Of a stretch of DNA of 64,000 nucleotides, positions 1 to 64,000 are shown piece after piece. The notes beneath the pieces are model-generated. The model ran no database searches. It saw only the letters and a program-made list of their open reading frames with translations, and was not told the DNA's origin. Source of the DNA: Acidobacteriota bacterium (GTDB lineage Bacteria > Acidobacteriota > Thermoanaerobaculia > Multivoradales > J023); assembly GCA_029263395.1 (NCBI GenBank), contig JAJCXO010000128.1, positions 1 through 64,000 of the forward strand, written 5' to 3'. The position numbers were made by a program, and so were the translations under genes. How positions within the stretch are numbered: position 1 is the stretch's first letter; each line of letters begins with the position of its first letter.

Positions 1-2586
1 CGCATTTTTCACCATCTGAGCCTTCATCAACCCCAGGATCTCGGTGCGGAAGTCCTCGCGCCGATCCGACCAACGGATACCACCGCGAGCAACCCGTCCA
101 CCGCGCAGGTGCACCGCCTCGAGACGCGGGCTGTAGACAAAAATTTCGCACAGCGGCCGTGGTAATGGCAAAGCGATGATCTGCTGCGAGTCGAGCTTGA
201 AGGAGATGTAGGGCTTACGTTGCCCATGCTCGTCGGGTTGGAAGAAGTTGGTGCGCAGGATCGCTCGAATCAGATTCTCGAACCGCCGGATAATGCGGTC
301 TTCGTCGAGATGGGTGACGTTGTCCAAACGGGCTTCGATTCGTGCGATGAGCTGCTCTTCGGAAGTCTGATCTTGACTGGCATCGTCGCGATCAACCTCA
401 GCCGCCCCAGCGGGATCGAAGCGGCGGAGAAAAAGCGCCACCAGCAACCTCGAAAGCCGCGGATTGCGGGTCAAGGTCTGTTCCATGTAGGCCTGGCTGA
501 AGGGGATCCGAGCTTGCAGCAGATACTTACAGAGTGCCCTCAAGATCGTGACATCACTCGCCGTGAGGCCAGCAGCCAGTACCAGACGGTTGAAACCGTC
601 GTTCTCCATCTCACCGCGCCAGACTAGACGGAAGGCTTCGTGGAAGTTGGCGCGGATCGCTGCCAAGTCGACCCGCCGTCCATCGTCGATCCGCCGACCG
701 TCTTCGATCTGCATGACAAAATCACGGATCCACACCGGCTGATCGAGATCCGTCGGCATGATCTCGTAAGGGATCTCATCGATCACCTTCAAACCCATGT
801 TCTCGAGCATCGGCAGGACCTCGGACAGCGGGACGCGCTCAGCGGTCACAAACACCTTGAGCCGCAACTCGCGGTCGTCAGCCTCGATCGGACGGTAGAG
901 ATTGAGGGCCAGGCCACTCTCCAACGCCTGCTCGGTACCGGATATATCGGCCACCGCGGTCTGGGCATTGAAGTGATCCTGGTAACTGGCGGGAAAGGCC
1001 GCTCCGAAACGGTGCATGGTGGCGACTCCCTGCTCTTCACCGCGGGCATCCACCAAAGCGTCCTGCAACCGATCGCCCCATGAGCGCCCGGCGTCGACCA
1101 ACTTCTGCTCCAAAGCTTCGGCATCCACCTCAGGTATTTGGCCCGGGGTGGTTTTGACAATGAAGTGCAGGCGCGCCAGTTTGGAGTCCGAAAGGTGGGT
1201 GTAGAAGTCGCTGACTTCGCCCTCGTAGGCATCGCTGAGAATGCGATGAAAGGAGAGGCGCAGCTTGGTGTCGTAACGGTCTCGCGGCACATAAATCAGA
1301 CACGAGAGGTAACGTTCGAAGGCATCCCGACGCGGAAAAAAGGCGATTCGGTGGCGCTCTTGGAGATGGAGTATCCCCATCGCGATCTCGTGCAGCTTCT
1401 CCTCGGTGATCTGGAAGAGCTCGTCGCGTGGATAACTATCGAGAATGTGGATCAACGCTTTGCCATCGTGGCTGTTGCGCGGTAACTCGGAACGATCCAA
1501 GACGTACTGAGCTTTGCTCCGGAGGAGCGGGATCTGGCTCGGCCGAGCGGCATAAGCGACGGAGGTGAAGAGGCCAACGAAAACCCGCTGGCCGACCACT
1601 TCGCCGCGGTCGTCGAGCGTCTTGAGGGAGATCGAGTCGAGGTGCACCGCCCGATGCACAGTGGATCGGCGCCCTGCCTTCGAGATTACCAACAGTTCGG
1701 GTCGCTTCAGAAAACTGCGCACATGATCCGGCATAGGGCCGAGGCTACGATCCTTGGCATATAGCGTGAGCTCGTCATCGCGCAGCAGACCGAGGCCGTG
1801 CCCGGGTACAACTCGAGCCACCGCGTCTCGACCTTCACCCTCGAACAAATATTCGCGGTAGCCGAGAAAAGTGAAGTGATCGTCGGCGAGCCAGTCGAGA
1901 AAGGCGGTCCCCTCGTCGATTTCTTGCCGCGGCAGCGGCGGGGGCGACTGTCGAGTCGACGCCACCAGCTGCCGACACTGGTCGCGCATCACCGCCCAGT
2001 CTTCGACCGCTGACCGTACGTCATTCAGCACCGCAGCCACAGCCCTCTGCACTTCGCCATGGGCGGTCGTCGGCCGCTCGCTGATCTGCAGATGCATGAC
2101 CGATTCCGTCAGCACCTGCCCCAGCCCCTCGACGTCCGCCGTCGCCGCGTCACCCGCGATCAACTCTTCCAAGCGCCCAGCCTCGTCACGCCGCACCCGC
2201 AGCACCGGATGGATAATCAGGTGGACCTCGGTGCCGAGTCCCTGCACCGCCGCCAACAACGAGTCGACGAGGAACGGCATATCGTCATTCACCAACTCGA
2301 CAATGGTGTGAGGCGACTTCCAGCCATGGCTCTCGGCTCGCGGGTTGTAGACCCGAATCTTGGTCTCTGCTGGCTGCCGCTGCTGCGCAAAGCTCCACAG
2401 CGTCAGCGCAGCACCATAGAGATTGTCCGGTTCCTCGCCAACAATCTCAGCCGGCGGTACGTGGGCAAAGAAGCGTTGCAGGAAACCCTCGGCGCTAGCA
2501 GCACGCGCCGCCGGCAAACGGGTGCGCACTCGCTCCAAAACCTGGTCGATCAGCTCGGATTTCAGTTGCTCTCTGCTAAAAGCCAC
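1..2586 (-). CDS. NAD-specific glutamate dehydrogenase, large (~180 kDa) type, N-terminal part
   Basis: Oxidative deamination of glutamate to 2-oxoglutarate with NAD, in the cytoplasm. The frame stays open from a GTG at 2586 to the window edge, giving 862 codons; this family usually has about 1,600 residues, so the C-terminal half lies outside. The start has a GAGGAG ribosome site just upstream. N-terminal landmarks are VELVNDDMPFLVDSLL and VHLIIHPVLRVRRD; the visible end reads RGGIRWSDRREDFRTEILG then LMKAQMVKNA, the strongly conserved entry to the catalytic domain. The opposite-strand frames here are shadows. The gene stands alone and is followed upstream by the tricorn-like protease on the same strand. 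The family call is very secure; what cannot be seen is whether the C-terminal half is intact. Confidence 0.95.
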   Translation of the reverse strand, partial: MAFSREQLKSELIDQVLERVRTRLPAARAASAEGFLQRFFAHVPPAEIVGEEPDNLYGAALTLWSFAQQRQPAETKIRVYNPRAESHGWKSPHTIVELVNDDMPFLVDSLLAAVQGLGTEVHLIIHPVLRVRRDEAGRLEELIAGDAATADVEGLGQVLTESVMHLQISERPTTAHGEVQRAVAAVLNDVRSAVEDWAVMRDQCRQLVASTRQSPPPLPRQEIDEGTAFLDWLADDHFTFLGYREYLFEGEGRDAVARVVPGHGLGLLRDDELTLYAKDRSLGPMPDHVRSFLKRPELLVISKAGRRSTVHRAVHLDSISLKTLDDRGEVVGQRVFVGLFTSVAYAARPSQIPLLRSKAQYVLDRSELPRNSHDGKALIHILDSYPRDELFQITEEKLHEIAMGILHLQERHRIAFFPRRDAFERYLSCLIYVPRDRYDTKLRLSFHRILSDAYEGEVSDFYTHLSDSKLARLHFIVKTTPGQIPEVDAEALEQKLVDAGRSWGDRLQDALVDARGEEQGVATMHRFGAAFPASYQDHFNAQTAVADISGTEQALESGLALNLYRPIEADDRELRLKVFVTAERVPLSEVLPMLENMGLKVIDEIPYEIMPTDLDQPVWIRDFVMQIEDGRRIDDGRRVDLAAIRANFHEAFRLVWRGEMENDGFNRLVLAAGLTASDVTILRALCKYLLQARIPFSQAYMEQTLTRNPRLSRLLVALFLRRFDPAGAAEVDRDDASQDQTSEEQLIARIEARLDNVTHLDEDRIIRRFENLIRAILRTNFFQPDEHGQRKPYISFKLDSQQIIALPLPRPLCEIFVYSPRLEAVHLRGGRVARGGIRWSDRREDFRTEILGLMKAQMVKNA

Positions 2587-2722
2587 GGCATCTCCTCGCG
2601 GCCAGCAGCCCAGGCAACGGGCTGCGGAGGCCCGGTCAAAACAACGTCCAAAGGGATCTGGCCGTTACTTTACCGGACCTGGCGGGCGAGGAGACGAAGA
2701 TTCCAGAATAGTCGCGGTGTGC

Positions 2723-5700
2723 CTACTCCGTCTTGACCGGATCCGCGGGCCGCTCCGGCAGGCTGAGAGGTTCAGCTTTGATCTTGGCCATAACTTCTGC
2801 GACACCACGCTCGAGCTGAGGGTCACCGCCAGCGATGACCGCTTTAGGATCGTTCTCGACTTCGATATCGGGATCGACGCCATGACCCTCGATGACATAC
2901 TGGCCGTCAGGATCGTTGGTCCCCACTTCGGGTACAAAAACCTGTCCGCCATCGACCAGCGGGCCGCGGCCCGAGATACCGACAACACCACCCCAGGAAC
3001 GTTTGCCGATCAACGGTCCAAGACCAGCCTTGCGGAAACGATAGGGGAAAATGTCACCGTCCGAGGCCGAAGTTTCGTTGAGCAGGCAGACTAAGTGACC
3101 GTGGAACGTAGCGGCAGGATAGGTCCGTGCCGCCTGGTTGACGCGGCCGAAACGGGTCCCGAGCAGCTCGCTGTCGAGGCGCTCGATGATCCACTGCGAC
3201 ACGTTGCCCCCACCATTGGACCGCACGTCGACCACTAACCCTTGTTTTCGAATCTGCGGGTAGTACCACTTGATGAACTCGCGGATACCGTTGGCGCCCA
3301 TGTCAGGAATGTGGAGATAACCCACTTTGCCGTCGGTCATCTCGGCCACTTTCTGCCGATTGTGATTGACCCATTCGAGGTAACGCAGGCTGCCTTCGCC
3401 CGCGATTGGCTGGTAACTGACCTGGCGCGAGCCTTCGGAGCTCGGTTTGGTATTCAGCGTCAGAGTGACCGGATCGGTCTTGTGCTGCAGCAAACGATAG
3501 GGGTTGTCCGAACCCTTCAGCTCGACACCATCGATAGCCAACACATAATCACCTTCGTTGGCATCGACCCCAATCTCGGTCAAAGGAGCGCGGTACCGAG
3601 ATTCCTCGTTCGAACCTCGGAAAATGTGGGCAATACGATAGTGCCCACTGGCCTCATCGAGCTCGAAATTGGCACCGGGTAGGCCGACCCGCGGGCGATC
3701 AGGGACTTCATAGTCGCCACCCTGAATGTAGGCGTGACCGATACTGAGCTCCGAGATCATCTCGCTGATCACGTAGTTGAGATCAGAGCGATGCGCGACA
3801 TGAGGAAGCAGCGCTCGGTATTGATCGCCGATCGCTTGCCAGTCGTAACCATGCATGTTCTCGACATAGAAAAAGTCGCGGAACCGCCGCCAGACTTCGT
3901 CGAAAATCTGTGCCCATTCTTCGGCCGGCACCCTGTCGACCATCAAACCTCGGGTCGAGACAGAGTCGCCGGAGGCTTTGGGCTTGGCGTCAAACAGCTT
4001 GTACGAGCCGTCCTGCGCCACCAAAACCTTCTTGCCATCTGCTGAGATTGTGAAGCCATCGATGCTGTCGACCAGCATCGATGCCTCGCGATCCTCGAAA
4101 GAAAAGACGTGGAGCTTGGCGTCGGCGTAACTCTGGCGACCGTAGAACGGCGCACCGAAGGTGGCATAAAGCAAGTGGCCATCCACCGCGCTGAGCCCTG
4201 CGTAGTTGTCCGCCGATACCGGCACCTGCGCAACCCGGTCTTGGAGACCTTCAAAATCGATCGTGAAGTAGACCTTCTCGGACTCGTCCTTGTCGTCTCT
4301 CTCAGCGTCGTCCTCATCGGCGTCTTTTTTGCCCTTCTTTCCTTTGGCGCCCTTCTTCTCGTCGCCTTGCTTGCTGCCTTCAGCTGCCGAATCGCTGTCT
4401 TCATCGTCGTCGACTGTGACCTCGTCGCTTTCTGGCGCAAACAGGTCCTCGACGTCCTTGCGCAAGGCCAGCGCAAAAATCCCGATGCTGCGATTGCCCG
4501 CATAATTCCATTCGATCATCGAGATTTGAGGCGCAAATTGGCGACGGCTGAGGTAGAAAAGATAGTCCCCTTTGGGGCCCCATACCGGTTCGAACTCATC
4601 GAATAGGTCGCTAGTGACTCGCCGAACTTTACTGTCAGCGGCACTCCAGATGTGGATCGAGTTGAACTCGTTGTCTTCACCTAGGCTGAAGGCGAGGTGG
4701 CCACCGTTGGGTGACCAGGTGTAGTCCCGCACCTGGCCGTAGAAATCGTCGACAACTTCGGTCAGCTGCTGGCTGGCAACTTCCAGTACATACAACTTGC
4801 CGTCTTTGTCCGAGAAGGCAAGGCGCTTGCCGTCGGGAGCCCATTCCGGAGCGTATCGCATCGCCGAGCCACCCTTGGTGAGCTGCTCGGGCGCAGAGCT
4901 GCCATCTTGAGCGACGACGTAGATTTCGTCCTCGCCACTCATGTCCGATACGAATGCGATTTGAGAACCGTCTGGCGACCACCGAGCCCACTTGTCATGG
5001 GCACCCGACGAGTGTGTCAGGTTGCGGGTTGGGCCCTTCTTGATTGGCGCGGTGAACACATCACCACGAGCAACGAACAGCGCCCGCTCGCCCTTGGGAG
5101 ACAAGGCGAAGTCTTCGATGTTGTCTGCCGCAGAGACCCGGGAAGGCCGCATCGCGACGCCATCGTTGGGAACCTCAATCGCCAAACGTTGGGTGCTGCT
5201 GCTGGCGACATCGTAGACTTCGAGCTCGCCGTCGAGTTCGTAGATGATCCGAGAGGTGTTGTCAGAGCTCGGCCAGCGCACGTCCCAGGTGGAGCTCTGA
5301 GTGTGCCGAGCAACATCGCCAGACGCGACGTCGAATGAGTAGAGATTCAGGGTACCGTCGCGATCGGACGAGAAGTAGATACGCTCGCCGATCCACATCG
5401 GGTCGCGCTCGGAACGATCGCTGTCGGCAATCTTCTGCGCCTCATGCGAGGCGAGATCAAAAATGAAGAGATCCTGAGCCCAGCCCCCGGAGTAGCGCTT
5501 CCAGCTTCGGAAGTCGCGGAACAGCGGCGAATAAACCATCTTGCCGCCATCCGGGGAATAGTCGCCGCTACCCGAAGTCGGCATCGGCAGGCGGACGGGC
5601 AGACCACCGGACGGACTCACGGTGTAGAGATTGGTCTCGGCGCCGCCACCCGCGTCGCGAAAGCTGCGGAACAGGACAGCTGAACCGTCGACGGTCCAAC

Positions 5701-6076
5701 CGTAGACCTGATGATCAAAACCGTGCCGGGGCGCCAGCGGTCCGCGCGCCGGGTAGTAGGTCAGCCGCTTCGGCACGCCGCCGTCGGCGGCGACAACATA
5801 CACCTGCTCGTCTCCATCATATTGACCGGTAAAGGCGATCCACTTGCCATCTGGCGAGAACTTCGGAAACAACTCCTGGCCAGGGTGAGCGGTCAGCCGC
5901 GTCGCGGTGCCGCCAGCTACCGGTGCGGTCCACAGATCCCCCGCATAACAAAAAACGACCCGCTGGCCTCCGATATCAGGATAACGCAACAGCTTGGTTT
6001 GGGCTGAGGCTGTGCCGACGCTCGTCATGGCGACGCACAGTGCGAGCGAAACACTACGGATGAACTTGGAGGACAT
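2723..6076 (-). CDS. Secreted tricorn-like protease (TolB/WD-type propellers, PDZ, S41 peptidase)
   Basis: A 1,117-aa exported serine protease expected to degrade peptides in the periplasm. A signal peptide ends near TASAQ (residue 26). Repeated TolB-like blades (FSPDGKWIAF, WSPDGSQIAFVSD, WAPDGKRLAFSD) fill roughly residues 30-560. Next come an acidic/lysine-rich stretch (about 545-600), a second propeller-like part, a tricorn core, a PDZ segment (GDYVLAIDGVEL, about 870) and an S41 catalytic domain with DVRSNGGGN and the nucleophile motif NETSASDGD. ATG at 6076 is preceded by AAGGAG at good spacing. Length and order match tricorn homologues of Acidobacteriota and related phyla. Archaeal tricorn lacks a signal peptide, so the bacterial exported form is the better comparison. 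The highly charged linker is the only odd part. Confidence 0.93.
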   Translation of the reverse strand: MSSKFIRSVSLALCVAMTSVGTASAQTKLLRYPDIGGQRVVFCYAGDLWTAPVAGGTATRLTAHPGQELFPKFSPDGKWIAFTGQYDGDEQVYVVAADGGVPKRLTYYPARGPLAPRHGFDHQVYGWTVDGSAVLFRSFRDAGGGAETNLYTVSPSGGLPVRLPMPTSGSGDYSPDGGKMVYSPLFRDFRSWKRYSGGWAQDLFIFDLASHEAQKIADSDRSERDPMWIGERIYFSSDRDGTLNLYSFDVASGDVARHTQSSTWDVRWPSSDNTSRIIYELDGELEVYDVASSSTQRLAIEVPNDGVAMRPSRVSAADNIEDFALSPKGERALFVARGDVFTAPIKKGPTRNLTHSSGAHDKWARWSPDGSQIAFVSDMSGEDEIYVVAQDGSSAPEQLTKGGSAMRYAPEWAPDGKRLAFSDKDGKLYVLEVASQQLTEVVDDFYGQVRDYTWSPNGGHLAFSLGEDNEFNSIHIWSAADSKVRRVTSDLFDEFEPVWGPKGDYLFYLSRRQFAPQISMIEWNYAGNRSIGIFALALRKDVEDLFAPESDEVTVDDDEDSDSAAEGSKQGDEKKGAKGKKGKKDADEDDAERDDKDESEKVYFTIDFEGLQDRVAQVPVSADNYAGLSAVDGHLLYATFGAPFYGRQSYADAKLHVFSFEDREASMLVDSIDGFTISADGKKVLVAQDGSYKLFDAKPKASGDSVSTRGLMVDRVPAEEWAQIFDEVWRRFRDFFYVENMHGYDWQAIGDQYRALLPHVAHRSDLNYVISEMISELSIGHAYIQGGDYEVPDRPRVGLPGANFELDEASGHYRIAHIFRGSNEESRYRAPLTEIGVDANEGDYVLAIDGVELKGSDNPYRLLQHKTDPVTLTLNTKPSSEGSRQVSYQPIAGEGSLRYLEWVNHNRQKVAEMTDGKVGYLHIPDMGANGIREFIKWYYPQIRKQGLVVDVRSNGGGNVSQWIIERLDSELLGTRFGRVNQAARTYPAATFHGHLVCLLNETSASDGDIFPYRFRKAGLGPLIGKRSWGGVVGISGRGPLVDGGQVFVPEVGTNDPDGQYVIEGHGVDPDIEVENDPKAVIAGGDPQLERGVAEVMAKIKAEPLSLPERPADPVKTE

Positions 6077-6334
6077 ACTTCGGGCTCCTTGAGCTGAGGA
6101 TAGGGCTTGGGTCAGGACCGATATCTTAGTTTACGTCCAAGATCCGAAACGGGTTTTGGCAGAGTGGCTGCTAGCGCCCCAAAAAGCCAACGATAACCGA
6201 CGCTCGCTCGACACCTCAGCCCGTTCTAGTACCCTGTTTGACCAATCCCTACCGCTTTTCTCGGTTCTTCTTGCGCCTGCCGATGTTACGCCTGCTCTAA
6301 AGAGCCTCACTATTCTTGCGTCGGCAAGCGGGCA

Positions 6335-7786
6335 CTATCGGACATCGGCCCGCAGAAAGCCGACGAAGGCCATAGCAAAACAGGCCAGAGCCTCGATCGC
6401 CAACAAGCCGAGCTCCCGAGGCACGGCAGCGATCATCGCGGCGTCCTCGCGCGGTGCCTGGAAGCTCGGCATGGCACTCAGATCCAGTGGCTCTCTAGCT
6501 CCCATGAAACTACCCGTATGGCCACCCCCTCGACGCCGTACCATCATGCCAGCACCGCCACCAGAGGACTCTTCGACATACCTCGCAAAAGTGTGTTGAT
6601 ACCCGCGGGCAGCGGCTTCATAGCGTGTCTTGAGGGCCACGCCGGTCCCCGCCAATCGCATAGCGAGCAGGCGATAGGCTGACGCCGGAGAGATTCGACT
6701 GAGGCTGAAAGCCAACCGCTCTTGCTCGGCCTTCCGATGTCGCAACGTTTCGTCGAGCCGTGATGTATGACGCTCCAACTCGGTTTCGAGCTGCATGCGA
6801 GCAGCGTCGTCTTCCTCCAGCCAGCGCCACAAATTGGCGTCCTCGTAGGCCACCCGATCCACCGCATCGAGCCCTGCCATCGCTCGTTGACGGACGACCC
6901 AAGTGTCTTCTAGATTGCGACGATAGTTGGCGCGTAGCCGGGTCTCGAACCCCGCCTTCTGACTCTCGATCTCGGCCACGGTCGGCACCGGGACTCGGTG
7001 CACCGCTACCAACAGACCCACGCGGGGAATCACCAGCACCAACAACACCCAACTAACCAACAAGATCAAGAACGACGTCGAAGGTCGACGGGTGATGGCC
7101 GAAACCGCGATGCCAAACGCCATGAAGACCGTGAGATACAGTCCAGAGGCGAGTAGAAAAAGCATCAAGCGCAGCCAGTGGGAACCGTCGAGGGGAACCT
7201 CAGCGAGGACAACCGCCAACAGCGCCAACAGCACCGGCAATAACAGCGGCACCGCAAGAGCCAATCCGGTGCCGACAAACTTGGCCAGCACGAAGTGCGC
7301 TCTCGGTACGGCGTTCGAGAGGATCAACCGCAGGGTGCCAGCTTCCCGCTCACCGTTGACCGCATCGTAGGTAAAGAGAATGGCAAATAGCGACAATACC
7401 GCCTGCACGACCAGGCTGAGATCGAAGGTTCGAAACACTGCCAGGATCGAGTCGTCGGAGTAAATACTCTGTTCTAGCAGCGCCGCCTGCCGGGGACTGA
7501 TACGAGCCAAACGACCGATGTCGTTGTGGACTCCACCGACAAAAATTTGCAGGGGATCCGCTCGACGAAAAACCTGGGACCCCAAGTCGCTCCAGCTGGT
7601 TTGTTCGAGGTGCTCTTCGGCGAGCAGATGCTGGGCAGCAGCCTGTTGTGACTCGAAGGCCCAATACTCACGGATGCCGATCCCGACCGCCAACAAAATC
7701 AACGCTGCGGCAACCGCGAAGGTCAACGCGAATTTGGGACTCAGTAACACGGCCTTCCATTCTTTCTCGATCAAGACTCGCAACAT
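6335..7786 (-). CDS. ABC-2 type transporter permease, DUF3526-like (copy 2)
   Basis: Inner-membrane permease of 483 aa, presumably one half of an ABC exporter. It starts with MLRVLIEKEWKAVLLSPKFA, the usual ABC-2 N-terminus, followed by a transmembrane helix, a periplasmic part and the signature FAILFTYDAVNGEREAGTLR then LILSNAVPRAHFVLAKF. Several helices follow (residues ~170-265), then a long charged helical domain (~280-400), a Gly-rich segment and a final helix ending FVGFLRADVR. The ATG has AGGAG seven bases upstream. It is clearly paralogous to the permease upstream (same FAILFxYDxVxGExExGTLRL block and same C-terminus), separated from it by 127 bp. Known ABC-2/DUF3526 proteins often occur as such tandem pairs; the substrate is not evident. 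Confidence 0.88.
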   Translation of the reverse strand: MLRVLIEKEWKAVLLSPKFALTFAVAAALILLAVGIGIREYWAFESQQAAAQHLLAEEHLEQTSWSDLGSQVFRRADPLQIFVGGVHNDIGRLARISPRQAALLEQSIYSDDSILAVFRTFDLSLVVQAVLSLFAILFTYDAVNGEREAGTLRLILSNAVPRAHFVLAKFVGTGLALAVPLLLPVLLALLAVVLAEVPLDGSHWLRLMLFLLASGLYLTVFMAFGIAVSAITRRPSTSFLILLVSWVLLVLVIPRVGLLVAVHRVPVPTVAEIESQKAGFETRLRANYRRNLEDTWVVRQRAMAGLDAVDRVAYEDANLWRWLEEDDAARMQLETELERHTSRLDETLRHRKAEQERLAFSLSRISPASAYRLLAMRLAGTGVALKTRYEAAARGYQHTFARYVEESSGGGAGMMVRRRGGGHTGSFMGAREPLDLSAMPSFQAPREDAAMIAAVPRELGLLAIEALACFAMAFVGFLRADVR

Positions 7787-7913
7787 AGGAAACTCCTGAC
7801 GGTCATTTCAGACCGAGATCATCCGATCACACTCATTACACGGTTGGCCTCGAGCTACGACCTCGCCCGACGGCCTTCAGCGCAACCTTCAGTGGTCGTC
7901 GTCAGCGACGCCG

Positions 7914-9362
7914 TCAGCGGACGTCGTAGCGCAAGAAAGCAACAAACGCTCCGGCGAAAAACAGCACATTGAACAGCATCAACAATGCAAGATCGAAAGC
8001 TGTGCGGTGCAACACCGCGGCCACCGACGGTGCCCGAAACTCGAACGCAGGTAGCTCTTGCGGATCGATCGCAACTGCTTCTTCCTTGGGCGCCTCGCCG
8101 TCCACCGAAGCGACTCGGATGGCGAATTGGATACCACCCGAGCTGCGACCGCCTGTCTTCTCCTTCTGGAATCGCTCAAAAACTTCCTGGTAAGCCCTAG
8201 CTTGATCGATGAACTGCCGCGGTAGGTCCAATGCGGTGCCTGCCAACCCCGTAGCTGCAATCGAAAACGCCGCGGCCGGTGACAGTCGCGCCAACGAGAA
8301 AGCCCATCGTTCTTGAGCCATTTGACGGTTGGCACGTTGTTCGGTAAGCCGAGCTTCGAACGCTTCCAAGGCTTGGCTGCGCGCCTCACTGCGTTGCTGG
8401 AAGAATTGGTTGAAACGCCCGACAATCGACGCCGCGGCCTCCGGCGACTCGGGCTCCCCACTCATGCTTTCTTGCAAGAAGGTATCGATAGCCTGGCGAT
8501 CCTCAGCCCAGAGTTGGGTTCGTAATCGACCCAGCTGCGATAGGCCTTCGTCGACCGTTGGCACCGCAACTGATCGCGCCGCCAACAGCACGGCGCTGCG
8601 GGGCAACACCAAAACGGCCAGAATCCACAGCACCAACAGCACCAGGAACGAGGTCGATGAACGGTGGGTCAGCGCCGAGACCATGACCGACACTCCAAGG
8701 TTGGCGGCGACGTACAGGAGCCCCGCCAAAACCACCAAACCCAAACGTAACCAATCGCCACTCTGCATCGGCACCCTGTTGACGACCAACAACAAGCCTC
8801 CGATGGCCAGAGGCACCAGCAGCGGCAAGGTCAAAGCACCGACCGCACCACTCAACTTACCGAGGATCCAAGTGCTGCGGGGCACCGCATTAGACAGCGC
8901 AAGGCGTAGGGTGCCGCGTTCTTTTTCACCACTCACCAGGTCGTAAGCGAAGAGGATGGCGAACAACGATAGCACGACCCGGAAGATGAAATCCAGATCC
9001 ATAAAACGGAACACGGCCAGCACCGGATCTTCGTTATAGCGGCTTTGGGATGCCCGCAGCGTACCCAATCCCATGACCGTGACGTTGCGGCCGACATCGT
9101 TCGAAATGCCGCTCACCAGGCTGGCCAAGGGTTGCGGCGGTAGCGAAATCGAGGGCTTCACTTGCAGCCAATCCGTCAGACCCTCCATCTGCCGCAGGTT
9201 CTCGGCCACCGCCGCTTCGTGCTGAGTGCGGGCATGGCCATAGTTGCGGGCACCGAGATAGAAGGCGAGGACGATCAACAGCGACACCACCCCGAACGTC
9301 GCCGCGAAACGTGGAGTCCCCAGGATCTCGCGTAACTCTTTACGCACGATCAGGCCAAACAT
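7914..9362 (-). CDS. ABC-2 type transporter permease, DUF3526-like (copy 1)
   Basis: A 482-aa inner-membrane permease with the same architecture as the neighbouring copy: MFGLIVRKELREILGTPRFA at the N-terminus, a helix, an extracytoplasmic segment, then FAILFAYDLVSGEKERGTLR with LALSNAVPRSTWILGKL, a helix cluster, a charged coiled region rich in Gln/Arg/Glu (residues ~290-400) and a last helix ending FVAFLRYDVR. The start overlaps the ATPase gene by 13 bp and has GGAGG just upstream, so translation is probably coupled to the ATPase. The two permeases likely form a heterodimer served by that ATPase. Family and operon placement are secure; the cargo is unknown. Confidence 0.9.
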   Translation of the reverse strand: MFGLIVRKELREILGTPRFAATFGVVSLLIVLAFYLGARNYGHARTQHEAAVAENLRQMEGLTDWLQVKPSISLPPQPLASLVSGISNDVGRNVTVMGLGTLRASQSRYNEDPVLAVFRFMDLDFIFRVVLSLFAILFAYDLVSGEKERGTLRLALSNAVPRSTWILGKLSGAVGALTLPLLVPLAIGGLLLVVNRVPMQSGDWLRLGLVVLAGLLYVAANLGVSVMVSALTHRSSTSFLVLLVLWILAVLVLPRSAVLLAARSVAVPTVDEGLSQLGRLRTQLWAEDRQAIDTFLQESMSGEPESPEAAASIVGRFNQFFQQRSEARSQALEAFEARLTEQRANRQMAQERWAFSLARLSPAAAFSIAATGLAGTALDLPRQFIDQARAYQEVFERFQKEKTGGRSSGGIQFAIRVASVDGEAPKEEAVAIDPQELPAFEFRAPSVAAVLHRTAFDLALLMLFNVLFFAGAFVAFLRYDVR

Positions 9363-10216
9363 GCAACCTCCTCCGACGGCCCCGCCATGTAGCGCACGTA
9401 GAGTGCCTCGAGATCTTCCCCTGCGAGTTCGTGACGCTCGCGTTCCGCAACCAGCCGACCGCGGTCCATGATGCCAACGCGATTTGCGATCTGTTTGGCG
9501 CGAAATATGTCGTGTGTCGACATCAAGATAGCCTTACCTTCGTCCCGTAACTCACCCAACAGATGGGTGAACTCCATGCCGGCCTTGGGATCGAGCCCCG
9601 ACGTCGGTTCATCGAGCAAAATAGCGGGCGCATCTTTGAGGATGGCGATGGCCAGGGCACACTTTTGCCGCATGCCTTTCGAGAAGCCCTTGAGACGTTT
9701 GTTATGCGCTTCACGCTGGAGACCGACCCGATCGAGGGCGGTGCTCAGCTGCTCGCGGTCCAGTGATTTGCGCCCACCCAGACGCACAAAAAAGTCCAGG
9801 TTCTGTAGTGCTGTGAATTGGGGATAGAGCGCCACGTTCTCCGAGACATAGGCAATGCGTTCCTTGGCTCGCAACGGATCGACATGGGTTGCGATACCGT
9901 CGATCAAGGCTTCGCCCGACGTCGGTTCGATAAAACCCAAAAAGAGATTGAGCGTGGTCGTCTTGCCAGCCCCGTTGCCCCCCAGCATGGCGTAGATCTG
10001 GCCCGGCGCCACTTCGAGACTCAGTCGATCGAGGGCCAGTACCCCATCCTCATACCGTTTGGTGAGTTCGATCGTCTGCAGGAGAGGCTCAGGGTTCGTC
10101 GCAGGACCGGGGCCTGGCACACTGCCGAGGTCTGGCACACTGCCGAGCTCTGACGCGTTGTCGCGGTCTGATGCGTTGTCGAGCTGCATTTTGGTCTCCA
10201 TGAGTCCTGGCGACAT
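9350..10216 (-). CDS. ABC transporter ATP-binding protein
   Basis: Cytoplasmic ATPase of 288 aa that powers the two DUF3526-like permeases encoded next. Visible motifs: Walker A GGNGAGKTT, a signature FSKGMRQK (a degenerate LSGGQ, normal for ABC-2 drug/lipid-type ATPases), Walker B AILLDEPTSGLDP and the switch histidine in LMSTHDIF. The first ~45 residues are a non-conserved extension (NASDRDNASELGSVPDLG) encoded by four 18-bp tandem repeats; the ABC fold begins at LLQTIELTKRYEDG. ATG at 10216 is used here because it lies three bases after the preceding stop; an internal ATG at 10201 is also possible. It sits between the NEW3-type protein and the permeases in one leftward operon. Confidence 0.92.
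   Translation of the reverse strand: MSPGLMETKMQLDNASDRDNASELGSVPDLGSVPGPGPATNPEPLLQTIELTKRYEDGVLALDRLSLEVAPGQIYAMLGGNGAGKTTTLNLFLGFIEPTSGEALIDGIATHVDPLRAKERIAYVSENVALYPQFTALQNLDFFVRLGGRKSLDREQLSTALDRVGLQREAHNKRLKGFSKGMRQKCALAIAILKDAPAILLDEPTSGLDPKAGMEFTHLLGELRDEGKAILMSTHDIFRAKQIANRVGIMDRGRLVAERERHELAGEDLEALYVRYMAGPSEEVACLA
10114..10185. repeat. Four 18-bp tandem repeats inside the ABC ATPase 5' end
   Basis: Four head-to-tail 18-bp units: two near-identical copies beginning ctggcacactgccgag, then two beginning ctgacgcg/ctgatgcg followed by ttgtcg, an A-A-B-B pattern. Each unit is six codons and they encode the non-conserved N-terminal extension of the ATPase. Slippage-type in-frame expansion is the simplest reading. 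Confidence 0.85.
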
Positions 10217-10219
10217 TGC

Positions 10220-11722
10220 CTAGCGCCGCGCCAGCCGGACGCCGAAGATCACGATGCCGAGCACAAATGCGATCAGCATCAGAATCAACATCAGCGACGG
10301 CGCAACGCTGACCGAGGCCTGGACTTCGACGCTGACCGTCTTGTCTTCGGCTTCGATTGGTTGGTTGTCCGAGAACGACGTGGAACGGATACGCGTCTCG
10401 TATTTGCCGACGGCGGCATCGGCAGGCGGTTGCAACCGCAAACTGACGGTGCGTTCTTCGCCGATCGCGAGGCTTTCGATCAACGGCGGGTCGATCGCTT
10501 TCGTCCACCGCAGCGGCGGATCCGCGGTGACTTCGACGTTATCCAAACGACGCGTCCCCTCGTTGATCAGGTCGAGACGCACAACCACCTCCTCACCGGC
10601 GGCGGTCGGGAAGTAAAGAATCGGCGCCTTGACTCGTAGGCGGCCGACGCCTCGCGGCACCAATTCGAGCCGGACATGGCCAACCCCAAGCGTCGCGATC
10701 TCCTGTGCAGTCCAAGTCCGGTCTTCGAGTTCCCCCAAAGTCTCAATGCTCTGACGCGGCACCACTAACACCCAGAACGGAATCGGCTCGTTGATCGGAA
10801 CGCTCGACGAATCACGGTCTGGAAGGAAAACTTCGAGTGCCGCACTACGGGTCTGCGTCGACTCGGTGAATTTGAACTGACTGAGACGTGCATTGCTGCC
10901 CGGATCCTTGAAGTAGCGGTGGATCTGCGGTGGCAAACCCACAACCTCCAACTTGTAGGTGTCGGTGCGTCCACTAAACAGCTCCAACGTCAGATCGAAA
11001 GAGGCTGAAGCCCCAAGTTCGACTTCTTGCGAAAATTGCTCCGACTGCACCACAACACGATCTACCGAGGCGTCTTTCTGCAAGAAGATCTTCACCGAAC
11101 GTTGCCCGCTGTTGCCGTAGGTCAGGCGCACCGTCACCGCGTCGACATCCTGGAGCAGCGAAAAATCGATGGTGCCGGGTTGGCGGTAGCGCAACTCTTC
11201 GAGCTTGGCCTCATAAGGTTGCGAGATGATGGCCCCGTCGTCATTGGCGAGGGAGACGTAAACGTCGTGAATCAGATCGGGTTTCATCGACTGGAACAAC
11301 GTATCCTCAGTCTCGATCAAGTGAGCCAGCTCGGCACCACCGCCGGAAGTATTCTCGAGTTGCAAACGAACGTGCTTTCGACCGTCGTCAGCCTGGTACT
11401 TGACCGCCTCCATCACCGCCACGTATTGCTGTTCGAACAACACCGCCAACAGCGATTGCTGGTAGTTCACCTCAGCCTCGGACCATGCCCGCCGTGTTTC
11501 GTCGAGCCGGCTCTGCGACAGCAAGCCAGCACTGAAGATCTCCTGTTGCCGATCCAGTTGACTGCGAGCCAGGTCGAACGCATCTTTGGCCCGCTTCAAA
11601 CCCAGTAGCCGGTACTGATCGTCACGTTCGTTGAAGAACGTGCCAGACTGCGCGCCCACCGAGGTGGCGAGGCCGAGCCACAGCCACGCCCAGATGACCG
11701 ACATCAATTTGCCTGAGCGCAC
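10220..11722 (-). CDS. Exported NEW3-like/coiled-coil protein with C-terminal membrane anchor
   Basis: About 500 aa. GTG at 11722 is chosen because GGAGGT lies six bases upstream; a TTG at 11749 would overlap the previous gene but has no such site. Signal peptide ends at SVGAQ. Residues ~30-100 form a coiled-coil (LARSQLDRQQEIFSAGLLSQ) resembling the hairpin of TolC-type or adaptor proteins. Beta-rich domains follow; around 360-470 is a NEW3-type Ig-like domain (VVVRLDLINEGTRRLDNVEV, then the TVSLRLQPPADAAVGKYET segment). One C-terminal helix (LMLILMLIAFVLGIVIFGV) ends in Arg residues. This resembles the exported partner seen with some ABC-2 systems. The neighbours suggest it is the periplasmic component of the exporter, but that is inference. 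Confidence 0.75.
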   Translation of the reverse strand: MRSGKLMSVIWAWLWLGLATSVGAQSGTFFNERDDQYRLLGLKRAKDAFDLARSQLDRQQEIFSAGLLSQSRLDETRRAWSEAEVNYQQSLLAVLFEQQYVAVMEAVKYQADDGRKHVRLQLENTSGGGAELAHLIETEDTLFQSMKPDLIHDVYVSLANDDGAIISQPYEAKLEELRYRQPGTIDFSLLQDVDAVTVRLTYGNSGQRSVKIFLQKDASVDRVVVQSEQFSQEVELGASASFDLTLELFSGRTDTYKLEVVGLPPQIHRYFKDPGSNARLSQFKFTESTQTRSAALEVFLPDRDSSSVPINEPIPFWVLVVPRQSIETLGELEDRTWTAQEIATLGVGHVRLELVPRGVGRLRVKAPILYFPTAAGEEVVVRLDLINEGTRRLDNVEVTADPPLRWTKAIDPPLIESLAIGEERTVSLRLQPPADAAVGKYETRIRSTSFSDNQPIEAEDKTVSVEVQASVSVAPSLMLILMLIAFVLGIVIFGVRLARR

Positions 11723-11745
11723 CGAGCTACCTCCAAGAGCTCGCT

Positions 11746-12471
11746 TCAACGGATCACCATACCCGCGGGACGTTCAGCCTTGGCGACCTCGAGCTTGTGT
11801 GATTCGTCGCCACGGCGAATCTCGAGATGCAAGCGGTCACCAACGGCGGCCGCGCCGTATGCTTGTCGAAAGTCGCCGAGAGTCGCGATGGGCTTGCCGT
11901 CGACCGTCACCAGCATGTCACCTTCATGCAAATCACCGTCGTCCATCAGCTGGGTGAGGACACGTACTTCGCCGTCCTGCTCACCGAAGAGCACCCGCGC
12001 TTCATGGAAGAGCTCAACGTCACCGCCGCCGGGACCGGCCCGCACCACGCGCACGGCGGTACCGCCAGCGCCGAACACTCCCGAGATCGCCTCTGCGGAG
12101 CCTTTTGCAAAAGCCACCAGAAAACGCTGCTCGTCGCGGCCAAGCGCAAGCTTGACCTCGGCACCTTCGCTCAACCCGTCGTACAGCTCCCGCAGCTTGG
12201 AAATCGAACGGACGCGCTGACCGTTCATCATCAGCACGACATCCCCCTGGCGGAGGTCGAGGCTTCGATTCGCCTCAGGCCATACGGCTTTAGGCAGAAC
12301 CGTATTGAGGGTGATCGCATCACCCCTCTCCGCCGCTTCGGCGATCGCTCCAATCTCCATCAACATGAGACTGGTTGCGGGATCAAGGCTGCGCTGCATC
12401 ACCTGCTGGGCATCAATCGGAGTCGGACACCACAGGACGGCGAGAATCAACGGGAACACGAGAGGCTTCAT
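11746..12471 (-). CDS. Exported PDZ-domain protein
   Basis: A 241-aa exported protein, first gene of the ABC-exporter operon. ATG at 12471 has GGAGG nine bases upstream and begins a clean signal peptide (MKPLVFPLILAVLWCPTPI then DAQQ). Two PDZ-like carboxylate-binding segments are visible: LRQGDVVLMMNGQRV with SISKLRELYDGLSEGAEVK (residues ~65-110) and LHEGDMLVTVDGKPI with ATLGDFRQAYGAAAVGDRL (~190-230). There is no protease domain, so the role is probably binding or scaffolding in the periplasm. The gene end lies 23 bp before the next start. PDZ assignment is firm; partner and function are inferred from the operon. Confidence 0.8.
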   Translation of the reverse strand: MKPLVFPLILAVLWCPTPIDAQQVMQRSLDPATSLMLMEIGAIAEAAERGDAITLNTVLPKAVWPEANRSLDLRQGDVVLMMNGQRVRSISKLRELYDGLSEGAEVKLALGRDEQRFLVAFAKGSAEAISGVFGAGGTAVRVVRAGPGGGDVELFHEARVLFGEQDGEVRVLTQLMDDGDLHEGDMLVTVDGKPIATLGDFRQAYGAAAVGDRLHLEIRRGDESHKLEVAKAERPAGMVIR

Positions 12472-12511
12472 CGGTTTCCTCCAATCGGTCACTCTGGGGT
12501 TGCTCGGCTGA

Positions 12512-12547
12512 GAGACGGCCCACGCGAGTTGATGCGTGGCCCGTCTC
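12512..12547 (-). promoter_or_regulatory. Long hairpin in the leader of the ABC-exporter operon
   Basis: Two 14-base arms (12512-12525 and 12534-12547, gagacggcccacgc paired with gcgtggcccgtctc) with one mismatch and an 8-base loop. It sits about 40 bases before the start codon of the PDZ gene. No T-tract follows, so a leader hairpin or operator is more likely than an intrinsic terminator. Confidence 0.45.
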
Positions 12548-12623
12548 CAGCCCCTATAGCAACCGCAGTGCCAAGACGACGGAAACCTTGGAAACGCCCG
12601 TAGGTCAATGCAAGACGGCTTGT

Positions 12624-12649
12624 GTACCGGCTCGATCAGGAACCGGTAC
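12624..12649. promoter_or_regulatory. Small inverted repeat upstream of the exporter operon
   Basis: GTACCGG (12624-12630) and CCGGTAC (12643-12649) are perfect complements across a 12-base spacer. This is a possible operator or a second hairpin between the YIP1 gene and the exporter operon. No factor is identifiable. Confidence 0.3.
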
Positions 12650-12669
12650 AGCAACCAGCGGCATTGATG

Positions 12670-12689
12670 ACCTCCCCAAATGGGGAGGT
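12670..12689 (-). terminator. Stable hairpin after the YIP1 gene
   Basis: Eight-base arms acctcccc and ggggaggt enclose a 4-base loop, about 30 bases past the YIP1 stop codon. The position fits a transcription end, but no U-run follows on the leftward strand, so Rho-independent action is uncertain. Confidence 0.4.
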
Positions 12690-12717
12690 GATGGCTGAGA
12701 TCAGGAGAGGGTCGAAG

Positions 12718-13263
12718 TTAGTTGAATGCGCCAGCAAGCAGGCTCGCGCCACCGAGCATGCCGCCGAGCACCATGACAATCACGAAGTAAACTAGAAAAC
12801 CGATGACACAAACCGCGATCGCACGGCCAGTGCTCTGGTAGTCGAGCGCCTGACGGATAGCGATGACCGTCGTCGCCAACATCCAGAAAGTTGCGACGAG
12901 TGTGATCAGCCCGCCCAAGATCGGTATGAAACCGAAAATTCGTAGGATTCCTGGGGCTGAGGCAAAGCCAAGAGTCCGCAACAGCTCACCCATGTCGGAT
13001 TGGGTCTGCGGCTCCGGAATCAGCTTGGTACCAATGACAAACGACAAGCCAGCCCAGATGAACCAGCCGACCAAGGCCAACACGGTGGACATCACGATAC
13101 CGGTGATCCCCCCATCCCGAATCGCACCAATACCTGCAGCAACACTCGACAGCACGACAACCGTCATCGCCTGCTGGAAAGCGCCTGTATCCGCTTCCAC
13201 TTCCTCGTAGGTGCTCACATTGAGCATCGCAGCCCCGATCATTCGATCTTGAAAACTAGCCAT
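12718..13263 (-). CDS. YIP1-family membrane protein
   Basis: A 181-aa polytopic inner-membrane protein. It opens MASFQDRMIGAAMLNVSTYE with the soluble lead-in EVEADTGAFQQAMTVV, then about five hydrophobic segments (IGAIRDGGITGIVM, LALVGWFIWAGLSFVIG, ILGGLITLVATFWMLATTV, AVCVIGFLVYFVIVMVLGG). The YESLxR-like segment MGELLRTLGFASAPGILRI is a hallmark of bacterial Yip1-domain proteins, where the loop before the third helix carries the LGFASAP motif. ATG at 13263 has AAGGAG upstream. Bacterial family members have no established function. A stable hairpin follows the stop codon, so it may be monocistronic. Confidence 0.82.
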   Translation of the reverse strand: MASFQDRMIGAAMLNVSTYEEVEADTGAFQQAMTVVVLSSVAAGIGAIRDGGITGIVMSTVLALVGWFIWAGLSFVIGTKLIPEPQTQSDMGELLRTLGFASAPGILRIFGFIPILGGLITLVATFWMLATTVIAIRQALDYQSTGRAIAVCVIGFLVYFVIVMVLGGMLGGASLLAGAFN

Positions 13264-13412
13264 CCGTCTTCTCCTTCTCTCGAGTTTAGATCACCCACAT
13301 TTCCTGCGGACGTGTCTCTGGAAAGACCTGTTTCTGCCCGGACCTGGGCCTAGTCTTGGTAATTGTGCCAACGATTCTACGCGTTGCCACGGTCAGCAGC
13401 ATTTGGCAGACA

Positions 13413-14081
13413 CTAACGCCAAGCGAAGGTCGGCTGCTCGAAATGCGACACCGCAGTGCACCGACCATGGACCGCAAGCTCGGCGAACTGATGGATAATC
13501 GCAGCGGTAGGCGAGAAAACCAATGTACTGACACCGTCTGAGGCGCCTACACTGTCTAGGGAAAGGGCTGGCAGCGATGGTTGGTTCGCGAAGAAATTGG
13601 ACTTCACCAGGGCGTCTGGTCGCCCACACTCCGCCAGCGGCACGCGGTAGATAGCAGCCACTTCGTTCGGGTCTGGAGACAACTTGGCCTCACCACCCCA
13701 AGCTACCAACGGTGTCATCAGGAAACCCGACTCAGTAGCAAAGTCATCCAGTCGACCCAGCAGGGATGCGGGCTCGAGATGGAGACCAACTTCCTCGGAA
13801 AGCTCACGTAATCCCGCTTGTTCAGGCGTCTCACCGGGATCAAGTCGGCCACCAGGCAACGCGAACTGCCCACGGTGACGACGCAAGTGGCCAGCACGAC
13901 GCGTGAGGATAATCGTCGCTTGTCCGGACGCATCCGGCACCAAGGCCAAAACCACCGCCGACAGACGCCGTCCGGCTGATGGCAACCGCTGCCAGCTGTG
14001 AGCCGCCAAGCGATTGCCTAGCTCGTGCTTCAATTCGCCGCTGAAGTCGAGACCGGTCATCCTGCTGACCTCAACAGCCAC
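13413..14081 (-). CDS. NUDIX hydrolase, NudL/CoA-pyrophosphatase-like
   Basis: A 222-aa cytoplasmic enzyme expected to cleave a nucleoside-diphosphate-linked substrate, probably CoA. The Nudix box is complete: GGRLDPGETPEQAGLRELSE followed by EVGL. The upstream block IILTRRAGHLRRHRGQFALP matches the LLTxRAxxLRxHxGQ signature that separates CoA-type NUDIX enzymes from other members. GTG at 14081 lies 3 bp after the preceding gene; an ATG at 14060 is an alternative that would remove seven residues. The C-terminus is longer than in most CoA hydrolases (SLDSVGASDGVSTLVFSPTA then AAIIHQFAELAVHG). Likely cotranscribed with the small membrane protein upstream. Confidence 0.88.
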   Translation of the reverse strand: MAVEVSRMTGLDFSGELKHELGNRLAAHSWQRLPSAGRRLSAVVLALVPDASGQATIILTRRAGHLRRHRGQFALPGGRLDPGETPEQAGLRELSEEVGLHLEPASLLGRLDDFATESGFLMTPLVAWGGEAKLSPDPNEVAAIYRVPLAECGRPDALVKSNFFANQPSLPALSLDSVGASDGVSTLVFSPTAAIIHQFAELAVHGRCTAVSHFEQPTFAWR

Positions 14082-14084
14082 GGC

Positions 14085-14426
14085 TTACCTGAGGCTGCGC
14101 AGAATCGCAAACGTCACCGGTAGCAACACGAAGATACAGAACAGCACCACTCCGTTGAGGAACACTCCAACCTTGGCGATTTGTGGGCTACGACCAAACT
14201 TCAAGCCAATCAGACCAAGGACAAATCCAACCGGCGACAAGATCAATGTCGAAAAAATAATGTAGTTGAACTGAAGGTGCAAAACCTCGGAACCGAATAA
14301 CTGAAACGTCACCACGACCAGGAACGCGAGAAGCGACAGAAATCCCCAACTCAGCGACACATGGACTACACCGTAGTCGTCACCGTCAGACGGGTTGACG
14401 TAGGGTCCTGAAGACAAATCCGCCAT
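14085..14426 (-). CDS. Small membrane protein of unknown function
   Basis: A 113-aa protein with three hydrophobic segments: residues ~25-48 (LSWGFLSLLAFLVVVTFQLF), ~55-75 (YIIFSTLILSPVGFVLGLIG) and ~90-110 (VGVFLNGVVLFCIFVLLP). ATG at 14426 follows AGG-rich sequence; a GTG one codon earlier is possible. It ends 3 bp before the NUDIX gene, suggesting a two-gene operon. The layout resembles small DUF4190-like integral membrane proteins, but I do not recognise a specific family. Confidence 0.65.
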   Translation of the reverse strand: MADLSSGPYVNPSDGDDYGVVHVSLSWGFLSLLAFLVVVTFQLFGSEVLHLQFNYIIFSTLILSPVGFVLGLIGLKFGRSPQIAKVGVFLNGVVLFCIFVLLPVTFAILRSLR

Positions 14427-14499
14427 CACCTAGGTCCTATCACTCAGCATCACATCCCGCTCCCCAGACCTAATCATCACCGATCCTCCACATCAGCCC

Positions 14500-14961
14500 T
14501 CAGGCCTTCTTCAGTAGCGCAATCTGGCCAGCATGGTAAATATCGTGCTGGACGATGCCATGAAGCACGAAGTAGAACGAAAACTCGCGGTCGGCAACGT
14601 TCTCCATCAGCCGCGCTTCATCAAAGGCTTTGACGCGCTGGACCAGAGCCTTTTGGCTCGCTTCGAGATCCTCCAAAGCCTGCTCCCAGGCTTCCGGACG
14701 GTCACTCACAATCGTCGGCCAGTCGAGCTCTGCCGGCGGATGTTCATCGATCGGCCCGCCCACTAGAGCTTCGGCGACAACTCGACGCCAGTAGGTCATG
14801 TGCAACACCAACTCCCAGATCGAATGCGACCCCGCGATAGGACGCGCAGCGGCCTCCGATGCCGTCACACCTTCCAAGACCTCACGCACAGCTGGCCCGT
14901 GCCACGCTCGCCCGCGGTAGGTAGAACGCAGCAGAATTCGAATTCGCTTGACTTCATTCAT
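14500..14961 (-). CDS. DinB/DUF664-family metal-dependent protein
   Basis: A 153-aa four-helix-bundle protein. The expected metal-binding histidines are visible: HSIWELVLHMTYWRR (residues ~46-60) and HGIVQHDIYHAGQIALLKK at the C-terminus, the classic DinB ending HxxxH...H. Known relatives include bacillithiol and mycothiol S-transferase-type enzymes, though most family members have no assigned reaction. It is a lone leftward gene, divergent from the dehydrogenase on its right. Family confidence is high; substrate is unknown. Confidence 0.85.
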   Translation of the reverse strand: MNEVKRIRILLRSTYRGRAWHGPAVREVLEGVTASEAAARPIAGSHSIWELVLHMTYWRRVVAEALVGGPIDEHPPAELDWPTIVSDRPEAWEQALEDLEASQKALVQRVKAFDEARLMENVADREFSFYFVLHGIVQHDIYHAGQIALLKKA

Positions 14962-15030
14962 CGAGAACTCCCGGCCAGAATGTTGAGCCGTTGCAAACCG
15001 CTGTTAAGCGTACCGGTTTTCGCGAGCTCG

Positions 15031-15060
15031 GGCTATTGAGTCTTAGGCTATTGAGTCTTG
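15031..15060. repeat. Tandem 15-bp direct repeat in a divergent promoter region
   Basis: Two adjoining 15-bp copies, ggctattgagtctta and ggctattgagtcttg, differing only in the last base, between the divergent DinB and dehydrogenase genes. Possibly a pair of regulator sites or a recent slippage duplication. Confidence 0.6.
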
Positions 15061-15212
15061 GCTCCCAGGCCTTCGGCTAGGCCCGTCCTATCCGCCAACT
15101 GAGCCCTGGGAACACGGATCCTATCGTGCTCTCGAATGGTATGATCAAGCTTCTGTCTTTGGACAGAGTCGTCTCTGGGCAAAACACGTCCACTAAAGCA
15201 GGAGAGCAGGTG

Positions 15213-16283
15213 ATGGGGCAGGATATTCTCTCGGTGATCGAGCCATGGGACGGCAACGGCGTCATCACACGCCTCGACCCGCTGACCGGCACCTGGATCT
15301 TCATCGCACTCCATGACAGCACTCTCGGGACCCCGACCGGCGGCACCCGGATCAAGGTTTATCCCGAACTGAGCGCCGCATTGATCGACGCCACCCGCCT
15401 GGCCGAAGGCATGACCTACAAATGGGCCGGCTTGGGTATGGACTACGGAGGCGGTAAAGCAGTCCTGGCCCTGCCCGAGCAACCACTCGACGACAACGCC
15501 CGCCAAGGACTGTTGAAACGTTACGGTGCATTCATCGAATCGTTGTCCGGAGCGTTCAAGACCGGTGCTGACCTCGGCGCCAGTGCCGACGATATGGCAA
15601 CCATTGCCAGTCGCTGTCAACACGTGCTCGGCGTCGACTACGACACCATGGACTCAACCGACCCAGGGCCCTTCACCGCCCATGGCGTCGAGGTCGGCTT
15701 GCGGGCGGCGTTGGCTCAGGTGTTCGGCAGCGACAGCCCTGCAGACCGGACCATCTTGGTCCAGGGGCTGGGAGGGGTCGGCGCGCCGCTTGCCAGATCA
15801 CTGGCAGCAGATGGCGCTCGACTGATCCTGAACGACCTGGATGCCCACAGAGCTGAGACTCTGGCCGAAGAACTGAGTTGTCAAACCGCAGCCTCCGACA
15901 GCCTCTACTCCACCCCCTGCGATGTGTATGCACCCTGTGCCATCGGCGCGACAGTGAATGCTCAGACCATCCCGCAGCTAGCCTGCCGGATCGTCGCCGG
16001 TTCGGCCAACAATCAATTGCTCGAAGCCGAAGATGCCGAGCGCCTGCACCAGCGGGGCGTCCTGTACGTTCCCGACTACATCATCAACTCGGGTGGTGCC
16101 ATGGCGATCAGCCTGCAGCACACCGGACTCACCGAACGTGACGAGTTGATGCGACGGGTCGCCGGGATCCGCCCCGCAATCACTGAGATTTTGCAGGAAG
16201 CCGCCGCCAGCAACACCTCTCCAGTAGTCGCGGCCAGACACCGTGTCGATCGCATCCTCGCCCAGCGGCGAGAAACCATCTGA
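15213..16283 (+). CDS. Glu/Leu/Phe/Val dehydrogenase family, leucine dehydrogenase-like
   Basis: A 356-aa NAD(P)-dependent amino-acid dehydrogenase that interconverts a branched or aromatic amino acid and its 2-oxo acid. ATG at 15213 has GGAG eight bases upstream and removes a 29-codon non-conserved extension. Catalytic-domain motifs: GGTRIK, KWAGLGMDYGGGKAVL (catalytic Lys) and GAFKTGADLGASADDM. The Rossmann domain has VQGLGGVGAPLARSLAADGA, then AGSANNQL and YVPDYIINSGGAMAI. Its length and the GGTR/GMDYGGGKA pattern fit Leu/Phe dehydrogenases rather than hexameric GDH. It is monocistronic and divergent from the DinB gene. The exact amino-acid preference cannot be read from sequence. Confidence 0.9.
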   Translation: MGQDILSVIEPWDGNGVITRLDPLTGTWIFIALHDSTLGTPTGGTRIKVYPELSAALIDATRLAEGMTYKWAGLGMDYGGGKAVLALPEQPLDDNARQGLLKRYGAFIESLSGAFKTGADLGASADDMATIASRCQHVLGVDYDTMDSTDPGPFTAHGVEVGLRAALAQVFGSDSPADRTILVQGLGGVGAPLARSLAADGARLILNDLDAHRAETLAEELSCQTAASDSLYSTPCDVYAPCAIGATVNAQTIPQLACRIVAGSANNQLLEAEDAERLHQRGVLYVPDYIINSGGAMAISLQHTGLTERDELMRRVAGIRPAITEILQEAAASNTSPVVAARHRVDRILAQRRETI

Positions 16284-16296
16284 TTCCATAACCCCA

Positions 16297-16323
16297 CATT
16301 CGGCCTGCTTGCCAGACCGAATG
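16297..16323 (+). terminator. Weak hairpin between convergent genes
   Basis: CATTCGG (16297-16303) and CCGAATG (16317-16323) pair across 13 bases, 14 bases beyond the dehydrogenase stop codon. No T-run follows; placement between convergent genes is the main support. Confidence 0.3.
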
Positions 16324-16428
16324 GCCGTCAGGGCTCACGAGCAACCAGGATTGTTACTGCCATGAGGACGGCCTGTTGCCAAACGCTACCCATGGTGAGG
16401 TGCGGCGCGAAGCCTGTCTCGTTCCACC

Positions 16429-17076
16429 CTACTCTGGAAGACTCTGAATGAACTCGTCCGAGCGACGAATCGAAACCCTCAGATCTTCGATCAATCGACC
16501 GACCTCACGCTCGATATCCTGGACCTCGATCTCGAGGCCACCAACCGCCTGCGCGTTCAGGTTGTGTTTCAGAAACAGCACCTGGTCCTCGAACTTCTGC
16601 AGCACCGGGTCCATACTGCGCTCGCTGGTGCCTAAAGAATCACTCATCCGACGAAAACGACTCTTGGTTTCGTCGAGCTTGCCACGACTCCGTTGCCGCA
16701 AGTTGGGATCCGAGATCGAGCCAAGCTCGGTCTCCCACTCGGAAAACAGGTCGTCGGCGATGGCGTTGACTCGCTCGATACGGTCGCGTAAGGCATCCGC
16801 CGCCGAGACGCTACTATCGTAGTCCCGCTTGAGCGCATCGTAGCGCTTCTCGAGATCACCGCCATCAAAACCGTAGAGCTCCTTGATGCGAGTCAAGGCA
16901 TCTTCGAATTGCTCGCTGACCTCTTCCTGATCTTTGTGCACCGCCTCGACATTGTCGCGCAGCAGATCGCGTTTCTCCTTGCCGAGCTGTTCCCACGCAG
17001 CGTAATAAATGGTGGTACAGCCGGTACAAGAGAGGGCCAGCAGCGTAGCCAGTGCAGTAAAGTGTCGCATCAACAT
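16429..17076 (-). CDS. DUF2959-family lipoprotein
   Basis: A 215-aa predicted lipoprotein. ATG at 17076 has GGGAG upstream; the N-terminus MLMRHFTALATLLALSCTGC ends in a lipobox with Cys as the anchor. The rest is almost entirely helical and coiled-coil (KEKRDLLRDNVEAVHKDQEE, FDGGDLEKRYDALKRDYDSS, SRGKLDETKSRFRRMSDSLG, VLQKFEDQVLFLKHNLNAQA). The order AWEQLGKEKRDLL..V......Q..A..QF..AL is the DUF2959 pattern. The function of this family is not known. It lies 39 bp downstream of the start side of the M19 dipeptidase gene on the same strand, so cotranscription is possible. Confidence 0.82.
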   Translation of the reverse strand: MLMRHFTALATLLALSCTGCTTIYYAAWEQLGKEKRDLLRDNVEAVHKDQEEVSEQFEDALTRIKELYGFDGGDLEKRYDALKRDYDSSVSAADALRDRIERVNAIADDLFSEWETELGSISDPNLRQRSRGKLDETKSRFRRMSDSLGTSERSMDPVLQKFEDQVLFLKHNLNAQAVGGLEIEVQDIEREVGRLIEDLRVSIRRSDEFIQSLPE

Positions 17077-17115
17077 CAAGGAGCTCCCAGAGAATTGAGG
17101 GTCTAGCAAATCAAC

Positions 17116-18396
17116 TCAGCCGGCAGCCTGCAACCTGGCCGCAACTTCGTCCACTTCTTGCCAAACCCGCATCACGTTACCGCTACAGATCTTGCGAATA
17201 TCGTCTTCGGAGTATCCCTTGTCGAGCAAGGCTTCGATGAGATTAGGCATCTGAGACGCATCCTTGAGACCGGTCGGCAGCGAGTCACCGACGCCGTCAA
17301 AATCAGAGCCCAGACCAACATGGTCGATCCCGACCAACTGAACTACGTGGTCGATGTGGGCCACAACATCGGAAACATCCGCAAAGATCGGTGGATGCTC
17401 TTTCTTGTATTGATCCGAGAACTCTTTGATCCGCTCGTCGTCCGAGTCGAGGTTGTTCTCCTCGACAAACTTGGCGACCACCTCCCACTGCTTGGTGCCG
17501 CGGACATTCTCTTCGCCGCTCAGGAACGCGGAGCCGAAGTTGATCTGCACCACCCCGCCGTGCTCGGCAAGCTTGCGAATCATGTCGTCGCTGATATTCC
17601 GTTCCCAATCTGGCGTGAACTTACGGCACGACGAGTGTGACGCGATCGCCGGGGCCTCCGACAGCTCCATCACCTGGTAGAAGGCGTCATCAGAGACATG
17701 TGAGATGTCGACCATCACGCCGAGACGATTCATCTCCGCCACCACCTCGCGACCGAAGGGACTCAGGCCTTTCCACTTCTTCTCCGTCTCGTAGGATGAA
17801 TCGCAGATGTGATTGTTTTTGGAGTGGGTCAAGGTGATGTAGCGGATCCCACGCTCGGCGAAGTAACGCAGGTTTTCCAAGTCCCCTTCGATCGGCGCAC
17901 CGTTCTCCATCCCCATCGGTAACGCGATCTTGCCGGCCGCAAACGCCGCTTCCACATCGGCGCGGGAGCGCGCCACCATGAACTTATCGGGCCAATCCGC
18001 TTCGAACTTCTCCACCATGTCGATCAGCAGGTCCGCGTGCTCCTTGGCGCCTTCGTCCTCGAGAGCTGCCGGCACATAAATCGACATGAACGGCGCGTCG
18101 AGCCCTCCGGCTTTGGCCCGTGGGTAGTCGAAGTCCCCTTTCTCGGTCCGCACTGAGATGTCTTCCATCTCGGCGAACAGACGGTACGGCACGTCGACAT
18201 GAGTGTCGATCATCAGCGTTTCTTGGGCGAGCTTCAAGGCGCGGTCTTTGTTGCTGACCGGTGTCGTCACCTCAGCCGCCGTCTCTGTCTCGGGGGCTTC
18301 ACCACCACAGCCAGTCCCTATTCCGCCGATACACGTCAGGGCCACCATCGCCACCGAGCCTCTCGTCCAGGGATTCAGATTTGTCCAGAACTTCAC
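17116..18396 (-). CDS. Exported membrane dipeptidase, peptidase family M19
   Basis: A 426-aa zinc dipeptidase (renal-dipeptidase type). GTG at 18396 is preferred: GGAGG is seven bases upstream and it begins an export signal with a lipobox-like end (CIGGIGTGC). Metal and active-site motifs appear in order: MIDTHVDVPYRL (first zinc ligands), GMENGAPIEGDLENLRYFAE, RYITLTHSKNNHICDSS, MVDISHVSDDAFYQV, PAIASHSSCRKF and DHVGLGSDFDGVG. All expected ligands look present, so the enzyme should be active in the periplasm or on the outer surface. It diverges from comM, sharing a 119-bp intergenic region. Longer 5' reading would extend into non-conserved Arg-rich sequence. Confidence 0.93.
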   Translation of the reverse strand: MKFWTNLNPWTRGSVAMVALTCIGGIGTGCGGEAPETETAAEVTTPVSNKDRALKLAQETLMIDTHVDVPYRLFAEMEDISVRTEKGDFDYPRAKAGGLDAPFMSIYVPAALEDEGAKEHADLLIDMVEKFEADWPDKFMVARSRADVEAAFAAGKIALPMGMENGAPIEGDLENLRYFAERGIRYITLTHSKNNHICDSSYETEKKWKGLSPFGREVVAEMNRLGVMVDISHVSDDAFYQVMELSEAPAIASHSSCRKFTPDWERNISDDMIRKLAEHGGVVQINFGSAFLSGEENVRGTKQWEVVAKFVEENNLDSDDERIKEFSDQYKKEHPPIFADVSDVVAHIDHVVQLVGIDHVGLGSDFDGVGDSLPTGLKDASQMPNLIEALLDKGYSEDDIRKICSGNVMRVWQEVDEVAARLQAAG

Positions 18397-18421
18397 AGCG
18401 TGTCCTCCTGCCGGGAGTCTA

Positions 18422-18488
18422 CCCGATCCCGGTTCCCCTGCCGATCGGGACTTTTTTTGGTTTTTTGGCCGATCACTCAAAGATCGGC
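18422..18488 (+). promoter_or_regulatory. Pair of GATCGG hairpins with T-tracts before comM
   Basis: Hairpin 1 (arms 18422-18428 and 18443-18449, cccgatc/gatcggg) is followed at once by acttttttt and then a second T-run. Hairpin 2 (18468-18474 and 18482-18488, gccgatc/gatcggc) follows 18 bases later. The first has the form of an intrinsic terminator reading rightwards, 67 bases ahead of the comM start. It could be an attenuator of comM, or could stop antisense transcription coming from the dipeptidase gene. Confidence 0.5.
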
Positions 18489-18515
18489 GGACGCTTTTAC
18501 GTCTTATGTAGGTTG

Positions 18516-20033
18516 ATGCTTGCACGAATTCTATCTGCCACTCCTTGGGGCGTCGATGCACGCCCCGTACTCGTCGAGATCGATGTGCACATGGGCCTGC
18601 CCAATATGCAGATTGTCGGTCTCCCCGACGCATCCGTGCGCGAGAGCCGCGAACGGGTGCGCTCGGCGATCAAGAATAGCGGCTTCGAGCTTCCCCCGCG
18701 GGTCATCGTGGTCAATCTTGCACCCGCCGACCTGAAGAAGGAAGGCAACCACCTCGATCTTGCTATCGCTGTGGCTTTGCTCGTCGCGCTCGGGGAAATA
18801 TCCCAAGATGCGTTGGAAGGCCGCCTATTATGCGGCGAGTTGGGCCTGGACGGCAGTGTTCGACCAGTGCGCGGCGGACTCGCCATCGCCGACTGTGCAA
18901 CCCGCGAGGGCCTGCGCGAGCTGTTGTTACCCGCAGCCAATGCCGGTGAAGCGTCAGCACTCGGCAGTCCTCGAGTGATCCCCATCCGCAGCCTCGCCGA
19001 GGCCATCGACCACATCCTGGGACAGTCTCCGATAGCGCCCGGAAGTCGCCAGATTCCTGAGCCGCCAGACTCGACCGGTGGCCCAGACCTATCGGAAGTC
19101 CGTGGCCAACAAGCTGCCAAACGCGCCCTAGAAGTCGCAGCCGCAGGGGGCCACAATCTGTTGTTCATCGGCCCTCCAGGATCCGGCAAAACCATGCTCG
19201 CCCGCAGGCTGCCACCGATTCTGCCACCGCTCAGCCTCGCCGAATCGATCGCCGTCACCAAAATCCACTCGCTGGTGGCCGAAGAGCCGCCGTCGCGGCT
19301 GCTGACCGCTCGTCCCTTCCGCAGCCCTCACTCCGGCATCTCCACCGCTGGTCTCATCGGCGGTGGAACGATCCCCCGCCCCGGCGAAGTCAGCTTGGCC
19401 CATGGCGGCGTGCTGTTCCTCGACGAGCTACCCGAGTTTCGGCGCGACGCTATCGAAGCGCTCAGGCAACCCCTGGAAGATGGCGAAGTCACCATCGTCC
19501 GAACGCGCGCACGGCTCACCTTTCCGGCACGCGTATCGCTGGTCGCGGCACTCAATCCATGCAAATGCGGGCATCTAGGAGACCCGCGGCATCAATGCGC
19601 GTGCTCTCCCCAAGCCATCGAGCGTTACCGCTCCCGCATTTCCGGTCCCCTACTCGACCGCATCGACATGCACGTCGAAGTGCCGGCCATCAGTCTCCAA
19701 GAGCTCAAAGGCCCAGCCGGAGAAACCAGTGCCAACGTCGCCCAGCGCGTCCTAGCTGCCCGCACCATTCAACAGCAACGGCACGGCAAAAACTCTCCAA
19801 CTCCCACCAACGCCGCGATGGGTACCGAGAGCCTACACACCCACTGTGTCCTCGAGCCGACCGCTCAGAAGCTCCTCGACAACGCCTTCGAACGCCTCAA
19901 ACTTTCCGCCCGTGCCGTCACCCGCATCCTCAAGCTCGCCCGCACCGTTGCCGACCTTGATGGCAGTAAACGTATCCGTGCCTCGCACGTTGCCGAGTCC
20001 ATTCAATACCGCAGTCTGGATAGGAGATCGTAG
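18516..20033 (+). CDS. comM: YifB/ComM-family Mg-chelatase-like AAA+ ATPase
   Basis: A 505-aa cytoplasmic hexameric helicase homologous to ComM, which aids branch migration during natural transformation. ATG at 18516 begins the canonical MLARILSATPWGVDARPVLV; the frame remains open upstream but without homology. N-terminal LonC-like domain: VHMGLPNMQIVGLPDASVRE and NLAPADLKKEGNHLDL. AAA+ core: Walker A GPPGSGKTML, Walker B GGVLFLDELPEF and arginine-containing EALRQPLEDGEVTI. A zinc-like motif NPCKCGHLGDPRHQCAC and the C-terminal LKLSARAVTRILKLARTVAD follow. Length equals the family norm. No competence genes are adjacent. Confidence 0.95.
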   Translation: MLARILSATPWGVDARPVLVEIDVHMGLPNMQIVGLPDASVRESRERVRSAIKNSGFELPPRVIVVNLAPADLKKEGNHLDLAIAVALLVALGEISQDALEGRLLCGELGLDGSVRPVRGGLAIADCATREGLRELLLPAANAGEASALGSPRVIPIRSLAEAIDHILGQSPIAPGSRQIPEPPDSTGGPDLSEVRGQQAAKRALEVAAAGGHNLLFIGPPGSGKTMLARRLPPILPPLSLAESIAVTKIHSLVAEEPPSRLLTARPFRSPHSGISTAGLIGGGTIPRPGEVSLAHGGVLFLDELPEFRRDAIEALRQPLEDGEVTIVRTRARLTFPARVSLVAALNPCKCGHLGDPRHQCACSPQAIERYRSRISGPLLDRIDMHVEVPAISLQELKGPAGETSANVAQRVLAARTIQQQRHGKNSPTPTNAAMGTESLHTHCVLEPTAQKLLDNAFERLKLSARAVTRILKLARTVADLDGSKRIRASHVAESIQYRSLDRRS

Positions 20034-20074
20034 CCATGAGAAGAACAGGTCAGCACCTGCACATGCATCAACAC

Positions 20075-20103
20075 TTGCAAACCATGCGTCAATGGCGTAG
20101 TAT
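20075..20103 (+). promoter_or_regulatory. Possible sigma70-type promoter before the toxin-antitoxin pair
   Basis: ttgcaa (20075-20080) and tagtat (20098-20103) are separated by 17 bases. The -10-like box sits only two bases before the ATG at 20106, so transcription from it would start inside the reading frame; a later start codon or another promoter may be used. Confidence 0.25.
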
Positions 20104-20105
20104 CC

Positions 20106-20423
20106 ATGTTGTTCGTTGAGACGCCGCTCTTCACGGCTGATGTTGAGGCTTGGCTCTCTCGGGACGAGTATCGAACCCTCCAGTTGGCACTCTTGCTGCG
20201 ACCCGACGCCGGGAAGGTGATCCCAAAAAGCGGCGGACTTCGCAAGCTGCGCTGGCGCCAGGCGGGCCGTGGTAAGCGCGGCGGAGCTCGGATCGTCTAC
20301 TACTGGATGAACCAAGAAAAGGTTATCTACTTGCTCACGATGTATCGCAAAACAAAACAGTCTGATTTGACGCCCAAGCAGCTGCGGATTTTGCGAACTC
20401 TCGTGCAGGAGCACTTGCGATGA
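20106..20423 (+). CDS. RelE/HigB-type toxin of a type II toxin-antitoxin module
   Basis: A 105-aa basic protein with the RelE-superfamily core: LLLRPDAGKVIPKSGGLRKL, RGKRGGARIVYYW and IYLLTMYRKTKQSDLTPKQL. The KxxGLRKLRWxxxGRGKRGGxRxxYYW pattern is typical of the HigB-2/RelE (PF06296) group, which are ribosome-associated mRNA interferases. The stop overlaps the antitoxin start by four bases (ATGA). Toxin-first order matches HigBA. No strong ribosome site is seen before the ATG at 20106. It lies 72 bp after comM. Confidence 0.88.
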   Translation: MLFVETPLFTADVEAWLSRDEYRTLQLALLLRPDAGKVIPKSGGLRKLRWRQAGRGKRGGARIVYYWMNQEKVIYLLTMYRKTKQSDLTPKQLRILRTLVQEHLR

Positions 20424-20713
20424 ACGACCACGATTTCGAGAAGCTGACACTGAGTCTGAAGCAGGCGGGTGCGATTCGACGCAAGGAAAAGGAGCCGAGT
20501 CGCGTCTTTGAGCTCGATCCTGCTGACATTCAAGGCATTCGCCGACGGCTCGACTGCTCACAGACGGAATTCGCTCTGATGATTGGCGTCTCCGTTGGGA
20601 CCCTGCGCAATTGGGAGCAAGGTCGACGTCGGCCCGAAGGTCCGGCTCGTGCTTTGCTCAAGGTGGCGGAACACGATCCGCGAACTGTCTTCGCGGCTTT
20701 GAACAAGCCCTGA
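20420..20713 (+). CDS. HigA/NadS-type HTH antitoxin
   Basis: A 97-aa Xre-type DNA-binding protein expected to neutralise the adjacent toxin and repress the operon. The helix-turn-helix covers residues ~45-80: RRRLDCSQTEFALMIGVSVG then TLRNWEQGRRRPEGPARALL. The N-terminus is charged and helical (LKQAGAIRRKEKEPSRVFEL), as in antitoxins where this segment wraps the toxin. Translation is coupled through a 4-bp overlap. The cassette is complete and looks functional. Confidence 0.9.
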   Translation: MNDHDFEKLTLSLKQAGAIRRKEKEPSRVFELDPADIQGIRRRLDCSQTEFALMIGVSVGTLRNWEQGRRRPEGPARALLKVAEHDPRTVFAALNKP

Positions 20714-20785
20714 CGCGAACGTTGACCCAAACGGTAACCGGCAACACCGGTGGCGGGTTGAATTCATGGCCCCAAAACGGCCTGA

Positions 20786-21802
20786 CTACAAGCCACTGGG
20801 CAACTCCTGGGCCAAGCGCACAAGTCCTGGATCTACGGCTCCGTAACTCACGATACGAACGTCCAGAGCGACGTCCGCAAAACGTTCCAAGGACCGACGG
20901 ATGGCGCGGTGGATCCATGCCTCTCTGTTGCCGAAGGCCCCGCCACCGAGCTGCGTGAGGAAAACGATAGCGCAACCGTGCTGCTGGGCGTTGAGCACCG
21001 CGGCCCAGAGGGTGGCCTCGTACGCACCTTCGAGGACAAGCGTCGCAAAGGATTCCCAGCGGTCGGAGGCAACCCGGGTGTAACTCACTGGGAGAGCCGA
21101 GCAGAAAACCTGCGAGACCACGGGATACGGCGCCGGGGCGTCGGTCACTTGGACGTTCCAATGGATTCCGATACGGACCAGGTCCCGCAACTCGCTGCGG
21201 CTGTGACGGTCAAGAACCGCAAGCTTGCGATCGATCGTCGCCAGGCCCTCCTCAGAACACAAAGCATAACCGTTGCGCATCGCCCACAGTTCACCGCTAT
21301 GGTTGCCGAGCGCCGTGCCCAGATCCTTCAGGCAGTCGATTTGCCGGTCGTGCGTTTGCCCGACGTGACCGTCGACCGGCGCGAAGTAGTTTCGGTAGAT
21401 CGTCGCAGCACCCGCCGCGATGGCGCAGGCAGGTCCCTGGGTCGCGTCGTCCTGGTAACGGGTGACGCCGTCCTCAGGAGTGATGCCGGGTCCCACCATC
21501 TCGAGCAGGTTGAACTGCGAAGCAACTTGAAAAAGTGCTCTCTCGTGAGCGGCCTCATGATGCATCTGTCGCACGTTGCCACAAACGTTGGTGAGCTTGA
21601 GTTTGCCGGCGAGTGGGCCGAGGGCGCTTCGAGCCCGACCACGGAGTTCCTTCAGAGAAGGAGTTTCCAGTTCACCGGTGGCATATGACTTCCGATTGAT
21701 CTTGGAGTACAAGGCACTACCGGCAACCTCGAGGCCTCTGCGCGTCTCTTCATACGAGAGTTCCTGAAATCCCGTCAGCCGTTCGAACCAGTCCATACTC
21801 AT
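20786..21802 (-). CDS. Conserved protein of unknown function, possibly macro/PARG-like
   Basis: A 338-aa soluble protein with no signal peptide. ATG at 21802 has GGAG eight bases upstream. Striking blocks include LTNVCGNVRQMHHE, ALFQVASQFNLLEMVGP, PEDGVTRYQDDATQGPACAI then AAGAATIYRNYF, and IVFLTQLGGGAFGNREAWIH. The last block, a glycine-rich loop followed by a helix (AIRRSLERF), and the early Asn-rich block recall the ADP-ribose-binding loops of macro/PARG domains, but this is a weak inference from pattern. From memory, similar blocks occur in uncharacterised protist and bacterial proteins; no name is known to me. The gene stands alone next to the toxin-antitoxin pair. Confidence 0.7.
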   Translation of the reverse strand: MSMDWFERLTGFQELSYEETRRGLEVAGSALYSKINRKSYATGELETPSLKELRGRARSALGPLAGKLKLTNVCGNVRQMHHEAAHERALFQVASQFNLLEMVGPGITPEDGVTRYQDDATQGPACAIAAGAATIYRNYFAPVDGHVGQTHDRQIDCLKDLGTALGNHSGELWAMRNGYALCSEEGLATIDRKLAVLDRHSRSELRDLVRIGIHWNVQVTDAPAPYPVVSQVFCSALPVSYTRVASDRWESFATLVLEGAYEATLWAAVLNAQQHGCAIVFLTQLGGGAFGNREAWIHRAIRRSLERFADVALDVRIVSYGAVDPGLVRLAQELPSGL

Positions 21803-21827
21803 GTATATGGCTCCGCATTTGCCAGCA

Positions 21828-21841
21828 GGAGGCGAACCTCC
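21828..21841. promoter_or_regulatory. Short perfect hairpin upstream of the 338-aa protein gene
   Basis: GGAGG and CCTCC pair around a CGAA loop, 26 bases upstream of the leftward ATG at 21802. Possibly a leader hairpin; too short to be sure. Confidence 0.25.
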
Positions 21842-21985
21842 ATGAGTGCGATCCGAGGAGGTTCATTCATGTGGAGACTGTACCCTCGAGTCGGTCTTGG
21901 CGATACTAATGCCCAGATGCTGTCCATCGGGCTGGCTTCGACGAGCACCGCGTTACTGGTATGGTACTCTGCCAGACATTCCAGT

Positions 21986-22324
21986 GTCAGACCGTTTCGA
22001 CACTTGACGAATCGACTCGACGGGGCGTGTCAAACCGTTTCGACACTTGACGAATCAACTCGACGGGGCGCGTCAGACCGTTTCGGCACTTGACGAATCG
22101 ACCCGGCGAGCCACGTCAGACCGTTTCGGCACTGACGAATCGACTCGACGGGCAGCGTCGAATGGTTTCGGCATCGGTAAATCCAGCGGACGAGGACCGT
22201 CAAACCGTCTCGGCGCTTGACGTATCGACAGCGAGCCCCTGTCTGATCGATTCGGCATCCGCAAACCTGGCAAACGAGCCTCGTCAAGGCGATTCGGCGT
22301 CTGCAGATTTAGGCGACGGGATCC
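21986..22324. repeat. Degenerate tandem repeat array 1, eight ~42-43 bp units
   Basis: Units begin near 21986, 22029, 22072, 22115, 22157, 22199, 22241 and 22283. The consensus opens gtcagaccgtttcggcac and then reads ttgacgaatcgactcgacgg. The first three units are 43 bp and nearly identical; the next five are 42 bp and progressively diverged. Both strands carry open frames of 14-residue repeats over the 42-bp part, but the 43-bp units shift the frame, so a conserved protein is not supported. The rest of 21803-22358 holds no convincing gene. Confidence 0.8.
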
Positions 22325-22358
22325 TTCTCCGAATTGGCCAGCACCTCTACACACCACT

Positions 22359-23666
22359 TCATTCGAACAGCTCTGATGTTGCGAGCTGCCTGGCGATACT
22401 CAGCATTTCATCCATTCGCCCTCGAGTCTTGGTGCTGAACCACGAAACTACCAACCCTTTCGACGGAGACACGTAGAGGCCTTGCCCGCCGACACCACCC
22501 TTGTAGAAGTCGCCGTCAGAGGTGACTATGTCCCATTGGCGGGTACTGTGGTGGAACGACTCATCACCAAGATCTTCGTTGTGCCAACCCCTTTGCTCTT
22601 CGGTGGTTAACTCGGGTCGACCGGCTTTTCGGATGTTGTTGAGATAGGCATCGGACACCACGAGATTCTCCCCGACGCGCCCCTTCGGAGTGAAGAGCAT
22701 CCCGTAGCGAGCCAGATCACGCAAAGTGCTGCTGAACCCTCCTCCGCCAAAAGAGTTGCCGTGGGTCGTGGCAGTGATGAAGGCATCGGACTCGGCACCG
22801 GCGCGCCACCAGATCTCACGCTCGACAAAGTCAGAGAAGCGCTCCCCCGAGACGGCCTCCACCAGCCCATTGAGGATCTCGGTATTCACCGAGGTATAGT
22901 CGAAGACTTGACCGGACGGCACGCTCCGAGTCATCTGCGCGATAATGTTCATTGGGTCGGCTAGGACTTGGTCAGTTTCCGGCCACCCGAAGGCGTCGTA
23001 GAAAGTCCAGAAACACGAGTCGGGCTCATTCAGAACTTCCGGGCAGTCGATCCCGGACGCCATGTCCAAGATGTCGATGACCGGAGTGCCTTCCCAGGCG
23101 GTCCCGGCGAGTGGTTTGAGATAGGAGTCGATGGGTCGGCTCACATCGATGCGCCCACGGTCCTCCAGAATCGCTATGGCCGTCGAGACCACAGTCTTCG
23201 AGACCGAGAACCAAATATGTCTGTCGGTGGGTAACATCCGCGGATAGGCCTCGAAGACGATTCGCCCATCGTTGACGACTAGCGCTCCGTCCACTTCAAA
23301 ATTTCCCACGTAATCCGCCAGAGTCGTTTCGCCCGCCCTGACCAAAACCGTGACGTCCCCGATCCCTGCACCTGGGTCCACGGGAAGCGATCTGATCGGC
23401 CCGCTTCGCCTGAGCACGATCTGTGGCCAGAATTCCGACGGGTGTAGGTAGACGTAACGGGTGAGATCCCCGCCCCGTGTCCACTCGGAGAAGGTGGGAT
23501 CGAAGCGTCGATGGATGTCCCTTACCTCCTCCAAGGTAAAGAAGCGATCGGCCTGCGATTGGGCGGAGGTGGCATCCACCATCTCGCTGTCGGTAGCCGG
23601 CGGTTCCATGGCTGGCATACATCCGACTGCCAGGACAAGGACAAGTCCGGCCATTGGCTGTTTCAT
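22359..23666 (-). CDS. Exported serine hydrolase, class C beta-lactamase-related
   Basis: A 435-aa predicted lipoprotein (MKQPMAGLVLVLAVGCMPA, lipobox LAVGC). The catalytic fold spans residues ~110-430. SxxK is SVSKT (in HIWFSVSKTVVSTAIAIL), YxN-like is YTSVN, and the third element is the Gly-rich GGVGGQGLYVSPSKGLVVSW, which replaces the usual K-T-G. Such proteins are esterases or peptidases rather than true lactamases. The start overlaps the stop of the alpha/beta hydrolase gene by four bases, so the two are coupled. It ends against tandem repeat array 1. Confidence 0.87.
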   Translation of the reverse strand: MKQPMAGLVLVLAVGCMPAMEPPATDSEMVDATSAQSQADRFFTLEEVRDIHRRFDPTFSEWTRGGDLTRYVYLHPSEFWPQIVLRRSGPIRSLPVDPGAGIGDVTVLVRAGETTLADYVGNFEVDGALVVNDGRIVFEAYPRMLPTDRHIWFSVSKTVVSTAIAILEDRGRIDVSRPIDSYLKPLAGTAWEGTPVIDILDMASGIDCPEVLNEPDSCFWTFYDAFGWPETDQVLADPMNIIAQMTRSVPSGQVFDYTSVNTEILNGLVEAVSGERFSDFVEREIWWRAGAESDAFITATTHGNSFGGGGFSSTLRDLARYGMLFTPKGRVGENLVVSDAYLNNIRKAGRPELTTEEQRGWHNEDLGDESFHHSTRQWDIVTSDGDFYKGGVGGQGLYVSPSKGLVVSWFSTKTRGRMDEMLSIARQLATSELFE

Positions 23667-24547
23667 TGTCTCGAGCTCGTAATCAACTCGAGCAGTGCCT
23701 CGGTCCAGCGATCCGGAGCTTCGAGCATCGGGTAGTGGCCGACCCGATCGAGAACGGTGAGCCGGCTGCCCGGTGCCTCAGAGTGATGCACCTCGGCTAC
23801 GTCGGCACCGACGATCGGATCCTCGGCTCCCCACAGGAAGCCGAGCGGCAGCTGGCCCTGCTGGAGAGCACCCAACCAGCGGTGCCAGAACAGGACGCGG
23901 TCGCGGAGATACTGAGTGATGTTCGGCAGAACCGCCTTGCCGCCGTCTCGGGTGAGCAGCTCCCACATGGTGTCCAGATCGCTTTGCGACAGGGTGTCTG
24001 GGTCGTGCCAGAGCCGACGCATGTTGCGGTTGAAGACCCGCTGGCTGGACAGGCGCGCCACCAGTGGGCCAAGGGTGTGATTGCGGAGCAACTTCTGGAT
24101 GACTCGGAGCTTGGCCAACTCGATGTGCATGCTGCCGTTGCACAGGGTCATCGACTCGAGATGGACGGGGCGAAAGCCACGATTCCATCGCGCGAGCAGC
24201 TCGGTGGCTACACTGGTGCCGTAGTCATGGCCGAATACGTGGGCGGAGCGCACTCCGAGCCGCTGCCAGAGCAGCAGGGCAACGTCGGCCTGCTCGAGTA
24301 GCGAGTAGGAGTAGTCCCGGGGCTTGTCAGACAGGCCAAAGCCGAGGTGGTCATGAATGACGACCCGGTAGTTGCCGGCCAGGTCGTCCAGCACACGGTA
24401 GTAGTCGTGGGACGAGGTTGGGTAGCCGTGTAGCAACACGAGCGTCGGCTGGTCGTGGGCGCCCTCGGCGCCGGTGTCGACCACGAACAGGGATTGGCCA
24501 TTCAGCGTATGGTACGCCCCTCGGGCTCGCCAGTCCTCGGCTTTCAT
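23663..24547 (-). CDS. Alpha/beta-fold hydrolase (epoxide hydrolase/haloalkane dehalogenase group)
   Basis: A 294-aa cytoplasmic hydrolase. ATG at 24547 has GGAGG seven bases upstream. Oxyanion region LVLLHGYPTSSHDYYRVLDD, then HDHLGFGLSDKP. The nucleophile elbow is GHDYGT with Asp rather than Ser, which points to the haloalkane dehalogenase/epoxide hydrolase branch. The acid lies in FLWGAEDPIVGADVAEV and the His in VLDRVGHYPMLEAPDRW. A helical cap occupies ~130-220. It is the first gene of a two-gene operon with the serine hydrolase. The substrate is unknown. Confidence 0.9.
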   Translation of the reverse strand: MKAEDWRARGAYHTLNGQSLFVVDTGAEGAHDQPTLVLLHGYPTSSHDYYRVLDDLAGNYRVVIHDHLGFGLSDKPRDYSYSLLEQADVALLLWQRLGVRSAHVFGHDYGTSVATELLARWNRGFRPVHLESMTLCNGSMHIELAKLRVIQKLLRNHTLGPLVARLSSQRVFNRNMRRLWHDPDTLSQSDLDTMWELLTRDGGKAVLPNITQYLRDRVLFWHRWLGALQQGQLPLGFLWGAEDPIVGADVAEVHHSEAPGSRLTVLDRVGHYPMLEAPDRWTEALLELITSSRQ

Positions 24548-24646
24548 TGTTGGTCCTCCAGAGGGCACCACTGTAACACTGCACGCCTGGCGGTCGTGCG
24601 CTAGCCGGCGCCTCTAGAGGACCTGCGCCTCTAGGGGACACACGCC

Positions 24647-25543
24647 TCAAAGGAGACTCGCCTTGGCGGGAGGATCCCAGGCGACCTGACGCAAGTGGTA
24701 AGTAATACGCCAGGCGTGATCGGTGCATCTCAGCAACCAGCGGAAGGCATCGAGACGCGCCAGCACAATCTTTCCCGAAGCTTCACTACGTGCCGCAATC
24801 TCGATCGTACGCTCGCGAAAGCCGTCTCGACGCCGACGGAGAACCTGAACCAACCGCTCGAGCTCGTCCTCGGACGAGACGTCCCTAGGTGTGGCGGCGC
24901 CCGTCAGGGCGAGAGCGATCTGGACGACGAGCGGCTGGAGCCTCTCGTCTTGCTTCAGGACCTCGATCGGTGTTGCCTCTTGTAGGCGCGCTGTGAGCCG
25001 AGTCAAATGGTCGAGAGCATGCAAAGACTCCTGGTGGCGAAGGTGGCTTTCCTGACTCTGGCTCTCTTGACTCAGGGGATTCGTCCGGATGCGCTCGAGG
25101 TAGGCGCGGGTGGCGTCGAGACCCTCACGGAGTTCGTTGAATGGTTGTTCTTCTTCGCTGGCGGCATCCAGTTGGCGGCGTAACGCGGCGAAGGCGACAG
25201 AGGTCAAATCGGTCAGGGTCTGCATCGTCGCGTCGATGGCGGCGTCGGCGTCGGCCAGCAGGCGGTCATCGAGTCGCTGCAGAGTCGCCGATCCCTTCTC
25301 GGGCACGATCCAGACGATCAGACGGGCGAACGCAGGGGCAAACGGCAAGACGACGAGCACGCCGAGTACGTTGAACGTCGTGTGGAAAGCGACCAATGCC
25401 ACCTGCGGATCGCCGCGCAGGCCGGAACCGATCCAGGGTGCAACCAGTTGCAGGTAGGTGTCGAGCAGCAGAAAAGCGGCGACGCCCGTCAGGATGTTGT
25501 AGATCACGTGGGCAAAACCCGTACGGCGCGATCGGAGTGCCGG
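24647..25543 (-). pseudogene. 5'-truncated Na/Pi cotransporter (NptA/YjbB-like), C-terminal remnant
   Basis: The readable frame contains only the C-terminal part of the Na/Pi-cotransporter family. It has the end of the second transport repeat (RTGFAHVIYNILTGVAAFLL, then VAFHTTFNVLGVLVVLPFAP) and the cytoplasmic PhoU-like helical domain (residues ~80-285). Family members are about 550-600 aa with two membrane repeats; here the first repeat and most of the second are missing. Homology starts two or three codons after an in-frame TAG at 25544-25546. The sequence beyond is repeat-rich and unrelated. A GTG at 25507 could still give a 286-aa protein, so expression of the PhoU-like part is not excluded. 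Confidence 0.75.
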
Positions 25544-25689
25544 CTACTTCGGTCAGCGCTTCTCGGTCGCGCACGTCTTCGGTGATATCTGCCGGCTTGC
25601 GGGGAGCCGGCTCGCGGCCCCACCCGCTCCAATCATCCCCCACCGTCACCCGAAGATCCTTCATCGGTATCAACACCTCCGAAGGCGAA

Positions 25690-25945
25690 GGTAGCCAGCC
25701 GTTCCCACCCTCCAACTCGCGTCCTGACGACGGGACAAGACGTCTCCAGCCTTCCAACTCCCGCCCCGGGCCCACCAGGAGACGTGTTGTGACGATGGAA
25801 AGCTCTTCTCCCGCCGTTGGCCCCCCTGACCCAACGTGCAACAAGCGTTCTCCCGCGGTCGGACGCGATTCCTGACGATCGAATAGCGTCCTCCCGACGG
25901 GAGAGCCCTTGTTTTGACGACCGAAAGGTCTTCTCCCGGGTGCAG
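25690..25945. repeat. Degenerate tandem repeat array 2, ~42-45 bp units
   Basis: About six diverged units recur around the core gacgatcgaa...tcttctcccg (for example at 25791, 25828, 25874 and 25916), with two 45-bp units before them marked by ccaactcgcg/ccaactcccg. On the leftward strand each 42-bp unit gives a 14-residue Arg-rich repeat. The stretch 25547-26466 holds this array, the TCAGGG repeat and otherwise no gene I can support; ~26160-26466 shows nothing. Confidence 0.6.
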
Positions 25946-26037
25946 TTTTCCGGAACGCTCCGGCGAATCACCCAAACCGGGGCCCAATTCGCCCGATTTG
26001 GCCGAATATCGACCCACAACCGCCCTGAACCTCTAGT

Positions 26038-26118
26038 TCAGGGTCAGTCAGGGTCAGGGTCAGGGTCAGTCAGGGTCAGGGTCAGGGTCAGTCAGGGTCA
26101 GGGTCAGTCAGGGCCAGG
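26038..26118. repeat. TCAGGG short tandem repeat with 22-bp higher-order pattern
   Basis: The stretch consists of TCAGGG hexamers interrupted by TCAG tetramers: one hexamer, TCAG, three hexamers, TCAG, three hexamers, TCAG, two hexamers, TCAG, one hexamer. TCAG plus three hexamers makes a 22-bp higher-order unit. The + strand carries many GGG runs with short spacers and could fold as G-quadruplex DNA. Confidence 0.95.
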
Positions 26119-26466
26119 AATAACGCCGAGCATGAGAGCCCAACTCGATCCCGGCCAGCTATAACGACGCATACGCACACGGTGCGGCAGGACCGCAGGG
26201 CCGGCCACCTCGGCAGCCACCTCGATCACGCTCCAGCTGACGCGGCAACTACGCCAACGACGATTGAAGATCTTCACTCACAACGCTCGTGTCTTAGCGT
26301 CCTTGGAGGAACTCGGTACCAAGCTGAAGTGCGATCTTGACCCGAGGAACGGGGCCAACCATCTCCAGACAAACCCGAACATCGCGTTGACCCCGTAGCT
26401 CGCGTTGATGGCTCCGCCAAAGAAGAGGGACGCAGGCCTCCCTCTCCTTTGGCGGCTTGCCAGACT

Positions 26467-29400
26467 TTAGTGGTGACGGACAACACCCAGACTACGAAGG
26501 GTCAGCGCGCCACCGATCGAGCTATCGATACCCTCACCACGGACTGCGAAGTCCGGTCGGCCGTCACCATCGAGATCTCCGGTGGTGAGGAAGACTGGCC
26601 TTGATCCGACCCTGATCTTCTGAACTTCTTCAAACGTTCCGTCACCCAACCCTCGTAGCACCACCACTTGATCGGTCGGATAGTCGATGGCCAGCAGGTC
26701 TTCGATACCATCCTCGTCGAGGTGAACCACGGCCACCCCGCGAAAATCGGTGCCGTCAACCGGTAGCTCGATCGGTAGGTCATAGGTATCGTTGGTGTTG
26801 GCCAACGATAATCCAAGGCCACCAGTGCCGGCGGCGGCGATCAGATCGACCCTGCCGTCACGATTGAAATCCGCCGCCCCAACTGCCGCTGTCGCTCCGA
26901 AGGTCGGGACTGAGAACCGTAAGAAGTCACCGCTTGGTAGAGACCTCACCACGGTCATATTGCTGTTGTCCGGGTTGGCTGTCAGCAAATCGGACCGTCC
27001 ATCAGCGTTGAGATCAACGGCGATCATCGCCGCCACCTCGGACCCGCCGGCAGCCGCCAGATTGATCACCGTCCGCGGTTGGAATGTCATGTCGCCGTTG
27101 CCCAACAGCAGTGAGAGCTCGGGAGTGCATCCCGCTTCCTCACCGCAGTTGTGGCCAGCAACCGCCAAGTCCAACAGGCCATCTCCGTCGAGCTCGGCAA
27201 CAACGATCGCATCGGATCTAAAACTCACCCCGGGCGCAGCCAGAGCAGCATCAAAGATGCCGCTCCCAAGGCCACGGAAGACCGTCGGAGCGAGGGCAGA
27301 CCGGGCGACCGCCACATCGACTACGCCGTCACCATCGAAATCGCCGGTTGCGACATCCACCGCCCCCTGGGCTGGCAACAACTGGACCAGGCCGAAACCT
27401 CCCTCCCCATCCGACAGCTGGTAGGCAACACTTTGCTGGCACGACCACACGAGCAGGTCATCGTGGCCATCTTGGTCGAGATCAGCCATTTTGGTCTTCT
27501 GACCAACACACGTATCCGGCACGGCAACGCTGTCCGCTCCCCAATAGAGACCGAGATCAGATTCGACTGCAACAGCCAGATCACTCACGCCGTCACCATC
27601 AAAGTCACCCGCTGCGGAACCCCTAATGCCTGCGAGATTACCTTCACCTTCCTTGAAGGCAAAGGCCGACTCGCCGCCGGTGAGTCCCTCACTCCCGCCG
27701 CCCCCTGAGGACGTGGAAAAAGTCGGCATGGGGAATTGCCGGCGAGCTCCGAGACCACCCAACGGCAGGCTACGGTAAATGATGGCTTGGTAGTTCTGGA
27801 CCACCGCCACGTCGGTCCGGCCGTCACCCTCGAAGTCACCCGCGACAAGATCAACATCTTGGAAGAACGTCGTGATGTCGATCGGCTGCGTCGAGAATCG
27901 CATCGCCCCTTCGAAGGTGCCATCACCCCGACTGGTGGCCAAGATCAGATCTCCCTGGTCAAGGGTTTTACCGAGGAGATCGTTGATGCCGTCTCCGTTG
28001 ACGTCTGCCATACCAGCACCAATCACCGTGCAACAGGCCACCACCGTTGGCCCCGTTTGAAGGGTGCCGTCAACGTCGGCCATGAGCGTGAAGAGCGCGT
28101 TCGAGAAACCACGACCGTCAGCAACCACAACATCAGGCCGGCCATCACCATTGAGATCACCAGCCGATGGCGGTCCAGGCGAGAAACCTAGGGGGCGCCG
28201 TTGTTCGCTGCCAAAATTGCCTCCACCCGTGCCGTACAGTACGGAGAGATCTAGTGAATCAGCGTTGGATACCACCAGATCCAAGTTTCCGTCCAAGTCG
28301 AAGTCCGCCACGGCGACGCCGCTGGGATTAACACCAACCGCAAACCGGCTCTCGCCAAGGAGTGACCCGTCACCTGCACCAAGCCGCACCGAGATGTTGT
28401 TGCCCGCCGCGTTGGCGGTCACCACGTCGAGCTCTCCATTACCGTCCAGGTCTGCAAGCTGGACATCGGCTGGACTGCTTCCCATCCCGTAACTCAATGC
28501 GCTGCCTAGTTGAGAGGCCTCGGTGGTTCTCAACACCGCAACCCGGTTACTGTCGAGGGTTGACACAACATCGTCGAGTCCATCGCCGTCCAGGTCACCT
28601 GCTGCGACCGCAACGACGGTTCCACCAGCCGGAAATCTCAAGCCGGGATAGTGGGCACGACCGACGGACCGTACGATCAGGTTACCGATGTCCAAGCTGC
28701 CGCCAGCCACCGGTGTAAGACTTGGCGAAAGACCGCGCAGTCGGTCACCGGTTAGATCACGGAACCGCGCCCGGCAACGGAAAGCACCCAGGTTGCTCGG
28801 CACGTCGAGCACCGAGAAACTGCCATCAGCAGCGCTGAGGGCCGTTTGCTCGAAACACACCACGGTTGCATCAGCAACCGGCAGCCCACCATCGTCGACC
28901 ACCGTGCCCACCACCGTCAACCCGGCGGCCGATTGCAGTGTGCCAAACGACAGCTGAGCCACAGAATCCAGAGCCAGGGGCGCAACGGGTGTTGCGATTC
29001 CGGTTGTGAGGTCCAGGGTTGATAGCTGATCGCGGGTGCTGACGTAGGCGTCACCAGTCACCGGGTGAATGGCCAAGGCCCGGAAACCCTGCGCCAGCCC
29101 AATCGTCTGCTGTGGTGCTCCCGTCTCCGGATCGAGGACCTGCAGCAGCGCTTCATTGTTGCCGACCTGGTAGAGCGTGCCATCGGCAGCAAAGGCCAAC
29201 GACGAGCCATCTTCGAGCCCGGTGGAGCCCAAGGCGGTGAGTCGACCGCCGCCTTCGAGCCGGTAGAGACGAAGGTCACTGTCGGTCGTGCCGTAGGCTT
29301 GACCCGTGATCGGGTGGATCGCAAGGCTTTCCAAGCGCACTCGCTCTAGATCGTCAGTCCAGGGAATTCCCATGTCGCCGACCACATTGCCGCGATCCAC

Positions 29401-32400
29401 ATCGATCACCTGCAATCGACCCGTTCTGGTCACCACTGCAGTGAAACCATCGACGCGCACCGCAACCGCAATCGGGGTTTCGTCCGGATCGGACGACATG
29501 TACACGATCTGCTGATCGCCGGTAGCTGGATCGACGATCCTAAGCTCCTCACCGCCGGCAATGAGCACAACCTCTCGCGCCACGATATCGCCGCTATCAG
29601 CAGTTCCACCAGGAACCGGCGCCACTGCCACCGAGCGACCAAAGAAGGAGCGCCCGCCAAACGTTGCGGTGGCGTGGCAAATCAAATCCCCTTGGTCGAC
29701 CGGTAAGCCTGTCACCAAGAAGCTGCCATCGCCGGCGGTGCTAGTGGTTTGGTCGGCACAGGTGACGTCGGCGTTGCCGAGCGGATCACCCGCCGCGTCA
29801 ACAACTCGACCGGTAATCGCGGTGCCGTCACTGGCCACCACCTCGAGAGACACAGCGGCGGACACGGTGACCTGGCCATCGCTGTCCTCCGCCTCAGCCG
29901 TCAGGCTGAGGGTCGTTCCAGCAGCAGCCGGCACAGTGAGCTCAAAGCCGTAGGGCGGCGTCGTATCAGTGGCCGCCGGAACACCGTCGACCGCAAACCG
30001 CACCTCGACCACTCCAACATCATCATCCGCAACGGCTGTCACCACAACCGTCTCGCCGACCACTCCCACCGAGCCATCAGCCGGCGCGGTCAGTGCAACC
30101 GTGGGTGGCGCGCTGGCTAGCACGTCGACGACAACCGGATCGCTCACCGTCACCTGCCCTGCGGTATCGGTGGCGCGGGCACTCAGCGTGACTTCAGTGA
30201 CTCCCCCCGGGACCGTCAGGTCATAACGGTACGGTGCCTCGGTAAACGAGGCCACTACCGTTCCGTCCAGCAGCAACTCGACGGTCGCGACGCCGACGTC
30301 ATCTGCTGCTTGGGCCTCGAGGACCACAACCGAACCAGGCGTGACTTGTAGCCCCGGCAGTGGAGATACCAGCACAACCGTCGGTGGGTCACTTGCTACC
30401 ACCGGTACCGTTCGGCTGGCGTTGGTCACCTGCAAGGACCGGTCGCGAGCCGTCACTTCGATCAGCAACTCGGTCGCGTCGATCGGTACGTCCACGGTCA
30501 CCTGATACGGCGGGTTCGGCGCGCTGAACACCTGCACGCCGTCGACGCGGATGATCACAGCTGACAGCGGCTCGTTGTCGGTGGCGTCGACGACGATCGT
30601 CAGCGGCAATTCGGCCACAGCCGTGGCACCTTCTGCCGGTTGCAAGATCGTCACTACCGGCAGCGGATCTGGGATCACCATCACCGTCAGTTGATCGCTT
30701 ACGGTCGCTCCAAGGTCGTCGGTCGCCACCGCTTCGATCACCACCGTCGGTTCACTTTCGGTAGCAAACGTTGAACCGCGGTAAGGCGCTGTCGTGTCTG
30801 TTGAGCGCAAGACGCCGTTGACTGAGAAGGCGACGTCGACAACGCTGCCGTCGGGATCACTGGCGTCGGCCAAGATCTCGATCAAATCCCCACTGAAGAA
30901 TGTCGAGCCCTCTGTCGGCGCGGTCAACGTCAAGGTGGGCGGTTGATTGAGCAGGACGTCAATCGTCACCAAGTCTTCTGCCGTCCGACCACCGGTATCG
31001 CGGGCGACAACACGCAGATCCAAACTTGTCGGCCCCGTCGGCAACCCAAGTTCGACCGCATAAGGCGCTGTGGTATCAACGCCGATCAGCTCCTCCTCGC
31101 CGGTTGCGGTATCGGTCACGAAGAAGCTGACCGAGGAGACCGCGACGTCGTCATTGGCGTCGGCCGCCAAGATGACTGACCTGCCGCCGACAAACACAGC
31201 CCCGGTCAGCGGTTCGGTCACGGTCACAGCAGGTGGGACACCCCCGGCATCGATCGGCCGTGGAACGTACTGGGCAATGCGCAGACGCGACGGTCCGTTG
31301 GCTTGGAAAGGGTCTTGCTGAGCGCCTTCCGCCAAAAATATCAGCCCGGCTCCAACCGCAATACCGTGGCCGTTGCCACGCTGTGCGTTGTAAGTCCAAT
31401 AGGCGGCCGGGACTGGCTGTCCGGCGGCAGACAAATCCAGAATCGGCACCGTCCCGAGGAAAAACGTATCAGCAACGTAAGCCAGCCGTTCGTCGAGCGC
31501 CAGGTCGTAGGCCAAACCACCAGCCAGTCGCGGCACTGTCGAACCTACTGTTGGCGTCGATGGATCGCTGATATCCACATCAACGAGGCCAAGGCTGCCG
31601 CTGGACAAGACGCCGCCGAGCATCAACCGCTCGTGGACGAAGCCAAGGGCGTAGGGTGTTCCGGTTGTGGGCTGCAGGCTACCCACCAGCTGAGGCGTTG
31701 CCCCATTCGTCACGTCGAGGAGAGCAAGTGTCACCTCACTGCCTGCTAGGGTGGCGACCGCCACCAAACCATCGCTGGCCCGGCGAGCGACCGCCCGAGC
31801 AGAACCACCACTCGGTGGCAGATATTGCGCCAGCAACTGAGGTGCTGCGGGATCCAGCACATCCACCACCGCCAGACCCGTCGTGCCGGAGGCGACAAAT
31901 GCGAGTCCACCGCCGGCTGCCACATCGAGGGCCCGACCACCGGTCGCAACCGTGGCGGTCACGATTGGTGCCGAGGGAACTGCTACATCGACAATCACCA
32001 AGCCGCCACTGTCATCAGCGACATACGCCACCCCCTCAGAAACCACCACCTCGATGGCGGTACCCGCGGTATCAGCCGTACCAACCAACACCGGAACGGA
32101 TGGATCGGAAACGTCGATCACCAACAAGCCTGCACTGCCACCGGCAACAAAAGCCAGGCCGCTGGCAAGGTCGACCGCAACGTCATTGGCGAAACCTGGC
32201 AGGTCGAGCGAACTCACACTACGGGGTAAGGTACGGACCTCGATCTCCACCGTGGCCGAAAAACTGCCGTTGGAAACCGTCAAATCGCATTCGCCGTTGT
32301 TGCCCGCCAAAACTTCGCCGTCATTGCTGGTGAAGCTGCAGACCAAGAGGTCACTAGACCCGTAGGTTGTACCGCGCAGCGTCGACGTCAGATCGACCAC

Positions 32401-33456
32401 CTCGCCGTCGATCAGCGCTCCGCTGACAACCAATTGACGCGTCAGCTCGGCTGACGGATCGCCGACGTAGCGTGCCAACAAAATTTCGTTCGGAGCCACA
32501 GTCAAGCCGGTCAACGCTGCACCGAAGTCGAAGCTTGTCGGATCCGTAGGATCGGTGCCGATCTGAATCTCGAGGTTATCGCGCAGCAAGTCACCATCGG
32601 TGTCGGCCAACAGAGGATTGGTCTCGAATCCATCGACCCCAAGGACCACTTCTTCTCCGTCCAAAATACCGTCATCATCGGAATCTGGATCGTTCGGCCC
32701 GGTACCGAGATTGATCTCGTCGACGTTGGCAAGGCCGTCATCATCAAGATCCTGGAAGCCGTCCAGGGGATCGTTGGGATCGAGCCCCAGCGCAATTTCG
32801 ACCGCATCTGGAATACCGTCGCCATCACTGTCTTCACCAGCGGCAAAAGCCACCCGCACCAAAACCACGCCGAGAGCTCCTTCGTTGAATGCGGAAACCA
32901 GCACGGTGCCACTGCTGACACCCGTCACCAAGCCGCGACTATCCACCGTGGCGATTGCCGGATTACTGATCGCATACGAGGTGCCCAGACTGGCCTCCGT
33001 CACGTCCACGGTAGTCGTGTCCGGATAGTCGGCAGTGGCCAACAGTTGCAGGCTCTCCCCCGGCGCTGCAATTTCGGCCACCGGGGCGGTCAACGTCAAG
33101 CGTGTCGGTACCAGGGGTGGCGAGTCGAGCACGATGTCGGGAACTTCTGATAAATCGTCTGGCATCGGTTCGAAAAAGGGCGACGCGCCGGTAATCGTGA
33201 CGCCGTCACGGATGCAGGTTGCACGCACCCGGACCAATCCCACATCCGCTGGAATCTGGCTAATCCAAAAGCTACCGTCTTCCCGCACCTGAGCACCGCG
33301 GTTGAGTGCCGTCACCACACAGGAATCGTCGAGTTGGGCGGCGGCCGGTAACACGCTGAGCAACATCCACAAGGTCAAAAACACCCAGCGGATCAGGATT
33401 CCGTCGTGTGGATTTGGTGGCAAGGGCTGAAGTTTTGTCGTCGCTTGCGCAGTCAT
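26467..33456 (-). CDS. Giant exported protein with LVIVD, Ig-like and FG-GAP repeats (2329 aa)
   Basis: ATG at 33456 follows GAGGGG; a longer frame upstream lacks a ribosome site. The signal peptide ends near VLPAAAQ (~41). Order of domains, approximate: carboxypeptidase-regulatory-like 50-90; Big2 Ig-like 95-205; TSP3 calcium repeats (DSDGDGIPDAVE, DSDDDGILDGEE) 210-310; LVIVD propeller repeats (GLAFVAGGSAGLLVIDVSDP) 410-730; six tandem Ig-like domains (PPAVTVTEPLTGAVFVGG, PPTLTLTAPTEGSTFF) 730-1200; carboxypeptidase-regulatory-like 1200-1285; NHL-like 1300-1500; another regulatory-like domain 1505-1590; FG-GAP repeats (DLDGDGLDDVV, DFDGDGVSDLAV) 1600-2325. Probably a cell-surface or released calcium-binding adhesion protein. 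No sorting tail is recognised. It is the last of three leftward genes. Confidence 0.9.
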   Translation of the reverse strand: MTAQATTKLQPLPPNPHDGILIRWVFLTLWMLLSVLPAAAQLDDSCVVTALNRGAQVREDGSFWISQIPADVGLVRVRATCIRDGVTITGASPFFEPMPDDLSEVPDIVLDSPPLVPTRLTLTAPVAEIAAPGESLQLLATADYPDTTTVDVTEASLGTSYAISNPAIATVDSRGLVTGVSSGTVLVSAFNEGALGVVLVRVAFAAGEDSDGDGIPDAVEIALGLDPNDPLDGFQDLDDDGLANVDEINLGTGPNDPDSDDDGILDGEEVVLGVDGFETNPLLADTDGDLLRDNLEIQIGTDPTDPTSFDFGAALTGLTVAPNEILLARYVGDPSAELTRQLVVSGALIDGEVVDLTSTLRGTTYGSSDLLVCSFTSNDGEVLAGNNGECDLTVSNGSFSATVEIEVRTLPRSVSSLDLPGFANDVAVDLASGLAFVAGGSAGLLVIDVSDPSVPVLVGTADTAGTAIEVVVSEGVAYVADDSGGLVIVDVAVPSAPIVTATVATGGRALDVAAGGGLAFVASGTTGLAVVDVLDPAAPQLLAQYLPPSGGSARAVARRASDGLVAVATLAGSEVTLALLDVTNGATPQLVGSLQPTTGTPYALGFVHERLMLGGVLSSGSLGLVDVDISDPSTPTVGSTVPRLAGGLAYDLALDERLAYVADTFFLGTVPILDLSAAGQPVPAAYWTYNAQRGNGHGIAVGAGLIFLAEGAQQDPFQANGPSRLRIAQYVPRPIDAGGVPPAVTVTEPLTGAVFVGGRSVILAADANDDVAVSSVSFFVTDTATGEEELIGVDTTAPYAVELGLPTGPTSLDLRVVARDTGGRTAEDLVTIDVLLNQPPTLTLTAPTEGSTFFSGDLIEILADASDPDGSVVDVAFSVNGVLRSTDTTAPYRGSTFATESEPTVVIEAVATDDLGATVSDQLTVMVIPDPLPVVTILQPAEGATAVAELPLTIVVDATDNEPLSAVIIRVDGVQVFSAPNPPYQVTVDVPIDATELLIEVTARDRSLQVTNASRTVPVVASDPPTVVLVSPLPGLQVTPGSVVVLEAQAADDVGVATVELLLDGTVVASFTEAPYRYDLTVPGGVTEVTLSARATDTAGQVTVSDPVVVDVLASAPPTVALTAPADGSVGVVGETVVVTAVADDDVGVVEVRFAVDGVPAATDTTPPYGFELTVPAAAGTTLSLTAEAEDSDGQVTVSAAVSLEVVASDGTAITGRVVDAAGDPLGNADVTCADQTTSTAGDGSFLVTGLPVDQGDLICHATATFGGRSFFGRSVAVAPVPGGTADSGDIVAREVVLIAGGEELRIVDPATGDQQIVYMSSDPDETPIAVAVRVDGFTAVVTRTGRLQVIDVDRGNVVGDMGIPWTDDLERVRLESLAIHPITGQAYGTTDSDLRLYRLEGGGRLTALGSTGLEDGSSLAFAADGTLYQVGNNEALLQVLDPETGAPQQTIGLAQGFRALAIHPVTGDAYVSTRDQLSTLDLTTGIATPVAPLALDSVAQLSFGTLQSAAGLTVVGTVVDDGGLPVADATVVCFEQTALSAADGSFSVLDVPSNLGAFRCRARFRDLTGDRLRGLSPSLTPVAGGSLDIGNLIVRSVGRAHYPGLRFPAGGTVVAVAAGDLDGDGLDDVVSTLDSNRVAVLRTTEASQLGSALSYGMGSSPADVQLADLDGNGELDVVTANAAGNNISVRLGAGDGSLLGESRFAVGVNPSGVAVADFDLDGNLDLVVSNADSLDLSVLYGTGGGNFGSEQRRPLGFSPGPPSAGDLNGDGRPDVVVADGRGFSNALFTLMADVDGTLQTGPTVVACCTVIGAGMADVNGDGINDLLGKTLDQGDLILATSRGDGTFEGAMRFSTQPIDITTFFQDVDLVAGDFEGDGRTDVAVVQNYQAIIYRSLPLGGLGARRQFPMPTFSTSSGGGGSEGLTGGESAFAFKEGEGNLAGIRGSAAGDFDGDGVSDLAVAVESDLGLYWGADSVAVPDTCVGQKTKMADLDQDGHDDLLVWSCQQSVAYQLSDGEGGFGLVQLLPAQGAVDVATGDFDGDGVVDVAVARSALAPTVFRGLGSGIFDAALAAPGVSFRSDAIVVAELDGDGLLDLAVAGHNCGEEAGCTPELSLLLGNGDMTFQPRTVINLAAAGGSEVAAMIAVDLNADGRSDLLTANPDNSNMTVVRSLPSGDFLRFSVPTFGATAAVGAADFNRDGRVDLIAAAGTGGLGLSLANTNDTYDLPIELPVDGTDFRGVAVVHLDEDGIEDLLAIDYPTDQVVVLRGLGDGTFEEVQKIRVGSRPVFLTTGDLDGDGRPDFAVRGEGIDSSIGGALTLRSLGVVRHH

Positions 33457-33504
33457 GGTGGCCCCTCGGTGATCATTGCTCGGCATGATGATTCCAATCG
33501 ACAT

Positions 33505-34170
33505 TCAGTTGATGGTGCGGAACTTCTCTTCCACACCAAGTCCGTCAAGGAAAGTGAAATACAGGATTTGGAACATGGAGTCCTGGCTCAGCGCATTGGT
33601 CAACCCAAGGCCTGGTTCGCTTTCGAGCATGGGATAAACCGCTACGAATCCTTGCGCCTCACCCCGTTCGTGTTCGACAACAAACAACAAATACCCGCCA
33701 TAACGCAGCGTGATATGCAGCCTGGTCTTGGTAACCGATGCCATCAGCGACCGTTGCTTCTCGAAGACTGGCTCTAATCGACCTCGCGCCGCGGATTGTT
33801 CGTTGCCTGCCCAGAACGTCAGGGCATCGTCTAGGTCCCCAACTCGCAAAGCGTCTACATAGGCTGCAAGCTGGCGTTCAGTAGCTAGCGTTCCGAGCTC
33901 TTCGGTCGCAGCGCCTGTTGTCTCACTGACTGCCGCCAGCTCCCGCCCACCTTGGATATGGTCTGCCTCGAACACCATCTGAATCGGGTGCCCTTGAGAA
34001 CTGTCGCCGTGCGGGTAGAAGTCGACCTCGATGCGGCGTGGTTCAGCGCGGACAGCTGCGGACGAGAACAGTACGGCTACCACGAACACGCCGTAGATCA
34101 ACTGCTGACGGCTCACCAGCCACCTCATTCCGTACCGCCAATTCGAGGGCGTCGAGGCTGCCTTAACCAT
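33505..34170 (-). CDS. Exported protein of unknown function between two giant genes
   Basis: A 221-aa protein. ATG at 34170 has GGAG seven bases upstream and overlaps the stop of the upstream giant gene by eight bases, a strong coupling signal; an internal Met at 34128 is possible. The signal peptide ends at SSAAVRAEP. The mature part has beta strands and short helices (EPRRIEVDFYPHGDSSQGHP, RLHITLRYGGYLLFVVEHER) and a helix with TERQLAAYVDALRVGDLDDA. I recognise no family. The position between two very large secreted proteins suggests a role in their export, anchoring or assembly; that is inference only. Confidence 0.7.
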   Translation of the reverse strand: MVKAASTPSNWRYGMRWLVSRQQLIYGVFVVAVLFSSAAVRAEPRRIEVDFYPHGDSSQGHPIQMVFEADHIQGGRELAAVSETTGAATEELGTLATERQLAAYVDALRVGDLDDALTFWAGNEQSAARGRLEPVFEKQRSLMASVTKTRLHITLRYGGYLLFVVEHERGEAQGFVAVYPMLESEPGLGLTNALSQDSMFQILYFTFLDGLGVEEKFRTIN

Positions 34171-37100
34171 TAGGGAACTCCCAGCGGCTGTTAGGAATCT
34201 CAAAAATCCGCTGGATGCTGAAGCCACCAGCAACCGTGACGTTGGCAATCACCTGGAGGGGCCCGATCGGTACGCTACCGTCGAAGCCCGTGCAGTCGAC
34301 CTTCAACGTCGGCTGGGCCTCGTTACGACCGTAAACAGAGACACTCAACAGCCCTGGAGGATTATCGTCTTCGTCATTTGGGTCCCCTCCACCACCAAGT
34401 TCCAGCAAACCGCCCAACTCGATGATGAATTTCGCCTTGAGCTGTCCTTCGAGTCCAAAAGGACACTTTGGCTTACCTTGGCAAGGGTTGCTGCTAGCAC
34501 TCAGCTGAATTCGAGGCTGCACTTGCACCGTAATGAAAACTCCGAACCTGGCGAGACTACCGATCGCAAAACCAGCGCCCGGCAGGACACACCGACTCAG
34601 CCCAAAGGAAGCCGAGCCGAAGCCAGTGCCTCTCCCCTTGAGCAACAATTCATCGGTAGCTTCACAACACGTCTCAACCGACTCGAGACGCCCGGTTGCT
34701 GAGAGATCACCGATTTTGGCCTTGCAGGGGGCAAAGTTCGAGATCCCACGATCGATCGCGTCCAAAGCCTTGTTGAGGTTGTCGAGCGCATCTTTCCGAA
34801 TGTCGATTCGGCTGTCGACACGCTCCTTGCGATCCGTACCTTTGCAGCCTTTGATCGGATCAACACACTTGTCATCGATGGTGCAGAACAATCCATCGTC
34901 ACAGGGTTGCGACAGACCGATGAATCGGCAATATCCTTCGTCACAGCGTCGGCATTCTGGGCACCCTCCACAGCCATCGGTCTTAGGCCGTGGTTTAGGC
35001 CTCGGTGGTGCGTGATGCCAGCCACCAGCACGCAACCCTAAGCCGTCGCCGGTGACCAGAACCGTACCGTCCTCACTGACGGCTCCCGGGCCAATCGAGA
35101 CAAATTCGCCGAGATCATGACGAAAGGAATAGACGTCGCCGACGGCGCCGGGAGGCAGTCCACTGACGTTGGGCAGGGTCAACTTCGCCGGCGGATCAAG
35201 CCGCACACTCGGTGGTTGCACGGTCAAGACCAACCGTGGTTGTTGACCGAAGTTTGGAGCCATTGGCACCTTGTCGGCATGGACCAGCGTGACTGAGATT
35301 ACCCCGGTCTGGCTGCCGTCAGCGAAGGTTGCCGAGCCTGGAGCCACCGTCAGCTCGAGACCTGGCACGTCCGGCAGGGTCAACGTTCCGCCGCTATCGG
35401 GACCCACCGTCAACCCCTCCGAGTTTCGCACCGGCAGGATGTAGATGGGCCGATCCATGCCATTAACTCGGCCCGACACCGTGACCATCTCAAACGCCAG
35501 TTTCGGCCAATCTCCAGGACGGGTGGCGGTCGAGCCATCCGCCACCAAATGCACATAACCGACCGGGGCCGGTGCAATCTCGAACTGCCCCTCTTGATCC
35601 GTGATCGCCGTCTCAGCGCTGCCATCAATGGTGATCGTGACGCCCGGTACCGGTTGATCAGCATTGTCGAGGACAAGGCCGCGGACTGCCGTCGCAAACT
35701 CCTGACCGGGTACCAGACCCGTCGCCAGAAAGTAGGCTGGTGAAGCGCTGCCGTCTAGCAGATCAGCACGCACCGAATTACCTTCCCTGAGCTCTACTGT
35801 ACCGAGCGTGAACCCAGCGCCGACGCGGCCGTCGGCTCCCGTCGTGAGAGTGACAGCCTGCGTGCCATTGACCAGACCGTTACCCTCTGAAACCTCGAAC
35901 CGAACCTCAGCGCCCGGTACTGGATTCTGGAACCCATCGGTCACCGCCACCCTGAGGGGCAAAGGCAACAGCTCACCAACGGCACCCGTCTGATAGTTAC
36001 CGGAGTCGATATACAGCTCCGTAGGGGCACCCACTTCAGCCTGCGCGCCGAAAACTGCTTCCCCGGCAAAACCTACCGCAGTCGCGACGACTCGATCATA
36101 GAGACCAGATCTTGATCCCAAGGTCCAGAATACCGAGGCCCGACCTTGATCATCCGTTGCAACCACACGGGCACGATCGGTACCGGTGGTAGAACCCGTG
36201 AGACTCCCGTTACTACCTACAATTTTGAAAATCACTCGACGACCAACTGCGGGTGCGCCGTCCGCCGCTCGCAGCTCGACGACGAGCGGAGATGCCAGGG
36301 GATCGCCAACCCTTGCAGCCTGGCCGTCACCCGAAACGGCACGCAACAGAGGCTGGCCGGCAAGATTTTCGCGTTCAACGGTCAAGGTGACGTTTGTCGC
36401 ATTGCCAGCCGAGTCGACTGATTCGACGGTAATGGTGTTGCTACCCACAACCAGCGGCACAACCGCTCGGAACGTGCCACTCGACACCTCGGCGGGACTG
36501 CCAGCAACCGTGATGGTCGGTGCCGCAACCGGCGCATTTCCGAGGTCCTGCACAACACCGGTCACCGCCACGGTGGCACTCTCAATCGTTTGCCCGTCTT
36601 GCGGGCTGAGGAACGTCACAACCGGTGCTTCGCTGTCGCGAAAGAGTCGCACTGTGGCGGTGGTTGAGACACCGATCTCGTTAGTGGCGACTGCCGTAAT
36701 GATGTTTGTTCCCTCATGCAGCTCGTACCCCGAGACAGTGAACGACTCACCCACCACGTCGGCCAAGATGCCGCCCACCAGCACCGAAGCCACGCCAGCA
36801 TCGACCGTACCGCTGACCGTCACAGTGTCGGCGGCGGTCAGCAGACCATCCGCCGGCTCTTGGATCGCTACCGCAACCGGTGCTGAACGGAAAACGGAGA
36901 CACTAAAACTCGTCAAGTTGCCGGCGAGATCCCAGGCCGTGACATCCAAGACGTTGAGTCCAGGCTCCAAAGCCACGGTTTGATCAAATCTCCCCTCGGC
37001 ATCGAGCGCCAGCAGCGTGCCGCCGGCCATAACCCTATCCAAGTATGGATCGACCGCCTGGCCCAAGATTCGGGCTGTTGGATCGGTTGTCAACAAATCT

Positions 37101-40100
37101 GCCAGTGGCTGCTCGACGATCAGCCCAGGGGGTTCAGAGTCTAGGGTCACGGTGCGAGTCACACTGGTTGCCCGACCGACAAAATCCTGCGCCAGCAAGG
37201 TGATCTCGTTCTGCCCTTCGACCAAAGACACCACCTGCTCATCAAAAACCTGACTGGTGAGTGCAATCAATTGGCCGTCAATGTGAAAGCTAGCAAGTTG
37301 TCCATCGTCGATGACCGTGCCGGAGACGGTGACCGAGGGTTCGGTCACGAAGCTACCGTCTGCAGGGCTGGTCAACGTCAGGACTGGCGGCGCCAGATCG
37401 GAGCTCGACTCGATGGTCAGCTGCGTCACAACTTGCTGTCGGTTACCGGCCCGGTCGGCAACCTCAGCAACAATCTCGAACGCACCCACCCCAACCAACG
37501 GAAGTGGGCACTCAGCTCCAGTTGGGCCAATCGAACACAACTCTTCCATCTCGAAGGCTGCCTCGCTGCGGAGATTCCGAAACGAGATCAGAACCGTCTC
37601 GAGATCGATGCCAACCCCCGTATCGCCATAGGCAACCACAATCCCGGTGTCGAGATCAGCTAGGCCTGGATCGACCAGAGTCCCGGCTTCAGGACTGACA
37701 ATGGTCAGGGTTGGCGGTACCGTGTCGGTGGATGTCGGCTCACTTCCGAGAGCCCAGGCTATTGCCTGATCAATGGTGGAGCCGCCCGTTGTCGTGAGCA
37801 GGCTGCCGGTCTCGAGGCTGATAGGAAGGGCTAAACGCCGCGCCGACGCAACTCCAGCAGCCATCTCAACCGCGGAGTCATAGCCGAAAATTGCTGCTTC
37901 TGAAGTCGACAGTCGCGCCGCAACGATGGCTGTGGGTGCAGGCAGTCCCCAGGCATAGGTTGCTGGAGCCGAGGAAAATACAATTGGATCACGCAATCCC
38001 GGGGCGAGGATTGTTCCGTCGACCACGGTCAGCTCGAGCTGAGCGGATGCATAACCAAAGTCGCCGACGGACTCCGATTCCGTCCACCCGAACACTGGAT
38101 AGAGGTCGGCATTCCAACTGATCAGCGGCACAGGAACCGCGGAAAAATCCGGATCGACCAACACAACCTCAGCACTCGAAGAGACTGCAACCAGAGCCAT
38201 CCCCAACCCATCCGTAGCCGCTGCATCACCTGCCGAGACGACCAAAACTTCGAGTCCCAGCCTCTCCAGACGCGCCTGGATTGCGAGGTCTTCCGACATC
38301 GGACTCTGTGCATCTCCCACCACCAGCAACGCATCTACTGCTGGTGATCCGACCACAACGTTGACCGCCGATGACAGCGTTGCTGCGCCCTGGCCGTCAA
38401 CTGCCTGCGCGGTCAGTTGATACAAGCCTGGATCAGGAGCAATCCAAGAGAATTCGAAGGGAGGCGCGGGCAAGCTGCCGATGGCGCGCCCATTGGCATA
38501 GAAGATCACCGAAGCGACGGCATCGTCTGGATCACTGGCCTGAGCCGCGAGCACCACACTCTGGCCCGCGGGGACCATCGCTCCCTGGATCGGCGACAGC
38601 AGCGTCACCGTCGGCGGCTGATTACCGACCTCAAACCCCGCCGTCCAGGTGGCGGCAGCGTCGAACAATGCCCAACCGCTAGCACTCAAGGCCAGCGGAC
38701 CGTCCACGACAAAAAATCCGGTACGTCGGGCCGGCGCTTCCCCGCCTGGCATCGACGCCCCGCGTTCGAATCCGAACACGGTCCGTTGGACGCTGCTGGT
38801 CAAGGTCCCGGCGACACCTACGGCGTTGGCCCCAGCCAGCCCCCAGCGCATCGGCTGCGGCGTCTCGAACACTTCAACGGTCCCGACCAGTCCTGCCGCC
38901 AAGGGTGAACCGCCGAGAATTCCGCGACTGACGTCCATCTCCACAGCGGTTGCGGCCTCGCTGACGCCGAAGCCTTCTGCTTCAGTCATCCCGAGCGCGC
39001 CGTAGAGTGCTCCTTCGAGCACCAGGATCGGTGTTTCGACCGTGCGAAGATCAAGGTTGATCTGGGTCTCATCAACGCTGGGGGCAAGGACCAACATCGT
39101 GACTGCCTCAGCATCACTCGCGGTCAAAGCCGCGGCGGCAACAACGCTCGAGGAGAAGCCCAGCCCACTCAAGCGGTCACGCAATGCCAAATCATCAGCG
39201 TTTGCCGGACCACCGGTGACCACCAGCAGATCGGTTGCTGGGGCTCCAACGCGGATGGAAACCGGTGTCGAGTAGACCAAGCTTCCATCGATCACGGCAC
39301 GCGCGCGCAAGCTGTAGAGGCCATCGGGCGGATTCTCCACCCCTAGTTGGAAGGGTGCAGCAGTTCCGGTGGCCACCTCAATACCGTTGAGCAGGAGGTC
39401 AACACGTTGCACACCGGCGGCTGGTCCGGCCTCAATCGTCGCAACAATGTCTTCGCCGGTTGCAATTGCACTACCTGAGACTGGCGAGGTGATCTCAACA
39501 AAGGGCTCTCCAGCAGGTTCAAAACCGACCGCCCAGGCCAACGTCGCCTCAACTAACAGCCAACCTTCTGAAGTCAAGGAGCGTGCGGTCTTGCGGGCCA
39601 AGAACAGCCCAGCACGACGTGCTGGAGCGCTCCGACCGATCATCGCCTCACCGCTTTCGTAACCGAAAATCGCCGCCCTCGACAAATCGCCAGGCAGAGT
39701 TGCGACCGCCATCGCAGTTGATGCAGGAGTTCCCCAGCTCAGTCGTTCGGGCCGGCTAGTCACTTTGACCTCGCCCTCTAAACCCGCTGCCAACAAGCTT
39801 CCCGGATCGACAATATCCAAACGCTGGCGACCGTTGACAAAACCTTTGGGGCTTGCCATCCCAAGCGCCGCATACAGCCGTTTGTTCCAGGTCACAACCG
39901 GGATTTCCGTCTGCTGCAAAACCGCAACTAGATCTGAAGTCATTTGCACTCGCGACGCAACAACAATCAACGCCCGGCCATCTAAAACAGACACGCCGGG
40001 TTCGCCATCACTGTCACTGTCACTGTCGGAGTCGGAGTCGGAGTCGGAGTCGGAGTCGGAGTCAGAATCGGAATCGGAATCGGAATCGGAATCGGAATCG

Positions 40101-40714
40101 CTATCACTGTCGGAATCGCTGTCATTGTCGGAATCGCTATCACTGTCGGAATCGCCATCACGCTCATCGAACGCCTCAGTTGTCACTGCTTCTACCATGA
40201 AGCCATAACTCTCCAGGCGTTCAGCAAAAGCCTTGTCACCGTCTCTCAGAGGGAGCTTTTTGACGACAAACACCGTGTTGAGATTAGGTTCGCCGACGCG
40301 GATTGCCACCGGTTCTGACAGCGCACTGAGGCCGGCTTCGTCTCTAATGCGTGTGCGCAGGATGTGAAGACCTTCTGGCAACGCGGCGAGAGTCAGCTCA
40401 AACGACTGGTCACCAGGGATGGTTCCCAAGGTCGATCCGTACAACAGGAACTCCACTTCGTTGATGGCCGACCCCGCGGACGCCTCCGCTACCGCAATCA
40501 GGTCGATCGGCTCACCCAACGCAAACTGGCTACCGGAGACCGGAGCGACCAGCGAACTCGATGGCGATTGACCGAAGGCCGGCGCAGCCAACAAAAGAAC
40601 CACCATGCCAAACCAAACTGGCCAATGTGAAGACCCCAACTTGGTCGCGCGGAGCGGGGCACAGAGTGACGTCTCTCCGTGCGGATGGCTCGGGAATCGA
40701 AAGTGTCGGGTCAT
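34163..40714 (-). CDS. Giant exported Ig-like/Ser-Asp repeat protein (2183 aa)
   Basis: ATG at 40714 has GAGGG nine bases upstream. Signal peptide ends at APAFGQ (~49). Residues ~50-1010 hold three repeats of an Ig-like domain (PPTVTLLSPIQGAMVPAGQ type) followed by a Rossmann-like module of ~220 residues (LLVVTGGPANADDLALRDRL...IFGYxSxxxM). The first module carries a ~50-residue Ser-Asp repeat (~185-237). Then come several Ig-like domains (~1015-1430), Big_1-like domains (~1455-1650), a carboxypeptidase-regulatory-like domain (~1670), a Cys-rich part (CGGCPECRRCDEGYC, ~1905-1960) and a C-terminal beta-rich domain. Likely a surface-exposed or released adhesin-like protein. First gene of a three-gene leftward operon. 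Confidence 0.9.
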   Translation of the reverse strand: MTRHFRFPSHPHGETSLCAPLRATKLGSSHWPVWFGMVVLLLAAPAFGQSPSSSLVAPVSGSQFALGEPIDLIAVAEASAGSAINEVEFLLYGSTLGTIPGDQSFELTLAALPEGLHILRTRIRDEAGLSALSEPVAIRVGEPNLNTVFVVKKLPLRDGDKAFAERLESYGFMVEAVTTEAFDERDGDSDSDSDSDNDSDSDSDSDSDSDSDSDSDSDSDSDSDSDSDSDSDSDSDGEPGVSVLDGRALIVVASRVQMTSDLVAVLQQTEIPVVTWNKRLYAALGMASPKGFVNGRQRLDIVDPGSLLAAGLEGEVKVTSRPERLSWGTPASTAMAVATLPGDLSRAAIFGYESGEAMIGRSAPARRAGLFLARKTARSLTSEGWLLVEATLAWAVGFEPAGEPFVEITSPVSGSAIATGEDIVATIEAGPAAGVQRVDLLLNGIEVATGTAAPFQLGVENPPDGLYSLRARAVIDGSLVYSTPVSIRVGAPATDLLVVTGGPANADDLALRDRLSGLGFSSSVVAAAALTASDAEAVTMLVLAPSVDETQINLDLRTVETPILVLEGALYGALGMTEAEGFGVSEAATAVEMDVSRGILGGSPLAAGLVGTVEVFETPQPMRWGLAGANAVGVAGTLTSSVQRTVFGFERGASMPGGEAPARRTGFFVVDGPLALSASGWALFDAAATWTAGFEVGNQPPTVTLLSPIQGAMVPAGQSVVLAAQASDPDDAVASVIFYANGRAIGSLPAPPFEFSWIAPDPGLYQLTAQAVDGQGAATLSSAVNVVVGSPAVDALLVVGDAQSPMSEDLAIQARLERLGLEVLVVSAGDAAATDGLGMALVAVSSSAEVVLVDPDFSAVPVPLISWNADLYPVFGWTESESVGDFGYASAQLELTVVDGTILAPGLRDPIVFSSAPATYAWGLPAPTAIVAARLSTSEAAIFGYDSAVEMAAGVASARRLALPISLETGSLLTTTGGSTIDQAIAWALGSEPTSTDTVPPTLTIVSPEAGTLVDPGLADLDTGIVVAYGDTGVGIDLETVLISFRNLRSEAAFEMEELCSIGPTGAECPLPLVGVGAFEIVAEVADRAGNRQQVVTQLTIESSSDLAPPVLTLTSPADGSFVTEPSVTVSGTVIDDGQLASFHIDGQLIALTSQVFDEQVVSLVEGQNEITLLAQDFVGRATSVTRTVTLDSEPPGLIVEQPLADLLTTDPTARILGQAVDPYLDRVMAGGTLLALDAEGRFDQTVALEPGLNVLDVTAWDLAGNLTSFSVSVFRSAPVAVAIQEPADGLLTAADTVTVSGTVDAGVASVLVGGILADVVGESFTVSGYELHEGTNIITAVATNEIGVSTTATVRLFRDSEAPVVTFLSPQDGQTIESATVAVTGVVQDLGNAPVAAPTITVAGSPAEVSSGTFRAVVPLVVGSNTITVESVDSAGNATNVTLTVERENLAGQPLLRAVSGDGQAARVGDPLASPLVVELRAADGAPAVGRRVIFKIVGSNGSLTGSTTGTDRARVVATDDQGRASVFWTLGSRSGLYDRVVATAVGFAGEAVFGAQAEVGAPTELYIDSGNYQTGAVGELLPLPLRVAVTDGFQNPVPGAEVRFEVSEGNGLVNGTQAVTLTTGADGRVGAGFTLGTVELREGNSVRADLLDGSASPAYFLATGLVPGQEFATAVRGLVLDNADQPVPGVTITIDGSAETAITDQEGQFEIAPAPVGYVHLVADGSTATRPGDWPKLAFEMVTVSGRVNGMDRPIYILPVRNSEGLTVGPDSGGTLTLPDVPGLELTVAPGSATFADGSQTGVISVTLVHADKVPMAPNFGQQPRLVLTVQPPSVRLDPPAKLTLPNVSGLPPGAVGDVYSFRHDLGEFVSIGPGAVSEDGTVLVTGDGLGLRAGGWHHAPPRPKPRPKTDGCGGCPECRRCDEGYCRFIGLSQPCDDGLFCTIDDKCVDPIKGCKGTDRKERVDSRIDIRKDALDNLNKALDAIDRGISNFAPCKAKIGDLSATGRLESVETCCEATDELLLKGRGTGFGSASFGLSRCVLPGAGFAIGSLARFGVFITVQVQPRIQLSASSNPCQGKPKCPFGLEGQLKAKFIIELGGLLELGGGGDPNDEDDNPPGLLSVSVYGRNEAQPTLKVDCTGFDGSVPIGPLQVIANVTVAGGFSIQRIFEIPNSRWEFPNG
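40010..40152 (-). repeat. Ser-Asp codon repeat (about 24 hexanucleotide units)
   Basis: In-frame (AGT/TCC/TCA GAC/GAT)n hexamers coding for alternating Ser-Asp. Sub-blocks are homogenised (runs of gtcgga, then runs of atcgga on the + strand), which indicates recent slippage expansion. One Asn replaces Ser early in the tract. Confidence 0.95.
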
Positions 40715-40980
40715 GATGGGTTCCCTCTGAGTTCCTTAGCAGGTTGTCGGATAGCGCAAGCGAGACCGTTCTCGGCCAATCGACAGCTGCACCGGTCATG
40801 CCAAGCTGCCATGTCCAAATAGAATGCCTCGGCATTCGGGCAAAGTGCCCAAGAATCAAGGAGCATTTGTCGCAAGAGGGTTCTAGACGGCACCCCGCGC
40901 CCTAACGAAGTGGTCGCTTACGGGCTGGCACAAGTGCGCCAGCGACCACCCCTGGGCGAATTCGCCCACCGTCAGGATTG

Positions 40981-41048
40981 TCCGTGCGCGCCATTCGATC
41001 GATCGTGCCCTCGATGAAGTGTCGAGGGCACTAAACCGCGAGACGCTT
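40981..41048 (-). repeat. Copy A of a ~68-bp element repeated upstream of the kinase gene
   Basis: This stretch matches 43655-43723 in the same orientation with roughly 75-80% identity; shared blocks are cgcgccattcgat, tgccct, actaaa and cgcgagac. It lies 267-334 bases upstream of the 2183-aa protein gene. The 40715-41275 gap otherwise holds the 20-bp repeats and no gene I can support. Confidence 0.65.
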
Positions 41049-41190
41049 AGACGTCGCGCTCGAGGCGGATTCCCCGAGTTTCGCGGGCGCCGGCGGACTC
41101 GAACAGCTGTTCTCCTACCAAACCGTATAGGAACAGGCCCCAGGCGATGGCATGGATGATGGGCGCATGGTTGGGGCCTTGCCTGGCCAA

Positions 41191-41253
41191 TTTTGCGCTT
41201 GCAAATTCGACCTGACGAGCCCTGCCGTACCGCTTTTGCGCTTGCAAATTCGA
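41191..41253. repeat. Two perfect 20-bp direct repeats, each with an internal dyad
   Basis: ttttgcgcttgcaaattcga occurs at 41191-41210 and 41234-41253, 43 bp apart. Each copy contains tttgc-gctt-gcaaa, a perfect 5-bp dyad. They begin 23 bases past the stop codon of the leftward kinase gene. Spacing of about four helical turns suggests a tandem protein-binding site. Confidence 0.8.
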
Positions 41254-41275
41254 GGTTTCGTGCGAAGACGGATCG

Positions 41276-43609
41276 CTATTCCGTCTCCTGGTCTGATGGC
41301 CGCCAGCCCAGCTCGCGAGCCAGTGTCTCGAGGGCGGGATCTCTCCAGCCTCGGGCTGCGAGTAACGCTAGCGGCCGGCTGGCCTGATCTAGGCGACCCA
41401 GGCGTAGCTGTGCTTCGGCCAGGCTTGCGACGTAGTAGCTGCTCGCCTCGGTGAGGCCAGAGACAGCCGGCTCCAGCAAATGGACGGCTTGCTGCCATGA
41501 AGCTTCCGCCGCGGCGGCGTCGCCCAATCCCTCGAGAGCAACACCAACGGCTGTCAGGTCGGCAGCAACATCATTGCGATAGGAGGCATTGGTCGGATCT
41601 CCGGCCAGCAGCTCTCGTGAAAGTTTCAGCGCGGCTTCGGACGCCTCGAGACTGGTGTCGAAGTGCCCCTGGTCACGCCATACCGCGGCCAGATTGGTAT
41701 GGGCCACGGCCAGCTCGCGCTTCCAATCCGCGTTCAGGGGGTCTTTCGACACCAAGTCCAGGCCAAGATCGCGGGCGCTGCGAAAGGCCTCGACGGCATC
41801 GTCGCCGCGCCCCATCTGGGCGAGCGTCTCACCGATCTGAGACGTGGTCATCAGCAGATTGAGCTGGCGACCGGGATCGCGGTTCTCCTGCCACAGCTCC
41901 AGGTCTAGATCTCTGGCGCGGCTGAGATCAGCCAGGGCTCTCGGCCAGCGCCCGCGCTCGAATTCCGTCGTTCCGCGGTACGACAGAATCACCGACAGGA
42001 ACTGGCGAATATCCCCCGGACTGTTCTCGGCTTCTTCGAGGATCGCATCGAGCTCTCGGAGCGCATCTTCATGACGATGCATTTCGCGCAACAGCCAAGC
42101 CAGCTCGGCCTGTTCCTTGAAACGCTCGAGGCGCAACTCGGACCGACGCTCTGGACTCGCGTCAGCTTCCAGCTGACGCCTGCGCTGCAACGAGCTAGCT
42201 CGCAGCTCGAACGATTCGCTCAGCTTTCCCTGCTCCTGCAGAGCCCGCCCCAAAAGAGCCTCGGTCTCAGCGAGAGCCCGTCGCCAGTCCTCGCCTTCAG
42301 GATGCTCTGCACGGGAAGAGATCAAACCGGTAAGGCTCTCGGCGCTCTGTCGATAGGCCAGGGAAGCCTTCTCATACTTCCCCTGGTATTCCAAAACACG
42401 GCCGGAGTTACGCAGCGCCCTGGCTCGCCCGAACCATCGGTCGACGTCCCCTCCGTGGCTGCCGAACTCATCGTAGTAGCCGCTGGCAGCGTCGGCCGCA
42501 GCTTCGAGCAGGTCGAGGCGCCCCAGGGGCTCGAGACCGCCATAGAGGTCGTCGACCATGAAGTCGATCAGGGTTTCGGCTCGGGTCTGGGCCTCGATGG
42601 CGAGCTGTCGCTCGCGGCGCAGATCAACCGTATATTTGACCGCGCCGAGCAACACGATCATTCCGACCACGGCAGCGGCGATTCGATTTCTCCGCCTTCG
42701 AGGCTTGTCGAGAATCGATCGCAGTCGCTCATGGACGGCTTCGGCCGAGGGACGCACAGCAGGGTCCAAGGCCTTGAGACTTTCGACCAACTCGATGAGA
42801 TCGGCGTCTCCGTCGACCATCTGTCGGGCCTCTCCCACTTGGACCTTGACCATCAAAGCAGCGAGCCGGGTGTCGTCGTAGGCTCGCACACCCTCCAACA
42901 GCTCCTGGAGCAGAAGGCCGAGGGAATAGAGGTCAGAACCCGGCGTCAAAGGTTCACCCCGGGCCTGTTCTGGAGACATGTAGGCCGGACTACCCAGGAT
43001 GTGTCCCGCTTCGGTCTCAAAACCGAGCTGAGACATCGTTTTCGACCTGGGCTCGGCTTCGGCCGGCTCTTCGTCCCACCTGCGGGCGAGCCCGAAGTCG
43101 AGCACTTTCGCATCACCCCGAGCGTCGATCATGACGTTCTGTGGCTTCAGGTCCCGGTGCACAATACCTTGTTGGTGCGCGGCCGAAAGCGCCTTCGCGA
43201 TCTGCATGACAATCTCGAGCTTGGCGGTGAAGTCGAGGCCCAGCGCCGCCTCCTCGAGCGAACACCCATCCACCAGCTCCATCACCAGGTAATCTCCGTC
43301 GCGGGTGGTGATGAAGTCATAAACCCGGCAGATATTCGGATGTTCGAGCTGGGACAACAGCCGCGCTTCGCGCAAGAATCGATCACAGGCGACTTTGCTG
43401 TTCAACAGGCCGGGTCGTATGCACTTCACTGCGACGCGTCGACCGAGAACCTCGTCTTCGCCGATGAAAACTTCCCCCATCCCGCCTTGGCCGAGCGAGG
43501 TCGAGAGTACGATATTCCGCACTCGACCGAAGGGCGGCGAAGTTGGTCCCCCTTCCGGACGAGGATCGAGCAAAGGATGGGCTTCAGTTTCCGCAAATTG
43601 GCCAGTCAT
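41276..43609 (-). CDS. Membrane Ser/Thr protein kinase with C-terminal TPR region (kinase 1)
   Basis: A 777-aa Hanks-type kinase. Kinase domain ~35-300: GQGGMGEV (P-loop), VAVKCIRPG (Lys), HRDLKPQN (catalytic loop), DFGLARR and SPAYMSPEQARGE (activation end). A single helix (IAAAVVGMIVLLGAVKYTV, ~318-336) follows a basic RRRR stop-transfer. The C-terminal ~430 residues are helical repeats of TPR type (RALADLSRARDLDLELWQEN, LGLDLVSKDPLNADWKRELA), expected outside the membrane. GAGG precedes ATG 43609. The gene diverges from the FHA regulator, a likely phosphorylation partner by context. Confidence 0.93.
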   Translation of the reverse strand: MTGQFAETEAHPLLDPRPEGGPTSPPFGRVRNIVLSTSLGQGGMGEVFIGEDEVLGRRVAVKCIRPGLLNSKVACDRFLREARLLSQLEHPNICRVYDFITTRDGDYLVMELVDGCSLEEAALGLDFTAKLEIVMQIAKALSAAHQQGIVHRDLKPQNVMIDARGDAKVLDFGLARRWDEEPAEAEPRSKTMSQLGFETEAGHILGSPAYMSPEQARGEPLTPGSDLYSLGLLLQELLEGVRAYDDTRLAALMVKVQVGEARQMVDGDADLIELVESLKALDPAVRPSAEAVHERLRSILDKPRRRRNRIAAAVVGMIVLLGAVKYTVDLRRERQLAIEAQTRAETLIDFMVDDLYGGLEPLGRLDLLEAAADAASGYYDEFGSHGGDVDRWFGRARALRNSGRVLEYQGKYEKASLAYRQSAESLTGLISSRAEHPEGEDWRRALAETEALLGRALQEQGKLSESFELRASSLQRRRQLEADASPERRSELRLERFKEQAELAWLLREMHRHEDALRELDAILEEAENSPGDIRQFLSVILSYRGTTEFERGRWPRALADLSRARDLDLELWQENRDPGRQLNLLMTTSQIGETLAQMGRGDDAVEAFRSARDLGLDLVSKDPLNADWKRELAVAHTNLAAVWRDQGHFDTSLEASEAALKLSRELLAGDPTNASYRNDVAADLTAVGVALEGLGDAAAAEASWQQAVHLLEPAVSGLTEASSYYVASLAEAQLRLGRLDQASRPLALLAARGWRDPALETLARELGWRPSDQETE

Positions 43610-43654
43610 ATTTTCGCCTCAGGTGCCTCTATGGTAACCGTAACCGACGGGATG

Positions 43655-43723
43655 TCCGGGCGCGCCATTCGATGGAAGGTTGCCCTTGATAGAGTGTGCG
43701 CGCCACTAAATCGCGAGACTCTT
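43655..43723 (-). repeat. Copy B of the ~68-bp element, kinase/FHA-regulator intergenic region
   Basis: Same sequence family as 40981-41048. It covers most of the 115-bp gap between the divergent kinase 1 and FHA-regulator genes and reaches the regulator's start codon. It probably carries promoter or operator sequence for one or both genes. Confidence 0.65.
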
Positions 43724-43724
43724 G

Positions 43725-45653
43725 ATGTCCCAACCGCCAATAGCCTCGAGCACCCACCGATATCGTCTCCGTCGCCAGGTCGGTAGTGGCGTGCGGAACT
43801 GGCCACTGCCCAGCGGTAGGAGTCGGGTCGGCCGCGATATCGACAATGAACTAGTGCTCGACGAGGATGGCGTATCACGGCACCACGCCACCCTCTGGCT
43901 AGAAGCCGGGCGATTGGTCGTCACCGACGCCAAAAGCAAAAATGGAACGTTTCTCAACGGCCAATCCATAGTCCGCGCCGAGATTACGGTTGGCGACGTG
44001 CTGGCCTTCGGATCGGTTGAACTCACCTGCGAAGCCGCGACGCTGGCGGAGACCGTGCTAGCGGTCGACCTCCATGGCAGTGGTACCACCATGGGCTACT
44101 CGCGGCTCACCAATACTGCAACTGCCCGCGCCATCGCCAGTGATCGAGGCTCATGGCTCGATCTCGGTCGATCGTTCAGCTCGGCTCTGCGCAAGTCGGG
44201 CGTCGAGTCTGAAGCGCTCGCCACATTGACGGCTGGACTCGGCCTGCGGGGGGCAGCCTTGCTGCGGCGAGCGACGAACCTCCCTGCCGCCCTGGTAGCT
44301 ACGCATGGCTCCATCGATACCCAAGAGATCGAAGGAGCGGCCGCCCAGTGGGCAGCAACAGGCCGAAGTCTCGTGATCGAGGCGGAGGTCTGCGGGTACG
44401 CTCCCCCAGACGTGTCCTACCCATGGTGCATCGTTTTGGCGGGAGAGTTTCCCGGGCGACCGAAGTGTTCTCCTTTACTCGCCCTGCTGCTCGAGTCCTA
44501 TGCCTCCTGGCGGACACAGTCGAAACCAGCAGCCCAGGCCGTCGAAACTACAAACTCGCGGAGTCCCCAACCGGAGCTCACATTTCCCTCTGGCTTTTTA
44601 CCCGGCTCCTCGCCCGCGATGCAGGACATCTTCGATCAGATAAAAGCCCTGGCGATTGGCCAGGAACCCGTGCTCATTATCGGAGAAACCGGTGTTGGCA
44701 AAGAACCTATTGCCCGCACTCTGCATCTTTCCTCACCAAGACATGACCAACCGTTGGTGGCCGTCAACTGCGCTGCAGTGCCGAGCGATCTGCTAGAAGC
44801 CGAGTTCTTCGGCATCGGTGAACGAGTTGCGACCGGCGTCACAGGGCGCCAGGGGCTCTTTCGTCGAGCGGCGGGCGGCACCATCTTGCTCGACGAAGTC
44901 GGAACCATGGCCCTCCAGCTCCAGGCTAAGCTGCTGCGGGTGCTGCAGGAGCGAGAATTTTTCCCGATCGGCGCCTCAAAACCGATCCCGATCGATGCCC
45001 GAGTAGTCGCTGCAACCAACGCCGAGCTTCAGACAGAAATCCAGCTCGGCAGATTCCGCAGCGATCTCTTTTATCGCCTCGCCGGATATGAACTGCGGAT
45101 TCCACCGTTGCGCGAACGTCGAGAGGATATCCCCGCCCTGGTTGAGCACTTCTTGCGGCGCAGCTGTGATGAAATCGAGCGTCCGATTCACGGCTTGACC
45201 GCAGGGGCTATGGAACGTCTCGTAGCTCATCCATGGCCGGGCAATATCCGCCAGCTCCAGCATGAGATTCGCGCCTTGGTCTATCGCTGCCCCGTCGGCG
45301 GGGTGATCGATCAAGAGATGCTTCGAAAGCCAGCCTCTGAAGACGTTGCAGTCGACGCACCGACACCATCCATCATGGTTCCAAGCTACTCGGTACCGAC
45401 TGCCGCATCCGCCGCCCCACCAGATCTGAAATCTGGGTTCAACTCTAGCTTGATGCCTACAGCTGACGCGATGCCTTCAACTGACGAACACAGTGGAGAC
45501 ATCGACTCATCGCTCGAGTTGGGAGGTTTGGAAAAAGCCGCGGTGCAAGAAGCCCTTCGCCGCAGCCAAGGTAATCAGCGACAAGCAGCCGCCCTTCTGG
45601 GGATCACTCGTTCTAGTTTTCGGCGCCGGCTGAAACGTTACGAGATCAGCTGA
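43725..45653 (+). CDS. FHA-AAA+-Fis transcriptional regulator with degenerate GAFTGA loop
   Basis: A 642-aa cytoplasmic regulator. FHA domain ~25-105 with SRVGRDIDNELVLDEDGVSR and SKNGTFLNG, binding phospho-Thr. A middle ~190-residue region follows. AAA+ ~300-520: Walker A GETGVGKEP, Walker B GGTILLDEVG, VVAATNAEL, and RSDLFYRLAGYELRIPPLRE. C-terminal Fis-type HTH: NQRQAAALLGITRSSFRRRL. The sigma54-contact loop GAFTGA is replaced by RVATGV (in FFGIGERVATGVTGRQGLF), so ordinary sigma54 activation is doubtful. ATG at 43725 is favoured over the TTG one codon earlier. The last 16 bp overlap the convergent kinase 2 gene. Confidence 0.92.
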   Translation: MSQPPIASSTHRYRLRRQVGSGVRNWPLPSGRSRVGRDIDNELVLDEDGVSRHHATLWLEAGRLVVTDAKSKNGTFLNGQSIVRAEITVGDVLAFGSVELTCEAATLAETVLAVDLHGSGTTMGYSRLTNTATARAIASDRGSWLDLGRSFSSALRKSGVESEALATLTAGLGLRGAALLRRATNLPAALVATHGSIDTQEIEGAAAQWAATGRSLVIEAEVCGYAPPDVSYPWCIVLAGEFPGRPKCSPLLALLLESYASWRTQSKPAAQAVETTNSRSPQPELTFPSGFLPGSSPAMQDIFDQIKALAIGQEPVLIIGETGVGKEPIARTLHLSSPRHDQPLVAVNCAAVPSDLLEAEFFGIGERVATGVTGRQGLFRRAAGGTILLDEVGTMALQLQAKLLRVLQEREFFPIGASKPIPIDARVVAATNAELQTEIQLGRFRSDLFYRLAGYELRIPPLRERREDIPALVEHFLRRSCDEIERPIHGLTAGAMERLVAHPWPGNIRQLQHEIRALVYRCPVGGVIDQEMLRKPASEDVAVDAPTPSIMVPSYSVPTAASAAPPDLKSGFNSSLMPTADAMPSTDEHSGDIDSSLELGGLEKAAVQEALRRSQGNQRQAAALLGITRSSFRRRLKRYEIS

Positions 45654-48448
45654 TCCGTGCTGACGAGCCCCGAAGTCGCCAGAAACGATTCGATCTCAGC
45701 CCTCAATTGCTGGTGCCAGCGGTTGTTTTCATCGAGGCCGGCGGTGGCGGCTGTAGCCAACTCGCCAGCCCTCGCTGCATCGTCACCTACCAAGGCTCGA
45801 GCCAGAAGAAAACGCAAGCGCGCGGCGAGCCCACGATCCATATCAGCCCGAACGTGCTCGATAGCAACCTCCAACAGTGGGACGGCGACAGCGGATTGGC
45901 CTCGGATCAACAGAGTCTCGGCGAGTTCAGCCTGTAACTCGAGTCGCTGCAGGTCGTCCGCAGGACCTGCAACCATCTCTCGAGCTTTCGCTAGATGCGC
46001 TTCCGCCTCGGTCAATCGCCCCAACTCTCGCAACACACTACCAGCGACGATCATCACCTCGATTGTCAGTGGATCTTTCGGCGATACCTGCGTCTCGACC
46101 CTAGCCAGCGCCTCTTCGGCATAAGGCAAGGCTTCTAGATCACGCTGCTGGCGATGCAAAGCTTTGGCCAGAACCACATTGAGGTCCGCTTCTCTTCGAA
46201 CATTGGGTGCCCCACCTACAATCAACGCCAAAGCCCGGCGGAGTGCAGGCTCCGCCAGCCAGGGGCGGTCGGCAGCCAGATAAATCTGGGCAAGCAGAGT
46301 CAGCGGCAAAATCCGGTCGCGGTTGTCCTCGCCATAAGCGTCAGCCACCAAACGATCACAACGCTCCGCTTGTTCCAGAGCTTGGTTGTACAGACCCTTG
46401 TTGGCCAGATGCGATGCAATATTGACCAAGTGCGAGGAGAGCATCGGACTATTGCGACCGTAAGCATGTTCTAAGATAGCAATCGCCCGTTCCACGCCCG
46501 GTCCTCCGCCCATCATGCCCAAGTTGCCGATAGGCCGAGCCAGCCGAGGGTGGTTTGGCCCCCAGACTTGTTCAGCAAGGGCCAGCGCCTGGACAAAATG
46601 TTCTCGCGTTTGCTCGTACTCACCCGCGGCCCAGTCCACTAAGCCCGACGCGGTCTCCAACTCGTAGGCGAGCTCGCGACTTGCAGAGGGCATCGCCTCG
46701 AGTGCAGCACGACCGAGGCGCTCCCAGAGCTTGCCTCCCTCCGGGTTTGCCCGCCCAGTGGCCTCGGTCAGTTCCGTGTAAACGCGCACCTGTAGTTGAC
46801 GATCTCGGCCGGCAATCGCCCGTTCCAGGGCTCGGAGCAACGTCTCCTCTGCGAGGGTAGCATCCACTGCAAACGTCTGCTGGAGCTTGCCGAGGACGTA
46901 GGCAAGCTCACCTTCGAGAGGCGGATAACCCAGTTTCACGGAGCGGCTGTCAGCAGCTTCGAGCGCCTGAAGATCAGGATGCTGTCCGAGGTGAAACTTG
47001 GCGATCTGATCGGCTGCCACTTGGTAAAGCTCAGTGATTTGGCCGAGCACCGCTGGCTCGTCCGGCAATTCCACCAGACTCGTCAACCGCTCGCGATCAG
47101 CGCAATCATCGAGGCTGCGCAATCGATCGATAGCAGCTCCCGATTTGCTCAACGTCTTGGCATCGGCATCAATCAGCAAATCGGTCACCGACTTAACGGC
47201 TTGTAAACGGCTATCGAGACATGACATCCGGCGGTCCAGCAGGGCCGCCGACTGCTCACCGCGAAGGTGGGTTGCCTCGCAGGTCTCAGTGTGCATCTCT
47301 TGCCAGGAACCCATGTAGCGATCGAGTTCAGATTCGATGCCTCGCCAGCTGTCGACCGCAAATGGGACACCTGCAGCCAAGAAAGAAGCTTCGAGTTGCT
47401 CCTTGCGGGCCGTGTCCCACAAACCAACCATTTTCTGTGAACCACCATCACACCGCGGGCCGTTTGACCTTGCTTGCCCAACCAGCAATAGGCCAACCAC
47501 TAGTACCGCCGCTGCCACCAAGCCGCTTCGACGGATGCGCACGGGTGCCAGACTCTCGAGCAGTTCAGGAAGATCGGAAAAACGTTCCTCCGGCCGTCGA
47601 GCCAAACCCTTGCGAAGGGTCCGGCGCAGGCGTGCCGGAATGCTGTTGGCAGCCTGCTCAACCAGGGGTGTTGTGAAGCGCTGGCCGCGACCCGTGGTCG
47701 GGCATGGGGTGTTGCCGGTCAGCGCCTCAAAGAGAGCGGCACAGAAACTAAACTGATCGGACAGAGCATCTCCCGGATGCCCGTCGAGACGCTCAGGGGC
47801 CATGTACAAGGGAGTTCCCAACCACCGGGTCGCCTCGTCTACAGTGTTATCCAAGCTCGGGTCGGAAGCCAACCCGAAGTCGAGGACCTTCACGTCTCCA
47901 CCAACCGTCAGCATCGCATTGCTCGGTTTGAAGTCACGATGGGCGAGCCCCGCGTCGTGAGCCGCCGCCAGCCCGCGACCCGCGGCGCTGAACATGGCAA
48001 CAACCTGCTGACGGCTAGGATGCTCTTCGGCCAACCATTCCTTGAGCGTCAACCCGGCAATGAACTCCATTGCAATGAACTGGCGACCCGCGGTCTCATC
48101 AAAATCAAACACCGTCACGACGTTGGGATGAATCAACCTTGCTAAAGCAGCCGCCTCGCGGCGCATCGCCTTACCAGTCTGGCGTCCGAGGTCCGACCGG
48201 AGTACTTTGATCGCAATTTTGCGGTCGAGCTGTGGGTCGTAGGCGGCATAAACCTCACCCATACCGCCGGAACCAATCCGATACAACACGATGTATCGTC
48301 CCAACGCGGTTCCCTTCGAGATCTCGCGTTGGGACGAAGCCCGATCCTCTGCAATCAAACCAACGTCCATCACAGGCCCATCACTGGACGAGTTCTGCTT
48401 CCAACGGGTCAAAGTACGCGTCTCGCGAACCGTAGACTTGTCTAGCAC
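45638..48448 (-). CDS. Membrane Ser/Thr protein kinase with TPR repeats (kinase 2)
   Basis: A 936-aa Hanks-type kinase. GTG at 48448 has GAGGT six bases upstream. Kinase domain ~50-300: GSGGMGEVYAAYD, IAIKVLRSD, HRDFKPSN (Phe replaces the usual Leu), DFGLASD and GTPLYMAPERLDG. Transmembrane helix LVAAAVLVVGLLLVGQA (~305-322), then a Cys-containing segment (CDGGSQKMVGLWDTARKEQL) and a long TPR array (ATLAEETLLRALERAIAGRD, EYEQTREHFVQALALAEQVW, TEAEAHLAKAREMVAGPADD). This layout is common in Acidobacteriota and Myxococcota. Its 3' end overlaps the FHA regulator gene tail to tail. Confidence 0.93.
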   Translation of the reverse strand: MLDKSTVRETRTLTRWKQNSSSDGPVMDVGLIAEDRASSQREISKGTALGRYIVLYRIGSGGMGEVYAAYDPQLDRKIAIKVLRSDLGRQTGKAMRREAAALARLIHPNVVTVFDFDETAGRQFIAMEFIAGLTLKEWLAEEHPSRQQVVAMFSAAGRGLAAAHDAGLAHRDFKPSNAMLTVGGDVKVLDFGLASDPSLDNTVDEATRWLGTPLYMAPERLDGHPGDALSDQFSFCAALFEALTGNTPCPTTGRGQRFTTPLVEQAANSIPARLRRTLRKGLARRPEERFSDLPELLESLAPVRIRRSGLVAAAVLVVGLLLVGQARSNGPRCDGGSQKMVGLWDTARKEQLEASFLAAGVPFAVDSWRGIESELDRYMGSWQEMHTETCEATHLRGEQSAALLDRRMSCLDSRLQAVKSVTDLLIDADAKTLSKSGAAIDRLRSLDDCADRERLTSLVELPDEPAVLGQITELYQVAADQIAKFHLGQHPDLQALEAADSRSVKLGYPPLEGELAYVLGKLQQTFAVDATLAEETLLRALERAIAGRDRQLQVRVYTELTEATGRANPEGGKLWERLGRAALEAMPSASRELAYELETASGLVDWAAGEYEQTREHFVQALALAEQVWGPNHPRLARPIGNLGMMGGGPGVERAIAILEHAYGRNSPMLSSHLVNIASHLANKGLYNQALEQAERCDRLVADAYGEDNRDRILPLTLLAQIYLAADRPWLAEPALRRALALIVGGAPNVRREADLNVVLAKALHRQQRDLEALPYAEEALARVETQVSPKDPLTIEVMIVAGSVLRELGRLTEAEAHLAKAREMVAGPADDLQRLELQAELAETLLIRGQSAVAVPLLEVAIEHVRADMDRGLAARLRFLLARALVGDDAARAGELATAATAGLDENNRWHQQLRAEIESFLATSGLVSTDQLIS

Positions 48449-48484
48449 TAGGTGACCTCACATCAAGGGTGAAGAGACGTCGCA

Positions 48485-48524
48485 GCCGGCTCAACCGGCA
48501 TACGCTGCAGCCGGTTCTACCGGC
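48485..48524 (-). promoter_or_regulatory. Tandem palindromes upstream of kinase 2
   Basis: Two GCCGG-N5-CCGGC palindromes (48485-48499 and 48510-48524) with a 25-bp repeat period, 36-76 bases upstream of the kinase 2 GTG. Their flanks (gca...) also match. They look like paired operator half-sites or a small repeat pair; no cognate factor is identifiable. Confidence 0.5.
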
Positions 48525-48669
48525 CTGAGTAGCTTCCGTCTTACTGGGCGGATTTCATCGCCGAGCTGCATCATCACCAACGGATATGGCCACGATTGTG
48601 CTGACACCACAGGGTGTTCGTCGACTTCGTTCGGGAGCCGGCTCGATTCCAGGGCCTACAACATTCGCC

Positions 48670-51600
48670 TCACCGGGCGGCTTTCTGGGCTGCGGGGTGG
48701 ATAAGGGTGATGTTCGGCCCCGGACCCACCGGATGTCGAGATTCGGCCCCATCCGGCCAGCGCACCCACAGCAATTTCGCCTGGCCGGTGCCTAGTCCAA
48801 AAAAACAGGTCGGCGACGACTGCGAAAGGTAGCCTGAACCGGCGTAAACTTCCGTCGTCTGGCGGTGGCCGTCGGACATTTCCAGGGTCACCCGCGCGCC
48901 CACCGCGACCGGGTTACCTACGAGACCCTTCAGGCGGACGGCCAAGGAGCTGTTGCCCGCGACGCCATGATTACCGAAGGCGGCCAGCGGTCCGTTGTTC
49001 TGAGTCAGCACAACGTCGGGCCAACCGTCGCGGTTGAGGTCGCCACCCGCCAGGCCCATGCCATCACCGGGCACCATCAGGCCTGATTCGGACGGGTCGG
49101 ATACCCTGAAATCGCCGCTTCCGTCCCCAAACAGCAGGAGCGAGACCCCGCCGTCCAGCAGGCCGGTCTCCGGCTCGCGGCTGAAGAAATTCTGGACCAC
49201 ATAGAGATCGGTGTGGCCATCGCCGTTGTAGTCGGACGCCACCATGCCGTACCCAGGCGAGGCCTGAGCCAGGCGCGGCAGCGGCCGCCAGTCGAAGCCA
49301 CCTTCGCCGTCGTTCATCAGGATCCCGCTGGCGAGCTCGACCGCCTCAAACGTCTGGGCCTGCCCGAGCGTGTCGTCCGGGTAGATATCGATCAGCTGGG
49401 CCGAAGCATAGTCGTGGTAAGTGGGAAAGCGCTCCTCGACGAAGGGCATCGCCAACGATGCACAGCTGCGACCCCGCACTGGCAACAGCCCTTCGGTGGT
49501 GCTACTGGCCTCGATCAACTCGGGTTCGCCGGAGCCGTCCATATCGCCGTAGTAGAGCCTGGTAGGCAGTTCCGGTGAGGCTGAGTACTTGCTGTTCAGG
49601 CCCAGGTTTCCCACCGCGTAGTCCATGGCGCCGTCACCGTTGAAGTCGCCGCCGGTGATGCTGTTCCACCAGCCCGTGCGCTCGGCCAGACCGGCTTGTT
49701 GGGTGTGGTCTGCGAAGGAGCCACCGAGGTTGGTGAAAAGACGTACCGGCCCCCATTCCAAGGTGACCAGCAAGTCGGGTTTACCGTCGCCGTCAGCGTC
49801 GCTGAACAAAGCCCCGGTGACCATGCCGACGTCAGCCAGGCCGGGGGCGATGGCTGCCGTGACATCGCTGAAGCGGCCGCCATCGTTGCGCAACAGGCGG
49901 CTGCGAGGCGCGGTTGGATAGCGCCCCGGAACCGCGCGCCCACCAACGAACAGGTCCAGGTCGCCGTCAGCGTCGAAGTCGGCCGCCGCGCTCGCGCCGC
50001 TGAAGCCATGGACCACCGGCAAGGCATCCGGAACATGGGAAAAAGTGGCGGATCCATCGTTGCGGTAGAGGCGATCGGCCTGGCGGGGATCGCCGCCAGG
50101 GTATTCGTTGCTGCCACTGCTGACAAAGAGGTCCAGGTCGCCGTCGCCGTCAGAGTCCAGCCACAGGGGTGCCATATCCTCGGATTCGGCATGCCCAGAC
50201 CAAGGGCCTGTTCGACGCTCGAAACCCGCACGGCCACGGAAGAGAAACAGCTCGCCCGACTGGCCGGCGGCACCGCCCACAAACAGGTCATCGAGACCGT
50301 CGCCGTCGGCATCACCCCATGCCAGCCCGGGGCCCAACTGGGACAATTGCAAGGGTAACAACTGTTGCAGGCTGTAGTCATCGAAGGGCCGTTCCTCGTG
50401 GCGCCACTCCAGCCCGAGCCGCTTGGTCACCAACAGGAAGAGCAACTCCTTGGGGTTGGGCAGGCGTTTGACCGTCGGCGGCCCCGGCTGCTCGTCGAGG
50501 GTGTAGAAACGGCCTGCAACCAGCTTGTCGAGTTGCTGCGTATGGCCCTCCGGCCACTCGACGGCGAGATCGAAGGATGTGTCTTCGCCCAGCCCAAAAT
50601 GGACCAACGGCTCCTCACTCGACATGAAGCCGCGGGTGGGCATCAAATGGCGTACCTGGGTGCCACGGCTCGAAGTGAGGCGGACCAGGGCGCCGAGTCC
50701 GTAGCGGTTGGTCTTGCCTCGCAGGCGGATCAGTACCCGGCCGCCGCTGCCGCTCTGGTTGCGATAGATGCCGGCCGGCTCACCCAGTCGGTTGACCACC
50801 AGGTCCAGGTCACCGTCACGGTCCAGATCGGCGTAGGCAGCGCCAAAGCTGATACCGTCGTGATTCAGCCCCCAGCTCGCCGAAACGTCCTCGAAGTGCA
50901 AGCCACCGAGGTTGCGGAACGCGAAATCGGGGGAGGGCGCCTGCGGGAGGGTCTTCATGTACTCCATCGCTGCCGCCTCGCCTTCTGTGTCCCAGACCTC
51001 GAACATCTTGATGCCGGTCAGGTCCAGGCTCATGTCGTCGCGCGAAGTGCCGTTGGTGGTGAACAGATCGAGCCGTCCGTCGTTGTCGAGGTCGCCGAAA
51101 CGCACCGACCAGGTCCAGTCCGTGGCGTCCAGACCGGCCATGGCGGAAACCTCTACATAACGCGCCAGACCGGTGGCGAGGAAAAGCGCGTTTTGCATTT
51201 TCTGGCGCGGCCATTCGGTGACGAGGAAGTCGCGGAAGGTGCTGATGTCGCCCATGTTCCGCTTGGATTTGTAGTGGCTGCTACCGGCCATATCAGCGAC
51301 GTAGAAGTCGAGCCGACCATCATTGTTGATGTCGCCGAAGTCCGAACCCATGGAGGTCCAGGTGGTGTGGGGCAACAGGTACTCGAGAATATTGGTAAAA
51401 GTGCCGTCGCCATTGTTGCGCCAGACCCGGTCCCGGGTGGTCAGGTCGTTGCCGACATAGATGTCGAGCCAGCCGTCGCGGTCAAAATCCATCCAGGCGG
51501 CGGATAGGCCCAATCCATAGTCGATCAGGCCGGCGGCCTCTGTGACGTCGCTGAAACTACCGTCGCCGTTGTTCTGGAACAGGCGGTCCCGTTGGCCGGC

Positions 51601-52368
51601 CAGCTCCCAGCCGCCACGGCCAAGATCGGCCCAGTCCTCGGGATTTTCGGCCACCAGGCGACCATCCTTTTCCATCGTCCGTACCGGATGAACCCGCATC
51701 TCGTCGATGGTCTTGACGGTGTCTGCAGGCACCACCAAATCGGCGATCTGGGCGCCCGGCACGCTCTGATGGAGCGCCCGATAGGTGAGCAGGTACATGT
51801 CCAAGTCGCCGTCCCGGTCGTAATCGGCGAAGTAGGCCATGATGCTGGCCGCCGCATGGGCAAGGCCGAACTGCTTGGCTTGTTCGGTGAAGGATCCGTC
51901 ACCCTGGTTGACGTAAAGCAAGTTCGGCGCTTCCGTATTGCACACATAGAGATCGAGATCGCCGTCACCGTCGATATCGACGAAGGTCGCACCGCGGCTC
52001 CAGGCCGCCCCGCCATCAACCCCGGCTTCTGCCGTGACATCTTCGAATCGCCAAAGGCTCGTCTGGCGGTACAGCTTGTTGGGGCTGTCGGTAGAAAGCA
52101 GGTAAACGTCGGCCAGGCCGTCGCCGTCGATGTCGCCGATCGCCACCCCTGCACCGGTATTGATGAACGGGATCTGATTTGGCCGCTTCAGCGTGCTGAC
52201 AAAGTTGATGCCGGTCTCACCCGGGGACAACTTCGCAAAAAGTGGGCTCGCACCAGGACCCGCAGCACGCAACGGCACCGACGACAACCCGGGTTGATCT
52301 TGAGCCCAGGCTCCGCCCGCCATACCAACACACAGCCATACCATCAGAATACGAACCTTCACTGTCAT
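48670..52368 (-). CDS. Exported FG-GAP/VCBS protein with two ASPIC-UnbV domains (CRTAC1 family)
   Basis: A 1,232-aa exported protein. Signal peptide ends at GGAWAQD. Many FG-GAP/VCBS calcium-binding blades occur, with motifs such as GDIDGDGLADVYLL, DIDGDGDLDLYVCN, DLDRDGDLDLVVNR and DADGDGKPDLLV. They are arranged as two halves, each closed by an ASPIC/UnbV domain: ~543-613 (LIRLRGKTNRYGLGALVRLT) and ~1146-1213 (LAVRLKGLVGNPVAVGARVT). Known relatives are secreted and surface-associated beta-propellers of unclear activity. AGGAG lies ten bases before ATG 52368. It diverges from a second CRTAC1-type gene. Confidence 0.9.
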   Translation of the reverse strand: MTVKVRILMVWLCVGMAGGAWAQDQPGLSSVPLRAAGPGASPLFAKLSPGETGINFVSTLKRPNQIPFINTGAGVAIGDIDGDGLADVYLLSTDSPNKLYRQTSLWRFEDVTAEAGVDGGAAWSRGATFVDIDGDGDLDLYVCNTEAPNLLYVNQGDGSFTEQAKQFGLAHAAASIMAYFADYDRDGDLDMYLLTYRALHQSVPGAQIADLVVPADTVKTIDEMRVHPVRTMEKDGRLVAENPEDWADLGRGGWELAGQRDRLFQNNGDGSFSDVTEAAGLIDYGLGLSAAWMDFDRDGWLDIYVGNDLTTRDRVWRNNGDGTFTNILEYLLPHTTWTSMGSDFGDINNDGRLDFYVADMAGSSHYKSKRNMGDISTFRDFLVTEWPRQKMQNALFLATGLARYVEVSAMAGLDATDWTWSVRFGDLDNDGRLDLFTTNGTSRDDMSLDLTGIKMFEVWDTEGEAAAMEYMKTLPQAPSPDFAFRNLGGLHFEDVSASWGLNHDGISFGAAYADLDRDGDLDLVVNRLGEPAGIYRNQSGSGGRVLIRLRGKTNRYGLGALVRLTSSRGTQVRHLMPTRGFMSSEEPLVHFGLGEDTSFDLAVEWPEGHTQQLDKLVAGRFYTLDEQPGPPTVKRLPNPKELLFLLVTKRLGLEWRHEERPFDDYSLQQLLPLQLSQLGPGLAWGDADGDGLDDLFVGGAAGQSGELFLFRGRAGFERRTGPWSGHAESEDMAPLWLDSDGDGDLDLFVSSGSNEYPGGDPRQADRLYRNDGSATFSHVPDALPVVHGFSGASAAADFDADGDLDLFVGGRAVPGRYPTAPRSRLLRNDGGRFSDVTAAIAPGLADVGMVTGALFSDADGDGKPDLLVTLEWGPVRLFTNLGGSFADHTQQAGLAERTGWWNSITGGDFNGDGAMDYAVGNLGLNSKYSASPELPTRLYYGDMDGSGEPELIEASSTTEGLLPVRGRSCASLAMPFVEERFPTYHDYASAQLIDIYPDDTLGQAQTFEAVELASGILMNDGEGGFDWRPLPRLAQASPGYGMVASDYNGDGHTDLYVVQNFFSREPETGLLDGGVSLLLFGDGSGDFRVSDPSESGLMVPGDGMGLAGGDLNRDGWPDVVLTQNNGPLAAFGNHGVAGNSSLAVRLKGLVGNPVAVGARVTLEMSDGHRQTTEVYAGSGYLSQSSPTCFFGLGTGQAKLLWVRWPDGAESRHPVGPGPNITLIHPAAQKAAR

Positions 52369-52563
52369 AGTTCATGGTCTCCTAGCAGGCTGAGGTGCGG
52401 GGCTGAGAGGGGGCAGGGGGTGAAAAGGCACGGTCGCCGGCCGTCTATCGTATACCGAGCGATAGGTGGTTGTTCCGGCCTGCGGAGTTAGACAGTAGAA
52501 GAGTGGTTGTCTAAGCTTGGCAACGTGTTGAACGGAAACAATGTGTTCAGCGTCTGCAACGCA

Positions 52564-54816
52564 ATGCGACTGCACAAGAGACGTGGGATGTTGAAGACGC
52601 TCGCCGCCATGTTGTTGGCATGCACGACCTCGGTGGTCGCCGATGAAGAGCGTCCACCCCCTCTATTGCAAGCAGACCTGTCACAACCAGACCCGTCGCG
52701 ACCCGGGCACCAAAAGATGCTGGCCATGCTGGAGGCGATCCGGCAGGCCAGCCCCAAAAACAATGTCTACGTCGGTGATGCCAACGCTCGGCAGTTGCGT
52801 CGCCAGGTAGCCCAGGCGGGTCACCTGGTACCTCAGGAGCAGGCCCAGCTGCGACTGGACCTGGGCGAGGCGGAGCTGCGGCTCGGGAAGGAGCGTGAGG
52901 CGATCAGCCAACTCCAACGCGCCCTCGCTTTGCTGCCCGCGGCAGATACCACGGACCAACCCACGGCGTTGGAGATTCGGTTCCGTCTCGGGGTTGCTTA
53001 CATGCGCCTCGGCGAAACCGAAAACTGCTCTGCGCACAAGTCGGCGGAGAGTTGCATCTTGCCTATCCGGGGGGCCGCAATTCACACCCAGCGCGAGGGT
53101 TCCAGCAAAGCGATCCAACACTTCTCTTACATTCTGCAGCACACTCAGGAAGAGTCTGCTGCTTACCAAAGATCTCAGTGGTTGCTCAACTTGGCTTCTA
53201 TGACCCTGGGCGAGTATCCAGACGGCGTGCCCGCCCGCTACCGCATCCCGGCCGACAACTTCCAATCCGACGAACCTTTCCCGCGTTTTGTCAACGTCGC
53301 CGCCAAGCTCGGTCTCGACACCTTTTCCCTGGCCGGCGGAGCCATCGCTGAGGATTTCGACGGTGATCTGGACCTCGACCTGGTGGTATCCAGCTCGGAT
53401 CCCGGCGAGCGCCTGCGATTCTTCCGCAACAATGGCGCCGGCGGGTTCGACGAGGATGGCGACGATCTGGCAGGACTCTTCGGCGGCTTGAACGTCGTCC
53501 ACGCCGACTACGACAACGATGGCGACGCGGACCTCTTCGTGCTGCGCGGGGGTTGGATGTTTCAGGCCGGCGAGCAGCCCAATTCGTTGCTGCAGAATCA
53601 GGGAGACGGCCGCTTTGTGGACGTCACGTTTGCCGCGGGTCTGGGCGAGGTCCATTACCCTACCCAGACCGCCGCCTGGGCCGACTACGACAACGACGGT
53701 GATTTGGACATCTATGTCGGCAATGAGTCCTATCCCGGCGTCCAGTTTCCCGGCCAACTGTTCCGTAACCGCGGTGACGGCACCTTCGAGGACGTTGCCC
53801 GCAGCGCCGGCGTGGCCCAGGTGGCAATGACCAAGGCCGTCGTCTGGGGCGACTACGACGGCGACCGCTACCCCGATCTCTACATCTCCAACTACGGCGG
53901 TCCCAACCGGCTGTACCGCAACAATCGCGACGGCACGTTTGAGGAGGTGGCGGCCACGCTTGGGGTGGACGGCCCTGCGGATAGCTTCCCCGCCTGGTTC
54001 TGGGATTACGACAACGACGGCCGTCTGGACCTCTTCGTGTCTTCCTACAAGTCATCAGCCTCCGCCATGGTTGCTGCCTACAGCGATCGCCTGCAGCCCG
54101 CCGACTCGCTGCCACATCTCTACCGCGGCAGCGGCAGCAGCAGCGGTAGCGGCGCCTTCACCCACGTGCACGCCAACCTGCGCCGCACCAGCGCGCCGAT
54201 GGGCTGCAACTTCGGTGACCTCGACGGCGACGGCTTCCTCGACTTTTACCTGGGGACTGGCTGGCCAGACTACGAGGCGCTGATGCCGAACCTGGTGTTC
54301 CGCAACCGCGCGGGAGTGGACTTTTCCGACGTCACCACCGCCGCCGGCCTGGGTCACCTGCAAAAGGGGCACGCCGTGGTTTTTGCCGACCTCGACAACG
54401 ATGGCGACCAGGACGTTTTCGAGCAGATGGGCGGCTTCTACCGCGGTGACCGCTTCTATGACGCCCTTTACGAGAACCCGGGCTTCGGCAACCACTACCT
54501 GACCGTGATCTTGACCGGGACCCACTCCAATCGCTCGGCCATCGGCGCCCGCGCCCGTCTGGTGGTTGGCAAGGGCAACGAGTCCCGGAGCCTTTACCGT
54601 CACGTCAACAGCGGTGCCACCTTCGGCGGCAATCCCCTACGTCGCTTTTTCGGTTTGGACAAGGCGGAGACCATCGAGCGCCTGGAAGTCTTCTGGCCGA
54701 CTACCGGCAAGACCCAGACCTTTTCCGACCTACCCCTGGACCGTACCCTTCGCATCACCGAGGGCCGCGAGGGCTACGAGCCAATCGTGCTGGAAAAGGT
54801 CACCCTGGGCAATTGA
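52564..54816 (+). CDS. Exported TPR/FG-GAP/ASPIC-UnbV protein (CRTAC1 family)
   Basis: About 750 aa. ATG at 52564 gives a basic N-region and hydrophobic core (MRLHKRRGMLKTLAAMLLAC then TTSVVADEE); a TTG at 52507 and an ATG at 52588 are less likely alternatives. Residues ~80-150 contain TPR-like repeats (AQLRLDLGEAELRLGKEREA, LEIRFRLGVAYMRLGETENC). FG-GAP blades (~260-620) carry DFDGDLDLDLVVSS, DYDNDGDADLFVLR and DLDNDGDQDVFEQ. A C-terminal ASPIC/UnbV domain (~650-730) has VILTGTHSNRSAIGARARLV. The small TPR part before the propeller distinguishes it from its divergent neighbour. Confidence 0.88.
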   Translation: MRLHKRRGMLKTLAAMLLACTTSVVADEERPPPLLQADLSQPDPSRPGHQKMLAMLEAIRQASPKNNVYVGDANARQLRRQVAQAGHLVPQEQAQLRLDLGEAELRLGKEREAISQLQRALALLPAADTTDQPTALEIRFRLGVAYMRLGETENCSAHKSAESCILPIRGAAIHTQREGSSKAIQHFSYILQHTQEESAAYQRSQWLLNLASMTLGEYPDGVPARYRIPADNFQSDEPFPRFVNVAAKLGLDTFSLAGGAIAEDFDGDLDLDLVVSSSDPGERLRFFRNNGAGGFDEDGDDLAGLFGGLNVVHADYDNDGDADLFVLRGGWMFQAGEQPNSLLQNQGDGRFVDVTFAAGLGEVHYPTQTAAWADYDNDGDLDIYVGNESYPGVQFPGQLFRNRGDGTFEDVARSAGVAQVAMTKAVVWGDYDGDRYPDLYISNYGGPNRLYRNNRDGTFEEVAATLGVDGPADSFPAWFWDYDNDGRLDLFVSSYKSSASAMVAAYSDRLQPADSLPHLYRGSGSSSGSGAFTHVHANLRRTSAPMGCNFGDLDGDGFLDFYLGTGWPDYEALMPNLVFRNRAGVDFSDVTTAAGLGHLQKGHAVVFADLDNDGDQDVFEQMGGFYRGDRFYDALYENPGFGNHYLTVILTGTHSNRSAIGARARLVVGKGNESRSLYRHVNSGATFGGNPLRRFFGLDKAETIERLEVFWPTTGKTQTFSDLPLDRTLRITEGREGYEPIVLEKVTLGN

Positions 54817-54973
54817 GGAGGATTCGCGATCCCAATCAGGGCTCCGAGCTTCGCGACCGCGACCCTGCCACAACTCGCGATAACACTGTGGCCGGTACAG
54901 TCCCTCCAGCTGACAACAGCGTGGATGGGCTCGAGAAGGATCGGCAGGCCTCGATACCGGAGTGGATGATATT

Positions 54974-55014
54974 GTCAGTTCACGATCTATGGTCTGGGTC
55001 GATCGTGAACTGAC
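54974..55014 (+). promoter_or_regulatory. Perfect 14-bp inverted repeat before the Ubl-DUF4132 cassette
   Basis: gtcagttcacgatc (54974-54987) and gatcgtgaactgac (55001-55014) are exact complements over 13 bases. The right arm ends one base before the gggag ribosome site of the next gene. It is either an operator for a dimeric regulator or an RNA stem that can sequester the translation start. The stretch 54817-54973 has no gene. Confidence 0.7.
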
Positions 55015-55025
55015 CGGGAGAAGAT

Positions 55026-55424
55026 ATGACAACAACTCTCACCCTGTGCGACGAAACCACTGGTGGCGAGCGCCGGGCTGTGATCACCCTCGATCTGCCA
55101 GAACCCACCCTTACGGTTCGGGAATTGATTCGCTCCCGGGTCTATGAAGAGGTTCGACGGTTCAACCAATCAGCGCCATCAGAGCCTTGGAAGGGACTTG
55201 TCCAACCAACGGCCTCGGAACGAGAGCTCAACGGGAAGCATGCAAAAAGAAGCAAGCGGATCGATTGGCACACGCAGGTCGAGCTTGCCCTCGATGCTTT
55301 CGAGTCGAATGGCTTTATCGTGCTGGTCGATGATCGGCAAGTGGCGTCGCTCGACGAGGAAGTTGCTGTTCAGTCGGACACGCAAGTGAGCTTCATCAAG
55401 TTGGTTCCGCTCGTCGGCGGTTGA
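55026..55424 (+). CDS. MoaD/ThiS/ubiquitin-like beta-grasp protein with C-terminal Gly-Gly
   Basis: A 132-aa soluble protein; ATG at 55026 has GGGAG upstream. The N-terminal strand-helix reads TTLTLCDETTGGERRAVITL then PEPTLTVRELIRSRVYEEVR. A charged insertion occupies ~45-85. The C-terminus GFIVLVDDRQVASLDEEVAV then QSDTQVSFIKLVPLVGG copies the MoaD/ThiS end (variable strand, L-D-x-x-V, D-x-V-x-F, hydrophobic-P-x-x-GG). A free diglycine tail is the site of adenylation in sulphur carriers and ubiquitin-like modifiers. No E1-like enzyme, JAB protease or molybdopterin gene is nearby. It ends just before the DUF4132 gene. Family assignment is inferred from pattern; function is unknown. Confidence 0.72.
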   Translation: MTTTLTLCDETTGGERRAVITLDLPEPTLTVRELIRSRVYEEVRRFNQSAPSEPWKGLVQPTASERELNGKHAKRSKRIDWHTQVELALDAFESNGFIVLVDDRQVASLDEEVAVQSDTQVSFIKLVPLVGG

Positions 55425-55438
55425 GGTCTGGGAGCGGA

Positions 55439-57919
55439 ATGCCGGCCTCATCAACTGGCCGCCCGAAAAGCAGCTCTCAGCAGGAGGCCAGCTCGCACGC
55501 TGGGCCGACTATGAGCAAGGAACTCAGGGCGTTGATCGAGGAGATGCTGGAAGGCAAAACTCGACTCCACAGCTATAACGCGATCTTGAAGAAAAGCCGC
55601 GCCGACCAAGCTGCAATTGCCCTCGAAGCTTTCGAATTGGCGGCTGATCCGTGGGACTTCGACAAGCGATATCCACAACAGAACAACTTCTGGTTTCGCC
55701 AAGCCCTCTTTACCCTCGGCAGCCAATTGCTTCGCCGCAAGCTAAACTGGACCTCCGAGCAACTGAACCGGTTGGTCACGTTGGCGACAGACTTGAAGAT
55801 GCCCACCACCGGTGTGGTTCGCTCACTCGAACTCTTTGAGCGAGAGGGCGATGGCCGACAAGAGCTTCCCCCAGCAATTGAGGACTTGGTGCGTGCACTC
55901 CGTCAAACCAACTACCCAACTCAGAGCACATGGCGACTTGTTGAGCGACTCGAGGTGATCCTCGAGCGTCGGCGGGCGACAGATGGTCGACGATCGCTGC
56001 AAAGCCTGGTTCACGGGCAGGATCTCTGGTCTGCCACCCTGCTGGAGGCGATCACACCCTCGAAGAGCTTTGACCCATGGCGCAACCTGATCGAGCACTG
56101 CACCAAGGCTCGGTCCGCGAGTCCGAGCAAGCGATGGCAGCGGCGCTCAACCGAGTTGGTCTCGGCGATCGGCACGGTGTCTTTTGGTGACACTGTCGGG
56201 CGGACTTTATCGGCAGTGGGACTAGAGAACCCGAGCTCCGCTCACGCCCTCGACGCAACGCTCCTCGACGACCGCGATACGGATCTGCTTCGTGGGCTTA
56301 TCTGGTCTACCCTGTTGAGCCCAGGCGACGACATCATCCCCGTCCTCGGCCAGACGGCCGACCTATGTTTTTGCAAAATCAGAGATCACGGCCCGCGCAA
56401 TATCAAGATCGGCAACGCCTGCTTGACTGCGCTCAGTCTTCGCGACGAATTGAACGCGGTGGGCGAGCTCAGCCGCTTGAGAGCTCGAGCCAAGCACCCT
56501 TCGACACGGCAGCAGCTCGACAAGGCCCTCGAGCGCGCCGCCGAGCGCTTGGGTATGGACCGTGACGACCTCGAGGAGTTGGCTGTCCCCTCGTTTGGCC
56601 TCCAAGAGGTCGGGAGGCAGAGGCATCTAGTCGACGTCTTCACCGCGGAGATTCTGGTTGAGGCTGGGGGAGATGTTGTCCTGCGTTGGATTCTAGGCAA
56701 CGGCAAAGTCCAGAAGTCTGTGCCCAAGATCGTCCGTGAGAACCATGCTGAGCCTCTCAAGACGCTTCGCAAGTCCATACGCGATATCCGTAAGGCACGG
56801 CAGGCGCTGATCGCGCGGCTTGAACAACTCTATCTAAGGCCACGAGTATGGGCGATATCTGACTGGCATGAGCGATATGCGGAACATCCTCTGATGGGAA
56901 CTCTCGCCCGACGGCTGATTTGGAGAGCCGGCAATACGGACGGAAGCGATCAGACTCTCATCTTCTTCAGTGACGGTCGCTGGCGGGGTGAGGACGGCCA
57001 GCAAGTGGATCTCGAGGCGACTCGGCAGGTGGCACTTTGGCACCCGATCGAGAGTCCGCCTGAAATAGTTCACAGGTGGCGCCAAATTTTGCACCAACAT
57101 GGTGTGATCCAACCCTTCAAACAAACTCACCGTGAGATCTACATTCTCACCGACGCCGAGCGCCAGACGGGGACGTACACGAACCGCTTTGCAGCACACA
57201 TCTTGCGTCAGCATCAGTTCGCGGCAATAGCCCAAGCTCGCGGCTGGCAATACCACTTGATGGGCGCTTTCGATTCACACAACTCCCCGACCCTGAAACT
57301 TCCCCAACTCGACCTTAGGGTTGAGCTCTGGCTCGAGACGGGTGAAGACGAGGGCACGACCGAAATGGGGATTTATCACTGTGTGGCGACCGATTGCGTG
57401 CGCTTCGTTCGTCCTTCAGGTGAAGCACTGCCGCTCGAATCCCTTCCAGAACTAACCTTCTCCGAAGTGATGCGCGATGTTGATCTCTTTGTAGGTGTCA
57501 CGAGTATTGGCAACGATCCGAATTGGATCGATCACACAGATGCGCCCCATCGAGCTTACTGGCAGGACTACGCTTTCGGAGAATTGGGAACCATGGCGCA
57601 AAACCGGCGGCAGGTGCTCGAACGCGTGGTCCAGCGTCTGAAGATTGCCAAAAAATGTTCGTTCAGCGAGCGTTTTCTGATCGTGCAGGGGCAGCTGCGC
57701 ACCTACAAAATTCATCTCGGAAGTGGCAATATCCTGATGTCCCCGAACGACGCCTATCTTTGTATCGTCACCGGGGTTGTGCCTCGTCGCAGCAGTGCCC
57801 AACTTATTCTGCCTTTCGAGGGCGATAGCGTTGCCAGAACGATACTGAGCAAGGCATTCTTGCTGGCTGATGATCACAAGATCAAAGACCCGTCGATCAC
57901 CAGTCAGTTTCGCTCGTAG
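55439..57919 (+). CDS. DUF4132-family protein (MolR-like C-terminus)
   Basis: About 826 aa, soluble, no signal peptide. ATG at 55439 has GGAG upstream; a TTG at 55421 overlaps the preceding stop and an ATG at 55511 begins the conserved-looking MSKELRALIEEMLEGKTRLH. The N-terminal ~440 residues are helical-repeat-like (LEVILERRRATDGRRSLQSL). The DUF4132 region starts near 465 with PRVWAISDWHERYAEHPLMG and TLARRLIWRAGN. A C-terminal DUF7737-type end includes HLGSGNILMSPNDAYLCIV (~760). Proteins of this family, including E. coli MolR, have no established biochemical role. It is translated directly after the Gly-Gly protein, implying a shared function. Confidence 0.85.
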   Translation: MPASSTGRPKSSSQQEASSHAGPTMSKELRALIEEMLEGKTRLHSYNAILKKSRADQAAIALEAFELAADPWDFDKRYPQQNNFWFRQALFTLGSQLLRRKLNWTSEQLNRLVTLATDLKMPTTGVVRSLELFEREGDGRQELPPAIEDLVRALRQTNYPTQSTWRLVERLEVILERRRATDGRRSLQSLVHGQDLWSATLLEAITPSKSFDPWRNLIEHCTKARSASPSKRWQRRSTELVSAIGTVSFGDTVGRTLSAVGLENPSSAHALDATLLDDRDTDLLRGLIWSTLLSPGDDIIPVLGQTADLCFCKIRDHGPRNIKIGNACLTALSLRDELNAVGELSRLRARAKHPSTRQQLDKALERAAERLGMDRDDLEELAVPSFGLQEVGRQRHLVDVFTAEILVEAGGDVVLRWILGNGKVQKSVPKIVRENHAEPLKTLRKSIRDIRKARQALIARLEQLYLRPRVWAISDWHERYAEHPLMGTLARRLIWRAGNTDGSDQTLIFFSDGRWRGEDGQQVDLEATRQVALWHPIESPPEIVHRWRQILHQHGVIQPFKQTHREIYILTDAERQTGTYTNRFAAHILRQHQFAAIAQARGWQYHLMGAFDSHNSPTLKLPQLDLRVELWLETGEDEGTTEMGIYHCVATDCVRFVRPSGEALPLESLPELTFSEVMRDVDLFVGVTSIGNDPNWIDHTDAPHRAYWQDYAFGELGTMAQNRRQVLERVVQRLKIAKKCSFSERFLIVQGQLRTYKIHLGSGNILMSPNDAYLCIVTGVVPRRSSAQLILPFEGDSVARTILSKAFLLADDHKIKDPSITSQFRS

Positions 57920-57937
57920 GCCGATTGCCAAATCGGC
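57920..57937 (+). terminator. Hairpin after the DUF4132 gene
   Basis: GCCGATT and AATCGGC pair around a 4-base loop immediately after the TAG stop, between convergent genes. No T-run; likely the cassette's transcript end or a bidirectional stop. Confidence 0.4.
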
Positions 57938-57979
57938 TATGTCCGCGGGCCTACAGGCAGCGCAGCAGGCCAGCTTCGC

Positions 57980-60346
57980 CTATCGACCGCTGGGCAGCCA
58001 GGTCACAAAGGTCCGGGGGGATCCATCCGAGACGTAGGTGTAGGTGCCTCCTGGACGCATCGGTACTCGCCGACCGGTGGTTTGGTCGAACAGTCGCAAC
58101 CGTCGGACGATCGATCTGGGGCCATCCCAAGACAGGGTCACTTCCTCCACCTCCGACGACGCCCGCACCTCGAAGATCCAGCGTTCGCGGCGAGGGTGAC
58201 GTCTCAACCGATGGAAGTCGGTCGAATAGTCGCCCGCCTGATCACCCCATGTGGGGTGCGGAAACACCACCGTGAGAAAGGGTGACGCAAACGGCGCAAG
58301 CTCTTTCAGATCGTGGAGATCTGGACCCGTTCGACTCGTCGGCAGCTGCCCGTAGAGATTTCCATCGTCGCGTAACCCGTCCGCCTCGGCGATCAGCCGG
58401 ACAAACCACGGTTCGGAGCCAGGCCTCGCCTTCTCTAGTAGCGGGGGTTGCCATTGAGCTTGCCGCGCCTGAGCGATGGGCGCAAAACTCGAGCTGCCAC
58501 AACTCGAGGACGCCCTTGCCGGGATGCGTAACGCAATACCTGACTTGAACGCCTTGACCCACATCGCGTCGAACTCCGACAACGTGCCTTCGGCGCCGGG
58601 AGTGCTGCCATCGAATGGTGAGTACGCCGAGCCATTCCATTGGGTCATGGTCCGTGACATCACACAGCTAGCGTCAGCCGGCACCATGTCGCAGGCTCGC
58701 ATCGAACCGACTACCGGATCAGCCTGGTCCAGGGTCAACACCGAAGCACCGTCGACGACCCGAACATCAGCCCAGCAGACGTCGAAGCCGAAGGGGTGGC
58801 CGACGAGATTCGAGAGGCCGGCCGGGTCGGCAACCAAGGCGACCTCGGTCACCGTTGGCGACAGCGAACTGATCGCCACCGTCTCGCCCGCATCAGCGGT
58901 TTTGATCCAATACCCAACACCCATTTCGAGGGCGCTGCCGAGGGTCAAGGCGGTGTAGGCGCCAGCGGCCTCGTCGCGCTCGTAAACGATCCAATCGACA
59001 CCGTAGGTGCCGGTCATGTCGTCGCCAAATACGTCAGCCACGGTGTTGGCCGCGCCGGGATCGCAAGGTAAGGAGACCATCTTCCACTGCCCGGCGGTCA
59101 GGGCCACGCTGGCGGAACACGGGCTCTGGAAACGCTGGGCGAAAACTCCGGACAGATCGCCATCCTGCCCGATGGTTCCGGGCCTGTCACTGATCCAGGT
59201 GGCCAGGAAGTTGCCGGCATCGTCCATGGCAACCGCCGAAAAAGCCTGCCGGCCGGTGGTGTAGGTATTGGCTTGGAATTCACTACCCACCGCCGTGTCC
59301 GAATTATCGAGGAGCTGGCCAAAAGTCCCGGAGCGGTCACCGTCCTGGCCATTCAAGCTGCCCCAGACCACCACCATATTGCCATTCCCTGAACGATCGA
59401 TATGAGGGACCGACTGGCTGCCGGTGGTGTAGGTGTTGATTTGGAATTCGCCGCCGTCGAAGGTGCCATCATTCTCGAAACGTTGGCCGAAAATGCCGTC
59501 ACCATCCCCGTCCTGGTCATAGCTGCGCCAGGCGACGACAAACTCTCCGTCGAGATCGTAGATCGCTTCGGCATTGCGCTGGGAACTCGCGGTAGTGGTG
59601 TTGACAGAGAACTCGCTACCGGCTGCGGTCCCCGAGCTGGTGAACCGTTGGCCGTCGACTTCCGAAAATCCAGTGTTCCACACCACCACAAATTCGCCCG
59701 ACTCGGCCATCGCGACGTTGGGATAAATCTGTAAGCCGGCGGTGACGGTATTAGCTTGGAATTCGCCGCCCACCGGGTTGGCGCTGGCGTCGAACCGTTG
59801 GCCGAAGACACCCCAGGAATTGCCATCCTGGGTGTAGCTATTCCACGCCACCACAAAATCACCGCCCTGAGTCATGGCGATGTCGGGCTGCATCTGGGTG
59901 CTGGTGGTGTAGCTATTGAGGGTGAATTCGCCGCCGACCATGGCTCCCGAGCTCGAGAAGCGCTGGCCAACGATGTCACCGGTGCTCCAGACGACAATAA
60001 AGTTGCCGTCGCCATCCATCGCCACGTCGGGATAGGACTGCGAGCCGACGGTGGTGGTGTTGACCTGGAACTCGCCGCCGACCGTGGCGCCGCTGCTGTC
60101 GTAACGCTGGGCGAAGATCCCGTCCGAAGACCCGTCCTGGATCGAACTGCTCCAAGCAACCAGGAAGTCACCACGGCCACTCGCCGCCACCGCAACACGC
60201 CATTGGTTGTTGGTGGTGTACGTATTGACCTGAAACTCGCTACCTGTTGGCGTCTGCGCCTGAGCAGGCATCGCCCAACCGACCGTAAACGCCAGGGACA
60301 GCGCCAGAGCCAGAGCAAAAAAGGTGTGCGTCTCTTCGTATTTCAT
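57980..60346 (-). CDS. Exported protein with seven propeller-type repeats
   Basis: A 788-aa exported protein. ATG at 60346 follows GAGGAAGG; signal peptide ends at AMPAQAQ. Seven repeats of ~48-57 residues fill residues ~30-420, each with G(S/G)EFxxNxYTT, P(D/N)VAM, G(N/D)FxVxW and (F/V)xQRF(D/E). Seven copies fit a seven-bladed beta-propeller. After CSASVALTAGQWKMVSLPCD comes a second domain with DWIVYERDEAAGAYTALTLG and GVGYWIKTADAGETV, typical of exported Acidobacteriota proteins. The C-terminal ~100 residues (FEVRASSEVEEVTLSWDGPR) form an Ig-like end. The ligand is unknown. Confidence 0.8.
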   Translation of the reverse strand: MKYEETHTFFALALALSLAFTVGWAMPAQAQTPTGSEFQVNTYTTNNQWRVAVAASGRGDFLVAWSSSIQDGSSDGIFAQRYDSSGATVGGEFQVNTTTVGSQSYPDVAMDGDGNFIVVWSTGDIVGQRFSSSGAMVGGEFTLNSYTTSTQMQPDIAMTQGGDFVVAWNSYTQDGNSWGVFGQRFDASANPVGGEFQANTVTAGLQIYPNVAMAESGEFVVVWNTGFSEVDGQRFTSSGTAAGSEFSVNTTTASSQRNAEAIYDLDGEFVVAWRSYDQDGDGDGIFGQRFENDGTFDGGEFQINTYTTGSQSVPHIDRSGNGNMVVVWGSLNGQDGDRSGTFGQLLDNSDTAVGSEFQANTYTTGRQAFSAVAMDDAGNFLATWISDRPGTIGQDGDLSGVFAQRFQSPCSASVALTAGQWKMVSLPCDPGAANTVADVFGDDMTGTYGVDWIVYERDEAAGAYTALTLGSALEMGVGYWIKTADAGETVAISSLSPTVTEVALVADPAGLSNLVGHPFGFDVCWADVRVVDGASVLTLDQADPVVGSMRACDMVPADASCVMSRTMTQWNGSAYSPFDGSTPGAEGTLSEFDAMWVKAFKSGIALRIPARASSSCGSSSFAPIAQARQAQWQPPLLEKARPGSEPWFVRLIAEADGLRDDGNLYGQLPTSRTGPDLHDLKELAPFASPFLTVVFPHPTWGDQAGDYSTDFHRLRRHPRRERWIFEVRASSEVEEVTLSWDGPRSIVRRLRLFDQTTGRRVPMRPGGTYTYVSDGSPRTFVTWLPSGR

Positions 60347-60484
60347 ATCATGCCTTCCTCGTTGGAATGCCATCAAAAAAGCGGCTCGATTTCCATTTTA
60401 TACTCTGAAGTGTCCCGCTCTTGAGCACGGCACCTTCTCCCCCGTCGCCAAAATCACTGGCTTGGTCCCCTGTCTACCGAACCC

Positions 60485-60513
60485 ATCGGCGACCCAGCAC
60501 CGGGGTCGCCGAT
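60485..60513. terminator. Strong 11-bp hairpin between the TVP38 and propeller genes
   Basis: atcggcgaccc (60485-60495) and gggtcgccgat (60503-60513) are perfect complements around seven bases. It lies 120 bases beyond the TVP38 stop and 139 bases before the propeller-gene start, so it may end one transcript or regulate the other. No T-run. Confidence 0.4.
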
Positions 60514-60632
60514 CCACCGCTGGCAGGACCTACCACTCGCGACAGTGGGGCATCACTCAAAATGAAGCTTGGTAGAGTCGCCGAGGCTGTCTTTCCGAGC
60601 ACCTGATTCGTGCGAGCTTGCGTCAGTGGCGA

Positions 60633-61367
60633 TCAAGTTCGAGGCCGCACCGACCTCGACGACCTCGACGCCCGCAACTGACGGTAGCGACCGAGACGAT
60701 TGCGTTGCTGCTTCCACCACGGAATGCCGATCAGCAAGTTCAAGACCGTGAAACATGCCAGGTAGGCGGCGCCAGTGACCAGCCGATGGCCTTCACCAAC
60801 CAGCAACTCGGCGATGAAGTAAGTTTGGATCGCGGTAGCCGGGATCAACCCGACCATCGACGCCCCCAGGAACGACACAGCCGGCACCCCGGCCAGCGCC
60901 GAACCAAAGTTGACGACCGAAAACGGCAGCGGCAAGAAACGGGTCTGGACGATCGGCCAGAAGCCGGAACGCTCGAACGACCGCGCCATCCGACGCACCC
61001 GCTTGCCGGCCAATGCCTCGAGCGCATCGTGCCCCAGTAGCCGTCCCACCAGAAAGCTCGCCGCCGCTCCCAGAAACAGCCCGGTCAGGTTGTAGAGCGA
61101 ACCGACCACCGGGCCAAATAAAGCGCCGCCAATCAGCAGCGGTGACGGCGGCAACGCCACCACGGACACCATCACATACAGCCCGATCAACACCAGTGGC
61201 CCCCACCACATAGCCCGCACCTTCGCCATTAGTCCCTTGATGCCCTCTTCGGTGAGAACTTCCCCCACCGGCGCCCATTGCACCAAGAGCCCACCGCAAA
61301 CCAAGAGCAGCAAAAAGGCGGCGAACCGCAGCAAAACCGGGCGTGGCAGAGCGCGGATCGATTTCAT
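60633..61367 (-). CDS. TVP38/TMEM64-family inner-membrane protein
   Basis: A 244-aa polytopic membrane protein of the DedA/VTT superfamily, whose members act in lipid scrambling or membrane homeostasis. Helices at ~12-35 (VLLRFAAFLLLLVCGGLLVQ), ~55-75 (WGPLVLIGLYVMVSVVALPP) and later. The conserved VTT core is GGALFGPVVGSLYNLTGLFL with GAAASFLVGRLLG, then the re-entrant FWPIVQTRFLPLPFSVVNFG. Both reentrant-loop motifs look intact. The C-terminus is basic (LGRYRQLRASRSSRSVRP). It follows the RTX gene by 121 bp on the same strand but a terminator-like hairpin lies between. Confidence 0.9.
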   Translation of the reverse strand: MKSIRALPRPVLLRFAAFLLLLVCGGLLVQWAPVGEVLTEEGIKGLMAKVRAMWWGPLVLIGLYVMVSVVALPPSPLLIGGALFGPVVGSLYNLTGLFLGAAASFLVGRLLGHDALEALAGKRVRRMARSFERSGFWPIVQTRFLPLPFSVVNFGSALAGVPAVSFLGASMVGLIPATAIQTYFIAELLVGEGHRLVTGAAYLACFTVLNLLIGIPWWKQQRNRLGRYRQLRASRSSRSVRPRT

Positions 61368-61440
61368 CGTCCGCGGATCCTACTCGATCGCCGAGACGGG
61401 CGCCGTCCGATCACCAATCGACAGCTGACCACAAGAGAAT

Positions 61441-61467
61441 GGCGGAGGCCTGGAAACAGCCCCCGCC
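61441..61467 (-). terminator. Hairpin terminator after the RTX-type gene
   Basis: ggcggaggc and gcccccgcc pair with one mismatch around a 9-base loop, 22 bases past the RTX stop. The leftward strand continues attctcttg, a weakly T-rich tail. Confidence 0.5.
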
Positions 61468-61488
61468 CAAGAAATCTGAACGTTGTGC

Positions 61489-62370
61489 TTAAACCGGGAT
61501 CAAGCCTTCGATGTTGAAGCTGGCCTCGCAGGTGGTGGCGCCACCAACGGTCCCTTCCTGATCGAAGGCGTTGCCGCCGTCGCAGACGTCTCCGTTGCCG
61601 CTGTCGCCAAACAGGATGTCTTCGCCGTCGTTGCCACGCAGATCGTCGTTGCCGCTGTCGCCGTCGAGGGCATCGTTTCCGGTATCGCCGAACAACCGAT
61701 CGTTACCGGAGCCGCCGCGAATCTTGTCGTCGCCGCGACCGCCAGCAAGCTCTTCATCGCTATCGGCTCCGCCGTCGATGAAGTCATCTCCGTCACCGCC
61801 ACGGATGGTGTCTCGGCCAGCCCCGCCCCAAATCTCATCGTTGCCGCCAGTTCCGTTGATGATGTCGTTGCCATTACCACCGTCGATGGTGTCGGCATCG
61901 CCGAGTTCGGGGAAGAACGAATCACCGGAGATAAGGTCGTTACCCTCGCCACCGAGGATGTTGTCACGGCCGTCACCGCCGTAGACCGTGTCCGACCCGT
62001 CGCCAGCGTGGATGTGGTCAGTCCCCGAGTCACCGTAGATGGTATCTCGGCCACCCTCTCCAAAGAGAAAATCGTCGCCCTGGCCACCGGAAATCCGGTC
62101 GGCACCTGCCCGGCCACAGATGATGTCGTCGCCGCCGAGGCCACGGATATCGTCGTCGCCATTGGTGCCGAGCATCACGTCCGGCCCCGCGGTGCCGTTG
62201 CACTGAACGGCTGGAGCACAGACGATGGTCGGCTTGTAGCCACCACACCGGTCGTCGTCGTCACCACCGGGGGGAAGGATGTCGCCTGCGTAACTCGGAG
62301 TCAGGCTGGCAAGACTGAGGGCAGCGGTCAAGATCAAGGCGCGATACGGACGGATGATTTCGGTACACAT
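61489..62370 (-). CDS. Exported RTX-type (hemolysin-like) calcium-binding repeat protein
   Basis: A 293-aa protein. ATG at 62370 has GGAG eight bases upstream; signal peptide ends at PSYAGD. From ~55 to ~275 it is a near-continuous array of GGxGxDxUx nonapeptides (GLGGDDIICGRAGADRISGG, GGEGNDLISGD, GGNGNDIINGTGGNDEIWGG), forming a calcium-filled parallel beta-roll. The last ~20 residues (TTCEASFNIEGLIPV) follow a Cys-containing segment. A cleavable signal peptide argues against the type I route typical of RTX toxins. The long frame on the opposite strand is a periodicity shadow. It diverges from the sigma-factor operon. Confidence 0.92.
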   Translation of the reverse strand: MCTEIIRPYRALILTAALSLASLTPSYAGDILPPGGDDDDRCGGYKPTIVCAPAVQCNGTAGPDVMLGTNGDDDIRGLGGDDIICGRAGADRISGGQGDDFLFGEGGRDTIYGDSGTDHIHAGDGSDTVYGGDGRDNILGGEGNDLISGDSFFPELGDADTIDGGNGNDIINGTGGNDEIWGGAGRDTIRGGDGDDFIDGGADSDEELAGGRGDDKIRGGSGNDRLFGDTGNDALDGDSGNDDLRGNDGEDILFGDSGNGDVCDGGNAFDQEGTVGGATTCEASFNIEGLIPV

Positions 62371-62670
62371 GATGGAGTCTCCTGATTCGAAACGTTGTTG
62401 AGGCAAATCTTCGTCGATGAGGTGACGCCGCGGGGCAACTTCGTCGGATGTCGATTGGTTGGGTCCCATGACCGTCGCTCTCGGCCGTACAGCACGAAGG
62501 GTGGCGGCAGATTCCCTCAAAATCGGATGAAACTTTTTTCTAGACGAGGGCTGGAGTCGTCCCGTAGTTGGAACAGAAGCCCAAAGGATTCAACCGCTTA
62601 CCTGTGTTATCTTGATTCGTAAGAAAGCTCCTGCCAGCTCGAAATCTTCGACCCATCGTCAACTTTTCCA

Positions 62671-63231
62671 ATGGCCGCATCACACACTGACGAGCAAGCT
62701 CTGCTGGCGCGAGCAGCGACGGACGAAACTGTCTCGAAGCTGCGCCAGACCCTCGAGCGCGTGGTGCAACGAGCCTGCCCACCGTGGATGGCTGCCCACC
62801 GCGACGACCTCGTGCAAGCGGCGGTGTTGAAGGTACTCGCGGTGCAGGAGAAAAAAGGTGAGGGAATCGGCGAGATGCCAGCGTCTTATCTGTATCGAGT
62901 GGCGCATAGCGCCCTTGTCGATGAAATCCGTCGTCACCGCCGCAAGCGCGAAGTTGTGCTCGAGGAAGGTGGCGACACAGTGGAGCAAAGCGAGAGGGTT
63001 CACGATCCGGAGCACGAGGCCAGCAGCCGACAGACGGGACAAGCGATCAAGGATTGTTTGTCCCGGATGAAGGCTGAACGGAAGCGCGCAGTGGCGCTTT
63101 ATCTGCAAGGCACCTCGGTTCCGGAATCCTCGCGAATCCTCGGCTGGAATAGGAAACGAACGGAGAATCTGGTGTTTCGTGGTTTGATGGATCTGAGGCA
63201 ATGTCTGACCAAGAAGGGGATCCGGCCGTGA
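62671..63231 (+). CDS. ECF-type sigma-70 family RNA polymerase sigma factor
   Basis: A 186-aa sigma factor. Region 2 spans ~20-100: AHRDDLVQAAVLKVLA, then SYLYRVAHSALVDEIRRHRR, matching the WL..IARN..ID..R pattern. Region 4 spans ~125-180: CLSRMKAERKRAVALYLQGT and ESSRILGWNRKRTENLVFRG, the helix-turn-helix that reads the -35 box. No clear ribosome site precedes ATG 62671. The stop overlaps the next start by four bases (GTGA), typical of a sigma/anti-sigma pair. The divergent RTX gene may be among its targets; this is inference. Confidence 0.9.
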   Translation: MAASHTDEQALLARAATDETVSKLRQTLERVVQRACPPWMAAHRDDLVQAAVLKVLAVQEKKGEGIGEMPASYLYRVAHSALVDEIRRHRRKREVVLEEGGDTVEQSERVHDPEHEASSRQTGQAIKDCLSRMKAERKRAVALYLQGTSVPESSRILGWNRKRTENLVFRGLMDLRQCLTKKGIRP

Positions 63232-63950
63232 CCGAGCCCGCTGACGGCAAACGGCTACGCGATGCCTGGCAAAGCTTGTCCGAAACCTCGCCGGGCGAGT
63301 CCGCTGGCACCCCGGAAGTCGAGGATGCCGCTATTTGGCGAGCGGTGGCCTCAGAAGGGTCGGTGGACGAACGCGAAGCCATCGTCGATCACATTGCAAA
63401 GGACCCGGCAGCAGCTGAGTCCTGGCGTCTGGCGCAGGAGCTACAACGGGAGTTGGTAGACGTCGAGCCGGGTTGGCGCGGCGTTCCGGTCACCCCGCTG
63501 TGGCGACGCCGCTGGCTAGCCACAGCGGCAGCCCTGCTGTTGGCGGTGGGCCTCGGGCTCGTCACGCGGATCGGCAATCCACCGCACGATCCGTCAGACG
63601 AACCGGTATTTCGAGATCCAGAGGCGATGCAGTTGCTCAGCCTGATCTCGGAAGACGTGCCTCAGGCGCGAGACACCGTGCGGCTGAGGTGGTCCGATGT
63701 TGGTGAAGACGTACGCTACACCGTGCGCATTCTCGGCTCCGACCTCGAACCCATCAGCGTGCACCGTGAGCTGACCAGCACGGATGTCCAGATCCCGCCA
63801 GAGCGGCTGAGTGAGGTTGCAGCGGGGGAACGCCTGCTGTGGCAAGTCGAAGCCCGTTGGCCGGATGGCCGGACCCTCGTGTCATCAACGTTCTTTCTCG
63901 AATTGACTCCCGCCCTGCCCCGCTCCACACCACCTGACCTTCCCCAATGA
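63228..63950 (+). CDS. Putative membrane anti-sigma factor
   Basis: About 240 aa. GTG at 63228 is chosen because it overlaps the sigma stop and has GGGGA seven bases upstream. N-terminal cytoplasmic part ~1-90 has AIWRAVASEGSVDEREAIVD then HIAKDPAAAESWRLAQELQR, the helical shape of zinc-less anti-sigma domains. One transmembrane helix (WLATAAALLLAVGLGLVTRI, ~95-115). The periplasmic part holds a fibronectin-like segment (VRLRWSDVGEDVRYTVRILG, RLLWQVEARWPDGRTLVSST). No HxxxCxxC motif is present. The operon position is the main argument for the anti-sigma role. Confidence 0.7.
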   Translation: MTEPADGKRLRDAWQSLSETSPGESAGTPEVEDAAIWRAVASEGSVDEREAIVDHIAKDPAAAESWRLAQELQRELVDVEPGWRGVPVTPLWRRRWLATAAALLLAVGLGLVTRIGNPPHDPSDEPVFRDPEAMQLLSLISEDVPQARDTVRLRWSDVGEDVRYTVRILGSDLEPISVHRELTSTDVQIPPERLSEVAAGERLLWQVEARWPDGRTLVSSTFFLELTPALPRSTPPDLPQ

Positions 63951-63963
63951 TAGGAGCTTTCCC

Positions 63964-64000
63964 ATGTCGTTCCATGTTGCCCTCAAGCGTCCGCAGCCCG
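63964..64000 (+). CDS. Start of a further gene in the sigma operon, cut by the window
   Basis: ATG at 63964 has AGGAG seven bases upstream and is 13 bp past the previous stop. Only about 12 codons (MSFHVALKRPQP) are visible, so no family can be assigned. It is probably the third gene of the sigma/anti-sigma operon. Confidence 0.6.
   Translation, partial: MSFHVALKRPQP

Follow-up and report, generated by a model that had tools for sequence, protein, structure and literature searches.

A predicted beta-grasp protein with a Gly-Gly tail and its DUF4132-DUF7737 partner: probably an unrecognized ubiquitin-like stress system

Layout of the two-gene cassette

The window, meaning the whole 64,000-nucleotide stretch that we analyzed, carries a two-gene cassette on its + strand. 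An earlier note on this DNA had described a 132-aa protein with a terminal Gly-Gly encoded directly before a DUF4132 gene, and we found both open reading frames (ORFs) in the window, overlapping or abutting. The small gene starts with ATG, stops with TGA, and encodes a protein with the C terminus QVSFIKLVPLVGG (ORF list and translation); codon reading places GGC GGT TGA at 55416-55424. The partner has three candidate starts: TTG 55421, which overlaps the TGA of the small gene, ATG 55439, and ATG 55511. The features are as follows.

54974..55014, no strand: perfect 14-bp inverted repeat with a 13-bp spacer, shortly upstream of the small gene's start codon (sequence)
55026..55424, + strand: small ubiquitin-like gene, 132 aa, predicted MoaD/URM1-like beta-grasp fold (ORF list, homologues, AlphaFold model, Foldseek, profile comparison)
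55173..55265, + strand: charged insertion at the helix 1/helix 2 junction, residues about 50-80 (alignment, low pLDDT, absence in compact homologues)
55416..55421, + strand: Gly131-Gly132 codons, immediately 5' of the stop (sequence; GG-stop in homologues)
55421..57919, + strand: partner gene, DUF4132-DUF7737, 832 aa from TTG 55421 (ORF list, Pfam, predicted model)
55517..56590, + strand: partner N-terminal helical HEAT-like solenoid, residues about 33-390 (model secondary structure; weak Foldseek matches)
56702..57247, + strand: DUF4132 domain, PF13569 (Pfam)
57596..57907, + strand: DUF7737 domain, PF24879, whose presence tracks the ubiquitin-like gene (Pfam, genome searches)
57761..57763, + strand: Cys781 codon in the motif YLCIV, candidate acceptor cysteine (conservation in partners)

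The inverted repeat is present as a single copy in the window's genome and is possibly an operator or an mRNA hairpin. We found no RDRM-like (DdrO-type) operator near the window cassette. The G+C content of the cassette is somewhat below that of its flanks.

The small protein family and its predicted fold

Full-length homologues of the small protein, about 39-53% identical, adjoin DUF4132 genes at loci from many phyla, and an exact GG-stop C terminus is kept in 75 of the 78 distinct homologues in the first set collected. The pairing is therefore not due to chance. The GG class has the tail consensus F[LIV][KR]L[VT][PA]L[VA]GG. The free terminal GG is thus a conserved feature, but not a universal one: a divergent subclass of four sequences ends in GRxW instead. 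This subclass is a case of what the earlier note had listed as counting against its proposal, namely homologues lacking GG at the C terminus. The charged insertion that the earlier note had pointed out is also real. It carries the family motif GLVQPxxxE..LNG in the alignment and has a pLDDT of 63 to 75 in the AlphaFold model. Compact, 100-aa homologues (L163-L168) lack it, and it is absent at about four separate positions of the partner tree, where GG is retained.

Domain searches with the small protein gave no significant Pfam match and nothing in NCBIfam, the ThiS/MoaD Pfam model matched 0 of 27 family members, and a sequence search of PDB chains returned none at an E value of 10. The viral contigs and phages that we searched yielded no homologue. 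Two weak genome matches (L005 and L006) were set aside as chance, having no DUF4132 gene in the neighboring ORF lists. A small ORF upstream of the Acetobacter DUF4132-DUF7737 gene is unlike the family in sequence.

The AlphaFold model of the small protein (pLDDT, 75.8) has the beta-beta-alpha-beta-beta order of a beta-grasp plus an extra helix. MoaD (5MPO and 6JBZ), URM1, and ubiquitin folds led its Foldseek list, with E values of only 0.02 to 0.06. When the insertion was kept, a first hhalign comparison with MoaD/ThiS did not score above shuffles. In a second comparison, the insertion was stripped and divergent members were added; the profile then scored 23.7 against MoaD plus ThiS, compared with a shuffle maximum of 15.0 (0 of 100 shuffles reached it), and it still beat shuffles with the tail removed. 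A published fold prediction for the Deinococcus radiodurans homologue DR_A0165, made independently, matches 5MPO, SAMP1 (3PO0), and 1WGK (PMC9650054). Taken together, these predictions give moderate support to a MoaD/URM1-like beta-grasp fold; the earlier note had proposed a ubiquitin/MoaD-like one.

The partner protein and its genomic setting

The window partner matches DUF4132 (1.2e-47, 162.5 bits) and DUF7737 (5.2e-38, 129.6 bits; cut-off, 27 bits) in Pfam, which detected no WGR domain in it, and it has no recognizable biosynthetic domain. Foldseek matches to its model were mainly helical solenoids and were weak, none below 1e-3.

Genomes carrying the pair belong to Acidobacteriota, Actinomycetota, Planctomycetota, Armatimonadota, Calditrichota, Myxococcota, Pseudomonadota, Deinococcota, and SAR324; it spans at least eight bacterial phyla. 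The same upstream protein recurs in other genomes, a point that the earlier note had proposed to check, but its link to DUF4132 in general did not stand: the pairing is specific to the DUF7737-bearing subfamily. WGR-type DUF4132 proteins (MolR/YehI type; WGR is present at locus L068) share DUF4132 with the window partner but, unlike it, carry WGR, lack DUF7737, and have no ubiquitin-like neighbor. Among 297 Acidobacteriota genomes, the small gene and the DUF7737-bearing partner each occur in 2, the same two genomes. Among 151 Micromonosporaceae genomes, 62 have both genes, and a single gene was found in 4 and 9; 67 of the 75 ubiquitin-like (Ubl) genes there are adjacent to the partner, and about a third of the DUF7737 matches have no adjacent Ubl gene. 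The cassette is accessory and patchily distributed and has apparently moved from one phylum to another. A congener retains remnants of the partner.

At least two of the four GRxW-tailed proteins also adjoin the DUF4132-DUF7737 partner; GG chemistry is therefore not essential to pairing. The tail type covaries with partner residues, P775 and C781 among them. The Cys781 equivalent is Cys in all 40 GG-linked partners and Ala in both GRxW-linked partners. In two genomes (G531 and G538), Cys781 is kept and no Ubl was detected.

An all-against-all comparison of neighbors at the surveyed loci revealed no recurrent third gene and no linked E1, E2, or JAB. The earlier note had seen no sulfur-carrier, molybdopterin, or thiamine gene nearby, and none recurs beside the pair at these loci; neither tRNA-thiolation genes nor defense genes were seen to recur there, and PADLOC gave no match for the cassette. 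LexA-type boxes upstream of homologues are at most slightly above background and not clearly enriched. Housekeeping E1 (ThiF-family) genes are present in 11 of the 11 carrier genomes tested, none linked to the pair, and JAB went undetected in 1 of 12. The window's own genome does hold the E1-like and JAB genes that the earlier note had suggested looking for, but none is linked to the cassette: one cluster encodes JAB, CysO-like, E1, and CysM-like proteins, its E1 having an N-terminal rhodanese-like stretch, and a third E1-like gene (L223) likewise shows no link in the ORF listing.

The Deinococcus homologue, proposed function, and alternatives

In D. radiodurans, the small protein corresponds to DR_A0165 (SEP068184; profile conditional E value, 3e-17), which ends in LTALAGG and lies 2 bp from DRA0166, a DUF4132-DUF7737 partner. 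DRA0166 has 1,626 aa with an added DUF5724 region, and the operon has an RDRM, a DNA damage operator, at -82; the window cassette differs in both respects. Just upstream lie trxC and two genes of the YeeE/YedE family, whose proteins are thiosulfate transporters. This sulfur neighborhood is not kept in other Deinococcus species or other phyla.

Previous work showed that the drA0165-drA0166 operon is induced by MMC via IrrE/DdrO (PMC8533742) and that DR_A0165 is induced by gamma radiation and H2O2 (PMC9650054). The DR_A0165 deletion is viable and more resistant to H2O2, with no toxicity of the remaining DRA0166 reported there. DR_A0165 was pulled down with Trx1, indicating thioredoxin binding, and 157 coimmunoprecipitation partners were listed, such lists being partly unspecific; it was called Deinococcus specific and MoaD-like in predicted structure (PMC9650054). 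The earlier view that the pairing is undescribed thus needs correction, since this operon was already known to be stress induced. The Gly-Gly end, the partner's linkage or role, and the spread across phyla are not mentioned in the available parts of either report (PMC8533742, PMC9650054).

We concluded that the pair is probably an unrecognized ubiquitin-like stress system. The most likely reading, which we hold tentatively, is a two-gene stress cassette in which a URM1-like modifier or carrier is served by the DUF4132-DUF7737 protein as its dedicated receptor. It builds on the observed pairing, GG conservation, DUF7737 specificity, and concordance of tail and Cys781 among the sequences compared, together with the predicted fold; stress regulation and phenotype come from the Deinococcus reports of others, and partner contact, E1 activation, covalent transfer, and a role for Cys781 are steps that we infer. 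A housekeeping MoeB/MoeZ-type E1 would adenylate, and probably thiocarboxylate, the C-terminal Gly-Gly. The activated tail would then be used by, or on, the co-encoded protein, a helical solenoid with an alpha/beta C-terminal part that may act as a scaffold for transfer or as a dedicated receptor. This would alter how the cell handles oxidative or DNA damage stress, much as Urm1 links the activation of sulfur with the modification of proteins during oxidative stress; a connection of Urm1 conjugation with oxidative stress and with thioredoxin has been reported (PMC7016264). The earlier suggestion of a ubiquitin-like conjugation or carrier system therefore agrees with the fold, the GG, and the pairing, but conjugation and the partner's role are still presumptive. 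We found no report of a conjugate in the literature. More speculatively, and in our view improbably, Cys781 might take the activated tail as a thioester or persulfide. DUF4132-DUF7737 proteins would then be an unrecognized ubiquitin-like transfer enzyme family, E2/E3-like in role and unrelated in sequence, in the DNA damage/oxidative stress response, and lineages losing the cysteine would have switched to GRxW.

A close rival, and a serious possibility, is that the beta-grasp protein binds the DUF4132-DUF7737 protein noncovalently, as an obligate subunit or inhibitor, with its tail docked in a partner pocket, GG and GRxW being two docking tails and no E1 chemistry being involved. Many bacterial two-gene pairs work as a protein plus a noncovalent subunit or regulator. 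The strict operon of overlapping or abutting genes with no linked activating enzyme is consistent with this, as are the GRxW subclass, which retains pairing with its own conserved tail, and the covariation of partner residues, including P775 and C781, with the tail, as expected of a pocket. Against it, intact partner-linked GG-class homologues keep GG exactly at the free terminus while most other residues vary, a hallmark of carriers that depend on an E1; the P-L-V-G-G tail resembles P-V-x-G-G of MoaD; and many coimmunoprecipitation partners, partly unspecific as such lists are, have been reported for DR_A0165 (PMC9650054).

We consider it unlikely that the small protein is solely a sulfur carrier with a C-terminal thiocarboxylate, as in MoaD, ThiS, CysO, and TtuB, from which the partner builds or thiolates a small molecule or RNA. 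The fold and tail are nearest MoaD/URM1, trxC and the YeeE/YedE genes adjoin the D. radiodurans pair, and the window's genome has E1 genes, one of them, in the JAB/CysO-like cluster, with a rhodanese-like stretch; but that sulfur neighborhood is not conserved, the partner shows no biosynthetic domain, and the distribution is patchy and accessory. A toxin-antitoxin or antiphage defense pair is very unlikely. Patchiness, apparent interphylum transfer, lower G+C, and the partner remnants would fit such a pair, but PADLOC, the phage and viral searches, and the neighborhoods gave nothing for it, and the DR_A0165 deletion alone is viable, more H2O2 resistant, and without reported DRA0166 toxicity (PMC9650054, available part).

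Comparison with known systems places the favored reading, a modifier or carrier with a dedicated receptor, among several relatives. DR_A0165/DRA0166 belongs to the same family by profile, with the terminal GG, the adjacent partner, and a predicted MoaD-like structure (PMC9650054). URM1, SAMP, and TtuB, dual sulfur carriers and protein modifiers, likewise have a beta-grasp and a free C-terminal GG, but the window family differs in its insertion of 30 residues, in pairing with one large dedicated protein, and in being accessory. MoaD of molybdopterin synthase also has a P-x-x-G-G tail and works beside one partner protein; the window partner, in contrast, is not MoaE, and molybdopterin genes are not recurrent nearby. 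Bacterial ubiquitin-like operons come with E1/E2 genes of their own and, in many cases, a JAB gene (PMC1779556, PMC10097602). Tail-based covalent transfer, as in the E1-E2-JAB types and CBASS Cap2, is conceivable for the window pair too, but pairs of its type lack linked E1, E2, or JAB at the surveyed loci.

If this reading is true, a widespread minimal two-gene type without its own activating enzyme joins the bacterial ubiquitin-like systems. DUF4132-DUF7737 proteins, whose biochemistry is so far undescribed, would for the first time have a specific partner, along with a candidate residue, and a published "genus-specific" Deinococcus stress peptide would be recast as a member of a Gly-Gly-tailed family that spans at least eight phyla. 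For a direct test of the idea, D. radiodurans offers genetic tractability, a knockout phenotype already on record, and a JAMM protease.

The window cassette and its spread

The cassette comprises a gene for a small Gly-Gly-tailed protein and, directly behind it, a gene for a DUF4132-DUF7737 protein, its partner.

54974-55014: perfect inverted repeat, 14-bp arms around a 13-bp spacer, directly 5' of the small gene's ribosome-binding region
55026-55424, + strand: small protein gene, 132 aa, C-terminus KLVPLVGG, stop TGA
TTG 55421 (overlapping the small gene's stop codon), ATG 55439 or ATG 55511, + strand: possible partner starts
ORF ending 57919, + strand: partner, with DUF4132 (1.2e-47) and DUF7737 (5.2e-38)

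As in the window, only a few bases separate the small gene's stop from the partner's start in homologous loci. The two proteins are therefore probably co-translated, in line with the earlier note, which had the small protein translated directly before its partner. The inverted repeat, present once in this genome, may serve as an operator or form an mRNA hairpin. Large repeat proteins lie on both sides of the cassette (48670-54816 and 57980-62520); by eye, the first resembles the FG-GAP/ASPIC-UnbV type, and 61489-62520 resembles RTX-type calcium repeats.

We searched 149 genomes of the class and found three further full-length small-protein homologues, every one adjoining a DUF4132 gene. When species genomes were scanned with a profile, 31 loci matched well (L013-L043); they come from Armatimonadota, Calditrichota, Planctomycetota, Actinomycetota, Acidobacteriota, Myxococcota, SAR324, and Pseudomonadota. 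The earlier note had proposed surveying other genomes for the pair, and we found a partner-profile match within all 31 loci. The match is 2.7 kb off and on the opposite strand in L043, in pieces in L037, and extends past the contig end in L042; gene order is inverted in L015, and L016 (8397-13580) has one small gene followed by two tandem DUF4132-DUF7737 type genes. More copies lie on Novosphingobium, Nonomuraea, and Deinococcus replicons in a plasmid collection. The small protein of L037 (2096-2455, a Rubrobacter MAG) lacks the residues immediately before the tail and runs straight into KLVPLVGG; the adjacent partner gene is broken, and the gap is either a deletion or an assembly error.

The earlier note paired the small protein with a DUF4132 protein. 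We found the partner to be SPECIFICALLY the DUF7737 type. Of 148 genomes of the class, 10 carry DUF4132, and the copies in G026, G091, G142, and G141 have no ubiquitin-like neighbor; in each, the partner-profile match ends ahead of the DUF7737 region (the G026 copy has WGR and lacks DUF7737). In a set of 297 Acidobacteriota genomes, the two that carry DUF7737 are also the two that carry the small protein. Among 151 Micromonosporaceae genomes, 66 have the small protein, 71 have DUF7737, and 62 have both (Fisher p 2e-27, nominal because genome relatedness stays in the test). There, 67/75 small genes have a DUF7737 match no more than 6 kb away, with spacing and strand almost always alike, and 33/100 DUF7737 matches lack an adjacent small gene, many being second copies with the pair elsewhere in the genome.

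Three Micromonosporaceae homologues (L183, L184, and L188) are orphans, the 6 kb around them being free of DUF7737 matches, and L183 has a long Pro/Ser-rich insertion. Genomes G023 (the window's genus) and G025 (its family) hold DUF4132-DUF7737 gene remnants, pieces with parts missing (L074 and L073, respectively); we found no small gene, and the cassette has apparently decayed in these relatives.

Fold and tail of the small protein

The AlphaFold model of the small protein, built from 27 sequences (mean pLDDT 75.8), has strands at 3-11 and 16-24, helices at 31-48 and 81-93, strands at 97-101, 112-114, and 120-125, and a loose tail at 129-132. The top 16 Foldseek matches either had the ubiquitin fold themselves or were complexes with such a protein in them; they included MoaD (5MPO and 6JBZ) and URM1 (1WGK), with E values of 0.02 to 0.06 and probabilities up to 0.99 for the best; staphylococcal superantigen-like proteins, also with a beta-grasp, came next. 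As long as the charged mid-protein insertion was kept, profile comparison with MoaD plus ThiS sequences taken from the same genomes was negative. With the insertion stripped (74 diverse rows), the profile scored 23.7 and the best shuffle 15.0 (0/100 shuffles reached 23.7), although the HH-suite probability was just 29%; the profile still beat all shuffles after removal of the last 3 or 8 residues. Against MoaD alone, 8/100 shuffles reached the local score, and ThiS alone did no better. An independent structure prediction for the Deinococcus homologue DR_A0165, published in PMC9650054, pointed to MoaD, URM1, and SAMP structures. The beta-grasp proposed in the earlier note is thus likely, of a MoaD/URM1-like kind. 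In the partner model (pLDDT 81), the N-terminal half is helical and HEAT-like and the C-terminal half is alpha/beta; Foldseek gave no confident PDB match.

The free C-terminal Gly-Gly was conserved in 75 of the 78 distinct homologues first collected, with the consensus F[LIV][KR]L[VT][PA]L[VA]GG; the exceptions were two broken genes (L200 and L202) and the orphan L184, which ends in PPAG. Unlike the tail, the middle region is free to vary. Compact homologues of about 100 aa without the insertion (L163-L168) sit, by inspection, at about four separate places on the partner tree, which suggests repeated loss of the insertion with the tail retained.

The tail is not universal, however: four divergent homologues, from Bacteroides finegoldii and three genomes of G154's phylum, end in ML[SAC]GRxW. 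The two with a readable partner C-terminus both adjoin a DUF4132-DUF7737 protein. The Bacteroides partner additionally carries DUF5724, as does the Deinococcus partner, yet the Deinococcus tail is Gly-Gly. We found that the cysteine of the DUF7737 motif YLCIV (Cys781) is present in 40/40 distinct Gly-Gly-linked partners and is Ala in both GRxW partners; it is Phe in a well-aligned Acetobacter DUF7737 with no ubiquitin-like neighbor. Three more non-Cys proteins (L179-L181) are too divergent for secure alignment, and G531 and G538 retain the Cys with no small protein detected. We hypothesize that tail type tracks Cys versus non-Cys, a contrast noticed after many columns were inspected and resting on two or three lineages.

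The Deinococcus pair and possible roles

The Deinococcus radiodurans homologue DRA0165 (L205, 3805-4209; 134 aa, C-terminus LTALAGG) lies 2 bp upstream of DRA0166, a DUF5724-DUF4132-DUF7737 protein; we assigned these names by gene order (downstream of trxC), partner domain, and matching RDRM, the DdrO-type damage operator. PMC8533742 assigns drA0165-drA0166 to the DdrO/IrrE radiation-desiccation regulon and shows induction of DRA0166 by mitomycin C. PMC9650054 reports that SEP068184 (DR_A0165) rises after gamma irradiation and H2O2, that its deletion increases H2O2 resistance, and that Trx1 was pulled down with it, with no RDRM and no conservation beyond Deinococcus. We found the RDRM GGTTATGCTATTTACATAAC at -82 of drA0165 (L205 3723-3742), which agrees with PMC8533742 against PMC9650054; D. 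psychrotolerans and D. sp. D7000 share its core. We found no RDRM near the window cassette and no clear LexA-box enrichment in other homologues, so damage control is shown for Deinococcus only.

The earlier note's view that the pairing was undescribed needs narrowing, as both the Deinococcus operon and the prediction of a MoaD-like fold had already been published. The cross-phylum family, Gly-Gly tail, DUF7737 specificity, GRxW subclass, and candidate cysteine appear to be new. In the openly searchable literature, we found no mention of DUF5724 or DUF7737 and few mentions of DUF4132.

The earlier note suggested a search for E1-like and JAB proteins, enzymes able in principle to act on the tail. 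We found E1-like genes in 11/11 carrier genomes and JAB in 11/12 (not detected in G057). In the window's genome, contig C94 (3431-6359, L224) has JAB, CysO-like carrier, E1-like, and CysM-like (cysteine-synthase-like) genes; the E1 has an N-terminal rhodanese-like stretch (rhodanese and CysM were read by eye). This cluster is probably the genome's housekeeping sulfur-carrier system. The surveyed loci show no recurring third gene next to the pair. If the tail is activated, a housekeeping E1 must do it. That the small protein is itself a sulfur carrier is unlikely, and a defense or toxin pair is less probable still. A close second to our preferred reading, and quite possible, is that the small protein is a non-covalent subunit docking in the partner by its tail; the main argument for this is that the pairing persists in the GRxW subclass.

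We tentatively favor a URM1-like carrier or modifier, for which the DUF4132-DUF7737 protein would be the dedicated receptor or transfer scaffold. We infer that the small protein would contact its partner, be activated by an E1, and be transferred covalently, with Cys781 as the candidate residue. The pair would work in stress handling.
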